Shown: one piece after another, positions 1-57,547 of the stretch
Position numbering within the stretch: position 1 is the stretch's first letter
Layout of the letters: every line of letters begins with the position of its first letter
From: Syntrophorhabdales bacterium
GTDB lineage: Bacteria; Desulfobacterota; Syntrophorhabdia; Syntrophorhabdales; WCHB1-27
Assembly: GCA_035541455.1 (NCBI GenBank)
Contig: DATKNH010000094.1
Location: 1-57,547 of the forward strand
Reading direction: 5' to 3'
Length of the DNA stretch: 57,547 bases
Position numbers and translations under genes: made by a program
The notes under the pieces: generated by a model
Told to the model about the DNA's origin: nothing
Databases searched by the model: none
What the model saw: the letters and a program-made list of their open reading frames with translations, nothing else

Positions 1-1
1 G

Positions 2-136
2 GTCATGCCCGGGGACAACGTAACCCTCACCGTAGAACTCGTTACCCCCATCGCCCTCGAGAAGGAACTCCGCTTCGCCATCAGGGAAGGCGGCAAGACC
101 GTGGGCGCAGGGGTAGTCACGGAGATACAGGAGTAG
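2..136 (+). CDS. tuf: Elongation factor Tu, C-terminal fragment
   Basis: The window opens inside a gene and only the last 44 codons are present. The translated tail contains [16 protein letters not shown] and [15 protein letters not shown], which are the signature of domain 3 of EF-Tu. EF-Tu is the GTPase that delivers aminoacyl-tRNA to the ribosome. The next genes (rpmG, tRNA-Trp, secE, nusG) match the usual bacterial order. It is truncated by the window edge, not by mutation. Confidence 0.95.
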
Positions 137-174
137 GAGCCCTAACGGCAGGAAGAAATGGCTAGGAGCGAACG

Positions 175-324
175 ATGAGGCAGCTAGTTATTCTCGCGTG
201 TTCGGAATGCAAGAATAGAAACTACACTACCACAAAAAACAAGCAGAAAACACCAGACAGGCTGGAGCTAAGCAAGTACTGTAAGTTTTGCAAAAAGCAC
301 ACGGCACATAAGGAAACAAAATAA
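175..324 (+). CDS. rpmG: Ribosomal protein L33
   Basis: A 49-residue protein, too short for many ORF callers. It has the four-cysteine zinc-ribbon pattern of the C+ type of L33: Cys9 and Cys12 (ACSEC), then Cys36 and Cys39 (YCKFC). It is a large-subunit ribosomal protein. It starts at ATG 175, 38 bases after tuf stops, and ends one base before tRNA-Trp, so it is probably co-transcribed with tuf, the tRNA and secE. Keeping all four cysteines suggests the zinc-binding rather than the zinc-free paralogue. Confidence 0.95.
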
Positions 325-325
325 A

Positions 326-399
326 AGGCCAGTAGCTCTAACGGATAGAGCACCGGACTCCAAATCCGGGTGTTGGGGGTTCGAATCCCTCCTGGCCTG
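326..399 (+). tRNA. tRNA-Trp (CCA anticodon)
   Basis: The cloverleaf folds by eye. The acceptor stem is AGGCCAG (326-332) with CTGGCCT (392-398). The anticodon stem is CCGGA with TCCGG around the loop CTCCAAA, giving anticodon CCA at 360-362. The T-loop is TTCGAAT. The discriminator base is G399 and the 3' CCA is not encoded. Its position between rpmG and secE is typical of many bacteria. Confidence 0.96.
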
Positions 400-416
400 T
401 GTATTGCGAGGACGCG

Positions 417-620
417 ATGGACATCAGGGAACAGATCGACAACCTGAAGACCTATTTCAAAGAGGTATATCTGGAGACTAAAAGAGTTACGTTTCCCTCG
501 AGAAAAGAGGCCCTCAAGGGCACGTACGTGATCCTGATTACAGTGGTTATCGCAGCACTATTCCTTGGCATCGTTGACGTAGGACTTGCAAAGATCGTGC
601 AGGCGTTGTTCCGTGGATAG
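417..620 (+). CDS. secE: Preprotein translocase subunit SecE
   Basis: A 67-residue single-span SecE, a stabilising subunit of the SecYEG channel. The conserved amphipathic stretch (YLETKRVTFPSRKEAL, about residues 16-31) comes before one C-terminal transmembrane helix (about 36-60). An in-frame GTG at 399 would overlap the tRNA discriminator base. ATG 417, preceded by GCGAGGA, is therefore the better start. nusG follows 16 bases after its stop. Confidence 0.93.
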   Translation: MDIREQIDNLKTYFKEVYLETKRVTFPSRKEALKGTYVILITVVIAALFLGIVDVGLAKIVQALFRG

Positions 621-636
621 CCCCGTGGATAGTACG

Positions 637-1167
637 ATGGAAAAGAAGTGGTACGTCGTTCATACTTACTCCGGCTACGAGCAGAAGGTGAAGGAGGGGC
701 TGGAGGAACGCATAAAGACGAGCAAAATGGAAGAAAGCTTTGGAGAAATTATTGTTCCGTCAGAAGTGATAATGGAGCGGGTAAAAGGGCAGGTCAAGAA
801 ATCGCAGAGAACCATTTTTCCCGGCTACATTATCGTGCAGATGGACATGAATGAAGACACCTGGTACCTTGTGCGGAATACACCGAAAGTGACAGGATTT
901 GTCGGCTACGGCATGAAGCCCACCCCGTTGCCTGATGATGAAGTGAAGGACCTTGTCTACGCGATTCAGGAAGGGAAGGGCAAGATCAAGCCAAAAATTC
1001 GCTTTGATAAGGGCGATAACGTCAAGGTGATTGAGGGGCCATTTTCCAATTTTACGGGAAGCGTAGAGGAGATTAAGCCGGAAAAAGGAAAAGTAAAAGT
1101 GCTTCTCAATATTTTCGGGAGGACAACGCCTGTAGAGCTGGATTTCATGCAGATTGAGAAGATGTAG
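637..1167 (+). CDS. nusG: Transcription elongation/antitermination factor NusG
   Basis: A 176-residue NusG. The N-terminal NGN domain begins MEKKWYVVHTYSGYE and contains FPGYI and the VRNTPKVTGFVG segment. The C-terminal KOW domain contains GDNVKVIEGPFSNFTG. It binds RNA polymerase and links it to Rho or the ribosome. ATG 637 is chosen because family members begin exactly at this motif, and an upstream in-frame extension would run into secE. The secE-nusG order is canonical. Confidence 0.96.
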   Translation: MEKKWYVVHTYSGYEQKVKEGLEERIKTSKMEESFGEIIVPSEVIMERVKGQVKKSQRTIFPGYIIVQMDMNEDTWYLVRNTPKVTGFVGYGMKPTPLPDDEVKDLVYAIQEGKGKIKPKIRFDKGDNVKVIEGPFSNFTGSVEEIKPEKGKVKVLLNIFGRTTPVELDFMQIEKM

Positions 1168-1240
1168 GGAGACAGCCGATCGCCGACTGCCAGAAAGAGA
1201 GCAAGACGGCACAGGTGTATTTTTCTGTTTTCCAGTTCCA

Positions 1241-1265
1241 AGCTATAAGCTGACCGCTGATAGCT
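1241..1265 (+). other. Hairpin before rplK
   Basis: Arms AGCTATAAGC (1241-1250) and GCTGATAGCT (1256-1265) pair with one internal mismatch around the loop TGACC. It lies in the nusG-rplK gap, 23 bases before the rplK start. There is no T-tract, so it is not a classic terminator. It could be a processing site, a small intergenic repeat, or part of an L1/L11 translational control region. Confidence 0.4.
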
Positions 1266-1288
1266 GATTCACACAAAGGAGTTTCAGG

Positions 1289-1714
1289 ATGGCAAAGAAA
1301 ATAGTGGCTATGGTCAAACTTCAGCTTCCTGCCGGGCAGGCCACGCCCTCACCACCTGTCGGACCGGCGCTCGGCCAGCATGGTGTAAACATCATGGAGT
1401 TTTGCAAGGCCTATAACGAGCGAACGAAAAGTCAAGAAGGAAGTGTCATTCCGGTAATCATAACCATATTTTCAGACCGGAGCTTTACGTTCATCACTAA
1501 AACGCCGCCGGTGAGTTATCTTCTCAAGAAAGCCGTGAAGCTGGCAAAAGGCTCGAACGCGCCAAAAAAAGAGATGGTCGGTTCCATTACAAAATCTCAG
1601 GTCCAGGAAATTGCCCAGTTAAAAATGGTCGATTTAAATGCGAAGGATCTTGCTGGGGCGATGAGAATCGTCGAGGGCTCGGCAAGAAGCATGGGGTTGG
1701 AAGTAACGGAGTAG
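1289..1714 (+). CDS. rplK: Ribosomal protein L11
   Basis: A 141-residue L11, the normal length. The N-terminal domain carries the proline-rich segment [24 protein letters not shown]. The C-terminal rRNA-binding domain has [11 protein letters not shown] and [11 protein letters not shown]11 forms the GTPase-associated centre with 23S rRNA and is needed for stringent-factor activation. ATG 1289 follows AAAGGAG at a good spacing. It belongs to the rplKAJL-rpoBC transcription unit. Confidence 0.97.
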
Positions 1715-1754
1715 GCTGATTCGGCTCTCGCTATCCAGCGCTTAAGCAGTCAGC

Positions 1755-1775
1755 AAGCTCCCGAGTAGGGGGCTT
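1755..1775 (+). other. Hairpin in the rplK-rplA gap
   Basis: An 8-bp stem with one G-U wobble (AAGCTCCC 1755-1762, GGGGGCTT 1768-1775) around GAGTA. A second weaker hairpin (AAGCC/GGCTT at 1789-1809) is followed by five Ts just before rplA. Together they may modulate the L11:L1 ratio, but no specific family is recognised. Confidence 0.4.
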
Positions 1776-1829
1776 AGGCTGATAAATGAAGCCCGATAGC
1801 TGATGGCTTGATTTTTATGAGGTGGGTAC

Positions 1830-2534
1830 ATGGCACACACGGGAAAAAACTATAAGGCAGCTAGGGCTAAGGTGGACAGGGAGAGAAGGTACGCTTTGGA
1901 AGAGGCCGTTGACCTCCTTTCCGAAGTGCGCACCGCTAAATTTGACGAAACGGTTGAGCTGGCTTTCCGGCTCGGCGTCGACCCCCGACATGCCGATCAG
2001 ATGGTAAGAGGTTCAGTTGTTCTGCCCAATGGCCTTGGAAAAAAAGTGAGAGTGCTTGTCTTTGCGAAAGGACAGAAAGAGAAAGAGGCCGAGGAAGCAG
2101 GGGCTGACTTTTTTGGCTCGGACGAACTCATAGACAAAATCCAAAAAGGATGGCTCGATTTTGACAAGGCGATAGCAACGCCCGACATGATGGGGCAGGT
2201 CAGCAAGCTAGGCAAAATTCTCGGGCCGAGAGGGCTTATGCCCAACCCTAAAGTGGGCACGGTCACCTTCGAAGTTGCGAAAGCGATTCAGGAGTTGAAG
2301 GCTGGCCGGGTGGAGTTTAGAGTCGACAAGGCTGGAAACGTTCATGTTCCTGTGGGAAAAGCGAGTTTTGGCAAAGAAAAACTTCTGGAAAATATCAATA
2401 TGCTATTCGAGACTGTGATCCGGCTCAAGCCCTCTTCAAGCAAGGGCACCTATGTGAAGGGTGTCGCTATCAGCACAACGATGAGCCCGGGCATAAAAAT
2501 CGATCCTGCCTATGTGAGAAGTTTGAGCAAGTAA
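1830..2534 (+). CDS. rplA: Ribosomal protein L1
   Basis: A 234-residue L1, which forms the L1 stalk and acts as translational repressor of its own operon in other bacteria. It contains the family signature around [19 protein letters not shown] and the N-terminal [31 protein letters not shown] type segment. The start ATG 1830 lies after AGGTGGGTAC. A GTG-free reading frame of normal length and the neighbours rplK and rplJ make the call secure. Confidence 0.97.
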
Positions 2535-2542
2535 GGGAAAAA

Positions 2543-2627
2543 GTCAGAGAAAGTAGGTGTGGCATAGTGCATGCCATTAAACGATCACGGCCTACCGAGA
2601 CTTTACTGTCATGTTTATCTCTCTGAC
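2543..2627 (+). promoter_or_regulatory. Ribosomal protein L10 leader (autoregulatory RNA)
   Basis: The rplA-rplJ gap folds like the L10 leader. The closing stem GTCAGAGA (2543-2550) pairs perfectly with TCTCTGAC (2620-2627). An inner stem GTAGG (2553-2557) pairs with CCTAC (2591-2595). An apical stem GGCAT (2561-2565) pairs with ATGCC (2571-2575). The AGTAGGTG and GCCTACCGAG segments are the conserved core of this RNA. In other bacteria L10(L12)4 binds it to repress rplJL. Confidence 0.85.
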
Positions 2628-2666
2628 CTTCCATACATATCATAAGGAAAGGAGGGATGAGACCAA

Positions 2667-3188
2667 GTGGAAAGAAAGGCCAAACAAGTTGTTGTAGAAG
2701 AGCTCGAGTCGAAGCTGAAGCGAGCGCGTGCCCTGTTCTTAGCTGAGTATAGTGGCATGAATGTCGCTCAGATGACTCGGCTCCGCAGGGAACTGCAGCA
2801 CTCCGGCGCGGAATTCAAGGTAACGAAGAATACGCTCCTGAGATTAGCCGCAACCGGGACAGACGCAGAGGCTATTCGGGATCAGTTTACCGGTCCCAAC
2901 GCGGTTATCTGCAGTTATTCGGACCCGGCGGCAGTGGCAAAGCTGTTGTCGTCTATTGCCAAAGAGATTCCGTTTCTAAAGGTGAAGTCAGGAGTCTTTG
3001 GCAAGCAGCGGTTGGGCCCCGATGATGTGGTAAGGCTTGCCACACTGCCTTCCAGAGAAGTACTGCTCAGCAAACTGCTCGGGCTGTTGCAGGCATCGCC
3101 GCAGAGACTGGTGGGTGTGCTCGCAGCCAATCTGAACAAGCTTATGTGGACACTGAGCGCAATCAAAAATCAAAAAGAAGCGACATGA
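2667..3188 (+). CDS. rplJ: Ribosomal protein L10
   Basis: A 173-residue L10, the base of the L12 stalk. Recognisable family segments are ARALFLAEYSGMNVAQMTRLRRELQ, KVTKNTLLRLA and FTGPNAVICSY. The C-terminal helix that binds L12 dimers is present (LAANLNKLMWTLSAIKNQK). It starts with GTG at 2667. The strong AAGGAAAGGAGG lies 11-20 bases upstream, and the only nearby ATG (2657) is out of frame. It follows the L10 leader. Confidence 0.95.
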   Translation: MERKAKQVVVEELESKLKRARALFLAEYSGMNVAQMTRLRRELQHSGAEFKVTKNTLLRLAATGTDAEAIRDQFTGPNAVICSYSDPAAVAKLLSSIAKEIPFLKVKSGVFGKQRLGPDDVVRLATLPSREVLLSKLLGLLQASPQRLVGVLAANLNKLMWTLSAIKNQKEAT

Positions 3189-3203
3189 AGGAGGATGGTG
3201 CAT

Positions 3204-3596
3204 ATGGCTGTCAGTAGGGAAGAAGTTATACAGTTCATAGAGAACATGACATTGCTGGAGCTTTCAGATTTCATAAAGGCCCTGGAAGAGAAGTTCGGTG
3301 TTCAGGCTGCGATGCCCATGATGGCAGCAGGAGCGCCGGCAGCAGGAGCGCCGGCAGCGGCTGCAGAACCGGCCGAGGAGCAAACGGAGTTCAACGTTAT
3401 CCTGACCGGCTACGAGGCCGACAAGAAGATCCAGGTGATCAAAGTTGTCAGGGCCATTACGAGCCTGGGCTTGAAGGAAGCGAAGGATCTGGTCGAAGGC
3501 GTACCCAAGCCGGTTAAAGAGGGTGTTTCGAAGCAGGAAGCTGAATCGATAAAGAAGCAGCTTGCGGAAGTCAGCGGACAGGTCAAGGTTGAGTAA
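3204..3596 (+). CDS. rplL: Ribosomal protein L7/L12
   Basis: A 130-residue L12. It has an N-terminal dimerisation domain ([26 protein letters not shown]), an Ala/Gly/Pro hinge with a repeated [13 protein letters not shown] tract, and the C-terminal factor-binding domain ([22 protein letters not shown]). An ATG at 3195 also exists. The Shine-Dalgarno AAGGAGG ends at 3194, directly touching that ATG but nine bases before ATG 3204. The latter is therefore the start. Confidence 0.96.
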
Positions 3597-3609
3597 ACAT
3601 AAGGGTCGG

Positions 3610-3646
3610 GGGCCAAGGACTGAGGTCACACAACTGCACTTGGCCC
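3610..3646 (+). other. rplL-rpoB intergenic hairpin
   Basis: GGGCCAAG (3610-3617) and CTTGGCCC (3639-3646) form a perfect 8-bp stem with a 21-base loop. There is no following T-tract. In several bacteria this gap holds an attenuator or an RNase III processing site that lowers rpoBC expression relative to rplL. That role here is an inference from position. Confidence 0.5.
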
Positions 3647-3673
3647 TAATCCTATAAAAGAGGTACAAGACGC

Positions 3674-6600
3674 ATGAGGCAAACCTTTCATAATAAGATA
3701 TTACGGAAAAGTTTCGGGAAGCTGGAAGAGATACTCGACATTTCCAACCTTATCGAGATACAAACGGCTTCATACGAAAATTTTCTTCAACACGGTCTCA
3801 CCGTAGAAGAGAGAAAGAACGTAGGACTGCAGGCAGTCTTTACCAGCGTATTTCCGATCAAGGACGCACACGATACCACGTCGCTCGAATTTGTGAAGTA
3901 TGAAATTGCGGACCCCAAGTACTCGGAAGAAGAGTGTGTGGTCAGAGGCCTGACGTTCGCGGCTCCCATGAAGGTGACCATCCGGCTCGTGGTGTGGAAT
4001 GTGGACCCGGTGGCCAAGACACGGGAGATCAGAGCGGTCAAGGAGCAGGACGTCTATTTCGGTGAAATCCCGTTGATGACGGAACGCGGCACATTCATAA
4101 TTAACGGAACAGAACGGGTGATCGTAAGTCAACTTCACCGTTCTCCTGGAGTCTACTTCAGCGCCGATCAGTCCAAGACGCTCTTCAGCGGCAATTTCAC
4201 GTACACCGCCCGGATCATTCCCTACAGGGGTTCGTGGCTGGACTTTGAATTTGACCATAAGGACCTGCTTTATGTAAGAATCGACAAACGCAAAAAGATC
4301 CCGGTCACCTTGCTGCTTCGGGCTCTCGGCTATACGGAAAAGGCAATTCTGGATTACTTCTACGATAAAGAAACCATCATCCTGAAAGAGAAGAAGATCT
4401 TCAAGCAGACCCCGCTCTCTTTGCTGGTAGGGCAAAAGGCTCCTTCAGACATAGTAAACGCGGAGACCGAGGAAGTACTGGTCAAGAAGCATAAGAAAAT
4501 CACAAAGTCCGTGATTAAGAAGATGGAGCTGGCACGTATCACGCAGATACCGGTCGACCAGGCTGACGTAATCGGCAAGGTCGCAGCGAGCGACGTAGTC
4601 GACCCTGCGACGAATGAAGTCGTGATCCCCATTAACAAAGAGATTACAGAAGATGATCTCGACAAGATTCAGAAGAGGAAGATAAAGCAGTTCGACATCC
4701 TCTTCATTGATAACCTGAACGTCAGCTCATCTCTTAGGGATACCCTGGTTATTGATAAAGCCGGAACAAAGGAAGAAGCGCTTCTTGAAATCTACCGTAA
4801 GTTGAGACCCGGAGACCCGCCCACGTATGAGTTCGCCGAAGCGTTGGTGCATAACATGTTCTTCTCGCCCGAACGGTATGACCTTTCAAAGGTGGGCAGG
4901 TTGAAGATGAATCATCGCTTGAGCATCGATGTCCCAATCGATGTGGTGACGCTGCGCAAGGAAGACATCATCGAGGTGGTGAGGCAACTACTGCGGCTTA
5001 AAGATTCCAGGGGCCAGGGAGACGACATTGACCATCTCGGCAACCGGCGTGTCCGCACCGTGGGAGAACTTCTCGAGAACCAGTTCAGGATGGGGCTTGT
5101 CAGGATGGAGAGGGCCATCAAAGAAAGACTGACGTTCCCGGAGATGGAGACGTTGATGCCTCATGACCTGGTGAATCCAAAGCCGGTTGCAACCGCAATT
5201 AAAGACTTTTTTGCGAGCAGCCAGCTGTCGCAGTTTATGGATCAAACGAATCCTCTCTCTGAGATAACGCACAAGAGAAGACTCTCAGCGTTGGGGCCGG
5301 GCGGCCTTACGCGCGAGCGTGCAGGCTTTGAGGTCCGGGACGTGCATCCGACACACTACGGCCGCATATGTCCCATAGAGACGCCTGAGGGGCCGAACAT
5401 CGGTCTCATTGCTTCGCTCTCGACCTATGCCCGCGTCAACGAGTTTGGCTTCATAGAGAGCCCCTATCGGGTCGTCCGGGACGGACGGGTCACTGCTGAG
5501 ATTAAGTACTTGAGCGCTCTCGACGAAGAACAGTATTTCGTTGCTCAGGCAAATGCTCCGGTTGATTCGAAAGGAAGATTTCTGCCAGATCTTCTTGTTT
5601 CAGCCAGGAAAGGAGGCGGATTTTACTGGATCGACCCGAAAGAAGTCGATCTTATGGACGTCTCCCCGAAACAGCTTGTCAGCGTCTCCGCGTCGCTGAT
5701 TCCGTTCCTTGAGCATGACGACGCCAACAGGGCTCTTATGGGATCAAACATGCAACGGCAGGCCGTTCCGCTGATCACTACAGAAGCGCCCCTGATCGGG
5801 ACAGGCATGGAAAGAATCGTGGGTCGTGATTCCAGGGTCAGCATCGTGGCACGTCATGGCGGAGTGGTGGAGAGTGTTGATGCCAACCGCATCATCGTCA
5901 AGTATGATGAGGGGAACGGTGCTGATGAGAGCGTGACAAAAATCGATGTATATAACTTATTGAAGTTCAGACGCTCGAACCAGGACACCTGTATTAACCA
6001 GAGGGTCGTGGTGCGGAAGGGCGACTTTGTCAAGAAGGGCGAAGTGCTCGCAGACGGACCATCTACCGACCGCGGAGAGCTTGCCCTTGGAAAGAATGTG
6101 CTCGTAGCCTTCATGCCGTGGAGGGGCTACAACTACGAAGACTCGGTCCTCATTAACGAGCGGCTCGTCAAAGAAGACACCTTTACCTCGATTCACATTG
6201 AGGAGCTGGAATGCGTGGTTCGGGACACCAAGCTCGGAAAGGAAGAAGTGACGCGAGACATCCCGAACGTCGGGGATGAAGCGCTGAAGGATCTTGATGA
6301 CAGCGGCATCATCAGGATAGGAGCGCCTGTCCGGCCCGGAGACATACTGGTGGGAAAAGTGACGCCAAAGGGTGAGACCCAGTTGACCCCGGAAGAGAAA
6401 CTTCTGCGTGCGATCTTCGGCGAGAAAGCCGGTGATGTTAAAGATACGTCGCTCCGTGTCCCGCACGGTATCGAAGGCATTGTCATCGATGTGAAGGTTC
6501 TTTCCAGGCGGGGCATTGACAAAGACGAGCGCTCCAGAATGATCGAGGATATAGAAATCTCGAACATCCTTAAGGATCAGGAAGATCAGATCAAGATTAT

Positions 6601-7783
6601 TCTTGAGTCCACGAGAGAAAGAATAACCCATCTGCTTGTCGGTAAGGCCGCACCCTCCGATATAAAGGACGGACGGGGCAAGGTGCTAATGAAGAAAGGG
6701 GAGCGCTTCACAAGAGAGAAGCTGAGCGTACTTAATCTCGATAAGTTGCAGGACGTGGAGTTCAGGAACGAGCAGCTGGAAGGGAAAGTCTCAAAGGTGC
6801 TCGATAGTCAGGAGAATCAGATCGAGATCATCAAGCTTTACTACGGAGATAAGATAAACAAGGTCAAAAAGGGGGACGAGTTACCTCCGGGCGTGCTCAA
6901 GACCATCAAAGTGTATGTGGCGATGAAACGCAAAGTGGCCGTAGGGGACAAGGTTTCCGGTAGGCACGGGAACAAGGGTATCGTCTCTGTTATTCTTCCT
7001 GATGAGGACATGCCGTTTACCGACGAGGGGATTTCCGTCGACGTAGTGCTCAACCCGCTCGGCGTGCCTTCGCGAATGAACGCAGGCCAGATCCTTGAAA
7101 CCCACCTGGGATGGGCTTCCAGCGAGCTCGGCCGCAAGATAGGACTTCTCATCGAGACCGTAAATAGTCCCTCCGCCATTCGAAAGTGGATCAAGGGGAT
7201 AATGGGCGGAGGAGAAATGAACAAGTTCGTCGATGGATTGAGTGATGAAGAGGTGCTCGAGCTGGCGTCCCATCTCAAGAAAGGTGTGCACATGTCGGTA
7301 CCTGTTTTTGATGGGGCTAAAGAAGAAGAGATAGGGGAACTCTTTGCGAAAGCCGGCCTTCCGGAGAGCAGGCAGATAACGGTGTTCGACGGCAGGACCG
7401 GCGAACCGTTCCATCACAAAGTAACGCTGGGCACGATGTACCTGCTGAAGCTTCACCATCTGGTCGACGACAAGATCCACGCGCGTTCTATTGGTCCTTA
7501 CTCGCTGGTAACGCAGCAGCCTTTGGGCGGCAAAGCCCAATTCGGCGGCCAGAGACTGGGCGAAATGGAAGTGTGGGCGCTTGAGGCATACGGAGCCGCT
7601 TACTCGCTGCAGGAATTCCTGACGATCAAATCAGATGATGTGAGCGGAAGGGTCAAGGCATACGAAGCGATTGTGAAAGGTGAGGATGTGCTTGAGCCGA
7701 GCCTTCCCGAATCATTCAATGTTCTTGTAAAGGAACTACAAAGCCTTTGCATCAACGTTGATTTGATAAAAGAGGAAGGGTAA
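3674..7783 (+). CDS. rpoB: DNA-directed RNA polymerase subunit beta
   Basis: A 1369-residue beta subunit of the proteobacterial-length class. Seen in order: [18 protein letters not shown] at the N terminus, the rifampicin region ([44 protein letters not shown]), the [19 protein letters not shown] motif, the catalytic-site segment around [23 protein letters not shown], and the C-terminal [19 protein letters not shown]. Rifampicin-contact residues look like the ordinary sensitive type. It starts at ATG 3674 after AAGAGGT and is followed 13 bases later by rpoC. Confidence 0.98.
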
Positions 7784-7796
7784 GGGAGGAGAAAAT

Positions 7797-10700
7797 TTGG
7801 AAGACTATTTTAAGATTTTTGAGAAGCAAAAGGACCCGTTGAGTTACACAGCGATGAAACTCTCGCTTGCCTCTCCTGAGCTGATCGAGAAGTGGTCTTT
7901 CGGTGAGGTGAAGAAGCCGGAGACGATCAACTACAGGACGTTCAAGCCGGAAAAGGACGGCCTTTTCTGCGCCAGAATTTTCGGCCCGGTTAAAGACTAT
8001 GAGTGTATTTGCGGGAAATACAAGAGAATGAAGCACCGCGGCATCATTTGCGAGAAATGCGGCGTGGAGGTAATTCAATCCAAGGTGCGGAGGGAAAGGA
8101 TGGGGCATATACAGCTCGCATCCCCGATCGCGCACATCTGGTTTTTGAAAAGCATGCCCAGCAAGATAGGAACGCTGCTCGAGCTTTCCATTAAAGAGGT
8201 GGAGCGGGTTCTCTATTTTGAAATGTATATCGTGATCGAGCCTGGTCCTTCGCCGTATCAGTTTGCCGAGCTTATCACCGAGGAAAAATATCTTGAAGGC
8301 AGGGAGAAATATGGTGAGAAATTCGTAGGAGGGATCGGCGCAGAGGCTATGCGCGAATGCCTGAGGCGCATTGACGTGGAGAAGGTTTCCAAAGACATCA
8401 GAACAGAGATGCGCGATACCTCATCAGATGCCAAGCGGAAGAAGCTGGCCCGACGCCTGAAAGTAATAGATGCTTTTCGTATCTCGGGCGTGCGACCCGA
8501 CTGGATGATACTCGATATCATCCCTGTGCTTCCACCTGAGTTAAGACCGCTCGTGCCGTTGGATGGCGGAAGGTTTGCTACCTCGGACCTCAACGATCTC
8601 TACCGCCGGGTTATCAACAGGAACAACCGGCTGAAAAGGTTGATGGAGCTGAACGCGCCGGAGATCATCATACGGAATGAAAAACGAATGCTGCAGGAAG
8701 CAGTGGACGCTCTTTTTGACAACTCAAAAAGAGGCAGGATCGTCACGGGAACCAGCAAGCGACCGCTCAAGTCCTTAAGCGATATGCTTCGGGGCAAACA
8801 GGGTCGTTTTCGCCAGAACCTCCTGGGAAAAAGAGTAGACTACTCCGGTCGTTCGGTCATTGTGGTAGGCCCTGAGTTGAGGCTTCACCAGTGCGGCCTG
8901 CCGAAGCACATGGCACTGGAGCTCTTTAAGCCGTTTGTTTATAACAGACTGATACGCAAGGGTTTCGCGACTACCATCAAGAATGCCAAGAAGCTTGTCG
9001 AGAAAGAAAGGCCCGAAGTGTGGGATGTGCTGGAGGAGGCAATCAAAGAGCATCCTGTTCTCCTCAACAGAGCTCCGACCCTGCACCGGCTTGGGATTCA
9101 GGCGTTTGAGCCCATGCTGATTGACGGCAAGGCCATTCAGCTCCACCCCCTTGTCTGCCCTGCTTACAACGCTGACTTTGACGGCGACCAGATGGCTGTT
9201 CATGTTCCCCTCTCAATAGAAGCGCAGTCTGAGGCGCGCGTTCTGATGATGTCAACCAATAACATTCTTTCGCCGGCCAACGGAAGGCCGATCATCGTGC
9301 CGACACAGGATATCGTGCTCGGTCTTTACTATCTGACGATCGAAAGAAAATATCGAACAGGAGAAGGGAAAATATTCTCTGATCCGGAAGAGGTGACCAT
9401 AGCGTACGACTCCGGCGAGGTAGACCTGCACGCCCGGATAGATGTGCGCATGGATGGTGCCAGGGTTACCACAACACCGGGCCGGATTCTGCTGAGACAG
9501 GTTATCCCTGCGGAAATACCCTTTGATGTGATTAACCGCACGATGGACAAGAAAACAATAGGTCAGCTCGTTGACATCTGTTATCGCAAGGGCGGAGAAA
9601 AGGCGACCGTCATTCTTTCCGACAGACTCAAGGATATCGGGTTCTTTTATGCCACGCTGGGAGGAATCTCGATTTCTATCGATGACATGAAGATACCGCA
9701 AAGGAAAGAGGAGCTGATCAAGAAAGCCTCTCAGGAAGTAAAAGTCGTTCAGAACCAGTATTCAGAAGGCTTGATAACAGACGGTGAGCGATACAACAAG
9801 GTGATCGACATCTGGGCCGACGTCACCGAGCGCATTGCCGATGAACTCATGCGGGAGCTCGGTTCTGAAAAGGTTGAGGTGCCCGCGGTGCTGCCTGCCA
9901 AAGGCTTTATGCCGAAAAAAGGTGACGGTAAGCGGGCGAAGGCTGCACCTGCCCATCCTGTTGCCCGGCCGAAGTTTGAGTACCAGGACAGCCTCAACCC
10001 CATGTACATGATGGCCCATTCAGGCGCCAGAGGAAACGCGCAGCAGATACGCCAGCTGGCAGGCATGAGGGGTTTAATGGCCAAACCTTCCGGAGAAATT
10101 ATCGAAACCCCGATTACCAGCAACTTCCGCGAAGGCCTCACCGTGCTGCAGTATTTTATTTCTACCAGCGGTGCGAGAAAAGGTCTCGCAGATACGGCTC
10201 TCAAGACGGCAAATTCAGGCTATCTGACGAGAAGACTCGTGGACGTGGCGCATGACGTCATCGTAGCGGAGACGGACTGCGGTACGTTTGATGGGATTGA
10301 AGTAACTGCCCTGATGGAGGGCGGGGAGGTCATCGAACAGCTCGGCACCCGCATCCTCGGCAGGGTCTCGCTGGAAGAGCTTCGTGATCCTGATGGCGAG
10401 GTCATTGTCAGAAGAAATGATGAGATCAGGGAAGAGCATCTGAAGAAAATAGATGAAGCGGGTCTGGAAAAAGTGAGGATCCGCTCGGTGCTCACGTGCC
10501 GCTCGAAACGAGGTGTTTGCGCCCTTTGCTATGGCCGGGACCTTGCGAGAGGCAGGCTGGTAAGCATCGGGGAGGCTGTCGGCATCATTGCGGCCCAGTC
10601 GATAGGTGAGCCTGGAACGCAGCTTACGATGAGAACCTTCCATATCGGTGGCGCTGCATCCCGTCGTGTGGAGCAATCAACGTTGGAAGCCCGGAACGAA

Positions 10701-12008
10701 GGCATTGTCAAACTGCATTCCGTGAAAGTAGTTCTCAATAAAGAGGGCCAGCCGATAGTCATGAACCGGAACGGCGAAGTGGCCATCGTTGATACGGCAG
10801 GCCGTGAGAGAGAAAAATACCCGATCATTTACGGAGCAAAGCTCCGCGTGTCCGACGGACAGAAAGTGCCCGAGGGTCACGTACTGGCAGAGTGGGACCC
10901 GTACACGATCCCGATTCTTTCGGAGGTTTCCGGCCGAGTAAAATTCGGGGATATCTCTGAAGGTGTTACCATGGCAGAGCGCGTAGACGAAGTAACGGGC
11001 CTTGCCTACAAAGTTATCATAGAGTTCCGCGACACTGATGTGAGGCCGAGGATTTCGATTAAAGACGATAAGGGCAAGACGATTACGGTACCGGGTACGA
11101 CAAGCCTTGCCAGGTACATGCTTCCTATGGGAGCCCACATCGTCGTCAACGAAGGCGACATGATTCATGCGGGAGATGTCGTATCAAAGATTCCACGGGA
11201 GACCACCAAGACCAAGGATATTACCGGCGGTCTGCCCCGTGTTGCCGAACTCTTTGAGGCGCGTAGACCGAAGGAAAGCGCGATCGTTACGGAAGTGGAG
11301 GGTATGGTCTCTTTTGGCAAGCTCTCAAAAGGCAAGAGAGAGATCATGGTGACGCCTGACCGAGGTGAAGCGAGGAAATATACGATCCCGAAGGGTAAGC
11401 ACGTTATAGTCCACGAAGGCGATTACGTCAAGGCCGGCGAGCCGTTAATGGACGGTCCTGCCAACCCGCACGACGTACTTCGCATTCTTGGCATCAAGGA
11501 CCTCGCCAGGTACCTTGTGAACGAGATCCAGGAGGTCTACCAGCTTCAGGGCGTGAAGATCAACGATAAGCACATAGAGATCATCGTACGGCAGATGCTG
11601 AAACGGGTCAGGATCAAGGATGTGGGCGACACCAACTTCATTATCGACGAACCGGTGGAGTGGTGGGTCTTTGACGAAGAAAACCGACGCGCAATAGAGA
11701 GGGGAGGGCGCCCGGCTACAGCAGAGCCGCTCTTCCTCGGAATCACCAAAGCATCCCTGATAACCGACAGCTTCATCTCAGCTGCAAGCTTTCAGGACAC
11801 AACAAAAGTACTTACTCAGGCCTCGATTGAGGGTAGAGTCGACTACCTGCGCGGGCTCAAAGAAAACGTTATCATGGGCAGAATCATACCGGCAGGCACA
11901 GGTTTCACCAAGTACCGCAGTTACGAAATGGCGGCCATGGATAAAGGTGAGGAACTGCTCGAGCCGCTGCCGCCGGAAGCCAGCTCACTGGCCGAGATTG
12001 CGGAGTAG
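7797..12008 (+). CDS. rpoC: DNA-directed RNA polymerase subunit beta'
   Basis: A 1403-residue beta' subunit. It shows the N-terminal zinc-binding cysteines (CICGKY ... CEKCGVEV), the catalytic magnesium motif [12 protein letters not shown], the bridge-helix/trigger-loop region ([25 protein letters not shown]) and the second zinc site ([13 protein letters not shown]). It starts with TTG at 7797 after GGGAGGA; no better codon is available. Its last 24 bases overlap the 3' end of the convergent gene cpoB, and its likely terminator lies inside cpoB. Confidence 0.98.
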
Positions 12009-12767
12009 CCTCTCCGCGATCCGCGCCTCATCGGTTTTAGGATAGAGCTCTACCACTCTCTTGAGCAGAGTGGTAGAGCTCTTTTTATCTCCCAGCGCTC
12101 CGAAAGCCTCTGCCTGGCGAAGCAGCGCCCTTGGCGCCTTCTCGCTGTTGGGATACTTGTCGATTACCTCTTGAAAACTGACGATCGCTTTCTCGGGATC
12201 CTTGAGATTCATGTAGGCTTCGCCCATCCAGTAGCGCGCATTGGGCGCAAGCGGCGTGTCGGGATAGGTTTGCACAAAGTCGGAAAAGGCGCGTATTGAA
12301 TCCTCATACTGGCCTTTCTGGAAAGCATCGAATGCACGCTTGTAAACCTCATCGTAATTCCCCTGCGGGGCCACAGGAGCCTTTTTCGGCGGTACTCCCG
12401 GACTGCTATTTTTTGTACCTTTAAGTTCCTTGAGTTCTCCCTTGGTTTCACCCCAATAGGCCCGCAGCTGCGAATCGAGTTCGTCCAGTTTTCCAAGGAT
12501 GTTTTTGATTTTTTCGTCATTGCTCTCTGCAGACATCGAGAGATCGACAAACTGCTTGCGGGTCAACTCCTCCACTGATCGCATGCTCTGGTTAAGGGCT
12601 GACATATCCTTCTCCAGCTTGGACAGCCTCGCATCGGTGGCATCCTTGTAGGAGCGGAATTCCCGATAGACGGTCGTGACGTCTCTTCTCACGTCTGCTA
12701 CCTCCGAAGAAGAAGCGCAGCCAAGTAACGCAAGAAAAAGGAAGTACAAGGGGAGATGTTTTTTCAT
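11985..12767 (-). CDS. cpoB: CpoB/YbgF, Tol-Pal-associated TPR lipoprotein
   Basis: A 260-residue exported protein. It begins [20 protein letters not shown], a lipoprotein signal with lipobox LLGC, so unlike the soluble E. coli protein it is probably lipid-anchored. A coiled-coil segment (about 25-110) is followed by a linker and three or so TPRs (about 130-258: [39 protein letters not shown]). CpoB coordinates outer-membrane constriction with peptidoglycan synthesis. It is last in the tolB-pal-cpoB operon. The codons for [16 protein letters not shown] double as the rpoBC terminator. Confidence 0.9.
12044..12086 (+). terminator. Rho-independent terminator for rpoBC, embedded in cpoB
   Basis: AGAGCTCTACCACTCT (12044-12059) and its exact reverse complement (12067-12082) form a perfect 16-bp stem with a 7-base loop, followed by TTTT (12083-12086). 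It lies 36 bases downstream of the rpoC stop. It also lies wholly inside the coding sequence of cpoB on the other strand. No comparable T-tract follows on the minus strand, so it should act only on rightward transcription. Confidence 0.85.
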
Positions 12768-12781
12768 ATCGCCGTCCTCTC

Positions 12782-13357
12782 TTACTCGACTTTGAAATGG
12801 GCTCTACGGTTCTTGGCCCAGGCTTCTTCTGTGTGTGCAGGATCCACGGGTACTTCTTTTCCGTAAGAGACGGTTTTTATCCGGTCATCCTTGACTCCTG
12901 CTTTGACAAGCTGATTCTTTACTGCTTCCGCCCTCTTTTCTCCGAGAGCGAGGTTGTATTCAATAGTACCTCTTTCGTCGCAGTGGCCCTCGACTGTCAC
13001 CTTGGCTGCTTGGTTCTGGCTCATCCAGGTTGCCACATTGGTGATTACACTCTGGTACTTGGGGTCCACGGTGTAACTATTAAACTCGAACAGAATATCC
13101 GTGAACGCAGCCACGCTTTTTTTCATCTGCTCCTGGAGCATTTTCTGCCGCTCCAGGTCACGCTGCAGGAGTTCCTCTTCTATGGCTTTCTTTTCTCTGG
13201 CCTTTCTCTCCTGCTCAGCCTGGGAATCCTGTGTTTGGGCTTCCGATACAGCGGGCTGGGCGGCGCGTTCGGTAATCGGCACGTGCACCGGCTTGGGGGA
13301 ACATGCGCAAACAAAAAGCATTGCGACCGATACGAACAGGCAACATACTAATTTCAT
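12782..13357 (-). CDS. pal: Peptidoglycan-associated lipoprotein Pal
   Basis: A 191-residue lipoprotein. The signal peptide ends in the lipobox-like LFVCAC (mature Cys near residue 19). A charged helical linker rich in Glu, Arg and Gln (about 40-80) is followed by an OmpA-like peptidoglycan-binding domain (about 85-190). That domain has VEGHCDERGTIEYNLALGEKRAEAVKNQL and the C-terminal KNRRAHFKV. It anchors the outer membrane to peptidoglycan and binds TolB. It sits 14 bases before cpoB and 9 bases after tolB. Confidence 0.94.
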   Translation of the reverse strand: MKLVCCLFVSVAMLFVCACSPKPVHVPITERAAQPAVSEAQTQDSQAEQERKAREKKAIEEELLQRDLERQKMLQEQMKKSVAAFTDILFEFNSYTVDPKYQSVITNVATWMSQNQAAKVTVEGHCDERGTIEYNLALGEKRAEAVKNQLVKAGVKDDRIKTVSYGKEVPVDPAHTEEAWAKNRRAHFKVE

Positions 13358-13366
13358 ATTCCACCT

Positions 13367-14647
13367 CTAGGGTACGAATTTGGGTTGTGTATCTTCGCCG
13401 GCAGTGAACGAGAGCGCTCGTCTATTATCACCGTTGTGGAGCATGAGGTAGACTCCTGCTTTCTTACCATTGGCCGAAGAGTAGAGTATGTATCTCCCGC
13501 ACGGCGAGAACTGCGGGGAATCATTTACACCGCCATCCGTTAAGATGCGCGGCTCGGTGCCATCGGCTTTCATGATGCATATCTCCAGCGCACCGTCCGT
13601 CTTGCAGCTGTATGCGATGAGGTCGCCTTTGGGCGAGAGCGCCGGTGCTGTATTGTAGTTACCCGCATACGTAAGCCTCTTTGATTCCCCGGAAGAGACA
13701 TCCTTGATAAAGATCTGGGGAGTTCCGTACATGTCGGAGACAAAAACCATCCTCTTTCCATCGGGGCTGAAGCTTGGTGACGTGAGTATCCCCTCCTGCC
13801 GCATCAGGACCTTCTTCTCCTTTGTCTCAACATTTGCTGTTAAGATCGTAGAGTATTTTCCCGATGTGTGCGTGTAGACAAGCGTGCGCTTGTCCAGCCA
13901 CGTGGATGGCAGCTTTACGCCTTCTTCTCTGTCGACATAGATCTCATTCTGCCTTTCTACATTTATCACGAAAAGGTTCGGCCGCCCATCCTTGTAAGAG
14001 GTGAAGGCCAGGTACTTGCCATCCGGGGAGAGGCAGGGCGAGACAAGTAATTTACCGTACCCGGTAAGCTTCTTCTGGTTGGCTCCATCAAGGTCTGCAA
14101 TATAGACATCTTTTCCCTGCCTGCCTCCCGAGACGAAGAGCACCCTTGAACTCATGATGCCTCGTTCACCGGTCACCGCCTGTATGATGTCGTCCGCCAG
14201 CCTGTGTGTAAGCCTTCTCCAATCATCTGCCGTGGTGCGGTACCTTTTCGCAAAGAGCAGCGTACCGTCGCTCGAATCATAGAGGTATACCTCCAGAGTC
14301 AGCCCTTCACCTTGAGTCTGCAGCAGGCCCTTGCATACCAGCTCGATGCCCAGAGAACGCCAGTTCTCAAAACGTATCTCTTCTTTCTTGACCCCTTCAT
14401 CCGTCAACTGCTTGTCCATGACGGTCTTGGGTGCGACAATAAAGAAACCGGACATGTCGAGGTCTTTTGCGAGCAGATCTCCCATGTCACTCTTCACTTT
14501 TGCCCCGTTGTCACTCTTAAAAGGAGGAGTGGCTATGGTGACTTTCTTATAGGACTGTCCGTAAATATCCAGAGAAACCTTGGCTGATACAGGTTCAACG
14601 GCAAGCGTCAAGCATATGCTTACTACTAAACAAAGGTATCGTATCAT
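13367..14647 (-). CDS. tolB: Tol-Pal system beta-propeller protein TolB
   Basis: A periplasmic TolB of about 426 residues. A signal peptide (MIRYLCLVVSICLTLAVEPVSA) is followed by the N-terminal TolB domain (to about 150), then a six-bladed WD-like propeller with repeated SPDGK or SPxG motifs (LSPDGKYLAFTS, FSPDGKRMVFVS, LSPKGDLIAYSC, FSPCGRYILYSS). An upstream ATG at 14662 exists. ATG 14647 has GGAG five bases before it and gives a cleaner signal peptide. tolQRA are not in the window. Confidence 0.93.
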   Translation of the reverse strand: MIRYLCLVVSICLTLAVEPVSAKVSLDIYGQSYKKVTIATPPFKSDNGAKVKSDMGDLLAKDLDMSGFFIVAPKTVMDKQLTDEGVKKEEIRFENWRSLGIELVCKGLLQTQGEGLTLEVYLYDSSDGTLLFAKRYRTTADDWRRLTHRLADDIIQAVTGERGIMSSRVLFVSGGRQGKDVYIADLDGANQKKLTGYGKLLVSPCLSPDGKYLAFTSYKDGRPNLFVINVERQNEIYVDREEGVKLPSTWLDKRTLVYTHTSGKYSTILTANVETKEKKVLMRQEGILTSPSFSPDGKRMVFVSDMYGTPQIFIKDVSSGESKRLTYAGNYNTAPALSPKGDLIAYSCKTDGALEICIMKADGTEPRILTDGGVNDSPQFSPCGRYILYSSANGKKAGVYLMLHNGDNRRALSFTAGEDTQPKFVP

Positions 14648-15530
14648 TCTTTCTCCATTCATGTATCGTTTTCAGAAAAGCCTGCACCTGTGGCGACTGA
14701 CTTTTTCCCTTCTTGAGGATTGTGTAAAATGAACGTTTGACGCCTGGGATACCATCGACGTTAAGGACCTTGAGACTATGGTTCTTTACCTCGTCTCTGA
14801 CTGCCCGCAGCGACACATAGGCGACACCCATACCTTGCTTGACTGCTTCCTTGATTGCTTGCGTGTCTCCCAACTCTGCGACTATTTGCATATCTCCCGG
14901 TCCGATTCCTTTTTTTCGCAAGGCAAGATCAAAGCACTTGCGTGTGCCTGAACCGGCTTCCCGCGTGATCAAGGGGCAGCGCTTCATTTCTTCTATGTCG
15001 ATTGAATCTGCATAGGTCGGCGGTGCTACAAATACGATAAGGTCATCGAGGAAAGCCTGATACGCGACCTTCCGTGTTTCATCTTTTGCACCTACAAATC
15101 CAATGTCAAAATCCCCTTGCTCAACCTTGTCCGTTATATCTCCCGTATCAGATATGGTCAGCTGGAGTTGAATTCCTTCGTAGTTCTCTCTGAATAGTTT
15201 CAGGATCGGCGGAAGCACGTACACACCAGGTATGTTACTTGCCCCCATGCGGATAGTGCCCAGCCGGAGCCCTTTAAAGGCTGCTATGGCGGCCGCTGCT
15301 TCTTCCTGCAGCGCGATGAAATCTTTGGCATATCGGAAAAGAATTTCTCCTGCCCTGGTCAGAGCAAGCCCCCGCTTGGTGCGATCTATGAAGCGTATGC
15401 CAAATGAGGTCTCCAGATCGACCATCTGTTTGCTCACGGTGGGCTGTGTGAGGTGGAGCTCCTCTCCGGCCTTGGTGAAGCTCTTCAGTTCGACTATCTT
15501 CAGAAACGTCTCCAGATGTCTTAGATTCAC
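14595..15530 (-). CDS. LysR-family transcriptional regulator
   Basis: A 311-residue LysR regulator. The N-terminal winged helix-turn-helix is clear (MNLRHLETFLKIVELKSFTKAGEELHLTQPTVSKQM). A periplasmic-binding-like effector domain follows (about 90-295), of the CysB/CysL subgroup by appearance. The start is GTG with no visible Shine-Dalgarno. A possible promoter (TTGAAT 15567-15562, TATATA 15544-15539) lies so close that the transcript may be nearly leaderless. The 3' end overlaps the tolB start by 53 bases, so the two may be co-transcribed. The effector is unknown. Confidence 0.88.
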   Translation of the reverse strand: MNLRHLETFLKIVELKSFTKAGEELHLTQPTVSKQMVDLETSFGIRFIDRTKRGLALTRAGEILFRYAKDFIALQEEAAAAIAAFKGLRLGTIRMGASNIPGVYVLPPILKLFRENYEGIQLQLTISDTGDITDKVEQGDFDIGFVGAKDETRKVAYQAFLDDLIVFVAPPTYADSIDIEEMKRCPLITREAGSGTRKCFDLALRKKGIGPGDMQIVAELGDTQAIKEAVKQGMGVAYVSLRAVRDEVKNHSLKVLNVDGIPGVKRSFYTILKKGKSQSPQVQAFLKTIHEWRKNDTIPLFSSKHMLDACR

Positions 15531-15597
15531 TGAGATAGTATATATACCAGATGGTGGTCCAATTCAAGCGAGATGGGCTTTCGCGCATAGTCATGCT

Positions 15598-15625
15598 TTG
15601 CGAAAGGGCGGGGAAAAGGTATAAT
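15598..15625 (+). promoter_or_regulatory. Sigma-70-type promoter for glgB
   Basis: TTGCGA at 15598-15603, a 16-base spacer, and a perfect TATAAT at 15620-15625. The glgB start is 41 bases downstream of the -10 box. It points away from the divergent lysR gene. Confidence 0.65.
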
Positions 15626-15665
15626 GTCTCTATAGTAAACGACTCCGTGAATCAAGGGTGACGGA

Positions 15666-17864
15666 ATGGTATCCAAGCAGGATGTAGAAAAAATTGTCAG
15701 GTCAGCGCATCACGATCCTTTCGAAGTTCTGGGTGCTCACCAGCTTCGTTCGGGAGGGAAGCAGGCAGTGGCTGTGCGCGCCTTTCTTCCTGAAGCCACG
15801 GAGGCACGTGTGGTCAGGTTGGACACAGCAGAGATCTGCCCGATGAAAAAACTTCACCCGGACGGTTTTTTCGAAGCGATAGCAAAGAATACCGATCAGA
15901 TATTCTCTTACCGCCTCAGGATTACACGCAACGATGGCCGCGAAGAAGAATTTGTGGATCCATATTCCTTTCTGCCGGTGCTCACGGAGTACGACCTCTA
16001 TCTGATCGGGGAGGGAACGCATTACAAGAAATATGAAAAACTGGGTGCACACCAAATCGTTGTTGATGGCACACCAGGGGTATTATTTGCTGTCTGGGCT
16101 CCCAACGCACAGAGGGTGAGCGTTATAGGTGATTTTAACGACTGGGACGGCAGGCGTCATCAAATGCGGGTGCGAGGTTCGTCGGGTGTCTGGGAGCTTT
16201 TTATTCCCTCGCTTGGTCAAGGGACTCTTTACAAATTCGAGGTGAAGTCGAGGGGCAAAGGGGTTCTTATGGACAAAGCCGATCCTTACGCTTTCTACAG
16301 CGAACTTCGACCAAAGAGCGCCTCTGTGGTGTGGGATATCGACCGTTACGCGTGGTCCGATGAAGGGTGGATGAAAGAACGGCGGGAGAAAAACCTGTTC
16401 GAAGGGCCGCTTTCAATTTATGAAGTGCATCTCGGCTCCTGGAGAAGAGTCCCCGAGGAAGGGAACCGCTGGGAGACATACAGGGAAATGGCCCACTCTC
16501 TCGTGCCGTATGTGAAGGAGATGGGCTATACGCATCTTCAGCTTCTTCCGATCAGCGAGCATCCATTCGATGAGTCATGGGGCTATCAGACCACGGGTTA
16601 CTATTCGTGCACAAGCCGCTATGGTCAACCTGAGGACTTCATGTACTTTGTGGATCAGTGTCATAAGGCCGGGATCGGTGTAATCATAGACTGGGTGCCG
16701 GCTCACTTCCCCAGAGACGCTCACGGGCTTGGCTACTTCGACGGCACAGCCCTTTACGAACATGAAGATCCACGAAAAGGGGAGCACCGGGATTGGGGCA
16801 CCCTGATTTTCAATTATGACAGAAAAGAGGTTGCCAATTTTCTTATAGCAAACGGATTATTCTGGCTGGACAAGTATCACATAGATGGATTGCGCGTGGA
16901 TGCTGTGGCATCGATGCTTTACCTTAATTACTCAAGAGAACCAGGGGACTGGACGCCGAACAAGTATGGCGGGAATGAAAATCTGGAGGCTGTGGCTTTC
17001 ATCAGACGGTTTAATGAAGTTGTGCACGGGGCCCACCCGGGCATACTGACTGTGGCGGAAGAGTCAACTGCCTGGCCCATGGTATCCCGCCCGACTTACG
17101 TCGGAGGGCTTGGCTTCAGCATGAAATGGAACATGGGCTGGATGCATGACATACTGGACTATTTTTCAAGGGATCCGATTTACCGGAAGCACCACCAGAA
17201 CAATCTGACGTTTGCTCTTCTTTACGCGTTCACAGAGAACTTTATTTTGCCTCTTTCCCACGATGAAGTAGTGCATGGCAAACGCTCTCTTGTCGACAAG
17301 ATGCCTGGAGACCTGTGGCAGAAATTTGCGAACTTGAGGCTTCTCTACAGTTACATGTACGCCCAGCCCGGCAAAAAACTGCTCTTCATGGGCGGCGAAT
17401 TCGGCCAGTGGTCTGAATGGTACTCGCAAACGAGTCTTGATTGGCATCTGCTGGGATACGAGCCTCACCGGGGACTCCAGCGCTTTGTGAGGGATTTGAA
17501 TGAACTCTACAAGCGTGAGCATTCAATGCACCAGGTCGATTTTACCCATGAGGGATTTGAGTGGGTTGACTTCGGGGATTTCAGCAATAGCGTTGTCTCC
17601 TTCGTGAGAAGGGCTAAGGATAGAAACGACTTCACCCTCTTTGTTTTCAATTTCACGCCTGTCGTGAGAGAGGGTTACAGAGTGGGTGTGCCGAGGTGGG
17701 GCTACTACAGGGAGATACTGAACAGCGATTCCGCACTCTATTGGGGAAGCAATGTCGGCAACCGCGGCGGAGTGCATGCTGAAGACGTGTGGTGGAATGG
17801 ACGACCCTACTCGATTGGATTGACTCTCCCACCGCTTGGGGCGCTGGCGTTCAAGCTGGCGTAG
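15666..17864 (+). CDS. glgB: 1,4-alpha-glucan branching enzyme
   Basis: A 732-residue GlgB of the long bacterial type. It has N-terminal N1 and carbohydrate-binding domains (about 1-215, with [25 protein letters not shown]), then the GH13 barrel with DWVPAHFP, the nucleophile motif [11 protein letters not shown], the acid/base region VAEESTAWP, and [12 protein letters not shown]. The C-terminal all-beta domain ends [11 protein letters not shown]. It makes alpha-1,6 branches in glycogen. No other glycogen genes are adjacent, and it has its own promoter. Confidence 0.95.
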
Positions 17865-17917
17865 AGGCTCGCATACTTTGACTTTTTTCGCCGGAGTTGC
17901 TATCATACCTGCAAGGA

Positions 17918-17992
17918 GGGCGGGTAGCTCAGCGGGAGAGCATCGGCCTTACAAGCCGGGGGTCGCAGGTTCAAAACCTGTCCCGCCTACCA
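17918..17992 (+). tRNA. tRNA-Val (TAC anticodon)
   Basis: Acceptor stem GGGCGGG (17918-17924) pairs with CCCGCCT (17982-17988) with a terminal G-U. D-arm AGCTCAGCGGGAGAGC. Anticodon loop CTTACAA gives anticodon TAC. T-arm GCAGG/CCTGT. Discriminator A and an encoded CCA (17990-17992). Confidence 0.95.
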
Positions 17993-18010
17993 TGAAAAGA
18001 GCACAAGAGC

Positions 18011-18087
<77 letters not shown>

Positions 18088-18318
18088 TTTCTTACGATTT
18101 ACTATAAATGCACCTTCCGAACGACTCCCCGTCACAGCATCAAACCCGATACTCTTTTAATCTTGGACCGAAACCAGTGAACTGCCGGCTTGCCAGCTCC
18201 AGCTTTTGTCGCCAATCGCGAGGGTGCAGCTGCGATCGATACATCGAGAAAGCACAAATCCTGGCAATTGGGATGAAACGGAGAACTGCGGCGTTTAGGG
18301 GGCGGATCGCAGTTAGTG

Positions 18319-18324
18319 TATAAT
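18319..18324 (+). promoter_or_regulatory. Probable -10 box for the glycosyltransferase gene
   Basis: A perfect TATAAT sits 18 bases before ATG 18343, with a TTAGGG or TTTAGG element about 17-18 bases upstream as a weak -35. The rest of the 18088-18342 gap after tRNA-Asp shows no gene or strong structure. The box means that a longer reading frame starting at GTG 18316 is unlikely. Confidence 0.45.
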
Positions 18325-18342
18325 AGGCGGAATGGGCAACAC

Positions 18343-19194
18343 ATGGTGACGGTTATCATCACAACCCATAACCGGCGCGCATACTTGAAAGCCGCGGTTG
18401 ATTCGGTCCTGGCTCAAGACTACCGGGATCTGGAGATCATCGTCATTGATGACGGCTCCACAGACGGTTCTATCGATGAACTGCTGGGCCTCCCGCTCCA
18501 CTATGTCTGGAAAGAAAACGGTGGGATATCCAGTGCGCGCAACGCAGGAATTGCTTTTGCGAAGGGCGACTACATTGCCTTTCTGGATGTGGATGACCTC
18601 TGGAAAAAGGGCAAGCTGTCGGCACAGCTAGAGGTGATGGAAAAAGAGAAGAGCCTGATATGCTACACAGACGAGATCTGGATACGGAATGGCAGATGGC
18701 TCAACCAGGGGCACAAACATAGGAAATACTCAGGGTTCATTTATGAACACTGCCTTCCCCTCTGCATTATCAGCCCCTCGTCCGCTCTTATCAAGAGGCA
18801 CGTGTTTGATGATGTGGGGCTGTTTGACGAATCATTGCCCGTATGCGAGGACTACGACATGTGGTTGCGCATCACCTGCCGTTATCCGGTATCGTTCGTG
18901 AAGAAACCCCTCATCGTAAAGCAGGGAGGTCACGCAGATCAACTCTCCCGTCGCTATGAAGCGATGGACCGGTTCCGGATCAAGAGCCTTGGAAAGATAC
19001 TTTCCCAGCAGATTCTGACGCCTGAGCAGAGAGCGCTCACTCTCGCCGAGCTCCAGAAGAAATGTCTCATCTACGCCAACGGCGCAAGAAAGAGGGGAAG
19101 GCTTGATGAGGCAGAAGAGTGCACCGCGCTCGCGGAAGCACTCGACGCAGCGATACAACCGGAGTCCCGTAAGGCAGCAGTAATTGATCGCTGA
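18343..19194 (+). CDS. Family 2 (GT-A) glycosyltransferase
   Basis: About 283 residues. The N terminus MVTVIITTHNRRAYLKAAVDSVLAQ, then IIVIDDGSTDGS, and the metal-binding DXD-like FLDVDDLW make it a GT2 nucleotide-sugar transferase. The later EDYDMWLRI segment matches the acceptor region of this family. It lacks membrane spans, so it is cytoplasmic or peripheral. It stands alone between tRNA genes and a minus-strand gene, so the acceptor cannot be guessed. A surface polysaccharide or protein glycan is likely for the family. Confidence 0.85.
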   Translation: MVTVIITTHNRRAYLKAAVDSVLAQDYRDLEIIVIDDGSTDGSIDELLGLPLHYVWKENGGISSARNAGIAFAKGDYIAFLDVDDLWKKGKLSAQLEVMEKEKSLICYTDEIWIRNGRWLNQGHKHRKYSGFIYEHCLPLCIISPSSALIKRHVFDDVGLFDESLPVCEDYDMWLRITCRYPVSFVKKPLIVKQGGHADQLSRRYEAMDRFRIKSLGKILSQQILTPEQRALTLAELQKKCLIYANGARKRGRLDEAEECTALAEALDAAIQPESRKAAVIDR

Positions 19195-19292
19195 GTCGCG
19201 TGATACGGCTGCGTAACGGGTAGGCCAATCTGTCAAGAGAAGCGGGTTTAACTGTTATGCAGCACGCTATACGCTATTGTCGATGAGCCCCA

Positions 19293-21965
19293 TCACAGCG
19301 GAAGGACTACTCTCGTCATGTCTTCATCCGTCGATTCAATCGTGAAACCGAGCTTTCTACAAACCGCCAACATTTTATCGTTTCCAGTCAGCACTTCTCC
19401 GTAAATATTCTGGAGACCTTTCTCCTCGCCAATGCCGATTAACACGTCCACAAGCTTGTACCCCAGTCCCTTGCCGTGATAATTGTCGTGAACGAGGACT
19501 GCGAACTCTCCCGATTTAAACTCGCGGTCGATGATCAGCCTTCCGATCCCGATCATTTTCCTTCTTTCATTCTCTCTCACTTCGGCAACAATAGCAATCT
19601 CCCGCTCGTAATCGATATTGCAGAACCTGACCAGCATTTCGTGAGAGATATCCTTAATGACCGTGAAGAACCGCGTACGCATGGACGCGTCGGACAGGGA
19701 GGTAAGTAATTCGTGCTCCAGCGGTTCGTCCTCGGGTCTTATGGGCCGTAACACTACATCCTTGCCGTCAGGAAATAGCCAGTGGCTCACGTACCGGGTA
19801 GGGTAGGGCGTGATTACCAGGTGAGGATATTGAACCGATGAATCGGGCGTGTTCTTTTCCAGCACAATCCGCGCATTGACCGCGTAAGGCGTGCCATCCG
19901 ATATCGCGATGGGGTTTATCTCCATCTCAGCTATTTCAGGAAAGTCGACTATCAAATTCGAAAAGCTGACAATGATCTGCTCGAGCTCGCGAAGGTCCGC
20001 TGCCTTCTTACCGCGCAAACCGCGTAGCAGCTTGTAAACGCCCGTCTCTTCTATCATGAGTCTCGCCAGGGTCTGGTTCAATGGAGGCAGGCCGATGGAA
20101 AAATCCTTTACGAGCGCTGTTCCCTTTCCTCCCATGCCGAATAAGATTATTGACCCGAAATCCTCATCCTTCTTTGAGCCGAGGATCAGCTCGTAATCGA
20201 TGTTTTCGATCATCTTCTCGACAGTGATGCCGGAAACCGATATTTCCGGAGCGTTAGCCTTTACCCGCTCCAGTATCTTTGCGTGCTCCGTTTTCAGTTT
20301 TCCTGGTGAGTAAACTTCCGCCATGCCACCTACTTCACTTCTATGGACTACATCCGCAGAGACGATCTTGAGAACAACCGGGTACCCTATGCGCTCTGCC
20401 CAGACTGCTGCCGACTCCACGCTGGTAGCCAGAAAAGGGGCGGTGCTACGAATTCCGTAGTTCTTGAGAAAATCTTTTGACTCCTCTTCCGTGAGAACTC
20501 GTCTTCCCTCCTTGAGGGTTTTCCGGATAAAAACCTTGAGGTGGTTCTTGGGAGGCGCTTGATCAACCGGCAGCTCATCGGGAGTCTCATACAGGAGCTC
20601 CAGGTTTCTTTTATACCTGTACATGTAGAGCACCGTCTTGATCGCTTCTTCGGGTGTCTCATATGTGGGAATGTTGTGTTCTTTTAGAATCTCCCTGCCT
20701 TCCTCTATATTCTTTGAGCCCATCCACGTGGTTATCAGCGGTTTGTGTGCGTTTTTCGCGATGGCAGCAACGGCCTCCGCAAGCTGGGTCGGGTCGGCCG
20801 CATTATCGAACACTTTCTTGGCAATGTAGATTACAAGGATGCCGTCTACACCCTGATCGTTCAGGCAGACGGTGACGGCTCTTGTATAACGCTCGATATC
20901 GGCGTCTCCAAAGAGATCTACAGGGTTACCCTTGCTCCAGTGGGCAGGCAGAAAGCTGCTCAATTCTTCAATGCTTTTTTCCGTCAGCCGGGCAAGCCTG
21001 CCGCCCGATGCCATCAGGACGTCTGTCGCTATTACACCGGGACCTCCTGCGTTCGTTATGATCGCCATTCTTCGCCCTGCAGGCAGATTGGCGGAGTGAA
21101 GCACTTCGGCTGCGTTGAGCAGATCGGAAACTTCCTTTACCCGAACAACGCCGGCACGTTTGAACGCCACATCGTAGGCTGCGTCATCGCCGGCCATGGA
21201 GCCTGTGTGAAACAGCGAGGCTCTGGCGCTCTCCTTGGATTGCCCCGGCTTCATAACCACGATGGGCTTGTTGCGCGCGAAACCGCGCGCAGCGCTTACG
21301 AATTTCCGCCCTTCTCCCACAGTCTCCATGTAAAGGATAATACTCCTCGTCTGAGGGTCTTCGCCCACAAAATCGATGAGATCTCCAAAACCGATATCGA
21401 TCATGGAGCCAAGCGAGACGAACATACTGAAGCCAACGTGAGCCGTCGTTGCCCGATCAAGCACAACGCCTCCCACTGACGCGCTCTGAGATATGAGCGC
21501 GATGTTCCCTCTCTCCGGTTGCAGCTCGAAGCGCGATGTGTTCAGTCCTATAGCGGGCCGTATAATCCCGGCCGAGTTGGGGCCGAGGATTCTGATGCCG
21601 TACTGCTTCCGGATCTCTTTAAGTTCCTCTTCGAGTTTTTTGCCCGTTTCGCCTACTTCCCTGAAGCCGCTGGAAACAATGACTGCGCCTTCAACGCCTG
21701 CCTTTCCACAGGATTCGATTATAGCCGGCACCTTCGGCGCAGGGGCCGCCACGACTGCAAGGTCAACCTTTTCGGGGACACTTTCCATGTCAGGGAAGCA
21801 GTTCTGAACCGGCAGATCGTCATTCCTGATGCCCACCAGAAATATCTTCCGTCCTCCAGCGATGTTGAGATTGGTAATGAGTCTTGCTTCGAACGCTCCC
21901 CGTCCGTCACCAGCCCCAAAAAGAGCGATGTTTTTCGGATCAAACATTTTTCTGATATCACCCAT
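19293..21965 (-). CDS. NDP-forming acyl-CoA synthetase fused to GNAT acetyltransferase (Pat/PatZ-like)
   Basis: About 890 residues from ATG 21965, which has GGAG at good spacing; a longer in-frame start at 22079 lacks support. Domain order: CoA-binding Rossmann (MFDPKNIALFGAG), succinyl-CoA-synthetase-like domain with the phosphohistidine-type motif SLFHTGSMAG, an ATP-grasp half (GYPVVLKIVSADVVHRSEVGG ... EMEINPI), and a C-terminal GNAT domain (GIGRLIIDREFKSGEFAVLVHDNYHGKGLGYKL). Pat-type enzymes acetylate lysines of acetyl-CoA synthetase. Because the His motif is kept, ADP-forming acyl-CoA synthetase activity is also possible. Either role fits beside acetyl-CoA pathway genes. Confidence 0.85.
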   Translation of the reverse strand: MGDIRKMFDPKNIALFGAGDGRGAFEARLITNLNIAGGRKIFLVGIRNDDLPVQNCFPDMESVPEKVDLAVVAAPAPKVPAIIESCGKAGVEGAVIVSSGFREVGETGKKLEEELKEIRKQYGIRILGPNSAGIIRPAIGLNTSRFELQPERGNIALISQSASVGGVVLDRATTAHVGFSMFVSLGSMIDIGFGDLIDFVGEDPQTRSIILYMETVGEGRKFVSAARGFARNKPIVVMKPGQSKESARASLFHTGSMAGDDAAYDVAFKRAGVVRVKEVSDLLNAAEVLHSANLPAGRRMAIITNAGGPGVIATDVLMASGGRLARLTEKSIEELSSFLPAHWSKGNPVDLFGDADIERYTRAVTVCLNDQGVDGILVIYIAKKVFDNAADPTQLAEAVAAIAKNAHKPLITTWMGSKNIEEGREILKEHNIPTYETPEEAIKTVLYMYRYKRNLELLYETPDELPVDQAPPKNHLKVFIRKTLKEGRRVLTEEESKDFLKNYGIRSTAPFLATSVESAAVWAERIGYPVVLKIVSADVVHRSEVGGMAEVYSPGKLKTEHAKILERVKANAPEISVSGITVEKMIENIDYELILGSKKDEDFGSIILFGMGGKGTALVKDFSIGLPPLNQTLARLMIEETGVYKLLRGLRGKKAADLRELEQIIVSFSNLIVDFPEIAEMEINPIAISDGTPYAVNARIVLEKNTPDSSVQYPHLVITPYPTRYVSHWLFPDGKDVVLRPIRPEDEPLEHELLTSLSDASMRTRFFTVIKDISHEMLVRFCNIDYEREIAIVAEVRENERRKMIGIGRLIIDREFKSGEFAVLVHDNYHGKGLGYKLVDVLIGIGEEKGLQNIYGEVLTGNDKMLAVCRKLGFTIESTDEDMTRVVLPL

Positions 21966-22193
21966 GGATTCTCCTACGTCTCGCGGTCTGCCGTAACCTG
22001 ACGAGTGCGAGCCAACCAATCTGTACCGGGCTTTCTGCCTTTCCAGTCGGTCAATTGTGCCCGTTTCGTAGCCCGTCAATCTTCGCTGCTTTGTAGATTA
22101 TTATACCTCGAAAACGGGACTATTGCGCAACTCTGATTGTGCAAGGATGCTTCAATTCCAAATTCGCGTTTTGACGTATCTTCGTGAAAAATA

Positions 22194-22254
22194 TCGCAAG
22201 CTTGCGAACTTGAGAAATTTAACTTGACAAAATTGTAGATTATCTTAGTATATC
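22194..22254 (+). promoter_or_regulatory. fhs promoter with upstream palindrome
   Basis: TTGACA (22224-22229) is a perfect -35. Candidate -10 boxes are TAGTAT (22246-22251) or TATATC (22249-22254). Sixteen bases upstream of the -35 lies a perfect 14-bp palindrome, TCGCAAGCTTGCGA (22194-22207), positioned like an activator or repressor site. The rest of the 21966-22306 gap is AT-rich, with an imperfect TTGCGCA/TGTGCAA repeat at about 22123-22144. Confidence 0.6.
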
Positions 22255-22306
22255 ATCCTCACACACCAGAAGAATATGCAGTATATACCACTTCAAGGAG
22301 GCTAGT

Positions 22307-24067
22307 ATGTCGTACGACGCGACAAAGATGGCGGATTGGCAAATTTCTGAAGCTGCGGAAGAGAAGATGAAATCGATCTGGCAATTGGGTGATGAGATGG
22401 GGCTGCAAAAAGATGAAATCATGCCCTACGGCCGGATAGGACGCGTCGATTTCATGAAGATAATTGACAGATTGAAAAATAGACCTGACGGAAAGTACAT
22501 AGAGGTGACTGCCATAACACCGACGCCCTTAGGCGAAGGCAAAACGACCACATCCATGGGCCTCATCGAGGGTCTTGGAAAACGCAAGAAGAGCGTGTGC
22601 GGGGCGATACGCCAACCGTCCGGCGGGCCCACTATGAACATTAAAGGGAGTGCTGCAGGTGGCGGCAATGCGCAGGCAATCCCTCTAACCGAGTTCTCTT
22701 TGGGTCTAACCGGCGATATAAACAACATTATGAATGCCCACAATCTCGCAATGGTGGCGCTCACGGCGCGCATGCAGCATGAAAGAAACTATTCGGATGC
22801 CGAACTGGCAAAGAGAAACCTAAAGCGGCTTGACGTTGATCCAAAGAACGTGCAGATGGGGTGGATTATAGATTTTTGCGCACAGTCGCTCCGCAACATG
22901 GTCATAGGTTTGGGCGGGAAGATGGACGGGTATCTCATGCAGTCCAGGTTTGATATAGCGGTCAGTTCAGAGGTAATGGCTATTCTCGCCATCGTGAAAG
23001 ACCTCAAGGATTTCCGCGAGAGACTGGGCAAGATCACGGTGGCTTACGACAGGAGCGGGAAACCGGTCACCTGTGAAGACCTGGAAGTTGCGGGCGCAAT
23101 GACTGCTCTTATGAGGGAGAGCGTGAACCCGACACTGCTGCAGACTGTAGAAGGACAACCGGTCTTTGTACACGCAGGACCTTTCGCCAACATAGCAGTC
23201 GGTCAATCGTCCATAATCGCCGACCGCGTTGCTCTGAAACTCTTTGATTACAACGTAACTGAGAGCGGTTTCGCAGCGGACATCGGCTTCGAGAAATTCT
23301 GGAATGTGAAGTGCAGAGAGAGCGGGCTCAAGCCGAACGTTTCAGTCCTCACCACAACAATCCGCGCACTCAAGATGCACGGCGGCGGCCCAAGGGTTGC
23401 ACCGGGGCTTCCCCTTCCCGATGAATACAAGAAGGAAAACCTCGGGTTGCTCGAAAAGGGTGCGGCCAACATGGTCCACCACATCAAGACAATAAAGCAG
23501 TCGGGGATGAAGCCCGTCGTCTGTATTAACGGGTTCCATACGGATACAAAAGACGAGATAGCTCTGTTGCGCAAGCTCGGCGAGGCCGAAGGGGCGAGAG
23601 TGGCACTTTCCACCCACTGGCTCAACGGCGGCGATGGAGCCCTGGAATTGGCTGATGCGGTGGTCGACGCATGCGAAGAGAAATCAGATTTCAAATTCCT
23701 CTACCCGCTTGAGATGCCGCTTCGCCAGAGGGTGGAGGCGATTGCCAAGAACGTGTACGGTGCCGATGGTGTCCAGTGGTCGCCGGAAGCTGAAGCGAAA
23801 GCAAAGGCTTTCGAGTCAGATCCGGAAAAGAAAACATACTACACGATGATGGTAAAGACGCACCTGAGTCTCTCGCACGATCCGAACGTGAAGGGTGTGC
23901 CCAAGGGTTGGGTGCTGCCGGTCAGGGATATCCTGATATTCTCAGGCGCACGGTTCCTCTGCCCGGTCACGGGTGCTATCAGTCTTATGCCTGGTACTGG
24001 TTCTGACCCCGCCTACAGAAGAATCGACGTGGATGTGAACACGGGCAAGGTAACAGGGTTGTTCTAG
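22307..24067 (+). CDS. fhs: Formate--tetrahydrofolate ligase
   Basis: A 586-residue ATP-dependent enzyme that forms 10-formyl-THF from formate, the first committed methyl-branch step of the Wood-Ljungdahl pathway. Seen: the nucleotide-binding motif [46 protein letters not shown], the ALKMHGGG segment, and the C-terminal [21 protein letters not shown]. It is a little longer than the usual 555-560 residues because of extra N-terminal sequence. AAGGAGG precedes ATG 22307. It has its own promoter and is convergent with the IclR gene. Confidence 0.96.
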
Positions 24068-24104
24068 GCGTAAACCCGGTTGCGAAGCCGGGCAGGATGG
24101 AGGA

Positions 24105-24935
24105 CTAGTGCTGTGGCTGCCGCAGGGATGTCTCGGGCGGTGCCGGCGGAGTTTCTACATCATGCCCGGCCGACCTTTCGTTGCAAAAAGGAGAGAGTCG
24201 CATCGTTATCTCTTCTGCTGCCTGCTTTAAGTGTCTAATGATGTGAGGCAACTTGTTATCATTCATGGAACTGGTGAAACCGACGACCCACAGGGCAGCG
24301 ACAGGCAGGCGTCCCGAATATATGAGTGTAGCTACGGCTCTCATGCCGGTGAGGTACTCCTCGAAATCGACGGCATATCCGCGAGACCTGGTCTTTTCGA
24401 CCTCTTCAAGGAATCCGGCGGTATCGGTGATGCTGTTATCCGTGTATCGCCGCAGGTGGTATTTGGCGAGCAGTGCGAGGATCTCCTGGTTCTGGAGGGG
24501 GGCAAGGAATATCTTACCGAGGACGCCGGCCGTCAGGGCGAATTTGGCTCCTATCGGCGATGAGATCTTCAACTCTTTTCTAGGCTCTACAACGTCAAGA
24601 ACTCGTACCGCCTCGTCTTCCCGCACGCCTAAGAAGACAGTCTCGTCAACCTGTTCCACGAGTCTCTCCAGGAAAGATCGAGCCGTGCCGGGCAGGTCAC
24701 TGGCGCCCAGTACTCTCTTTGACAATTCGAAGAGCGCTCCTCCGACCAAGTACTTTTTTGTGGCATCGACTTTCGCCAACAGCCCTTCTTCCTCGAGAGA
24801 ACTTAGTATGCCGAAGGTAGTGCTTTTGCTCAAACCCAGCACGCGGGCAATTTCGGTCACGCCGAGGGGTCTGTTCTCGTCGATGATCAGCCTTATTATT
24901 TCCAGTGCCTTTTTGAGTGCTGGGGCTTTGTACAT
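24105..24935 (-). CDS. IclR-family transcriptional regulator
   Basis: A 276-residue regulator. The N-terminal winged helix (APALKKALEIIRLIIDENRPLGVTEIARVLGLSKSTTFGILSSLEEEGLL) is followed by a GAF-like effector domain (about 80-250) with the family segment RSRGYAVDFEEYLTGMRAVATLI. It is transcribed away from acsV and towards fhs, so it is the obvious candidate regulator of one or both flanking Wood-Ljungdahl units. The effector is unknown. No strong Shine-Dalgarno is visible before the ATG. Confidence 0.9.
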   Translation of the reverse strand: MYKAPALKKALEIIRLIIDENRPLGVTEIARVLGLSKSTTFGILSSLEEEGLLAKVDATKKYLVGGALFELSKRVLGASDLPGTARSFLERLVEQVDETVFLGVREDEAVRVLDVVEPRKELKISSPIGAKFALTAGVLGKIFLAPLQNQEILALLAKYHLRRYTDNSITDTAGFLEEVEKTRSRGYAVDFEEYLTGMRAVATLIYSGRLPVAALWVVGFTSSMNDNKLPHIIRHLKQAAEEITMRLSPFCNERSAGHDVETPPAPPETSLRQPQH

Positions 24936-25027
24936 TTATTCACTGTGCTGAACTTGTTGACTCAGCATACTTCGTTATGCGGGTTGATGTCAACATGCCT
25001 AAATTAGGGAGCTTTGAAGGGCTTTGA

Positions 25028-25061
25028 CAAGCTTGACGTCAGTATTGAAAAAGTGTATGGT
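25028..25061 (+). promoter_or_regulatory. Probable acsV-operon promoter
   Basis: TTGACG (25033-25038), a 17-base spacer and TATGGT (25056-25061). The octamer CAAGCTTG (25028-25035) overlaps the -35 and is the same core as in the palindrome before fhs. The 24936-25200 divergent gap also holds GTTGA-N2-TCAAC near 24981-24992 and GCATA-N6-TATGC, possible operators for the neighbouring IclR protein. Confidence 0.45.
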
Positions 25062-25200
25062 ATGTGCATCGTTTAGAATAGTGAACATAGAATTGAAGGT
25101 GATGCCCTTAGCGGCTGTGCGAGCATGTGAGGCGCTGACAGTCGAAAGCCATGTGTTCCCGCGCCGCAGGCGAAAGCTCATTGGCGAGGTTTGAATTCTA

Positions 25201-27192
25201 ATGGCTGACGGGCACAGGGTGAGGTTTCTTCCAAGCGACAGGATGTTCGTGGCAGAAGAAGGAGAGAGCATCCTGGATCTTGCAATGAAATCGGGTATTC
25301 ACATCAACGCGAGTTGCGGCGGCAATGGCGCATGTGGCAAGTGCCGGATAAAGGTGATCGAAGGCAATGTCGCCTCCGCACCTCACCCGAAGATCGCGCA
25401 GTGGGAATATGAGAACGGGATACGGCTTGCCTGCATGACGAGGTCGTTGGGTGATGTAGTCGTAGAAATTCCCTTCGAGTCCCAGGTGGACCGCGCCGCA
25501 CTCAGGCGCAAAAGGGAAACATCTCACGTGCTGACGCCCGCCGACCTGGACCAGCTTGTTGGTGCCTGGGAAGTCGATCCCTCAGTCTTCAAAAAGTATC
25601 TTGAGCTTGAACCCCCGTCGGTTGAAGACAATATCAATGATCTTGGCCGGCTTATGCGGGAGTTGCGTAAAAGGCACGAGATTGAAGACGTCTCAGTTGA
25701 TTTTAAAGTGTTGATGAAACTGGCAGGCATCCTGCGTGCCTCTGATTGGAAAATTACACTCACGCTTGTCGAAACGCGAAGAGGCCTGAAGCTCATCAAC
25801 GTAGAAGCCGGCAATGTGGAGGACAAGAACTATTCAATAGTCATCGATATCGGGACTACGACCGTGTGCGGGCAGTTGCTCGATCTCGCCAACTGCAGCG
25901 TGTACAGGCGGATTGAGGATTCCCAGAACGGCGTGCAGGTGTGCACCCTCGGGGAGGCCTCTGATTACAACGCGCAGATCAGTTACGGCGAAGACGTCAT
26001 CACGAGAATACTCTATGCACAGAAACAAGGTGGGCTCAAGCGGATCCAGGAAGTTGTTATCGGGACCATCAACGGCATCATCAAAGAATTGCTTGAAATG
26101 AGCGGAGTAAGTGTTGACCGTATATCTCACCTGGTGTTTGCCGGCAATACTACCATGACGCATCTTGCGCTGGGCCTTGACCCCCGCTACATAATGCTTT
26201 CACCCTACACGCCCACTGCCAACTTCATCCCACCGGTAAGGGCCATTAACCTCGGCCTGAATGTGAAGGATCACGTGCATATCTACCTGTTCCCTTGCGT
26301 TGCCTCCTACGTGGGCGGCGATATCGTTGCGGGAGTTCTCGGCTCAGGGCTGTTCAAGAGATCGGACATTACCCTGTTCCTGGACATAGGCACCAATGGC
26401 GAGCTCGTTGTGGGTAACAAGGATTGGCTCACCTGCGCTTCCTGCTCGGCAGGGCCTGCCTTTGAAGGCGGCGGCATCAAATTTGGGATGCGTGCCGGCA
26501 GGGGGGCGATTGAGCAGGTGCGTATCAACCCCACGACCCTTGAACCCATGATCCTTACGATAGGCCGGGTGAAGCCGGCAGGGATCTGCGGCTCTGGCCT
26601 CATCGACGCTGTCGCCGAGCTTCTCGAGGCAGGCGTCATCGGCCAGAACGGGAAATTTGAAAGAGATCTCCCGACGAAAAGAGTGAGAGAGGGAGATAGC
26701 GGCTTCGAGTATGTGCTGGCGTATGCTGCCGACACGCAGATCGGCAGGGATATCGTATTGACTGAAGTTGACCTGGATAATCTTATACGGGCAAAGGCCG
26801 CTATTTACGCCGGTTGCAAGGTGTTGCTCGAGAATGTAGGCCTCTCTTTCGCGGATGTGAACACTATAATTATTGCCGGCGGGTTCGGCCATTACATCGA
26901 CGTCGAAAAAGCTCAGATGATAGGGCTCCTTCCCGATGTGTCTTCTGAGAAATTTATCTTCGTAGGGAATGGGTCGCTTCTCGGTGCAAGACTCCTCTCT
27001 TTCTCCAGAGAACTGCTGCGAGAAACAGAGAGGATCGCACGGACCATGACGAACATCGAGCTTTCCAACAGCACGACATTCATGGATGAGTTTATCGCCG
27101 CGATGTTCCTGCCGCACACGGACGAGAAAGCATTTCCTGCAGTATTAGAACAGTTGAGGGCGGGAAAGGAAGCGGCGGTTTCGAATGCCTAA
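25201..27192 (+). CDS. acsV: Corrinoid activation/regeneration ATPase (RACo/AcsV-like)
   Basis: A 663-residue protein. The N terminus is a plant-type [2Fe-2S] ferredoxin domain with Cys39, Cys45, Cys48 and Cys78. A linker/middle region follows. The C-terminal ASKHA-type ATPase domain (about 210-640) contains VIDIGTTTVCGQL, FLDIGTNGELV and IIAGGFGHYID. RACo proteins use ATP to reductively reactivate the Co(II) form of the corrinoid iron-sulfur protein to Co(I). First gene of the acs operon, and it overlaps cooC by 8 bases. Related activators serve other corrinoid methyltransferases, but the acs neighbours favour AcsC/AcsD as partner. Confidence 0.9.
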   Translation: MADGHRVRFLPSDRMFVAEEGESILDLAMKSGIHINASCGGNGACGKCRIKVIEGNVASAPHPKIAQWEYENGIRLACMTRSLGDVVVEIPFESQVDRAALRRKRETSHVLTPADLDQLVGAWEVDPSVFKKYLELEPPSVEDNINDLGRLMRELRKRHEIEDVSVDFKVLMKLAGILRASDWKITLTLVETRRGLKLINVEAGNVEDKNYSIVIDIGTTTVCGQLLDLANCSVYRRIEDSQNGVQVCTLGEASDYNAQISYGEDVITRILYAQKQGGLKRIQEVVIGTINGIIKELLEMSGVSVDRISHLVFAGNTTMTHLALGLDPRYIMLSPYTPTANFIPPVRAINLGLNVKDHVHIYLFPCVASYVGGDIVAGVLGSGLFKRSDITLFLDIGTNGELVVGNKDWLTCASCSAGPAFEGGGIKFGMRAGRGAIEQVRINPTTLEPMILTIGRVKPAGICGSGLIDAVAELLEAGVIGQNGKFERDLPTKRVREGDSGFEYVLAYAADTQIGRDIVLTEVDLDNLIRAKAAIYAGCKVLLENVGLSFADVNTIIIAGGFGHYIDVEKAQMIGLLPDVSSEKFIFVGNGSLLGARLLSFSRELLRETERIARTMTNIELSNSTTFMDEFIAAMFLPHTDEKAFPAVLEQLRAGKEAAVSNA

Positions 27193-27943
27193 AGTATGTG
27201 CTTTTGCAGGAAAAGGAGGAGTGGGCAAGACCACCATAACCGGTATGCTCGTCAGGTACCTCGTCGAGGTGGCCAGAGAGGCTCCGATCCTTGCGGTTGA
27301 TGCAGACCCGAACTCGAATCTCAATGAAATTCTGGGCACCGAAGTTCATGTGACGATTGGTGACGCCCGGGAGCTCTTAAAAAAAGAAGTGCCTGTAGGG
27401 ATGGACAAAGAGACCTGGATGGAAATGAAAATACACCAGGCGATCATCGAGAGCAAAGGCTTTGACCTGCTGGTGATGGGAAGACCGGAGGGTACTGGCT
27501 GCTACTGCGCTGCAAACAGCCTTGCAAAAAAGCATATAGACCTCCTCAAAGATAATTATGCGTACGTCGTGGTCGACAATGAAGCAGGCATGGAACACAT
27601 GAGCAGGCTCGTGACCACGGACGTTGATCATCTTTACGTTGTTTCCGACGCTTCAGCCCGTGGCCTTCTGACTGCCAAGAGGATCATGGAACTGGTGGGT
27701 GAACTCAACTTGAATATCGCGCACACCCATGCGATTATCAATCGTCTAAAGGATGAGGACAGAAGCGGCCTGGAACAGCTTGCGGAAGAGAAGGGCATCG
27801 ACGTGGCTGGAATCATCCGCTACGATACCGGGATCGCTGAAGGAGATGTGCGAGGATACACCGTCTTTTCCCTGGACGGCAGATCAGTGGCCCTGAAGGA
27901 TGCTTACAGCGTCTTCGAGAAAACTTTATCTGGAAAGGAGTAG
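27185..27943 (+). CDS. cooC: CooC/AcsF-type nickel-insertion ATPase
   Basis: A 252-residue MinD/ParA-type ATPase. The deviant Walker A motif GKGGVGKTT lies at about residues 9-17. The CxC motif (GTGCYCAAN, about residues 101-109) is the metal-binding, dimer-bridging pair of CooC. AcsF/CooC proteins help load nickel into acetyl-CoA synthase or CO dehydrogenase. It is translationally coupled to acsV (8-base overlap) and followed five bases later by folD. Which target it serves, AcsA or AcsB, cannot be told from sequence alone. Confidence 0.9.
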   Translation: MPKVCAFAGKGGVGKTTITGMLVRYLVEVAREAPILAVDADPNSNLNEILGTEVHVTIGDARELLKKEVPVGMDKETWMEMKIHQAIIESKGFDLLVMGRPEGTGCYCAANSLAKKHIDLLKDNYAYVVVDNEAGMEHMSRLVTTDVDHLYVVSDASARGLLTAKRIMELVGELNLNIAHTHAIINRLKDEDRSGLEQLAEEKGIDVAGIIRYDTGIAEGDVRGYTVFSLDGRSVALKDAYSVFEKTLSGKE

Positions 27944-27947
27944 AATC

Positions 27948-28835
27948 ATGGCAGCAAAGGTCATAAGCGGCACGCAGATCGCGGCAGAGATACGGGAGGA
28001 AATAAAGCAGGAAACGGCTGCTCTGAAAGAGAAGGCCGGTGTGGTGCCGGGGCTGGTTACAATTCTTGTAGGCCAGAATCCCGCGTCAGTCAGCTACGTG
28101 ACAGCTAAAGGAAAAACGGCAAAAGAACTGGGGTTCTTCTCCATACAGGATGACCAGCCGGAGAACCTTACCGAAGAGGCTCTCCTTGCCCTGATTGACA
28201 AATATAACAAGGATCCGAAGATCCACGGCATCCTTGTGCAGTTGCCTCTGCCGAAGCACATCAACGAGACCAAGGTGCTCTATGCAATAGATCCCAACAA
28301 AGACGTGGATGCTTTTCACCCGGTGAACGTTGGAAAGCTTGTAATCGGTGAGGCGAATTTCTATCCGTGTACACCCTATGGTATTCAGCAACTCCTTGTT
28401 CGCAGCGGCGTCAAGACGGACGGAGCAGAGGTGGTAGTCGTCGGCAGGAGCAACATCGTGGGTAAGCCGATTGCCAACATGATGCTTCAGAAGGCCAAAG
28501 GCGCGAACGCCACCGTGACCGTGTGCCACACTGCCACAAAGGATATGGCATTTCACACGAAACGTGCCGACATCCTTATCGTGGCCGCGGGCCGTCCCAA
28601 GGCCATTACCGCTGACATGGTCAAAGAAGGTGTTGTTGTGATTGACGTCGGCGTCAACCGGATAGGCATGACTCCCGAAGGCAAGGCGAAGCTCGCTGGC
28701 GACGTGGATTACGATGGCGTCAAGGAGAAGGCTTCTGCAATAACACCCGTTCCGGGTGGCGTAGGTCCCATGACCATTACGATGCTCATGCTCAACACGT
28801 TGAAGGCGGCAAGAGTAGCGGCAAACGTGAAGTAA
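27948..28835 (+). CDS. folD: Bifunctional methylene-THF dehydrogenase / methenyl-THF cyclohydrolase
   Basis: A 295-residue FolD. Seen: the catalytic Lys region SVSYVTAKGKTAKELG, the GILVQLPLPKH motif, DVDAFHPVNVGKL, the Rossmann motif VVVGRSNIVGKPIANM, and the C-terminal TPVPGGVGPMT signature. It interconverts 10-formyl-, methenyl- and methylene-THF, so no separate fchA is needed. ATG 27948 follows AAAGGAG; an upstream in-frame start at 27900 would overlap cooC and has no ribosome site. NAD(H) versus NADP(H) use cannot be read off reliably. Confidence 0.96.
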   Translation: MAAKVISGTQIAAEIREEIKQETAALKEKAGVVPGLVTILVGQNPASVSYVTAKGKTAKELGFFSIQDDQPENLTEEALLALIDKYNKDPKIHGILVQLPLPKHINETKVLYAIDPNKDVDAFHPVNVGKLVIGEANFYPCTPYGIQQLLVRSGVKTDGAEVVVVGRSNIVGKPIANMMLQKAKGANATVTVCHTATKDMAFHTKRADILIVAAGRPKAITADMVKEGVVVIDVGVNRIGMTPEGKAKLAGDVDYDGVKEKASAITPVPGGVGPMTITMLMLNTLKAARVAANVK

Positions 28836-28887
28836 TAAACGCATGACGTGACGCATCAGTCGTCACCAAGACTGGAGGGAGGTTCCC

Positions 28888-29103
28888 ATGGGAGAGTATC
28901 AGTACGAAGAAAAGGAATCATTCGACGGCAAGAAAGTTAAGGTGCTCGGAGCCACGTACGAACCAGGCAAACCGGACACAAAGGGTGATTGGGAACAAAA
29001 GCTGGAATCACAACAGGATCGGCTCAACTATCTGAAAACGGCACTCCGTTACTGGTACAGCAAAGACTGGTTCGGGAGTGAGAAGAGAAAACAGGAGGCT
29101 TAA
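28888..29103 (+). CDS. Small charged protein of unknown function in the acs operon
   Basis: A 71-residue hydrophilic protein with no cysteines and many Lys and Glu residues. It has a C-terminal helix ending in aromatic residues (ALRYWYSKDWFG). No family is recognised. A strong GGAGGGAGG lies upstream of ATG 28888, and acsD starts 15 bases after it, so it is very probably translated with the CODH/ACS subunits. A short stem (GTGACG/CGTCAC, 28848-28866) sits in the folD gap. It could be an assembly or accessory protein, by position only. Confidence 0.65.
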   Translation: MGEYQYEEKESFDGKKVKVLGATYEPGKPDTKGDWEQKLESQQDRLNYLKTALRYWYSKDWFGSEKRKQEA

Positions 29104-29118
29104 GAAAGGGGGTACTTC

Positions 29119-30063
29119 ATGGCTTTCCAGATTCCCAAGATCACGTACACAGGCAGTATAAAAGAAGTCTCTATCGGTTCCGGACCGCAAGCCATAAAGG
29201 TGGGAGGAGAGAGTTGTTACCCGTTCCATCTTTTTGAGGGAAGCATGCCTAACCCTCCCAGGGTAGCTTTCGAAGTATGGGACTACCCCCCGGAAGACTG
29301 GCAGGAGTGGGCCGTTGAGCCGTACAAGGATGTTATCAGCGATCCCGTTGCCTGGGCAAAGAAATCTCAGGACGCTTATGGCGCCGAGCTGATTGCTCTC
29401 CTTCTTAAGAGCGCGGACCCGAATGGCATGAACAGGGACGCAGAAGAGTCGGTGAAGCTGGTGAAAAGCGTTGCCGATGCCATAAGCGTGCCCCTGATTG
29501 TCTGGGGATGCGGCAATGACGAGAAGGACGCGCAACTCCTGCGAAGGGTTGCAGAAGTGTGCGAGGGCAAGAATGTCGCTATAGGCCCCGTCGTTGAAAA
29601 AAACTACAAGCAGGTCGGCGCAATGGCTATCGGGTACCAACAGGTGGTGATGGCGTCTACACCTATAGATGTCAACCTTGCCAAGCAGCTCAACATTCTC
29701 CTCGGTAACCTCGGCATGCCTGAACAGAAGTTGATGATCGACCCGACCGTCGGCGGCTTGGGTTACGGTCTGGAGTACGGCTACTCAGTGATGGAGCGTG
29801 ACCGCATGGCAGCTCTGACTCAGGAGGACGTGAAGCTCCAGTTTCCGCTCGTGTGCAACATGGCGCACGAGGTCTGGAAGACAAAAGAGACCAAGGTGAA
29901 GAAAGAGGAGAACCCGAAACTGGGTGACGAAAAGAAAAGATCTATCCTCATGGAGGCTGTTACCGCAATGTCCTTTCTTGTTGCCGGAGCAGATATCCTG
30001 ATCATGAGACATCCCGACGCTATCAAACTGGTGCGGGATATGATTAAAGAGTTAACAAATTAG
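29119..30063 (+). CDS. acsD: Corrinoid/iron-sulfur protein small subunit (ACDS delta)
   Basis: A 314-residue TIM-barrel subunit of the corrinoid iron-sulfur protein, which carries the methyl group from methyl-THF to acetyl-CoA synthase. Recognisable segments are the N-terminal IKVGGESCYPFHLFEG, the central VPLIVWGCGNDEKD, LMIDPTVGGLGYGLEYGYSVMER, and the C-terminal LVAGADILIMRHPDAI. The length is normal. AAAGGGGG precedes ATG 29119. It precedes acsA by only 8 bases. The large subunit acsC lies 4.5 kb downstream, behind its own riboswitch. Confidence 0.95.
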   Translation: MAFQIPKITYTGSIKEVSIGSGPQAIKVGGESCYPFHLFEGSMPNPPRVAFEVWDYPPEDWQEWAVEPYKDVISDPVAWAKKSQDAYGAELIALLLKSADPNGMNRDAEESVKLVKSVADAISVPLIVWGCGNDEKDAQLLRRVAEVCEGKNVAIGPVVEKNYKQVGAMAIGYQQVVMASTPIDVNLAKQLNILLGNLGMPEQKLMIDPTVGGLGYGLEYGYSVMERDRMAALTQEDVKLQFPLVCNMAHEVWKTKETKVKKEENPKLGDEKKRSILMEAVTAMSFLVAGADILIMRHPDAIKLVRDMIKELTN

Positions 30064-30071
30064 GGGGACTT

Positions 30072-32033
30072 ATGGCAGACGAAAAAGGTAAGGACAAAGT
30101 GAGAAGTATTGATAACGCAGCAATCACGCTGATAGAGAAGGCCCAGAAAGAGAACGTGAGCACCGTCTTTTTCAGGGCTGATGAACTGAAACCCTGCCCG
30201 ATAGGCGTTGAGGAAAGCTGTTGTAAAATCTGCGCCATGGGACCCTGCAGGCTCCCCAGACCAAAGAAGGCCGGCGAAGAGAAGGATCGAGCCGGCGTCT
30301 GCGGTGCGACCATCGAGACGATCGTGTCGAGAAACTTCGCGCGTAAGATCGCTGCAGGAACCGCGTCCCACTCTGACCATGCCCGAGAAGTCGCAGAGAC
30401 TTTTCTGAAAACTGCACAGGACGAGGCCCAAGGGTTCGCTATCAAAGACGAAGTGAAGCTCCTCGAGGTGGCACTCGACTATGGCATTGAAACCGAGGGC
30501 AGAGAGCTCAGGGAGATCGCAATTGACATCGGTAAAAAGGCGCTCGAACAGTTCGGGAAGCAGGATGGAGAGCTCGTCTATATCAAGAAGGCACCATTGA
30601 AGAGGCAGGAGATCTGGAGAAAGCTGGGCGTTGTCCCCAGGGGTATCGACCGTGAAGTAGTAGAGATCATGCACAGAACCCACATGGGCGTGGACCAGGA
30701 TTACAAGCACCTCATGCTGCAGGGAACGCGCACTGCGTTAGCCGACGGCTGGGGAGGCTCCATGATCTCGACCGATTTGCAGGACATCATGTTCGGCACA
30801 CCGGTACCCATTCTTGGAACGTTCAACACGGGTGTATTCAAGGAAGATCAGGTAAATATCGTGGTCCACGGCCATGAGCCGTTCCTGCCTGAGCTGCTGG
30901 TTACCGCCAGCAAGGACCCTGAGATAAAGGCGCTTGCCGAAAAAGTCGGCGCCAAGGGCATCAACCTCACTGGCATGTGCTGCTCAGCCAATGAAGTGCT
31001 TATGCGTCACGGCATACCTTGCGCGGGAAATTTCCTGCAGCAGGAATTGGCGTTGGTGACCGGTGCCGTGGAATTGATGACCGTGGACGTGCAGTGCCAG
31101 ATGCAGGGCCTCCACGATGCCGCAGAATGCTACCACACCAAGCTCGTGACCACCTCCGATCGTGCGAAGATCGAAGGCGCCATCCACATGGAGTTCCATC
31201 CTGACCACGGCCTCGACACAGCGAAGAAAATCCTCAAGATGGCCATAGAGAACTACCCGAACAGGCGCCACGCGGTTTACATTCCTGCGGAGTCACAGGA
31301 TGCAGTCGTAGGCTTCAGCCATGAAACGATAAACTATCTGCTGGGCGGGCTCTTCCGCGCAAGCTACAAGCCGCTCAATGACAATATCGTCAACGGCAGA
31401 ATAAGGGGCGTTGCGGGTGTTGTCGGTTGCAACAATGTGCGCACGATCCATGATTCGGCGCATATCGCCATGATCAAGGAGCTGATCAAGAATGACGTAA
31501 TTGTGCTCACCACGGGCTGCGCGGCAATGGCATGCGGCAAGGCAGGCCTTCTCACGCCTGAGGCAGCGCGGCTCTATGCAGGCTCAGGACTCGCCGAAGT
31601 ATGCGAGGCAGTCGGCATCCCGCCAGTGCTCCACATGGGCGCATGCGTTGACAACTCCAGAATTCTCGTCGCTGCAACCGCTCTGGTGAAAGAAGGCGGC
31701 CTGGGTGACGATATCAGCGATCTTCCCGCGGCAGGTGCTGCACCGGAGTGGATGAGCGAGAAAGCGCTCGCGATCGGTCAGTACTTTGTAGCGTCCGGTG
31801 TTTATACGGTTTTTGGCACGACGTGGCCAACGCTCGGCAGCGAGAAGGTGACGAAGCATCTGTTCGAAGAGCATGAGGAATTGTACAAGGGCATGTGGGC
31901 ATTCGAGCCTGATCCCATCAAGGCGGCCGGCATGATGATCGCGCACATTGACAAGAAACGGAAGGCTTTGGGATTGGACAAGGGCAGGGAAAGAGTTCTG
32001 TTCGATATGGCTATGAGAAGGGCCCTAGACTAA
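30072..32033 (+). CDS. acsA: Anaerobic carbon-monoxide dehydrogenase catalytic subunit
   Basis: A 653-residue Ni-Fe-S CODH (CooS/AcsA). The N-terminal cysteine cluster for the B and D sites is present (ESCCKICAMGPCRLP ... GVCGA). So are C-cluster segments such as GMCCSANEVLMRHGIP, VDVQCQMQGL, GVVGCNNVRT, TGCAAMACGKAG and HMGACVDNSRI. It interconverts CO2 and CO. Lying directly before acsB, it is the CODH half of the bifunctional CODH/ACS and not a stand-alone CooS. ATG 30072 follows GGGGG; the gap to acsB is 15 bases. Confidence 0.97.
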   Translation: MADEKGKDKVRSIDNAAITLIEKAQKENVSTVFFRADELKPCPIGVEESCCKICAMGPCRLPRPKKAGEEKDRAGVCGATIETIVSRNFARKIAAGTASHSDHAREVAETFLKTAQDEAQGFAIKDEVKLLEVALDYGIETEGRELREIAIDIGKKALEQFGKQDGELVYIKKAPLKRQEIWRKLGVVPRGIDREVVEIMHRTHMGVDQDYKHLMLQGTRTALADGWGGSMISTDLQDIMFGTPVPILGTFNTGVFKEDQVNIVVHGHEPFLPELLVTASKDPEIKALAEKVGAKGINLTGMCCSANEVLMRHGIPCAGNFLQQELALVTGAVELMTVDVQCQMQGLHDAAECYHTKLVTTSDRAKIEGAIHMEFHPDHGLDTAKKILKMAIENYPNRRHAVYIPAESQDAVVGFSHETINYLLGGLFRASYKPLNDNIVNGRIRGVAGVVGCNNVRTIHDSAHIAMIKELIKNDVIVLTTGCAAMACGKAGLLTPEAARLYAGSGLAEVCEAVGIPPVLHMGACVDNSRILVAATALVKEGGLGDDISDLPAAGAAPEWMSEKALAIGQYFVASGVYTVFGTTWPTLGSEKVTKHLFEEHEELYKGMWAFEPDPIKAAGMMIAHIDKKRKALGLDKGRERVLFDMAMRRALD

Positions 32034-32048
32034 GCGAGGAGGCGGAGC

Positions 32049-34253
32049 ATGTCAAAGATAATTGCATCAGCGGCCATCAGAGGCGCGCAGAAAATCTTCA
32101 ATAAGGTCGAGACAAAGTACAAAGAGGTGCTCGAGAAGTATGGGCCCAACCAGGAGATAGGCTTCCCCAACACTGCCTACTACCTTCCGATCATCTATGC
32201 CATGACCGGCATCGGGGTCTCAAAGCTGGGAGAGTTTGATAAGATCCTCAGTCTCTGCAGGAAACTGATACCGTCTCCCGTCAGGGAAAAGACGCCGTTG
32301 CCGTATCTAGCGCCAGCGCTTGACGCCGGCATGGCAACGTTCTTCGTAGAGGAACTGTATGAGGCAATGCGGTATCTCGAAAACCCCAACTGCTATGTGA
32401 CCGGCGAGGACCCGACCGACGGGAATATCTGGCTGGGCGCAGCGAGCGACCTCATCTTCAGGAAAAGGGGCGTGGAGTTTGTTGACGGCACGGCCCCTGG
32501 ATTCGCTGCGATCGTAGGTGCCGCCCCTGACGCCCAGACAGCCGCAAAGATAGCGCTCGAACTCCAGGAAAAAAATCTGTACGTGTTCATGTGTGCCGAG
32601 AACAATGGAAAGCGTTTCTCGGAACAGCTCGTGGAGGCTGGCGTGCAGGTGGGTTGGCCCACAAGACTTGTCTCCTTCGGTCCTGATATTTACCAGGCAG
32701 TTTTTGCCATAGGCTTTGCGTGCCGTGTTGCCATGGCATTCGGCGGGGTCAAGCCGGGCGATTTCAGAAAGAACCTGATTTACAACAAAGACAGAACCTA
32801 TGCGTTCGTCATGGCGTTAGGCGAAGTCACTGACGAGTGGTACGCCAATGCGGCAGGGTGCATCAACTGGGGATTCCCGGCCATCGCTGACACGCCCATC
32901 CCGGAAGTGCTGCCCACGGGTATCTGTACGTATGAACATGTTGTATCAAACATTCCACACGATCACATCGTCCAGAAGGCAGTGGAAGTGAGAGGCTTGA
33001 AGGTGCAGGTTGCAAAAGTGCCTGTGCCTGTCTCTTACGGACCGGCGTTCGAAGGCGAGCGTGTGAGAGGCGAGGATATCTATCTCGAGATGGGCGGCGG
33101 GAAAACAGTCGCGGTTGAATGGACCACGACGAGGCGCATGGAAGAGGTTGAAGACGGCAGGGTAGAAGTGATCGGACCTGACGTAGGCAATGTTCAGGCG
33201 GGCACCCGGCTCCACTTCGCGATGGTGGCTGAGGTTGCCGGTCGCAACTTCCAGGAAGATTTCGAGCCGATCCTTGAGCGGCAGAATCACCATCTGATCA
33301 ACCAGGCCCAGGGTATCATGCACATAGGGCAGAGGGACATAGCCTGGATTCGTATCTCCAAGCAGGCAGTTGAGAAAGGCTTTAAGCTGGAACACATCGG
33401 CAAGATCATTCATGCCAAGTACCACCAGGACTTCGGAGCAATCTTTGACAAGATTCAGGTGAAGATCTACACGGACGAGCCCAAGGTCAAGGAGATCCTC
33501 GAACAGGCGAGGGCATCCTACAATCACCGTGATGCCAGAGTGGAGAACATGACGGACGAGTCGGTGGATACCTTCTATTCATGCACTCTGTGCCAGTCGT
33601 TCGCGCCCAGCCATGTCTGTGTTGTCGCTCCTGAGCGGACAGGGCTCTGCGGTGCCTATAACTGGCTGGACTGCCGTGCCTCGTACGAGATCAATCCCGA
33701 AGGTCCCAATCAGCCTATCCAGAAGGGAGAAGTGCTCGACGCCCGTTACGGACAGTTTAAGGGCGCAAACGACTTTGTCTACAAGGCCTCGAGACAGAAG
33801 GTCAACAATGTAAGCTTCTACAGCCTCATGGTTGATCCGATGACCACGTGCGGCTGCTGCGAATGTATCGCGGCTGTGCTGCCGATGGCCAACGGCATCA
33901 TGACCGTTGATCGTGATTATAGTGGAATGACCCCCTGCGGCATGAAGTTTACGACGCTGGCGGGTTCCGTGGGCGGTGGGGCGCAGTCACCGGGATTCCT
34001 CGGCCACAGTAAGTACAACATTACTCAGAGGAAGTTTCTGGTCGGCGATGGCGGTCTGGCACGCATGGTCTGGATGCCGAAGAGGTTGAAGGAGGAGTTA
34101 CACGACCGGCTGGTCAAGCGGGCCGAGGAGCTGGGCATACCGAACTTGATAGACATGATCGCCGACGAGACTGTGGCGACTACCGAAGACGAAGTGGTGG
34201 CCTACCTAACGGAGAAAGGTCATCCCGCACTTACGATGGATTCGATTCTGTAA
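32049..34253 (+). CDS. acsB: CO-methylating acetyl-CoA synthase
   Basis: A 734-residue ACS, close to the Moorella length of 729. The A-cluster ligands are intact: Cys512, Cys515, Cys524 and Cys534 for the [4Fe-4S] cluster (CTLCQSFAPSHVC and on), and the Cys601-Gly602-Cys603 motif for the distal nickel. The offset from the Moorella numbering is a constant six residues. It joins the methyl group from the corrinoid protein, CO and CoA into acetyl-CoA, or the reverse. GGAGGCGGAG precedes ATG 32049. The N-terminal domain that meets CODH is complete. Confidence 0.97.
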   Translation: MSKIIASAAIRGAQKIFNKVETKYKEVLEKYGPNQEIGFPNTAYYLPIIYAMTGIGVSKLGEFDKILSLCRKLIPSPVREKTPLPYLAPALDAGMATFFVEELYEAMRYLENPNCYVTGEDPTDGNIWLGAASDLIFRKRGVEFVDGTAPGFAAIVGAAPDAQTAAKIALELQEKNLYVFMCAENNGKRFSEQLVEAGVQVGWPTRLVSFGPDIYQAVFAIGFACRVAMAFGGVKPGDFRKNLIYNKDRTYAFVMALGEVTDEWYANAAGCINWGFPAIADTPIPEVLPTGICTYEHVVSNIPHDHIVQKAVEVRGLKVQVAKVPVPVSYGPAFEGERVRGEDIYLEMGGGKTVAVEWTTTRRMEEVEDGRVEVIGPDVGNVQAGTRLHFAMVAEVAGRNFQEDFEPILERQNHHLINQAQGIMHIGQRDIAWIRISKQAVEKGFKLEHIGKIIHAKYHQDFGAIFDKIQVKIYTDEPKVKEILEQARASYNHRDARVENMTDESVDTFYSCTLCQSFAPSHVCVVAPERTGLCGAYNWLDCRASYEINPEGPNQPIQKGEVLDARYGQFKGANDFVYKASRQKVNNVSFYSLMVDPMTTCGCCECIAAVLPMANGIMTVDRDYSGMTPCGMKFTTLAGSVGGGAQSPGFLGHSKYNITQRKFLVGDGGLARMVWMPKRLKEELHDRLVKRAEELGIPNLIDMIADETVATTEDEVVAYLTEKGHPALTMDSIL

Positions 34254-34260
34254 TGAAGGG

Positions 34261-34415
34261 GGCGACAGGTAGCGGCAACGCTTTAAAAGGGAAGATGGTG
34301 TAAATCCATCGCGGACCCGCCGCTGTAAGGGGGGACGGGAGCTCACGAAACCACTGGGTGTGTGGCCCGGGAAGGAGAGCTTGAGAATGAACCCCGAGCC
34401 AGAAGACCTGCCTGA
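34261..34415 (+). promoter_or_regulatory. Cobalamin riboswitch upstream of acsC
   Basis: The acsB-acsC gap (34254-34555) holds a cobalamin aptamer. It contains AAAAGGGAAGATGGTGTAAA, CGCGGACCCGCCGCTGTAA, the AACCACTGGGTGTGTGGCCC arm, GGGAAGG, and the closing GAGCCAGAAGACCTGCC. Outer stem CAGGT (34266-34270) pairs with ACCTG (34406-34410). Downstream (34431-34550) there are GC-rich hairpins but no T-tract. TCTCCT (34431-34436) is complementary to AGGAGA in the acsC ribosome site, hinting at translational control. Confidence 0.93.
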
Positions 34416-34555
34416 AGCCGTTATGTGCATTCTCCTCGAGGTTGGGAGCTCTGGCGAGTGAGGCTCGCGAGAGGGGTGGCTCCGTAGGCTTTTGTCCGCG
34501 GAGGGGCGACCGGGTAATCCGCGTGCGGGTGCCCAAAAACTGAAAGGAGACAAAC

Positions 34556-35893
34556 ATGGGACTTACAGGAATCCAGATCTTTAAGCTTCTTCCCAAGACC
34601 AACTGCGGGGATTGCGGTTCTCCGACGTGTCTTGCCTTTGCCATGGCTCTTGCGGCCGGTAAGGCAGAGCTTGAGAAATGCCCCTATGTGTCCGATGAGG
34701 CAAAGGAACAACTGTCGGAGGCGAGCGCGCCGCCGATCAGGCCTCTGACAGTGGGGACAGGAGAGTATGCCGTCAAGGTCGGCGGTGAAACAGTGCTCTT
34801 CAGGCATGAGAAGACGTTTTTCAATAAGCCGGGTCTTGCAATCCTTATTACGGATGCCACGGCCGATACTGAGGTAGAGAGACGCTTCGGAAAACTTGCT
34901 GAGCTGCAGTTCGAGCGTGTGGGCCTGAATTTGAGACCTGAACTGGTCGCGCTCAAGGATACTGGGAATAAAGAAAAGTTTCTGGGTCTTGTTAAAAAGG
35001 CAGCGGCCACTCCGTATGCCATCATCCTCATGTCAACGGACGCCGGCACAATGAAGGAAGCACTGGACATAGCAAAAGAGAAGAAGCCTCTGATTTATGC
35101 TGCAACAAAAGAAAACGCGGATGCATTCGGAGCGCTCGCCAAAGAGTGCGCCTGCCCTCTCGCAGTGAAGGGAGCGAACCTGGATGAGGTAAGTGCGCTC
35201 AGCGAAAAGCTGACGGGCATGGGGCTCAAGGACCTCGTCATCGATTCAGGCGCCCGGGACATAAAAGGAGCTTTCCAGGATCAGATTTTCGTCCGCAGGG
35301 CTGCACTGCTCAGCAAGTACAGGCCTTTGGGCTTCCCGACGATCACATTCCCCTGCGAGATGACGGACGATGTGATGAAGGAGACGCTGATCGCTTCTCT
35401 CTTTGTCGCAAAGTATGCGGGCATAATCGTATTGAGCGATTTTGAAGGAGAGAACGTTTTCCCGCTTCTTTTGGAGCGGCTCAACATCTACACTGACCCG
35501 CAACGGCCAATGACCACAGAACAGGGGATATACCCGATTAATAATCCTGACCAGAACTCGCCTGTGCTCGTGACCTGCAATTTCTCATTGACCTATTTTA
35601 TCGTGAGTGGCGAAATAGAAAACAGCAGGGTACCCACGTGGCTCTGTATCATGGATACCGAGGGGTTGTCGGTCATGACGGCCTGGGCGGCCGGAAAATT
35701 CGTGGGCGATGCGGTAGGCCCTTTCATCAAGAAGAGCGGCATTGCAGAAAAGGTTGCGCACAAGAAGATCGTGATCCCCGGCTATGCCGCAGGCATTATG
35801 GGAGATCTGGAAGAGGAGTTGCCCGGTTGGGAGATCATCGTGGGCCCGCGCGAAGCAGCTCATATACCGGCATTCTTGAAGCAGTGGAAATAG
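34556..35893 (+). CDS. acsC: Corrinoid/iron-sulfur protein large subunit (ACDS gamma)
   Basis: A 445-residue subunit. The N-terminal [4Fe-4S] domain has Cys-x2-Cys-x4-Cys (CGDCGSPTC) and a later Cys in ELEKCPYV. A TIM-barrel middle and a C-terminal corrinoid-binding domain follow. With AcsD it forms the methyl carrier between AcsE and AcsB. AAAGGAG precedes ATG 34556. It is the only gene in the cluster with a cobalamin riboswitch directly in front, although its own product is the cobalamin-type cofactor user. Confidence 0.96.
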   Translation: MGLTGIQIFKLLPKTNCGDCGSPTCLAFAMALAAGKAELEKCPYVSDEAKEQLSEASAPPIRPLTVGTGEYAVKVGGETVLFRHEKTFFNKPGLAILITDATADTEVERRFGKLAELQFERVGLNLRPELVALKDTGNKEKFLGLVKKAAATPYAIILMSTDAGTMKEALDIAKEKKPLIYAATKENADAFGALAKECACPLAVKGANLDEVSALSEKLTGMGLKDLVIDSGARDIKGAFQDQIFVRRAALLSKYRPLGFPTITFPCEMTDDVMKETLIASLFVAKYAGIIVLSDFEGENVFPLLLERLNIYTDPQRPMTTEQGIYPINNPDQNSPVLVTCNFSLTYFIVSGEIENSRVPTWLCIMDTEGLSVMTAWAAGKFVGDAVGPFIKKSGIAEKVAHKKIVIPGYAAGIMGDLEEELPGWEIIVGPREAAHIPAFLKQWK

Positions 35894-35908
35894 ATGCGGG
35901 CTCAGAGA

Positions 35909-35955
35909 TAAAGGCAAAAGGCGAAGGGTTTTTTGTTTCCCTTTAGCCTTTAGTC
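35909..35955 (+). other. Imperfect hairpin between acsC and acsE
   Basis: The purine-rich AAAGGCAAAAGGCGAAGGG is followed by TTTTTTGTTT and then CCCTTTAGCCTTT, which can fold back on it imperfectly (best part AAGGG/CCCTT). It might tune acsC versus acsE levels. It does not look like a strong terminator because the T-run is in the loop. Confidence 0.35.
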
Positions 35956-35989
35956 GCGAGTCTTTAGCCTGTTTTGAAAAGGAGGAGCT

Positions 35990-36874
35990 ATGGTACTGCG
36001 AATAGGAGAGAATCTGAACGTTATAGCGAAGAAAATCGGCGAGGCATTAAAGGATCGTAATCCTGCGCCCATAAGGGAGATGGCAGAAGCTGAAGCAAAA
36101 GCGGGCGTAGATCTCATCGATATCAACCTGGGGCCAGCCCGGAAGGCAGGGGCAGAATTGATGGAGTGGGTTGTCAAGACCGTTCAGGAAGTTGTGCCGA
36201 ACATACCCCTCTCCCTCGACACAACGAACGTAGAGGCGATGGAAGCCGGGCTCAAAGCCCATAAGGGTAGACCGCTGATCAACTCGGTATCGGCCAGGCC
36301 GGAACGCATGGAAGTTCTTGTTCCTTTGGCGCAGAAATACAAGGCGCCCTATATTGCTCTCACGCTCGGCGTTGAAGGAATTCCGAGAGACGCAAATGAG
36401 CGGGGCATGCTGGCGGCCGAGCACCTTGCGAAGGCTGCCGAGTTCGGCATTGGCGAGGACGATCTGTGGATAGACCCGATCGTGCTGCCCATCAATACCC
36501 AGCAGATTCAGGTCCAGGGCTGTACCGAGTTTGTCATGATGTTGAAGGATATCGCGCCTACGTGTAAATCCACCTGCGGTCTTTCGAACATTTCCAATGG
36601 AGCGCCGGGGCATCTCAGGGGAATCCTGAATCGCACGTATCTCATCATGTTGAAAAGGTACGGGATGTATTCCGCCATAGTCGATGCCTTTGACGCTGAA
36701 ATGGCAGCCATCTGCCAGGACAAGATGCCTGGGCTGGAAGCGCTGGTGCACAAGGTAATGGATGGTGAGCCGGTCGATATGGCAAAGCTCTCGAAAGAGG
36801 AGGTGGAGTACGTCAAGACTGCCCGCGTGCTGCTCGGGCAGACGCTCTACTCAGACTCATGGTTGGAGCTCTGA
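35990..36874 (+). CDS. acsE: Methyl-THF:corrinoid/iron-sulfur protein methyltransferase
   Basis: About 294 residues, a pterin-binding TIM barrel. Seen: MVLRIGENLNVIAKK at the N terminus, the pterin motif VDLIDINLGPARKAG, LSLDTTNVEAMEAGL, INSVSARPERMEVLVPLA, and STCGLSNISNGAPGHLRGILNRT. It moves the methyl group between N5 of methyl-THF and the cobalt of AcsC/AcsD. AAAAGGAGGAG precedes ATG 35990. It is probably co-transcribed with acsC, and it bridges the acs and hdr-met parts of the cluster. Confidence 0.96.
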   Translation: MVLRIGENLNVIAKKIGEALKDRNPAPIREMAEAEAKAGVDLIDINLGPARKAGAELMEWVVKTVQEVVPNIPLSLDTTNVEAMEAGLKAHKGRPLINSVSARPERMEVLVPLAQKYKAPYIALTLGVEGIPRDANERGMLAAEHLAKAAEFGIGEDDLWIDPIVLPINTQQIQVQGCTEFVMMLKDIAPTCKSTCGLSNISNGAPGHLRGILNRTYLIMLKRYGMYSAIVDAFDAEMAAICQDKMPGLEALVHKVMDGEPVDMAKLSKEEVEYVKTARVLLGQTLYSDSWLEL

Positions 36875-36900
36875 TACCGGCAGGGCGGTTTAAAAAGAGA

Positions 36901-36970
36901 TTGCGACCTGATAGAATATATTCTTATATATTAATGTTTGAATATGGCCCGGAGCAGGAGTGTTCCGGGC
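36901..36970 (+). promoter_or_regulatory. Possible hdr-met promoter and hairpin
   Basis: TTGCGA (36901-36906) with an AT-rich TATATA about 18 bases downstream looks like a promoter for hdrC onward. It is followed by a 7-bp perfect stem, GCCCGGA (36947-36953) with TCCGGGC (36964-36970), and then TGTTGTCTT, a weak T-tract. It could be an internal promoter, or an attenuator between the acs and hdr-met sections. Confidence 0.4.
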
Positions 36971-36992
36971 TGTTGTCTTGCGAGGGAGACCC

Positions 36993-37556
36993 ATGGATGA
37001 TGCGAGGAGTGGCCAGATGACCGGACCTGCAAGCGGGCCGGGCTTTTTAAGGGAGATGGAACAGAAGACGGGCGAGAACATCGCGGCGTGCTACCAGTGC
37101 TATCGCTGCACGAACGGTTGTCCTGCGCTCCCTGAGATGGATTTCTCACCCCACCGGCTGATGAGGTACGTGATCCTGGGCGAAAGGGAGAGAGTACTCA
37201 CCTCGAAGATGATCTGGTCCTGCCTGCAGTGCACCACCTGCAGTATCCGCTGCCCCAATGATATAGACATTGCCCTTGTGATCGACACGTTGCGGAAGAT
37301 TGCAGTCAAAGAAGGCAAAGCAAAAAATCTGGATACGTGGAAGTTCGACAATTACTTCCTCGACAGCGTGAAGAAGCACGGCAGGTTGTACGAAATAGAG
37401 ACGATCCTCAAGTACAAGATGGACAAGAAGAACTTCTTCGAGGATACAAAAATGGGCATGGGCATGATGAGGAAGGGGAGAATGGGGCTGCTCCCTCATA
37501 ATATAAAAGACAGAGAAGGCATGAAGGCCCTGTTTAAAAAGGCCCGAGGAGAGTGA
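36993..37556 (+). CDS. hdrC: Heterodisulfide-reductase-like subunit C
   Basis: About 187 residues from ATG 36993 (after GCGAGGGAG). Two [4Fe-4S] ferredoxin motifs are clear: CYQCYRCTNGCP (about 36-47) and CLQCTTCSIRCP (about 79-90). HdrC passes electrons from HdrA to HdrB. The C-terminal helical tail resembles that of other HdrC proteins. It is followed one base later by hdrB, so the two are translated together. In this context the final acceptor is likely MetV/MetF chemistry rather than CoM-S-S-CoB. Confidence 0.92.
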   Translation: MDDARSGQMTGPASGPGFLREMEQKTGENIAACYQCYRCTNGCPALPEMDFSPHRLMRYVILGERERVLTSKMIWSCLQCTTCSIRCPNDIDIALVIDTLRKIAVKEGKAKNLDTWKFDNYFLDSVKKHGRLYEIETILKYKMDKKNFFEDTKMGMGMMRKGRMGLLPHNIKDREGMKALFKKARGE

Positions 37557-37557
37557 G

Positions 37558-38418
37558 ATGGCGGCAACGCTTGCATATTATCCGGGATGCTCTCTCAAAT
37601 CGTCAAGCAAGTTCTACGAGGCGTCCATACAGAAAATTTTCGGGAGATACGGGATCAGACTCAAAGAGATCGATGACTGGTCCTGCTGCGGCGCATCGGC
37701 AGCACCAACAGTAGACGAACGGCTCGGCCATGCGCTCGCAGCGAGAAACCTGGCGCTGGCAGAGAAGGCGGAATGCGACCTCTTTGCCCCGTGTTCCGCT
37801 TGTTACAACAGGGCAAAGGTGACCAATGAGATGATCCGCTCTGATGCGGATTTGCAGAAGGAGATGAACAGCATCATCGAGCCTCTCCAGACGAGCGCCT
37901 CTGTTGAAGTGAAGAATATTATCGAAGTTCTGGACGATTACGTGGGAGTGGAGATACTGGCGCGCGACAGGAAGTACGATCTTTCCGCATTGAAAGTTGT
38001 TCCGTACTACGGGTGCGTGCTCACGCGGATGATGCGCGTCAAGCCGTACGATGACAAGGAGAACCCGGAGAGCATGGACAGGTTGCTTTTTGCGGCCGGG
38101 CTTAACGTGCTCCGTTGGCCCTTCAAGATGGAGTGCTGCGGCGCGAGCAAGACGCTTACCAACAAAGATATGACCCGGAGACTTTCTGACAGGATTGTGG
38201 ACATGGCCATCGTGCTTGGCGCCGACGCGATAGTGACGCCTTGCCCCTTGTGCCAGATGAATCTTGACCTTCTCCCTTCTTTAGGCAGAACCAAAGAGGC
38301 GCTCCCCGTGCTTTTCCTTTCGGAGGTGTTCGAGCTTTCCCTCTACGGTAAGATGCTGGGTGCCGCATCCCATATGATAGCCGCGGACACGTTGCTTTCG
38401 AAGGTGAAGGAGGCCTGA
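37558..38418 (+). CDS. hdrB: Heterodisulfide-reductase-like subunit B
   Basis: A 286-residue protein with two CCG domains. The first has YYPGCS, SCCGASAA and CSACYN; the second has YYGCVL, ECCGASKT and CPLCQMN. In HdrB such cysteines bind two non-cubane [4Fe-4S] clusters that do the two-electron chemistry. Both cysteine sets are complete. Bacteria lack the CoM/CoB substrate, so the natural partner here is unknown; the met genes at the end of the operon suggest methylene-THF reduction. It starts one base after hdrC. Confidence 0.93.
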   Translation: MAATLAYYPGCSLKSSSKFYEASIQKIFGRYGIRLKEIDDWSCCGASAAPTVDERLGHALAARNLALAEKAECDLFAPCSACYNRAKVTNEMIRSDADLQKEMNSIIEPLQTSASVEVKNIIEVLDDYVGVEILARDRKYDLSALKVVPYYGCVLTRMMRVKPYDDKENPESMDRLLFAAGLNVLRWPFKMECCGASKTLTNKDMTRRLSDRIVDMAIVLGADAIVTPCPLCQMNLDLLPSLGRTKEALPVLFLSEVFELSLYGKMLGAASHMIAADTLLSKVKEA

Positions 38419-38419
38419 T

Positions 38420-38770
38420 ATGGAGTTAGAGGAAAGGCTTGATTTCATAAAATCGTATGACCCGGAGGGCATGGAGAAACTGAAAAGGCTCCTCGATCGG
38501 AAGTCGTACCTCATGGATAAGAATGTGTACGGCGAGACATTCACCGAGCGGCAGTTCAGTCTGATTTTTGACCCCCTTCTGCGCGCAGGCTTTGACAGGG
38601 CCCGGATATTAAAAGCGCTTTCCGAGAAAGATGCCACGGTCCCCGCGCTCGCACAGGAGCTTTCTATGGATGAGTCGAGAACGTTCGACTACATGAAAGA
38701 TCTGCTCAAGCGAAATCTCGTCGAGATTGTCGGGTTCGAAGAAAGGCATCCCGTATATAGAAAGAGGTGA
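38420..38770 (+). CDS. Small helix-turn-helix-like protein between hdrB and hdrA
   Basis: A 116-residue soluble protein with no cysteines. The C-terminal half (VPALAQELSMDESRTFDYMKDLLKRNLVEIVGF) reads like a winged-helix fold. The N-terminal half is helical (LDFIKSYDPEGMEKLKRLLDR). No family is recognised with confidence. It starts one base after hdrB and ends nine bases before hdrA, so it is an integral operon member. It may be a structural or assembly subunit, or a local regulator of the Hdr-Met complex. Confidence 0.7.
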   Translation: MELEERLDFIKSYDPEGMEKLKRLLDRKSYLMDKNVYGETFTERQFSLIFDPLLRAGFDRARILKALSEKDATVPALAQELSMDESRTFDYMKDLLKRNLVEIVGFEERHPVYRKR

Positions 38771-38779
38771 TGAGGCAAC

Positions 38780-41700
38780 ATGGATAAGGTCGGTAAAGTA
38801 CTCGTTGTCGGCGGCGGCATTGGCGGCATGGAGGCCTCCCTCAACCTGGTAGAGGCTGGTTTCAAGGTCTATCTTGCGGACGAGAAGCCGAACATCGGCG
38901 GCAAAATGGCGCAGCTCGACAAGACGTTTCCCACGAACGATTGCTCTATGTGCATCATGGCACCGAAGCTGGTGGAGACAGGAAGAAACCCCAACATAGA
39001 GCTTCTCATGGCGAGCGAAGTGGTCGCGCTCGAAGGTGAGCCGGGTAATTTTACCGTCACGCTCAAACGGAGACCGCGAAGGATCATAAAAGAGAAGTGC
39101 ACCTCCTGTGGCCTCTGTGCTCCTCAATGTCCCCTTGAAGTGCCTGCGGATTACAACGAAGACCTCTCCCGCAGAAGCGCTGCCTATATCAGTTTCCCGC
39201 AGGCCATTCCATCCACCTATATGATAGACAGAGAGATCCCTCCCTGCGTGAACAGGTGCCCGGTCAATCTGAACGCGCGTGACTACGTGGGGCTCATTGC
39301 ACAGGGCAAGTACCTTGAATCGCTCGACGTGATTCGGGAAAGGCTGCCGTTTCCCGGTGTGATCGGCCGCATCTGCAACCATCCCTGCGAAAGTGTCTGT
39401 ATCAGGGGCGAGAAAGTTGATCAGCCAATCGCGATCTGCGCGCTGAAGAGATTCGTTGCTGATTACGAGATAGGCAAGAGAGAAATACCCGTCCCCGTTG
39501 CCGGCCAGGACAGGGGTAAACGCGTTGCCATTGTGGGCGGCGGTCCCTCCGGCATGGCGTGCGCTCTCGATCTGAGAAGGGCAGGCTTCGGAGTAACGAT
39601 ATTTGAGGCGTCCGGCAAATTGGGCGGCATGCTCTACTGGGGCATCCCTGCATACCGGCTTCCCAAAGACGTGCTCGAGCGCGAAACAGCACTGGTCGAA
39701 AAGGCGGGCGTCGAGGTTCGCTACAACATAAGGGTCGGGAAAGACATATCCCTGAAAGAGATTCACGAGAAATTCGATGCAGTCTATATCGGTTGCGGTG
39801 CCTCCGGCGGAAGAAGGCTCGGCATAGAAGGCGAGGACGCGCGGGGCGTGATGACCGGCATCGAGTTCCTGCGACTCTCCAATGAAAAGAAGCCCCTCCA
39901 GCTTGGGAAGAGGGTGATCGTCGTTGGCGGGGGAAATGTTGCTGTGGACGTTGCACTCACGGCCAAGCGTCTCGGGGTGGAAGATGTTCACATGGTCTGC
40001 CTCGAGCGCTGGGAAGAGATGCCCGCGAGTAAATCGGAACTGGAGCAGACACTGCAGGAAGGGATAAAGATCCACACTGCGTGGGGACCGAACATCATCA
40101 GGGCAGCGGACGGCAGCGTGAAAGGTATTGAGTTCAAAAGGTGCACCAACGTCTTTGACGAATTCGGCCGTTTCAGCCCCTGCTACGACGTGGATGTGGC
40201 CAGAGCTTTCAGCGCTGAGACCGTCGTCCTCGCGATCGGCCAGTCGCCCGAGACCGATTTCATGAAGGACCTGAGCAGCACAGAGCCTTTCCGGGGCGGA
40301 TGGATAAAGGCTGATGCTTGCACGCTGGAGACGGCGGCGAAGGGTGTTTTTGCCGGAGGCGATATTGTCACCGGACCGAGGATGGCGATCGACGCAATAG
40401 ATCAGGGGCAGAAAGCTGCCGAGTCAATAAAACGTTACCTGGAAGGAAGGGATCTCAGAGAGGGCAGGCTCGCACGCGAGGATGAGCTGGTTCTGCATGC
40501 GCCGCTGGATATCGAGCGAAAAGTTCGCGTGGCTATCCCTGCGATCCCGCTGGAACAGAGGACAGGCTTTGATGAAGTCGATCTGACTCTCGACGAAGCC
40601 GCAGCCAGAGCCGAGGCAGAGCGGTGCCTGAACTGCAGGAGATGTCTGGGGTGCAAACTCTGCGAAGAGGCGTGTAAACCGGAAGCCGTTAACTACCTGA
40701 TGGAGGCCACGGAAGAGAAGCTCAATGTCGGGAGTATCGTTGTTGCGGCGGGCCTCACCGAATACGACCCCTCATTGAAGCCGGAACTGGGTTACGGTCA
40801 GTACAAGAACGTAGTGACCAGCACAGAGTTCGAGCGGATACTCTCGGCAACCGGTCCTACCTGCAGCATCGTCATGCGTCCGTCTGACGGAAAGATCCCT
40901 AAGAAGGTTGCGTGGCTGCAGTGCGTGGGAAGCAGGGACAAGGTGCACGAATACTGCTCGTCGGTCTGCTGCATGTACGCCACCAAAGAAGCATTCATCG
41001 CGAAAGAGCATCAGCATGACCTGGAGCCCACTATTTTCTACATGGACGTACGCGCTTTCGGTAAAGGGTTTGACCAGTATTACGAGCGCGCCAAGCATGA
41101 GCACGGCATCCGCTATGTAAAATCGGCAATTTCAAGGCTCCTGGAAGATCCGAAGAGTAAGGACATCGAAGTCTTTTACGTTGATGAAGATGGTAACACC
41201 AAGTCAGAAATGTTCGACATGGTTGTTCTTTCGGTAGGCATGCGGCCCGCCGAACATCTGGCCAGGCTTGCCGGCGTGCTCGGGGTCGAGCTGAACGAAT
41301 ATGGTTTTGTGAAATCCTCGCCGCGCAACCCGTTGCTGACTACGCGTGAGGGCATTTTTGTGAGCGGGGCGTGCGAGTCTCCTAAAGACATACCGGAGAC
41401 GGTGACCCAGGCATCCGGTGCAGCATGCGAAGCTGCCAGCGTCATTGCAGAGGCGCGTGGCAAAAACCTTGTCATCAAAGAGCTGCCTGAAGAGAGGGAT
41501 GTGGCGAATGAAGAACCGCGCATCGGTGTCTTTGTGTGTGATTGCGGCGTCAACATAGCCGGTGTGGTCAATGTGCCCGAAGTTGCGGCGTACGCGAGGA
41601 GCCTGCCGAACGTGGTGATTGCAGATGAAAATCTTTTCACGTGTTCACAGGACACGCAGGAGAAGATGAAGAAGGTGCTGGACGAGCAGCGACTCAACCG

Positions 41701-43189
41701 TGTCATTGTTGCCTCCTGCTCGCCGAGGACCCACGAATTTCTTTTCAGAACAACGATCAGGGAAGCAGGACTCAATAAGTACCTGTTCGAGATGGCCAAC
41801 ATACGTGACCAATGTTCCTGGGTGCATCAGAAAGACAAGGAGAGCGCAACCGAGAAAGCCAAGACCCTTGTGCGTATGGCTGTCATGAATGCCAACGAGA
41901 TCAAGCCGCTCAAAGAGATCTCGGTCAACGTGAACAAGAAAGCGCTCGTACTGGGCGGCGGCCTTGCTGGCATGACAGCTTCCCTGAAACTCGCCAACCA
42001 GAATTTCGAAGTTTTTCTTGTGGAGAAAGAAGCAGAACTGGGTGGCAACATGAGGCATGTCTACGCCACGGTTGACGGCCTCGACACGCAGGAATTCCTC
42101 TCCAACCTCATAGAGCAGACTACGGCGCATCCGTTGATCCACGTGATGACAGAAACCAGGGTGGCAGACCATTCGGGGTTCAAGGGCAATTTCGAAACAG
42201 GCCTGGTGCATGCTCCCACGAAAAAGGAAACGAAGTTGCAGCACGGCGTTGTGATTGTTGCGACAGGTGGTGAGGAGTTTAAGCCTCGCGGCCTCTACGC
42301 GTACGGCGAGGACGAGCGCGTGATGACCCAGATGGAACTGGAAGAAAAGCTGGTCAAGCGCGCACTTCCCAGGGCAGACAGGGTAGCCATGATCCAGTGC
42401 GTGGGTTCGCGAAATGATGAGCGCCCCTATTGCAGCAGAATCTGCTGTTCCACGGCGATCAAGAACGCCCTGCATTTAAAAGAGCAGAACCCCGAACGGG
42501 ACGTGGTTATCCTCTACAGGGATATCATGACCTATGGATATCTGGAAAAATACTACCTCAAGGCGAGACGGGAAGGCGTACGCTTCATCAGATATGATAA
42601 AGAGAGACCGCCTGTACTCAATGCAGCAAATGGCCGGCTGGTGCTCTCCTGCTTCGACCCTTCCATCATGGAAGAATTGCAACTCGAGGCTGACCTGCTG
42701 GCGCTCTCGTCCGCGGTTATCCCCAGGGAGAATGCAGACTTGGGCACGCTACTGAAATGCGCCAGGACCAACGAGGGCTTCTTCCTCGAAGCACACATGA
42801 AACTTCGTCCGGTCGACTTTGCATCCGACGGCCTTTACCTGGCCGGGCTTGCCCATTCCCCGAAAAATATCAGGGAGAGTATAACGCAGGCCGAAGCGGC
42901 CGTTGCAAAGGCATGTACCATACTAGCCAAGGAGAAGCTCATGGTCGGCGGCGTCGTGGCTGACGTCACGGCCGACAAATGCGCTGCCTGCCTGAGCTGC
43001 GTGAGAGTCTGTCCGTACCACGTCCCGGTCATCAATGAGAAGGGCGAAGCGGAAATAGACGTGAGCAAATGCAAGGGTTGCGGCACCTGTGTGTCAGAGT
43101 GCCCGGCCAAGGCGATTGAGTTGATGCATTACAGGGACGTGCAGATCGTTGAAAAAGCAGGCGCACTCGTGGCGCGAGGAGCACAGTGA
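38780..43189 (+). CDS. hdrA: Giant HdrA-GltD-HdrA fusion flavoprotein
   Basis: A 1469-residue fusion. Residues 1-150: HdrA N lobe with the FAD motif VVGGGIGGMEASL, the HdrA Cys pair in NDCSMC (55, 58) and a ferredoxin motif from Cys107. Residues about 150-600: a GltD/NfnL-type NAD(P)H oxidoreductase with CVNRCPVN, CNHPCESVC, the FAD motif AIVGGGPSGMACAL (about 250), the NAD(P) motif VIVVGGGNVAVDVAL (about 380) and GVFAGGDIVTGPRMAIDAI. Residues 617-640: a Cys-rich motif, then the HdrA C lobe (to about 890). Residues about 912-1469: a second complete HdrA (GVFVCDCGVNIAG, LGGGLAGMTASL near 1053) ending in two [4Fe-4S] motifs. Three flavin sites in one chain suggest flavin-based bifurcation with NAD(P)H. 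Confidence 0.92.
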   Translation: MDKVGKVLVVGGGIGGMEASLNLVEAGFKVYLADEKPNIGGKMAQLDKTFPTNDCSMCIMAPKLVETGRNPNIELLMASEVVALEGEPGNFTVTLKRRPRRIIKEKCTSCGLCAPQCPLEVPADYNEDLSRRSAAYISFPQAIPSTYMIDREIPPCVNRCPVNLNARDYVGLIAQGKYLESLDVIRERLPFPGVIGRICNHPCESVCIRGEKVDQPIAICALKRFVADYEIGKREIPVPVAGQDRGKRVAIVGGGPSGMACALDLRRAGFGVTIFEASGKLGGMLYWGIPAYRLPKDVLERETALVEKAGVEVRYNIRVGKDISLKEIHEKFDAVYIGCGASGGRRLGIEGEDARGVMTGIEFLRLSNEKKPLQLGKRVIVVGGGNVAVDVALTAKRLGVEDVHMVCLERWEEMPASKSELEQTLQEGIKIHTAWGPNIIRAADGSVKGIEFKRCTNVFDEFGRFSPCYDVDVARAFSAETVVLAIGQSPETDFMKDLSSTEPFRGGWIKADACTLETAAKGVFAGGDIVTGPRMAIDAIDQGQKAAESIKRYLEGRDLREGRLAREDELVLHAPLDIERKVRVAIPAIPLEQRTGFDEVDLTLDEAAARAEAERCLNCRRCLGCKLCEEACKPEAVNYLMEATEEKLNVGSIVVAAGLTEYDPSLKPELGYGQYKNVVTSTEFERILSATGPTCSIVMRPSDGKIPKKVAWLQCVGSRDKVHEYCSSVCCMYATKEAFIAKEHQHDLEPTIFYMDVRAFGKGFDQYYERAKHEHGIRYVKSAISRLLEDPKSKDIEVFYVDEDGNTKSEMFDMVVLSVGMRPAEHLARLAGVLGVELNEYGFVKSSPRNPLLTTREGIFVSGACESPKDIPETVTQASGAACEAASVIAEARGKNLVIKELPEERDVANEEPRIGVFVCDCGVNIAGVVNVPEVAAYARSLPNVVIADENLFTCSQDTQEKMKKVLDEQRLNRVIVASCSPRTHEFLFRTTIREAGLNKYLFEMANIRDQCSWVHQKDKESATEKAKTLVRMAVMNANEIKPLKEISVNVNKKALVLGGGLAGMTASLKLANQNFEVFLVEKEAELGGNMRHVYATVDGLDTQEFLSNLIEQTTAHPLIHVMTETRVADHSGFKGNFETGLVHAPTKKETKLQHGVVIVATGGEEFKPRGLYAYGEDERVMTQMELEEKLVKRALPRADRVAMIQCVGSRNDERPYCSRICCSTAIKNALHLKEQNPERDVVILYRDIMTYGYLEKYYLKARREGVRFIRYDKERPPVLNAANGRLVLSCFDPSIMEELQLEADLLALSSAVIPRENADLGTLLKCARTNEGFFLEAHMKLRPVDFASDGLYLAGLAHSPKNIRESITQAEAAVAKACTILAKEKLMVGGVVADVTADKCAACLSCVRVCPYHVPVINEKGEAEIDVSKCKGCGTCVSECPAKAIELMHYRDVQIVEKAGALVARGAQ

Positions 43190-43617
43190 TGGGAACATTC
43201 GAGCCGGAAATTATCGCATTCTGCTGTGAGCACTGAGCGTACACTGCCGCGGACCTGGCAGGTTCGATGCGACTCAATTATCCGACGAACGTGAAGGTGC
43301 TCAAAGTGCCTTGCACAGGAAGAGTGGATGTAATCCACATGCTCAAGGCATTTGAGGATGGCGCTGATGGGGTTTACCTGGCAGGCTGTCTGGAAGGAGA
43401 ATGCCATTTCCTGGTGGGTAACCTCAGGGCCAAGAAACGTGTCGGCTATGCCAGGCAACTGCTGGATGAATGCGGTGTCGGTGCAGAACGTTTGGCCATG
43501 TACAACCTGTCTTCAGCCCAGGGGCAGCGTTTTGCAGAGATTGCCCGGGAGATGACGGAAAAGATCAGGCAGTTGGGACCGAACCCCACGAAGAAGAGGG
43601 TGAGCAGTGAGCAGTGA
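43189..43617 (+). CDS. mvhD: MvhD-family [2Fe-2S] protein with in-frame UGA (selenocysteine)
   Basis: 142 residues if TGA at 43234-43236 is read as selenocysteine (residue 16). The reading frame starts at ATG 43189, overlapping the hdrA stop (TGATG) with GAGGAG eight bases upstream. It gives MGTFEPEIIAFCCEHU, then AYTAADLAG, then MRLNYPTNVKVLKVPCTGRVD. MvhD family members have a cysteine exactly where the UGA falls (family pattern CCNWC-SYxGADLAG), and selenocysteine variants are known as VhuD. Downstream cysteines are intact (PCTGR, AGCLEGECHF). Standard gene calling would start at ATG 43267 and lose 26 residues. MvhD links electron donors to HdrA. Confidence 0.9.
43244..43265 (+). promoter_or_regulatory. 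Candidate bacterial SECIS element in mvhD
   Basis: Just after the UGA the RNA can fold as GGACCT (43251-43256) with AGGTTC (43260-43265), a 6-bp stem with one G-U, and an apical loop GGC lying 20 bases beyond the UGA. G in the first loop positions and this distance fit the bacterial SECIS pattern bound by SelB. An alternative, CTGCC (43244-43248) with GGCAG (43257-43261), is mutually exclusive. Confidence 0.6.
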
Positions 43618-43742
43618 GCAGTGGAAAGATGGAGTAAGTTTGCGGCACCGCACAACATATCGTTTGAAGGCGTGCAATAGAGTTGCGCATACAACGGTCG
43701 GGTTGGTTGTTCTCACTCAACTGCTCACTGTTTACTGCTCAC
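43600..43742 (+). repeat. Long-range 23-bp inverted repeat between mvhD and metV
   Basis: A tandem GTGAGCA GTGAGCA GTGAGCA GT run (43600-43622) overlaps the last codons and stop of mvhD. Its near-complement, ACTGCTCACTG then TTT then ACTGCTCAC, lies at 43720-43742. In RNA all 23 positions pair, two as G-U. The stem ends in TTTTG immediately before the metV ribosome site AAGGAG. The 97-base loop shows no ORF of note. Confidence 0.75.
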
Positions 43743-43761
43743 TTTTGACAAGGAGTCAGAT

Positions 43762-44430
43762 ATGATCGTAGCGAATAGAAAACCCTTTGAAGAGCTTGTC
43801 GAATTCATCAAACCGTACTCGAAAATACTGCTCCTGGGTTGCAATGAGTGTGTTACCGTCTGCGCAACAGGCGGAGCCAAAGAAGTGGCAATACTTGCCT
43901 CCGAGTTGAAGATGCACAGGGAAAAGGAGGGAAGGCCGATAGAAATCACCGAGCACGTGATCGAGCGCAATTGTGATCCGGAGTATGTCGAGAGCCTCAA
44001 GAGTGTTATTGGCGACACCGAGATGATCCTCTCGATGGCATGTGGTTGCGGCATCCAGTTCGTAGCTGAGCATTACAGAGAGAAGCTCGTCCTGCCCGCG
44101 GTGAATACGACATTTGACGGCGTGACCGAAGAACACGGTGTCTGGGCAGAGCGTTGCCTCGGATGCGGCAACTGCATTCTCGATAAAACACTCGGTATAT
44201 GCCCGGTCACCCGCTGTGCGAAAAGCATCTTCAACGGGCCGTGCGGCGGGTCTCAGGGTGGAAAGTGCGAGGTGAACAAGGATATTCCATGCGGTTGGCA
44301 GCTCATCGTCGACAGGTTGAAGGAGATGAACATGCTCGACAGGTATCTGGAGATACAGCCGCTTAAAGACTGGTCGACGAGCCGCGATGGGGGCCCGAGA
44401 AAACGGGTAAGGGAGGATCTGAAGATATGA
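43762..44430 (+). CDS. metV: MetV, methylene-THF reductase zinc/Fe-S partner
   Basis: A 222-residue MetV (methylene-tetrahydrofolate reductase C-terminal family). It has an N-terminal Cys-containing segment (LLLGCNECVTVC), ACGCGIQ in the middle, and the cysteine-rich C-terminal signature CLGCGNCILDKTLGICPVTRCAKSIFNGPCGG ... CGW. MetV pairs with MetF in acetogens and carries Fe-S or zinc sites. AAGGAG precedes ATG 43762. Its 3' end overlaps metF by four bases (ATGA), indicating coupled translation and a MetVF complex. Confidence 0.94.
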   Translation: MIVANRKPFEELVEFIKPYSKILLLGCNECVTVCATGGAKEVAILASELKMHREKEGRPIEITEHVIERNCDPEYVESLKSVIGDTEMILSMACGCGIQFVAEHYREKLVLPAVNTTFDGVTEEHGVWAERCLGCGNCILDKTLGICPVTRCAKSIFNGPCGGSQGGKCEVNKDIPCGWQLIVDRLKEMNMLDRYLEIQPLKDWSTSRDGGPRKRVREDLKI

Positions 44431-45353
44431 GCGCGAGCAATCTGGAGAAAATCCTGAAAAGCGGGAATTTCGCCGTTACAGGCGAATGCGGTCCCCCGAG
44501 AGCAGCGGACGCGGAAGTGGTCAGGAAGAAAGGGGCTCACCTGAAGGGATACGTGGACGGGGTGAACGTAACCGACAACCAGACGAGCGTGGTAAGAATG
44601 TCCAGCATGTCAGCCTCACTTGTTCTGAAGGAAATGGGCTTCGATCCTATTATGCAGATGGTCTGCAGGGACAGAAACAGAATTGCGATACAGAGCGATA
44701 TTCTGGGAGCGTCTGCATTGGGCATCAATAATCTTCTCTGTCTTTCCGGGGACCATCAGCGCTTCGGTGATCATCCCACGGCAAAGAACGTGTACGATAT
44801 AGATTCAATGCAGCTCATCCAGACGGTCAAAAGGCTTCGCGATGATGGCAAATTCCTGGGCGGCGAAGAGGTGAAAGGCACGCGGCCCGATCTCTTTATC
44901 GGATGCGCTGAAAACCCCTTTGCCGATCCCTTTGAGATAAGGGCCATGCGTTTGGCAAAGAAAGCAGCAGCCGGAGCACAGTTTGTGCAGACCCAGTGCA
45001 TCTTCAACGTGCCGAAGTTTGAAAAATGGATGGAGATGGTGCGGGATCTTGGCGTGCATGAGAAGGTTTACATCCTCGCGGGCATAACGCCATGCAAGTC
45101 CATCGGCATGGCACGGTACATGAAAACTTCTGTGCCCGGTATGGACGTGCCCGATGAGTTGATCGATCGTCTGAAGGGTGTTCCAAAAGAGAAGGTCGCG
45201 GAAGAGGGGATAAAGATCGCTGTTGAGATGATCGAGCAGGTCCGGCAGATCAAAGGTGTTGCCGGGGTCCACATCATGGCCATTGAATGGGAAGAGAAAG
45301 TTCCGGAGATGGTTAAGGCAGCGGGGCTTTATCCCAGACCAAGTGTGAATTGA
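44427..45353 (+). CDS. metF: 5,10-methylenetetrahydrofolate reductase
   Basis: A 308-residue TIM-barrel flavoprotein. MetF family segments are FAVTGECGPPRAAD near the N terminus, VDGVNVTDNQTS, the FAD-site stretch around LLCLSGDHQRFGDHP, FVQTQCIFNVPKFEKWM, and the C-terminal GVAGVHIMAI. It interconverts methylene-THF and methyl-THF. Last gene of the hdr-met unit; a terminator follows 37 bases on. With HdrABC-MvhD and MetV upstream, it likely belongs to the six-subunit type of complex described from Moorella. Confidence 0.95.
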   Translation: MSASNLEKILKSGNFAVTGECGPPRAADAEVVRKKGAHLKGYVDGVNVTDNQTSVVRMSSMSASLVLKEMGFDPIMQMVCRDRNRIAIQSDILGASALGINNLLCLSGDHQRFGDHPTAKNVYDIDSMQLIQTVKRLRDDGKFLGGEEVKGTRPDLFIGCAENPFADPFEIRAMRLAKKAAAGAQFVQTQCIFNVPKFEKWMEMVRDLGVHEKVYILAGITPCKSIGMARYMKTSVPGMDVPDELIDRLKGVPKEKVAEEGIKIAVEMIEQVRQIKGVAGVHIMAIEWEEKVPEMVKAAGLYPRPSVN

Positions 45354-45390
45354 ATCGTTGAGTTGTTAAGTAGTTGAGTGGTTGACTAAT

Positions 45391-45425
45391 AAGGGGCTTA
45401 CCGCGCATACGGTTGAGCCCCTTTT
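45391..45425 (+). terminator. Rho-independent terminator after metF
   Basis: AAGGGGCT (45391-45398) and AGCCCCTT (45416-45423) form a perfect 8-bp stem. It can be extended inside by ACCG/CGGT, and the right arm ends in TTTT. It closes the Wood-Ljungdahl cluster. Confidence 0.88.
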
Positions 45426-45460
45426 CGTTAGGAATCAGCACCCGTTCGGATTCGAGACGG

Positions 45461-45621
45461 TGCCACCACCTTTCGAAAGGTAATGGTGCAACCTTTTTCA
45501 CGCCAACAACCGAAATGGAGTGGTGCGTGATTATTCCTGACACTCTATCCTTCAGACAAGAAGGTTAGGTGCATTGGTTAAGTGCATTTCGCTTGACAGC
45601 TTGTGTGTAATCACATAGTCT
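45461..45621 (+). promoter_or_regulatory. Amidohydrolase promoter and palindromic site
   Basis: TTGACA (45593-45598), a 17-base spacer and TAGTCT (45616-45621) form a strong-looking promoter 44 bases before the gene. Further upstream, CCTTTCGAAAGG (45469-45480) is a perfect 12-bp palindrome flanked by ACCA and TGGT arms (45461-45490), a possible operator. The remainder of the 45354-45664 gap shows nothing else. Confidence 0.6.
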
Positions 45622-45664
45622 TGCCGGAGGCCCGACGAACGACCGCCATGAAGGAGGTGCCGAC

Positions 45665-46654
45665 ATGTCAGAAGCGGCAGAAGTGTCAAAAAAGAGGATG
45701 CGGACGATTACAGTGGAGGAGCACTTCATGACCTCTGCCTTCCTGAACGCTACAGGGGACCCGGCCACGCCGGCGGCGGGCAGGTTGCAAGATATAGCGG
45801 CCGATCTCGGGGAACGTAGGATCGCTGATATGGACGCAGCAGGTATCGATGTTCAAGTACTTTCTCTGAACTCCCCCGGAGTGGAACAACTCGACGCGAC
45901 TGAGGCAATCAAACTGGCCCGCGACTCAAATGATATAGTCGCAGATGCGGTGCAACGCCACCCGACGCGTTTCGCCGGGTTCGCCAGCTTGCCCACCATG
46001 TCTCCGGAAACTGCCGCTGAGGAATTGGAGCGCACGGTCCGTAAGCACGGCTTCAAGGGAGCATGCATCAATGGTCACACCAGGGGTCGTTACCTTGACG
46101 ACAAGTTCTTCTGGCCAATCCTGGAGCGTGCCGAAGCACTCCAGGTGCCACTGTACCTCCATCCAACCCCGCCTCCGCGGGCGATCGTCGAGGCTTATTA
46201 CAAAGGGAACTACGCACCAGAGGTGGCGAAGATTCTGTCGACTTCAGGTTGGGGATGGCACATTGAAACCGCAACTCATACTCTCCGCCTCATTCTGAGC
46301 GGAGCATTCGATCAATATCCGCGCTTGCAGCTTATCATTGGCCACTTGGGAGAAGCCCTTCCATTTATGCTTCCCAGAATAGATCGCAACCTGCCGATGG
46401 CAGTGACGAAACTGCGTCGCCCGACCGGCGTTTATCTGCGAGAGAACGTCTACTACACGATCAGCGGTTTCAACTTCACCCCTCCATTCCTTGACCTGTT
46501 CTCTGAGGTGGGTGCCCACCGAATCATATTCTCGGCCGACTATCCCTATGGTTCATTGACGGAGGCGCTCCAATTCTTAGAACAACTCCCGGTGAGCCCA
46601 GCCGACAAAGAGAGAATCGCACACGGCAACGCAGAGCTTCTCCTGCGACTTTGA
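45665..46654 (+). CDS. Amidohydrolase-family (ACMSD-type) metal-dependent decarboxylase or hydrolase
   Basis: A 329-residue amidohydrolase_2 barrel. Typical segments of the dihydroxybenzoate/resorcylate/carboxyvanillate decarboxylase group are seen: an N-terminal EEHF metal motif, IADMDAAGIDVQVLSLNSPG, KGACINGHT, the metal His in LHPTPP, GHLGEALPF, and the C-terminal metal Asp in FSADYPYGS. AAGGAGG precedes ATG 45665. Substrate is unknown; non-oxidative aromatic decarboxylation would suit an aromatic-degrading anaerobe, but that is inference. It has its own promoter and no co-transcribed partner. Confidence 0.85.
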   Translation: MSEAAEVSKKRMRTITVEEHFMTSAFLNATGDPATPAAGRLQDIAADLGERRIADMDAAGIDVQVLSLNSPGVEQLDATEAIKLARDSNDIVADAVQRHPTRFAGFASLPTMSPETAAEELERTVRKHGFKGACINGHTRGRYLDDKFFWPILERAEALQVPLYLHPTPPPRAIVEAYYKGNYAPEVAKILSTSGWGWHIETATHTLRLILSGAFDQYPRLQLIIGHLGEALPFMLPRIDRNLPMAVTKLRRPTGVYLRENVYYTISGFNFTPPFLDLFSEVGAHRIIFSADYPYGSLTEALQFLEQLPVSPADKERIAHGNAELLLRL

Positions 46655-46858
46655 CACTGCAGACGACTTTCCCGAGAAAACTTCTTCCAGAGACGAAGAC
46701 TGTGTGGTATGGGAGAAGGGTTGTTTGAGATCATTGGAACGGTGAACACAAAAGCCCTAGGACCCCTGCCCTCATCAGGCGGTTTTCAAAATAGGGTTTA
46801 GCGATTTCAGCAATTGCTTCCTCCTACTGCTCACGTTTGCGTTTCTTCTTGACCATCA

Positions 46859-48481
46859 ATGTTTCACGTGGTAACCGTAAGGACAGAGCGTATCGCAAAT
46901 ATGAAGCCGACACTAACCGACGGAGAAGCGTCCCCACCAATAGCCGTGGCTGATCTCTTTGAGAAAGCCACGAAATTGCATGGCCACTCGCAGTTGGACG
47001 AGGCGATTGCCGTCTATCGGGAGGTGCTCCGACTCGATGAGCGTTTTCATCCAGCATGGTACGCGCAGGGCTGCGCCTGGGAGAAGAAAGGGTATGAAGC
47101 CACAGCGCTAGACTGTTTCCGGAAGGCGCTATCGCTCGCGCCGGAGCAGGGTGAGACGCATCACAACTTGGGCAAGGTTCTCCACAAACTCGGATTGACT
47201 GATGAGGCGATAGAAAGGTTCCGGGGAGCGCTGACCTTGGGCAAAGGGTTTTTGCCGCGGACTGCAATTGCCACACTGATCCCAGGCAGCCCGAGCGCAA
47301 CCAACAGCACCGTTCTGGAAGCGCGACGTTCTTGGGCGGAAACCCACCTTCCACCTCTCGACCCTTATAAAAACTTCCTACGTGCGTCAGTTCAGGGCCG
47401 TCGGATAAGAGTCGGCTATTTGTCCTCCTTTCTTCAGTCGCACAACTGGATGAAGCCTGTGTGGGGGCTTCTTAACCATCATAATCGGGACCGCTTCGAG
47501 ATTTTCATTTTCTCGGATTGTCCGGAAGCAGCGTGCCGCCCGTGTTATCGAAAGCATCCTGTGGACCGCTACCACGACATAACCGGGCTTTCCAACCAGG
47601 CGACTGCCGAGTGGATCGAAAGGTGTAACTTGGATCTTCTGGTGGATCTCAACGGGTACAGTAGGGTTGACCGACTGGCAGTCATCGCCCTCAAGCCCGC
47701 CCCTGTTATCATCGGATGGTTCAACCTGTATGCCACTTCTGGTATGGCTTGTTATGACTACGTGATCGGTGATGATGTGGTTATCCCTCCCGAGGAAGAA
47801 CAATTCTACACGGAGAAGGTGCTCCGTGTTCCCGGATGCTATCTCACATTCGAGGTCCTGTACCCGGTACCGGATGTGGTTGATCCACCCATTCTCTCCA
47901 CCCGGAAATTGACGTTCGGATGTCTGGCATCTCAGTACAAAATAACCGAGCCGGTGGTAGAAGCGTGGGCGTGTATCCTCGCCTCCGCTCCAGACGCACG
48001 GCTGTTCTTGAAGAATGCCACGCTCGACTCTCCGGCGAACCAGGAGTTTCTTGAAAAACGTTTTGAATCTCACGGCGTGGCGCGAGACCGGATCACCATG
48101 GAAGGCTCTGCCAATCATTTTGACTTTCTGGCGGCCTACGGCTGCGTGGACTTGGCCTTGGACACTTTCCCCTATAATGGGGGCACGACCACATCAGAGG
48201 CTGTCTGGCAGGGAGTGCCGGTGATCACGTTTCGTGGAGATCGATGGGCTGCGCGTCAAAGCGCTTCCATCAACAGGGCAGCCGGTCTGACAGAATTCAT
48301 CTGCAGGAGCCTCGACGATTATATCTCCTGCGCCATTGCTCTGGCCAAGCATCCCGACACACCCGCGCGGCTAAGGGGGCTGCGTCATACCATGCGGAAC
48401 CGTCTTGCTTGCTCCCCACTCTGCGATACAGTAAATTTCGCAAGGAACATCGAGATCCTGTATGAGCGCGTCTTACAATAG
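46859..48481 (+). CDS. TPR protein with O-GlcNAc-transferase-like (SPINDLY) domain
   Basis: Up to 540 residues. N-terminal TPRs (about 30-130: AIAVYREVLRLDERFHPAWYAQGCAWEKKG, ETHHNLGKVLHKLGLTDEAIERFRGAL) lead to a GT41-type domain with IRVGYLSSFLQSHN, DLLVDLNGYSRVDRLAVIALKPAPVIIGWFN, YDYVIGDDVVIPP, and the sugar-nucleotide site DTFPYNGGTTTSEAVWQGVPVIT. It probably glycosylates proteins. Two starts are possible (ATG 46859 or ATG 46901) and neither has a strong Shine-Dalgarno. The 46655-46858 gap before it shows no clear element. No target gene is adjacent. Confidence 0.85.
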   Translation: MFHVVTVRTERIANMKPTLTDGEASPPIAVADLFEKATKLHGHSQLDEAIAVYREVLRLDERFHPAWYAQGCAWEKKGYEATALDCFRKALSLAPEQGETHHNLGKVLHKLGLTDEAIERFRGALTLGKGFLPRTAIATLIPGSPSATNSTVLEARRSWAETHLPPLDPYKNFLRASVQGRRIRVGYLSSFLQSHNWMKPVWGLLNHHNRDRFEIFIFSDCPEAACRPCYRKHPVDRYHDITGLSNQATAEWIERCNLDLLVDLNGYSRVDRLAVIALKPAPVIIGWFNLYATSGMACYDYVIGDDVVIPPEEEQFYTEKVLRVPGCYLTFEVLYPVPDVVDPPILSTRKLTFGCLASQYKITEPVVEAWACILASAPDARLFLKNATLDSPANQEFLEKRFESHGVARDRITMEGSANHFDFLAAYGCVDLALDTFPYNGGTTTSEAVWQGVPVITFRGDRWAARQSASINRAAGLTEFICRSLDDYISCAIALAKHPDTPARLRGLRHTMRNRLACSPLCDTVNFARNIEILYERVLQ

Positions 48482-48639
48482 ATTTGATTTCTTGCTTCCT
48501 GAAAAGTGAGCATGCAGTTATTTCTCGCACGGTGCGCTGTTATGAACGGAAAGCGTTGATCTCACACGTCGCGGAAGTCAAGGAGAAGCTCACCGGTGAC
48601 CGGTACGCAATTTCGTAGTCGGGGCCGAGACATGGGCAT

Positions 48640-48742
48640 GCGGTTTGCGCTGCCGAGAAGCTGATCACTGCCTTACTTTGGTTTGATTACTTCGTTTGCG
48701 GGACTTCCCAGTCGGCCACAGCAAGCCGCAACTATTTCTTTT
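48640..48742 (+). terminator. Long-loop terminator, module copy 1
   Basis: GCGGTTTGCGCTG (48640-48652) pairs with CAGCAAGCCGC (48719-48729) with one bulge and one wobble, followed by AACTATTTCTTTT. It abuts the ECF promoter at 48743. It is the diverged twin of the terminator at 52284-52378. The stretch from 48482 to 48640 after the glycosyltransferase shows no gene. Confidence 0.5.
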
Positions 48743-48770
48743 GGAACAAAATCGAAACACAATCGTCTAA
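48743..48770 (+). promoter_or_regulatory. ECF sigma promoter, copy 1
   Basis: GGAAC (48743-48747), 16-base spacer beginning AAAATCGA and ending CAAT, then CGTCTAA (48764-48770). It drives the methyltransferase and permease genes through a leader of about 160 bases. An open frame of 54 codons from ATG 48780 ends in TGA overlapping the methyltransferase ATG; whether it is translated is unclear. Confidence 0.85.
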
Positions 48771-48939
48771 TACATCAGATGCCAGATGAGCGAGCGCAGT
48801 CTTGTCTGATTCGAACCGAAAGAGTGCACTGGACGTGGTTGACTTCAGATAAGAGCCCCTCTGACGAAACTGCCTTTATCAGCCGTCATAGAAAAGAGTT
48901 GCACGACCGCAACCGGTCAACTATTCCCGGAGGTGAAGA

Positions 48940-49614
48940 ATGATCCGAGTTTCATTCGTCTCAACGTTTTTAGTTACCCTGGTATGTGCCCTAGTATCTG
49001 TAATACCTGTAGCTGCTCAGACGCATCACGACACCGCTCACCATAGCTTTCAGGGCGCGGCGCAATGGGCGAAGGAGTTCGACGACCCGGACCGTGATTC
49101 GTGGCAAAAGCCCCATGAAGTGATCCAGGCGCTGGCACTCAAACCCGATGCGGTCGTTGCGGACATCGGTTCCGGCACCGGTTACTTCACGGTGAGGATT
49201 GCCCACATGGTACCAAAAGGCAAGGTCTACGGGGTTGACACCGAGCCCGACATGATGAAGTACCTCACCGAGCGCGCAAAAAGCATGGGGTTAACCAACG
49301 TCATCCCGGTGCAGGCTGCTCCGGATGATCCGCGCCTGCCCGAAAAAGTGGACCTGATCATCATCGTGGACACGTTCCATCACATCGAAAATAGGGCCCG
49401 CTACCTCACGAAGCTTCACGATTCGCTGAAACCGGACGGACGTATCGCGATCATCGACTATCGCATGGATTCGCCGGACGGTCCTCCGGTTAGCGCGCGC
49501 AGCACGCCCGACCAGCTCAAAGCCGAACTCAGTGCTTCGGGATACTCCTTCCTGAAGCAGTACGACTTCCTGCCGAAGCAGTATTTTCTGATTTTCGAAC
49601 AGGCAAAGAAGTGA
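48940..49614 (+). CDS. Class I SAM-dependent methyltransferase with signal peptide
   Basis: A 224-residue protein. The first 26 residues (MIRVSFVSTFLVTLVCALVSVIPVAAQ) are a standard Sec signal peptide. The mature part has the SAM-binding motif VVADIGSGTGYFTVRIA, the acidic loop GVDTEPDMMKYL and the motif IIIVDTFHHIENRARYL. Its placement outside the cytoplasm is odd because SAM is made inside. GGAGGTG precedes ATG 48940. It is driven by an ECF promoter and followed 41 bases later by a permease. The substrate is unknown; small-molecule or quinone-like methylation is possible. Confidence 0.85.
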   Translation: MIRVSFVSTFLVTLVCALVSVIPVAAQTHHDTAHHSFQGAAQWAKEFDDPDRDSWQKPHEVIQALALKPDAVVADIGSGTGYFTVRIAHMVPKGKVYGVDTEPDMMKYLTERAKSMGLTNVIPVQAAPDDPRLPEKVDLIIIVDTFHHIENRARYLTKLHDSLKPDGRIAIIDYRMDSPDGPPVSARSTPDQLKAELSASGYSFLKQYDFLPKQYFLIFEQAKK

Positions 49615-49655
49615 TGCCTGGTCACCGCAGCAACCGGTAGAAAAGGATCAGCCGA

Positions 49656-51089
49656 ATGGATAACCACAAGCTACGCACGCCCGGCCTCACCAGGCAAATT
49701 GGCTTCTTCTCCGCGACTATCGTCGTCATAGCCAACATGGTCGGTACCGGCGTCTTCACCACCTCCGGCTTTGTTGCCCGGGACGTTGCCCATCCGGTAC
49801 CGCTTCTTCTCTGCTGGCTCGTGGGCGGCATCTTCGCCCTCTGCGGGGCGCTCTGCTATGGCGAACTCGGTTCTCGCTTTCCGAAGGCGGGAGGGGACTA
49901 CGCCTATCTTAAACAAGCTTTTGGGCCCATGCCCGCCTTCCTATCCGGCTGGGTATCCCTGGCCGTCGGTTTTTCCGCCCCCATTGCCGCGTCCGCCATT
50001 GCCTTCTCTGCCTATCTCACAAAAGCCTTCTCGCTCCCCTCGGTGACGCTTTTCACGTTTACCCTTTTCGGACGGGATATTGTCCTCGTTTCTACCGCAA
50101 GCTTTATGGCGGTCCTCGCCGTTATCGTCCTTTCGCTTGTCCACATGCATAGTGTCCGGTTAGGCAGCCGAGTGCAGGGGGTGCTGACTGTGTTCAAGCT
50201 CGCCGTGATTGCGGCTTTCATTGTGGGGGGCTTCCTCGTGGGGCGTGGCTCCCTCTCTCATTTTTCGAGTGAGTTCAGAGTGACGTCCCTCGTTGGCGGA
50301 GGGTTCGCCACATCGCTCATCTTCATCTCGTTTGCCTATAGCGGTTGGAATGCAGCCGCTTACCTGGGCGGCGAGATAAGGAACCCAGGACGCAACATAC
50401 CTCTTTCCCTCTTTGCCGGCACCCTTACCGTGATCATCAGCTATCTCGCGCTCAACGCCGTCTACATCTATGCACTGCCCATCGGCGAGATGCGCGGTGT
50501 TCTGGAGGTCGGAGAAAAAGCGGCGTCAGCTCTCTTCGGGGACGGTACGGGTCGGTTGCTCACCGGCGCTATCGCCGTGGGCCTTCTCTCTGCCCTGAGC
50601 GCCATGATTCTCACGGGGCCGAGGGTTTATTATGCGATGTCAAGGGACGGAGCATTCTTTGCCCGCTTCGGGAGGGTGCACGACCGGCGCCAAACGCCTG
50701 TGCTTGCCATCGTGCTGCAGGCAACGATCTCGATCAGCATGATCCTCACCTCCTCGTTCGAGAAGCTTCTTTTGTATATCGGATTCACCCTCTCCCTTTT
50801 TTCAATCCTCACCGTTATCGGGCTCCTCCGCCTCAAAACTACACAGAAGGTTGCAGCCGGCGCCTACCGCACGTTCGGCTATCCCGTCACCCCTCTCGTA
50901 TTTATCGCAGGCAACGGGATAATCGTTTGTCTGATGCTCCTCGAGAACCCTGCCACCGTCTTCTGGGGCCTTTTCACCATCGGCATCGGGGCTGTTTTCT
51001 ACTGGCGCCTAAGGCCGCGGAAGTCGGCGGCTCATCCTGGAGCAGTTGCAATTCGTTCTCCCTTGAACGTGCTGGACGGCAACACGTGA
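49656..51089 (+). CDS. APC-superfamily amino-acid permease
   Basis: A 477-residue integral membrane protein with about 12 hydrophobic spans. The N-terminal consensus of the APC family is present (GFFSATIVVIANMVGTGVFTTSGF, helix 1 unwound region), along with CYGELGSRFPKAGGDYAYLKQAFG in helix 2-3 and FAYSGWNAAAYLGGEIRNPGRNIP in the helix 6 region. It exchanges or takes up amino acids or polyamines. It probably shares the ECF promoter at 48743 with the methyltransferase, so it is likely stress-induced. Substrate specificity cannot be read off. Confidence 0.9.
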   Translation: MDNHKLRTPGLTRQIGFFSATIVVIANMVGTGVFTTSGFVARDVAHPVPLLLCWLVGGIFALCGALCYGELGSRFPKAGGDYAYLKQAFGPMPAFLSGWVSLAVGFSAPIAASAIAFSAYLTKAFSLPSVTLFTFTLFGRDIVLVSTASFMAVLAVIVLSLVHMHSVRLGSRVQGVLTVFKLAVIAAFIVGGFLVGRGSLSHFSSEFRVTSLVGGGFATSLIFISFAYSGWNAAAYLGGEIRNPGRNIPLSLFAGTLTVIISYLALNAVYIYALPIGEMRGVLEVGEKAASALFGDGTGRLLTGAIAVGLLSALSAMILTGPRVYYAMSRDGAFFARFGRVHDRRQTPVLAIVLQATISISMILTSSFEKLLLYIGFTLSLFSILTVIGLLRLKTTQKVAAGAYRTFGYPVTPLVFIAGNGIIVCLMLLENPATVFWGLFTIGIGAVFYWRLRPRKSAAHPGAVAIRSPLNVLDGNT

Positions 51090-51259
51090 AGGATCAGGGG
51101 CAGATGCGAGGTCTTGGCTCCGGTTCGTAAGGACGACGTGGTCAAGGCAGCAAAGACCAGCGCTACGTCGAGGACAGTACTGCAGTTGAGTTCGCCGGAT
51201 AGCATGAGCCTTTGGTTTGTGACTGCACATCAAGAAAAACGTTGCTGCTAAAATTCCTT

Positions 51260-51287
51260 GGAACAAAATCGAATCTCAATCGTCTAA
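51260..51287 (+). promoter_or_regulatory. ECF sigma promoter, copy 2
   Basis: GGAAC (51260-51264), 16-base spacer (AAAATCGAATCTCAAT), CGTCTAA (51281-51287). The gene start is 49 bases downstream. The 51090-51259 part of the gap shows no gene. Confidence 0.85.
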
Positions 51288-51336
51288 ACAAGAAAGCCCG
51301 CAATCTGATCATATTAAAGGTAAAAGGAGATTGTTC

Positions 51337-52278
51337 ATGAGTCAGCATCTGTATCGGAAAATGTTTTCAGCTAAACTGCGTCAAATAAGCATGTTTGGTG
51401 CTCTTTTGATGGTCGCTCTTTTGTGCTCTTCCGCTTACGCGGCGGCGCCGAAAGCCGTGGTCGTCATCCAGCCCATGTGCAGTGAAGGACTGGCTGCCGG
51501 CTACCCGTTCGAGGCGTGGGTCTATTTTGACAAATCCCCGGACCCGTATGTACCGGGCTATGCCTTTCCCGCAGGCGCAACCTTCCGGTTTACGTTCCCT
51601 CAAGCGTTCACACCGCAGTCGGCCCATGCCCCTCAGGCGGTCCTTTTGAACGGATGGACGCACGGATCGATAGATTCGCCATTTACCGTGGGCCTCGATC
51701 CTCAGGACCCCCGTACGATTGTCCTCAAGCTCACGGCTGCGCTTCCTGCGGGACCGCCGGAACGCCCGGGGCTCAAATCGATCCACCTGCGCTGGGGACC
51801 TACGAACCCTCAGGCTGGGGACTACCCCATCGCCATTGAGTACGTGGATGCCGGTGATTTATCAGGCAAGACGCAGGCGATTGCCACTATCACCCCAAAA
51901 CCCGTACCGAACGTGGCGGCGTATAACCAGCTTCACGCTTTCAAAAACGAGAACTGGCAACGCGTTAAAGTGGGTCAGGAGACTGGCCTTCCCATAGATA
52001 TTCTTGTGACGTTGCCTGATACCTGTCGTTCAGCGATTTCACTGAAGCCATCCTCAGGTGGAAACCTTGAAATCCTGAGTGACGGCAAGTCCATCGGAAC
52101 AGTGACCTTGAGCGGTGTTCCTGTCATTCTCAAGCCCGAGCCGTTCGGTCCCGGTTACTCACGTCTCGGCATCGCGCGGTTTCACGTAACTGCGGGATCA
52201 ACGCCCGGCACGGCGGGGATCAGAACCCAGCTTGCGGGCGGACCGGCATACGATTTCGTCGTAGTGGTCGAGAAATAG
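51337..52278 (+). CDS. Exported protein of unknown function in the ECF regulon
   Basis: A 313-residue protein. It has a long positively charged N terminus and a signal peptide (ISMFGALLMVALLCSSAYAAAP). The mature part is beta-rich and Pro/Gly-rich, with no recognised catalytic motif and two cysteines (QPMC near the mature N terminus and PDTC). The internal segments FRFTFPQAFTP and LRWGPTNPQAGDYPIAIEY look like immunoglobulin-like beta sandwiches. ATG 51337 follows AAAGGAGA at six bases; an in-frame TTG at 51331 is too close. It is directly under an ECF promoter and ended by a strong terminator. Function unknown. Confidence 0.75.
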   Translation: MSQHLYRKMFSAKLRQISMFGALLMVALLCSSAYAAAPKAVVVIQPMCSEGLAAGYPFEAWVYFDKSPDPYVPGYAFPAGATFRFTFPQAFTPQSAHAPQAVLLNGWTHGSIDSPFTVGLDPQDPRTIVLKLTAALPAGPPERPGLKSIHLRWGPTNPQAGDYPIAIEYVDAGDLSGKTQAIATITPKPVPNVAAYNQLHAFKNENWQRVKVGQETGLPIDILVTLPDTCRSAISLKPSSGGNLEILSDGKSIGTVTLSGVPVILKPEPFGPGYSRLGIARFHVTAGSTPGTAGIRTQLAGGPAYDFVVVVEK

Positions 52279-52283
52279 TCATA

Positions 52284-52378
52284 CGGTTTGCAGCATCACG
52301 AGGCTGATTACTGTCTTACCCCAGCCTGATCGGCTCACTCCGGCAATTCCCGGTCGATGCTGCAAACCGATTTTTTTT
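52284..52378 (+). terminator. Long-loop terminator, module copy 2
   Basis: CGGTTTGCAGCATC (52284-52297) and its exact reverse complement (52356-52369) form a perfect 14-bp stem with a 58-base loop, followed by A and eight Ts (52371-52378). It starts five bases after the stop codon of the exported-protein gene. Its last T is the first base of the next ECF promoter. Confidence 0.8.
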
Positions 52379-52405
52379 GAACAAAATCGACACTTAATCG
52401 TCTAA
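52378..52405 (+). promoter_or_regulatory. ECF sigma promoter, copy 3 (autoregulatory)
   Basis: TGAAC (52378-52382), 16-base spacer (AAAATCGACACTTAAT), CGTCTAA (52399-52405). It lies upstream of the ECF sigma-factor gene itself. CGTCTAATATATCAGACG (52399-52416) is a near-palindrome across the -10 and start region. Confidence 0.85.
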
Positions 52406-52418
52406 TATATCAGACGAT

Positions 52419-52619
52419 ATGTGCGATACCGCAGCTTGGTTTCATTCCGACGGCGAAAACTGGGCAAGCCATGGTCTGACGTCAAGCGAGGGACCCACAT
52501 GGGTCGGAGATTTGATGTCCGCCTCTATTCTGTCAGTGGTCATCGTATTCTTCTCCATGCATAGCGATTCTTCGCTGTCAGCGAGCTGGCAAACCCTGCG
52601 TACAACGGCGCAGTCATGA
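52419..52619 (+). CDS. Possible 66-residue leader peptide coupled to the sigma factor
   Basis: A short frame that starts only 13 bases after the -10 element, so on a nearly leaderless mRNA. It ends in TGA overlapping the sigma-factor ATG (ATGA). The sequence contains one hydrophobic stretch (LMSASILSVVIVFFSM, about residues 32-47). The sigma gene has no good Shine-Dalgarno of its own, which fits coupling. No homologue is recognised and it may simply be open by chance. Confidence 0.3.
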   Translation: MCDTAAWFHSDGENWASHGLTSSEGPTWVGDLMSASILSVVIVFFSMHSDSSLSASWQTLRTTAQS

Positions 52620-53164
52620 CGCCCTTTGCTGACGATCCAGACTTGGCCAGGCGTTGCATTGCGGGGGATCTTTCAGCGTTTGGTGAGCTGGTCCGCAAAT
52701 ATCAGGATAAAATTTACAACCTCTGCTGCTACATGCTTCAGGATAGCGACAGCGCCCGGGACGCCGCGCAAGAGACTTTCCTGAAGGCCTACAGCAACGT
52801 CAAGGAGTTCAGGGCCGAGTCCGCCCTCTATTCATGGCTTTACCGCATCGCCGTCAACACCTGCCTCGACCACAAGAAGAAAGCCCGCCCGGATCAGCTT
52901 GAAGACGAGTCCCTGCTCACTGATCTGGCTTCGTCTGAACCAACCCCCGAGCGGCTCTATCAGGCAAAGGAGCTCGGTCGCACGCTACAGGCTGCGCTCC
53001 AGAAACTTCCGGAGGAGATGAGGGCATCCATCATTCTCAAGGAAATGGAGGGACTCTCGTATGAGGAGATAGCAGAGGTGCTGCACGTCTCTCTGGGGAC
53101 CGTGAAATCAAGGATATCAAGGGCGCGCGAAGAACTGCGCCGGCTCTTACAAGGCAAGGTGTAG
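52616..53164 (+). CDS. ECF (extracytoplasmic function) RNA polymerase sigma factor
   Basis: A 182-residue sigma-70 family protein with only regions 2 and 4. Region 2 holds FGELVRKYQDKIYNLCCYMLQDSDSARDAAQETFLKAY and SALYSWLYRIAVNTCLDHKKK. Region 4 holds LPEEMRASIILKEMEGLSYEEIAEVLHVSLGTVKSRISRAREEL, with the -35 recognition helix. It directs RNA polymerase to GGAAC/CGTC-type promoters. One lies before this gene, one before the anti-sigma gene 16 bases downstream, and two others occur nearby, so autoregulation is very likely. Confidence 0.95.
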   Translation: MTPFADDPDLARRCIAGDLSAFGELVRKYQDKIYNLCCYMLQDSDSARDAAQETFLKAYSNVKEFRAESALYSWLYRIAVNTCLDHKKKARPDQLEDESLLTDLASSEPTPERLYQAKELGRTLQAALQKLPEEMRASIILKEMEGLSYEEIAEVLHVSLGTVKSRISRAREELRRLLQGKV

Positions 53165-53179
53165 CATGAAAACATTGTT

Positions 53180-53207
53180 TGAACAAAATCAGCTTTCAAT
53201 CGTCTAA
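53180..53207 (+). promoter_or_regulatory. ECF sigma promoter, copy 4
   Basis: TGAAC (53180-53184), 16-base spacer (AAAATCAGCTTTCAAT), CGTCTAA (53201-53207). It serves the anti-sigma/Spy-like gene pair separately from the sigma gene and fixes the anti-sigma start at ATG 53227. Confidence 0.85.
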
Positions 53208-53226
53208 CACTATGGAGGGAGAAACA

Positions 53227-53700
53227 ATGAAGTGTTCACAAATAAAAGAATTAATCTCCCGGTATGTTGATGATGATCTTGGCCCGGATGAACAAGAGGC
53301 CTTTACCCTGCATATCCGGGATTGCGCAGACTGCACAAAGGAACTTGAGGAGATCCAGGCGATCCATACGCTTTTCGCCTCTGCAGACAGATTCGAGGCG
53401 CCCCATGGCTTCGCCACCAGAGTCGTGGCACATCTTGAGGAAAGGGAACCTTCACGGTTCTGGGGTTTCCTCGCGTTCCATCGCACGTTACTACGTGCGG
53501 CGGAGCTCGTGCTGGCGCTCGTCGTCTTCATGGTCGGCATCATCTCAGGCAACGTGTTGATGGCAGACAGAACGTCCGAAAAGCAGACAATTCTGGCGAA
53601 CGTGCACTCATCCTTTTCACTCGATCTCTTTCAGGCCACACCCCCCGGCTCTGTTGGAGGTGCGTATGTCAGTCTGGTGGGGGCTGCCGATGAGAGATAA
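53227..53700 (+). CDS. Membrane-anchored zinc anti-sigma factor (ZAS type)
   Basis: A 157-residue protein. The cytoplasmic N-terminal domain has Cys3 and the zinc motif His29-x3-Cys33-x2-Cys36 (HIRDCADC). A linker is followed by one transmembrane helix (about 94-112, LVLALVVFMVGIISGNVLM) and a short periplasmic tail. ZAS proteins bind and silence ECF sigma factors, releasing them on oxidative or envelope stress. GGAGGGAG precedes ATG 53227. Upstream ATG 53212 would lie at the predicted transcription start. It overlaps the next gene. Confidence 0.9.
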   Translation: MKCSQIKELISRYVDDDLGPDEQEAFTLHIRDCADCTKELEEIQAIHTLFASADRFEAPHGFATRVVAHLEEREPSRFWGFLAFHRTLLRAAELVLALVVFMVGIISGNVLMADRTSEKQTILANVHSSFSLDLFQATPPGSVGGAYVSLVGAADER

Positions 53701-54163
53701 CATCCTAAAGTACCTTCTGATCGTCTCCGTGATCCTCAATTTGTCCTTTCTCGGTGCCGCCGGCTACACCCATTACAAGCAGTCGGCCTATCGGCGTCCA
53801 CCGACCATGCATGAGCTTCATACGGGCGGCGCTCATCTCTTCGAGAGCCTCTCACTCAAACCGGAGCAACTCAAAGCGTTCCAGGATAAGGCGTTACCGT
53901 TTCACGAACAGATGACGAAGAAAAGAGAGGAAGTCGATAGGCTGAGAGCCATTCTCTTTGGCCTCATGCGTGAGGATCATCCGGATCAGAGAGCAATCGA
54001 AGCTACGATAGCCCAGATCAACGCAACACAGCAGGAGATGCAGAAAACCATTGTTACCCACATGCTTGACTTCAAGTCGATGCTCAATGCCGAACAGCAG
54101 AAAAAGTTTCTCGATATGGTTGAGAGTGCGATGGCGCAGCAGCGGCAGGGTATGTACCCCTGA
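53666..54163 (+). CDS. Periplasmic Spy/CpxP-like (heavy-metal-resistance type) sensor protein
   Basis: About 165 residues. An N-terminal membrane anchor or signal (ILKYLLIVSVILNLSFLGAAGY) is followed by an all-helical domain (about 60-160) with LSLKPEQLKAFQDKALPFHEQMTKKREEVDRLR and LNAEQQKKFLDMVE. These are the LTxxQ-like repeats of the CpxP/Spy/CnrX group. ATG 53666 has GGAGG five bases upstream; ATG 53690 is a shorter alternative. Both overlap the anti-sigma gene. By analogy with CnrX or CpxP it probably senses metal or envelope damage for the sigma/anti-sigma pair. Confidence 0.8.
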   Translation: MSVWWGLPMRDNILKYLLIVSVILNLSFLGAAGYTHYKQSAYRRPPTMHELHTGGAHLFESLSLKPEQLKAFQDKALPFHEQMTKKREEVDRLRAILFGLMREDHPDQRAIEATIAQINATQQEMQKTIVTHMLDFKSMLNAEQQKKFLDMVESAMAQQRQGMYP

Positions 54164-54228
54164 TCGCCGGGGCCAGTTTCATTTATATTACAAGATAGGA
54201 TTATGATGAAAGAAAGGAGACGAGCATA

Positions 54229-54354
54229 ATGTGCGGCTGTACATGCGAGCATTCGGGAAAACTGAAGGGGAAGCCGCGTGAGTGCTCACCAGAGCAGATC
54301 AAGGAATGCCACGGAAACGAGGAGTATCCTTGCGAGAAAGAAGAACACAAGTAA
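54229..54354 (+). CDS. 41-residue cysteine-rich mini-protein
   Basis: It begins MCGCTCEH, contains Cys at residues 2, 4, 6, 19, 27 and 35, and is rich in Lys and Glu. AAAGGAGA lies nine bases before ATG 54229. It sits between the Spy-like gene and chrA. It has no signal peptide, so it is probably cytoplasmic. It could bind a metal, in keeping with the metal-stress flavour of its neighbours. No family is recognised. Confidence 0.55.
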   Translation: MCGCTCEHSGKLKGKPRECSPEQIKECHGNEEYPCEKEEHK

Positions 54355-54427
54355 TAGTTGTCGACCTCCTGCTCAGGGCTGTTGCAGGCAGTTGATTTCA
54401 AACTGTAGCCTAAAGAAAACCTGAAGG

Positions 54428-55621
54428 ATGGAACTTGTAGTGAAAAGAGGAGAGATATCCGAAGCGCCGGCAGATAACCTGCCGAGCCTGACAGATCTTT
54501 TTCTTTTGTTCCTGCGCCTTGGCGCCACGGCCTTCGGGGGACCGGCGATGATCCCTTACGTCGGCGAATTCGTGGTGAAGCGCAAGAAATGGATGGATCC
54601 GCAGACCTTCAAAGGAGGCGTTGTCCTCGCCCAATCCATTCCGGGCGCCACCCTCATGCAGACGGTGGCGTACGTGGGCCTGCAGAAGAGGGGCTTGCCT
54701 GGCGCACTCGTGTCATACATTGGCTTCGGCCTTCCGGCCTTCCTGCTTATGCTCGGCTTTTCCGCTGTCTATGCCGCATACGGAAGCCTGCCACGGGTAA
54801 CATCCGTTTTTTCAGGACTTCAGGTAATCGTCATCGCCATCGTCGCAAACGCCACCTATACGTTCGGCAGAAGCTCCATAAAACACTATATACATGTGTT
54901 ACTTGCGGTCGCCTCTGCGTTGGCCTTTTGGGTGGGTGTGAGCCCCTTCTATGTCATTCTCGGGGCAGCGCTTGCGGGTATATGCTTGTTAAAAGGAACA
55001 CCTGAGACACAGCCGTCAAAAATACAGAAGAAACGCATTTCTCCCATCCCTGTTGCCAGTCTTCTTGCAATTCTGGCTACCGGACTTGCTTTTCTTTACC
55101 TCGTCCGTCCCGATCTTCTCAGACTGGTCCTCCTGATGATGAAGGTCGACCTTTTTGCCTTCGGCGGAGGCTTTGCTTCCCTGCCTCTGATGCTCCAGGA
55201 GGTTGTGCATGTGAGGGGTTGGATGGACGCGCAGACATTCATGGACGGCATAGCCCTGGGTCAGGTAACGCCCGGGCCGATAGTCATCACCGCAGCGTTT
55301 GTGGGATACCTGACGCATCGCGTCCTGGGTGCCATCGTTGCGACGGTCGGAATTTTCGGCCCTTCGTTCGTATTGGTCATCCTTATAGAGCCATTCTTCA
55401 ACAGGCTGAAAAGTTCGGCCGTGTTCCTAAAAGCTACGCAAGGCGTCCTTGCCTCCTTCGTGGGACTCCTCCTTTACGTGGTCATAAGATTTTCAATTGC
55501 GGTGCCCTGGGACCTTTTCCGCGTGCTGATCGTACTGGCCTCCCTGATTGCACTTTTCAAGAAGGTGGATCTTTTGTACATTGTATTGATCGGGGCAGCG
55601 CTATCCCTGGCCCTGTTCTAG
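54428..55621 (+). CDS. chrA: ChrA-type chromate transporter family protein
   Basis: A 397-residue membrane protein of the two-domain CHR family. The N-terminal copy has FLRLGATAFGGPAMIPYVGEFVV, KKWMDPQTFKGGVVLAQSIPGATLMQTVAYVG. The C-terminal copy repeats the pattern (VDLFAFGGGFASLPLMLQEVV, GWMDAQTFMDGIALGQVTPGPIVITAAFVG). Family members export chromate, often by exchange with sulfate, though many have unknown anions as substrate. No ECF promoter was found directly upstream, so membership of the stress regulon is not shown. Confidence 0.9.
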   Translation: MELVVKRGEISEAPADNLPSLTDLFLLFLRLGATAFGGPAMIPYVGEFVVKRKKWMDPQTFKGGVVLAQSIPGATLMQTVAYVGLQKRGLPGALVSYIGFGLPAFLLMLGFSAVYAAYGSLPRVTSVFSGLQVIVIAIVANATYTFGRSSIKHYIHVLLAVASALAFWVGVSPFYVILGAALAGICLLKGTPETQPSKIQKKRISPIPVASLLAILATGLAFLYLVRPDLLRLVLLMMKVDLFAFGGGFASLPLMLQEVVHVRGWMDAQTFMDGIALGQVTPGPIVITAAFVGYLTHRVLGAIVATVGIFGPSFVLVILIEPFFNRLKSSAVFLKATQGVLASFVGLLLYVVIRFSIAVPWDLFRVLIVLASLIALFKKVDLLYIVLIGAALSLALF

Positions 55622-55782
55622 CCGTGAAAGCTGCAAGCCCGAAGGCTTTGCGTGTGTGTAACTGAAAGAGTCAGCCTCCACACTCACTTCCTGAAAGAGC
55701 GCGTGATGCTGTTTCCCTTGATGTGCGTGCTTTAGGGTGGTAACGTGGTAATGTACCGCACAGGAGTGTTGAGATCAACCAA

Positions 55783-56385
55783 GTGAAACGAGATTACAGA
55801 GACCAGTTGTTCACCCTGTTTCCGCTGGACGAAAAGAGCTTTGAGGAATTGTTCAATGCTGTCTCTTTCAAAGAGGTGCCTTCGGGGACCATCCTGTTAT
55901 CGGAGGGCGAAATCGCGACGAAACTACTCATTGTCATCAATGGGTGCTTGAGGGAATACTTCATCAAGGAAGACGGCAAGGAGATCACGTTCCAGTTCTT
56001 TGTAGAGAACCAGATGGTCGCCTCATTCGAAAGCGCAACGACAGGGACGCCCAGCAGGCTCTACGTAGAGACCATTGAGGATTCGATAATTGGATTTATC
56101 CCGATGAAAACCCTTGAAGTAATTGTCAGTAAGTGTGTTTCCATGAGGGCGGGTTTCAGCAGGTTTCTCATGAAAAGGCTGGTTTATTATATGAACCGTT
56201 GTTCTTCGTATATACTCGACAACCCGGAAAAGAGATACCTTAAACTGCTAGAGGAGAACGCTGACCTGGTTGCAAGATTGCCCAAGCAGTATGTCGCATC
56301 GTATCTGGGCGTTACCCCTGTCTCATTGTCCCGCATCAGGAGCAGATTAAGAAAAAGAGATACCAAGACAATTAACGATTGTTAA
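55783..56385 (+). CDS. Crp/Fnr-family transcriptional regulator
   Basis: A 200-residue regulator. It has an N-terminal cyclic-nucleotide-binding-like beta roll (EVPSGTILLSEGEIATKLLIVINGCLREYF ... ITFQFFVENQMVASF), a dimerisation helix and a C-terminal winged helix with recognition region YLGVTPVSLSRIRSRLRKR. There is no N-terminal Fnr-type Cys cluster. It starts with GTG 55783; a GTTGA-N2-TCAAC repeat (55768-55779) overlaps the site where a Shine-Dalgarno would be. It precedes a membrane-protein/ferredoxin pair, a likely target. Confidence 0.88.
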   Translation: MKRDYRDQLFTLFPLDEKSFEELFNAVSFKEVPSGTILLSEGEIATKLLIVINGCLREYFIKEDGKEITFQFFVENQMVASFESATTGTPSRLYVETIEDSIIGFIPMKTLEVIVSKCVSMRAGFSRFLMKRLVYYMNRCSSYILDNPEKRYLKLLEENADLVARLPKQYVASYLGVTPVSLSRIRSRLRKRDTKTINDC

Positions 56386-56387
56386 TT
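56370..56387 (+). promoter_or_regulatory. Fnr-type palindrome at the 3' end of the regulator gene
   Basis: AATTAAC-GATT-GTTAATT is a perfect 7-4-7 inverted repeat whose core TTAAC-N4-GTTAA has the same geometry as Fnr-family sites (TTGAT-N4-ATCAA). It overlaps the last codons and stop of the Crp/Fnr gene and lies about 80 bases upstream of the next gene. A second small palindrome, TGCAATTGCA, is at 56419-56428. Confidence 0.6.
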
Positions 56388-56467
56388 ACAGGCCACCGCT
56401 TCCGCGCCATACTTAGAATGCAATTGCAGTTTGGTCTTACAGAATCCGTCAGGTATGGAGCGGATCA

Positions 56468-56997
56468 ATGAATACTATTAAAGGCATCTCTATTTCGCCA
56501 ACAAACAACTTCTATCTGCACCTGCTCAAATTTGCCGTTTTTGTCATCATAGCCAGTACCGGCTCTCTCATCCAGATTGAATACCATATGCACAGATTGC
56601 CGGAGGGTTACTAGGCTTGGACAAGTCCGGATGGGAATCGCTGCATAAGATATCGGCAACCATCTTTCTAGCGGGGAGAGGAGGGCATTGTTCGCTGAAC
56701 TGGAGATTTGTCTCGGTAAGCATCAGGCACATCTTTCATTGGAAGCTCATAACCTCCGCCCCGCTCTCGTACTGGTTATTCCTGATATGCGTACCTACAT
56801 GCCTTACTGCAATGGCATCATGGATTCTGTTGGGCCCCAAGGATAAGCTAAGATTCCTCCTCATTGAAAGTCACGACAAGCTCGGCTGGTTTCTAATCAC
56901 GCTCGCGACTATCCACGTTGTGTCCCGTGCGAGGAGGATGACAAGGGCCTATCGCAAGCTGACCCGGGAGACTGTTGACAAAGATCAAGAAGAGTGA
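56468..56997 (+). pseudogene. Frameshifted small membrane protein (DUF4405/cytochrome-b-like)
   Basis: The first 48 codons from ATG 56468 encode a hydrophobic start (LLKFAVFVIIASTGSLIQIEYHMHRLPEGY) and stop at TAG 56612. The homologous-looking continuation is in another frame from about 56602: GLLGLDKSGWESLHKISATIFLA and on to APLSYWLFLICVPTC, HDKLGWFLITLATIHVVSR, stopping at 56997. Read together they resemble a small multi-helix heme-binding-type membrane protein with conserved His residues. One base insertion or deletion near 56605 explains the break. A sequencing error or a true pseudogene are both possible. The ferredoxin gene overlaps the end. Confidence 0.6.
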
Positions 56998-57236
56998 GGA
57001 CAACGTGCATGTGGAGAGGGATAAAGGGTACCGCGTATATCCGCTTCGATTCAAGAAAGTGTAACGCCTGCTGGAAATGCGTCGATGCGTGCTCGGCAAA
57101 TGTTTTCGACAAAATTAATGTCTTCGTGCATAAGCACGCCAAGATCGTACATCAAGAGCGTTGCACGGGCTGCCTGGAATGCGCGAGAGCTTGCGATTAC
57201 GGAGCGATCGATCCTGTTATTGAAAGTGCTGGATAG
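56994..57236 (+). CDS. Two-cluster [4Fe-4S] ferredoxin
   Basis: An 80-residue protein with two complete cluster motifs: CNACWKCVDAC and CTGCLECARAC. It starts at GTG 56994, overlapping the stop of the upstream membrane-protein frame (GTGA), so the two were translated together. It probably delivers electrons to or from that membrane partner. The downstream 57237-57437 stretch shows no gene. Confidence 0.85.
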   Translation: MRTTCMWRGIKGTAYIRFDSRKCNACWKCVDACSANVFDKINVFVHKHAKIVHQERCTGCLECARACDYGAIDPVIESAG

Positions 57237-57437
57237 ATTCCACCATGTTGTCTGTGGCAAGGCTGAGCGCTTCGGGTCCAGACCGCCGCACCAGTTGTAG
57301 GTGAAGCACTCAATTCGAATGGGCCTGCAAAATTCACGATTAGCTTTCCCCTCGCGATTTCTAAGGATGTCTTCCTGAAACATGCAGATTGTACGAGAAG
57401 CTTCCACGTGCTACATTACGGTTGAAAAGCTGCTGCG

Positions 57438-57547
57438 ATGAGTTCCAAAAGCATGAGTGATAATGCCACGCCCCACAGCGCATCCGTGTATGATGCGGAA
57501 ATATTCAGGACCGTGCCATTCTATAGCCTTTTTCACACCGAAACCAT
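57438..57547 (+). CDS. Start of a gene running off the window, possibly a methyltransferase
   Basis: Thirty-six codons from ATG 57438 (or ATG 57453) stay open to the window edge. The sequence SVYDAEIFRTVPFYSLFHTET looks like the N-terminal helix that precedes the SAM-binding domain in several small methyltransferases. That reading rests on the first residues only, and no Shine-Dalgarno is obvious. Confidence 0.4.
   Translation, partial: MSSKSMSDNATPHSASVYDAEIFRTVPFYSLFHTET

Follow-up and report, generated by a model that had tools for sequence, protein, structure and literature searches.

Cobalamin riboswitches belong to the most widespread classes of riboswitch known. In the translational switches of E. 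coli btuB and env8HyCbl, the P13 stem holds the ribosome site. The published targets of the RF00174 family fall into four categories in a large comparative study of RNA regulons, namely B12 synthesis, transport, cobalt uptake and B12-independent isozymes (PMC3766115). In a reporter study, all 38 of the 38 functional cobalamin switches repressed, including the switch at V. parvula mutA, a gene for a B12-dependent enzyme, and many switches of the class-I type accepted several cobamides (PMC9600662). The sole natural activating case reported is A. halodurans cobT, whose corrinoid riboswitch builds P13 from a strand that also belongs to an inhibitory element (PMC10653944). In Listeria, an antisense RNA of pocR stands under a cobalamin riboswitch with a net effect of ON, as described in PMC11575231.

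Here we analyzed a cobalamin riboswitch that directly precedes acsC, the gene for the corrinoid iron-sulfur protein, in a window of 57,547 nt (the whole stretch of DNA analyzed). acsC fits none of the four published categories, which describe common targets and not a structural requirement. Among open-licence PMC papers we found no report of acsC as the target of a cobalamin riboswitch, and a report elsewhere is possible; main-text passages on E. limosum, S. sphaeroides and A. bakii place cobalamin switches at B12 genes, with no mention of one at acsC. The aptamer family is known; its target gene here and its position within the operon appear to be new.

Results

A cobalamin aptamer in the acsB-acsC spacer

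The first-pass annotation of this DNA had proposed a cobalamin riboswitch directly before acsC at 34254-34556, and the covariance-model search bore this out: positions 34250-34429 (+) match RF00174 over its full length (model positions 1-189 of 189) with 117.2 bits and an E-value of 8.8e-29, the gathering score of the family being 31.5 bits. The aptamer occupies the front part of the spacer, with its 3' end 126 nt upstream of the acsC start codon (Table 1). All genes of the operon lie on the + strand in the order acsV-like, cooC-like, folD, acsD, acsA, acsB, riboswitch, acsC and acsE-like, followed by hdr and met genes; one of these later genes, between the hdrB-like and hdrA-like genes, encodes a small ArsR-like HTH protein. 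Eight genes of the operon lie downstream of acsC, which places the aptamer in mid-operon.

Table 1 Features of the acsB-acsC region, in positions of the window
Feature	Position	Strand	Basis and remarks
acsB (acetyl-CoA synthase / CODH-ACS alpha-beta)	32049..34253	+	NCBIfam NF040764, 1090.6 bits, cutoff 800; upstream of riboswitch
Cobalamin riboswitch aptamer (RF00174)	34250..34429	+	cmscan; 4-nt overlap with acsB stop codon; kept in two relatives
P1 5' strand	34258..34270	+	Rfam consensus structure mapped on the sequence; partner 34410-34422; starts 5 nt past acsB stop
L5 kissing-loop sequence ACCCG	34315..34319	+	Rfam alignment; published consensus UCCCG (PMC10653944)
TCTCCT, candidate anti-Shine-Dalgarno	34431..34436	+	Exact complement of acsC Shine-Dalgarno; pairs with it at P ~1.0 in the computed ensemble
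Candidate P13 hairpin	34435..34458	+	34435-34440 with 34449-34450 and 34455-34458; extendable to 34431/34463; loop GUUGGGAG
Diverged copy of dispersed ~78-nt hairpin repeat	34450..34530 (end approximate)	+	blastn to repeat consensus over 34450-34510, 75% identity, E 1.7e-4
Shine-Dalgarno AGGAGA of acsC	34545..34550	+	Sequence; AAGGAGAC kept in all three leaders
acsC (corrinoid iron-sulfur protein, gamma subunit; putative regulated gene)	34556..35893	+	NCBIfam NF003195, 629.6 bits; Pfam PF03599 and PF04060
acsE-like, hdrC-like, hdrB-like, ArsR-like HTH, hdrA-like, mvhD-like, metV-like, metF-like	35990..45353	+	NCBIfam and Pfam; part of operon after acsC

By its sequence and predicted structure, the aptamer is an ordinary class-I member of RF00174. 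L5 reads ACCCG in this genome and in its congener and GCCCG in the third carrier, bog_1155 (see below), near the UCCCG consensus. The suggestion of the annotation that a different corrinoid form is sensed gained no support here; the structure is the ordinary one, and for many switches of this type more than one cobamide serves as ligand (PMC9600662).

The annotation had also noted the lack of a T-tract, and no intrinsic terminator was found on the + strand in 33900-34700, so that such a terminator was rejected as the output of the riboswitch. No sigma-70-like promoter was found in this interval either; therefore, the riboswitch is most likely intercistronic. The genome holds two cobalamin riboswitches, one before acsC and one before cobU, and the cobU switch has a 12-bp intrinsic terminator followed by TTTT. 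Because the acsC switch lacks a terminator, unlike the cobU switch, translational control is the likeliest output judging from the sequence, in line with the pairing at the ribosome site noted in the annotation. That acsC is under working, cobamide-responsive translational control of either sign is a reading in which we have good confidence.

Conservation within one family

The riboswitch lies directly upstream of acsC in 3 of the 3 AcsC-bearing genomes of the family (four family genomes were examined). These are this genome, its congener Chersky.21_67 (AcsC 90% identical to the query) and bog_1155, a relative of another genus (AcsC 79% identical). In these three genomes of two genera the aptamer is full length and scores 116-119 bits, at a distance of 52 to 126 nt from acsC. 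The three acsC aptamers show changes on both sides in 9 of the 51 consensus pairs, and standard pairs occupy 119 of the 153 cells (51 pairs in three aptamers). They are 64-75% identical to one another, versus 49-62% when compared with the other riboswitch copies that these genomes carry. The identical layout in two other assemblies rules out chance or misassembly as the source of the arrangement.

Outside the family the arrangement was not encountered. AcsC is present in 41 of the 46 genomes of the order, and a search at E 1e-5 found the riboswitch upstream in 3 of these 41 only, all of the same family, leaving 0 of the 38 that lie outside it. None was found within ~700 nt upstream of acsC in 60 genomes sampled across the rest of the phylum, for which 60 upstream regions were checked directly (one shortened by a contig end), nor at 16 AcsC loci farther removed, chiefly from Chloroflexi. 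Because a pattern search of 80 AcsC loci had a sensitivity of 8 of 11, covariance-model searches were run to back it. The survey of relatives suggested in the annotation thus returned an arrangement that is conserved, but narrowly distributed. Given its presence in every AcsC genome of the family and its absence from the other genomes surveyed, the riboswitch was probably recruited once, in the family ancestor, and kept by selection.

The 60-region phylum set gave a single riboswitch hit, ~12 kb upstream of acsC (genome G144, L238 14215-14404 (-)). It was rejected as an acsC case and taken as a likely ordinary uptake switch because it precedes a gene whose translation reads like a FecCD/BtuC-like permease. 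The riboswitch and this gene stand beside the acs operon, and genes for corrinoid uptake thus seem to cluster with Wood-Ljungdahl genes in that genome. bog_1155 holds further cobalamin riboswitches with other neighbors. One, with a terminator-like hairpin (L087/L136 863-1066 (+)), is followed by genes for a small ferredoxin-like protein and an aldehyde ferredoxin oxidoreductase-like protein, another unusual target; a second (L089/L137) is followed by a gene for a short peptide and one for CbpB, a radical SAM maturase (TIGR04163, 652 bits).

In related genomes of the order, the acsB-acsC spacer measures 40-550 nt and contains various unrelated inverted or palindromic repeats. Since such unrelated insertions are common there, the spacer is tolerant of insertions and a frequent insertion site. 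We looked in the long spacers for a degenerate ancestral riboswitch and found none, only other repeats. The varied content of this spacer, together with a dispersed repeat that sits in the leader in this genus, would suit a non-functional relic, that is, a riboswitch copy that landed in an insertion-collecting spacer and is now decaying. We regard this as improbable, since the aptamers are full length in two genera and show compensatory changes, whereas loss of the core would be expected at 79-90% AcsC identity.

A dispersed hairpin repeat in the leader

Past 34449, the leader consists mostly of a diverged copy of the dispersed repeat, a point absent from the annotation, and not of riboswitch or expression platform. 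The repeat consists of three hairpins over ~78 nt (consensus TCTAGCGAGCACGGCTCGCGAGAGGGGGAGGCTCCATGTGGCTTTGCCACTGGAGGGGGCGACGTGAGCCCCAGTAAT) and is present at least 40 times in this genome and at least 41 times in Chersky.21_67, with 20 copies in bog_1155 and 4 in the remaining family genome; no Rfam family was reached for it in the stretches searched. Positions 34435-34483 are 90% identical to the leader of the congener. The acsC leader of bog_1155 lacks the repeat; across the family, therefore, the switch cannot depend on it. Among the intergenic copies of this genome, 24 of the 32 have the same orientation as the downstream gene, and many end just before the ribosome site of that gene.

Repeat copies also lie in frame inside protein-coding genes (L139 1666-2802 (-), L145, L168, L170 and others), where they encode SSEHGEREGEAPAALPREGATRAP-like peptides. 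Palindromic elements inside coding genes are known from Rickettsia, which the in-frame copies resemble, here in an anaerobic Syntrophorhabdales-like lineage. One in-frame copy lies within the gene for HgcA (L139 1666-2802, -; 410 bits), and the genome encodes this mercury-methylation corrinoid protein above the NCBIfam cut-off.

Candidate P13, masking of the ribosome site and the sign of the switch

All three leaders carry, at a conserved position just downstream of the aptamer, a CTCC-rich stretch and then a candidate L13, which lies in TTGGGA in the two congeners and in TCGGGA in bog_1155. In this genome, UGGG at 34443-34446 would face CCCG of L5; across the three leaders UGGG, UGGG and CGGG could form 4 pairs with L5, of which three are G-C and one is G-U in the two congeners. 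CGGGT at 34511 and at 34526, exact complements of L5 that belong to the repeat, was rejected as L13, since the congener is without any CGGG. In each genome a P13 stem can be modeled around the candidate L13, with a 5' strand that overlaps the stretch complementary to the Shine-Dalgarno (SD) sequence. The candidate P13 does not include the SD itself, which lies ~85 nt downstream in this genus and ~20 nt downstream in bog_1155.

The pairing of TCTCCT with the acsC ribosome site, pointed out in the annotation, stands as an exact complement of 6 nt (TCTCCT/AGGAGA; 5 nt in bog_1155), but a 6-nt SD complement arises in 11% of the dinucleotide shuffles for this genome and 16% for the congener, so that, taken alone, it is not beyond chance (P 0.11-0.16). 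The accessibility of the SD in the computed ensemble is 0.02 and 0.13 in the two congeners versus 0.50 and 0.35 in shuffled leaders, and fractions of 0.007 and 0.047 of the shuffled leaders, respectively, are as closed as observed or more so. The computed leader masks the SD with or without the aptamer, the fold with an enforced aptamer having been computed for the leader of this genome alone. When P13 is forced, the helix between anti-SD and SD is lost in both congeners and the SD becomes wholly or partly unmasked. Forming P13 costs ~8 kcal/mol in this genome with the aptamer folded and 12-18 kcal/mol in the leader-only folds of the two congeners, in each case before any kissing or ligand energy, as the fold energies ignore pseudoknots, ligand and ribosomes.

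On these folds, we lean narrowly and tentatively toward an ON switch that would work by competition between the anti-SD and P13. Several observations count against this reading: P13 is energetically disfavored without ligand, the kissing pairs are few, and when partial transcripts of the two congeners are folded without ligand, TCTCCT can base-pair with the 5' strand of P1, which is OFF logic. In a classical translational OFF switch, cobamide would fold the aptamer and free TCTCCT from the P1 5' strand, and TCTCCT would then hide the acsC SD; its purpose may be to raise the amount of AcsC apoprotein under cobamide scarcity or to trim a corrinoid sink when cobamide is plentiful. The partial-transcript folds suit this mechanism, as does the base rate of 38 repressing switches in 38 (PMC9600662), yet in both congeners the SD is already hidden when the full-length leader is folded without ligand, which is the wrong default for it, and the SD lies outside the candidate P13, unlike the btuB and env8 style. 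In bog_1155 the SD is half open by default (accessibility 0.44), and forcing P13 closes it, a behavior that points to a sign opposite to ON. We consider the OFF switch almost as probable as the ON switch, each at less than even confidence.

The full-length, prefix and constrained folds thus disagree between the genera on the sign, and therefore we do not take the sign from folding as settled. The folds accordingly do not establish the ON switch that the annotation had offered as one option, and its premise that an OFF switch would make little sense here is weakened, as the V. parvula switch before a B12-dependent enzyme gene represses (PMC9600662).

Beyond P13 the leader has diverged completely between the two genera, so that the SD need not be the output. 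The output could instead be transcription or mRNA stability, with the level of the acsC-to-metF half of the operon set in the spacer by Rho-dependent polarity or by RNase cleavage. The mid-operon place of the aptamer, with eight genes downstream of acsC, would suit such an output; with the intrinsic terminator absent, we judge it unlikely.

Discussion

We propose the following working model, which builds on the leader sequences and their computed folds. A class-I cobalamin riboswitch would have been recruited into the acsB-acsC spacer in the family ancestor, and the pool of adenosyl-cobamide would set the translation of acsC separately from the upstream acsD-acsA-acsB, perhaps including the downstream acsE-hdr-met genes via coupling or polarity. 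In the default state, TCTCCT would hide the acsC SD. With cobamide bound by the aptamer, L5 (ACCCG) would kiss the P13 loop (UGGG), and P13, whose 5' strand would come out of the TCTCCTCGAG stretch that also holds the anti-SD, would thereby release the SD. Since the 5' strand of P13 overlaps the anti-SD stretch, P13 and SD masking would be mutually exclusive, and bound ligand would turn acsC on. Taken as a whole, a natural ON, terminator-free, translational mid-operon corrinoid riboswitch, which makes AcsC synthesis conditional on its cofactor and adjusts it independently of CODH/ACS, is a conceivable though rather doubtful outcome. A switch before acsC would tie a central carbon-fixing (or acetate-oxidizing) enzyme directly to the supply of its cofactor.

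The acsC switch compares with the known systems as follows. First, it shares with the cobU switch (RF00174) of the same genome a full-length aptamer, the L5 core CCCG, the CCACTG...GGGAAGG core and the GAGCCAGAAGACC junction, and it differs from usual RF00174 members in preceding the gene of a corrinoid-carrying protein, inside an operon and without a terminator. Second, like btuB and env8HyCbl it has no terminator, and ribosome access is its probable output; in contrast to them, the acsC SD lies outside the P13 stem that the kissing loop would stabilize. Third, the pocR system of Listeria likewise couples a B12-dependent pathway to B12 supply through a cobalamin riboswitch, but indirectly, via an antisense RNA, whereas the acsC switch stands in cis before a structural gene. 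Fourth, V. parvula mutA also has a cobalamin riboswitch upstream of the gene of a B12-dependent enzyme; this switch was tested as repressing, is probably terminator based, as are 37 of the 38 functional switches, and serves the methylmalonyl-CoA mutase pathway (PMC9600662). At last, A. halodurans cobT resembles the ON model of the acsC switch in that P13 competes with an inhibitory element by a shared strand, and differs in that cobT works by an intrinsic terminator, while the acsC leader contains no terminator that shares the P13 strand and its sign is predicted (PMC10653944). Should the acsC switch prove to be ON, it would join cobT (PMC10653944) as the second cis-acting corrinoid riboswitch in nature known to us to activate, and it would be the first that acts on translation.
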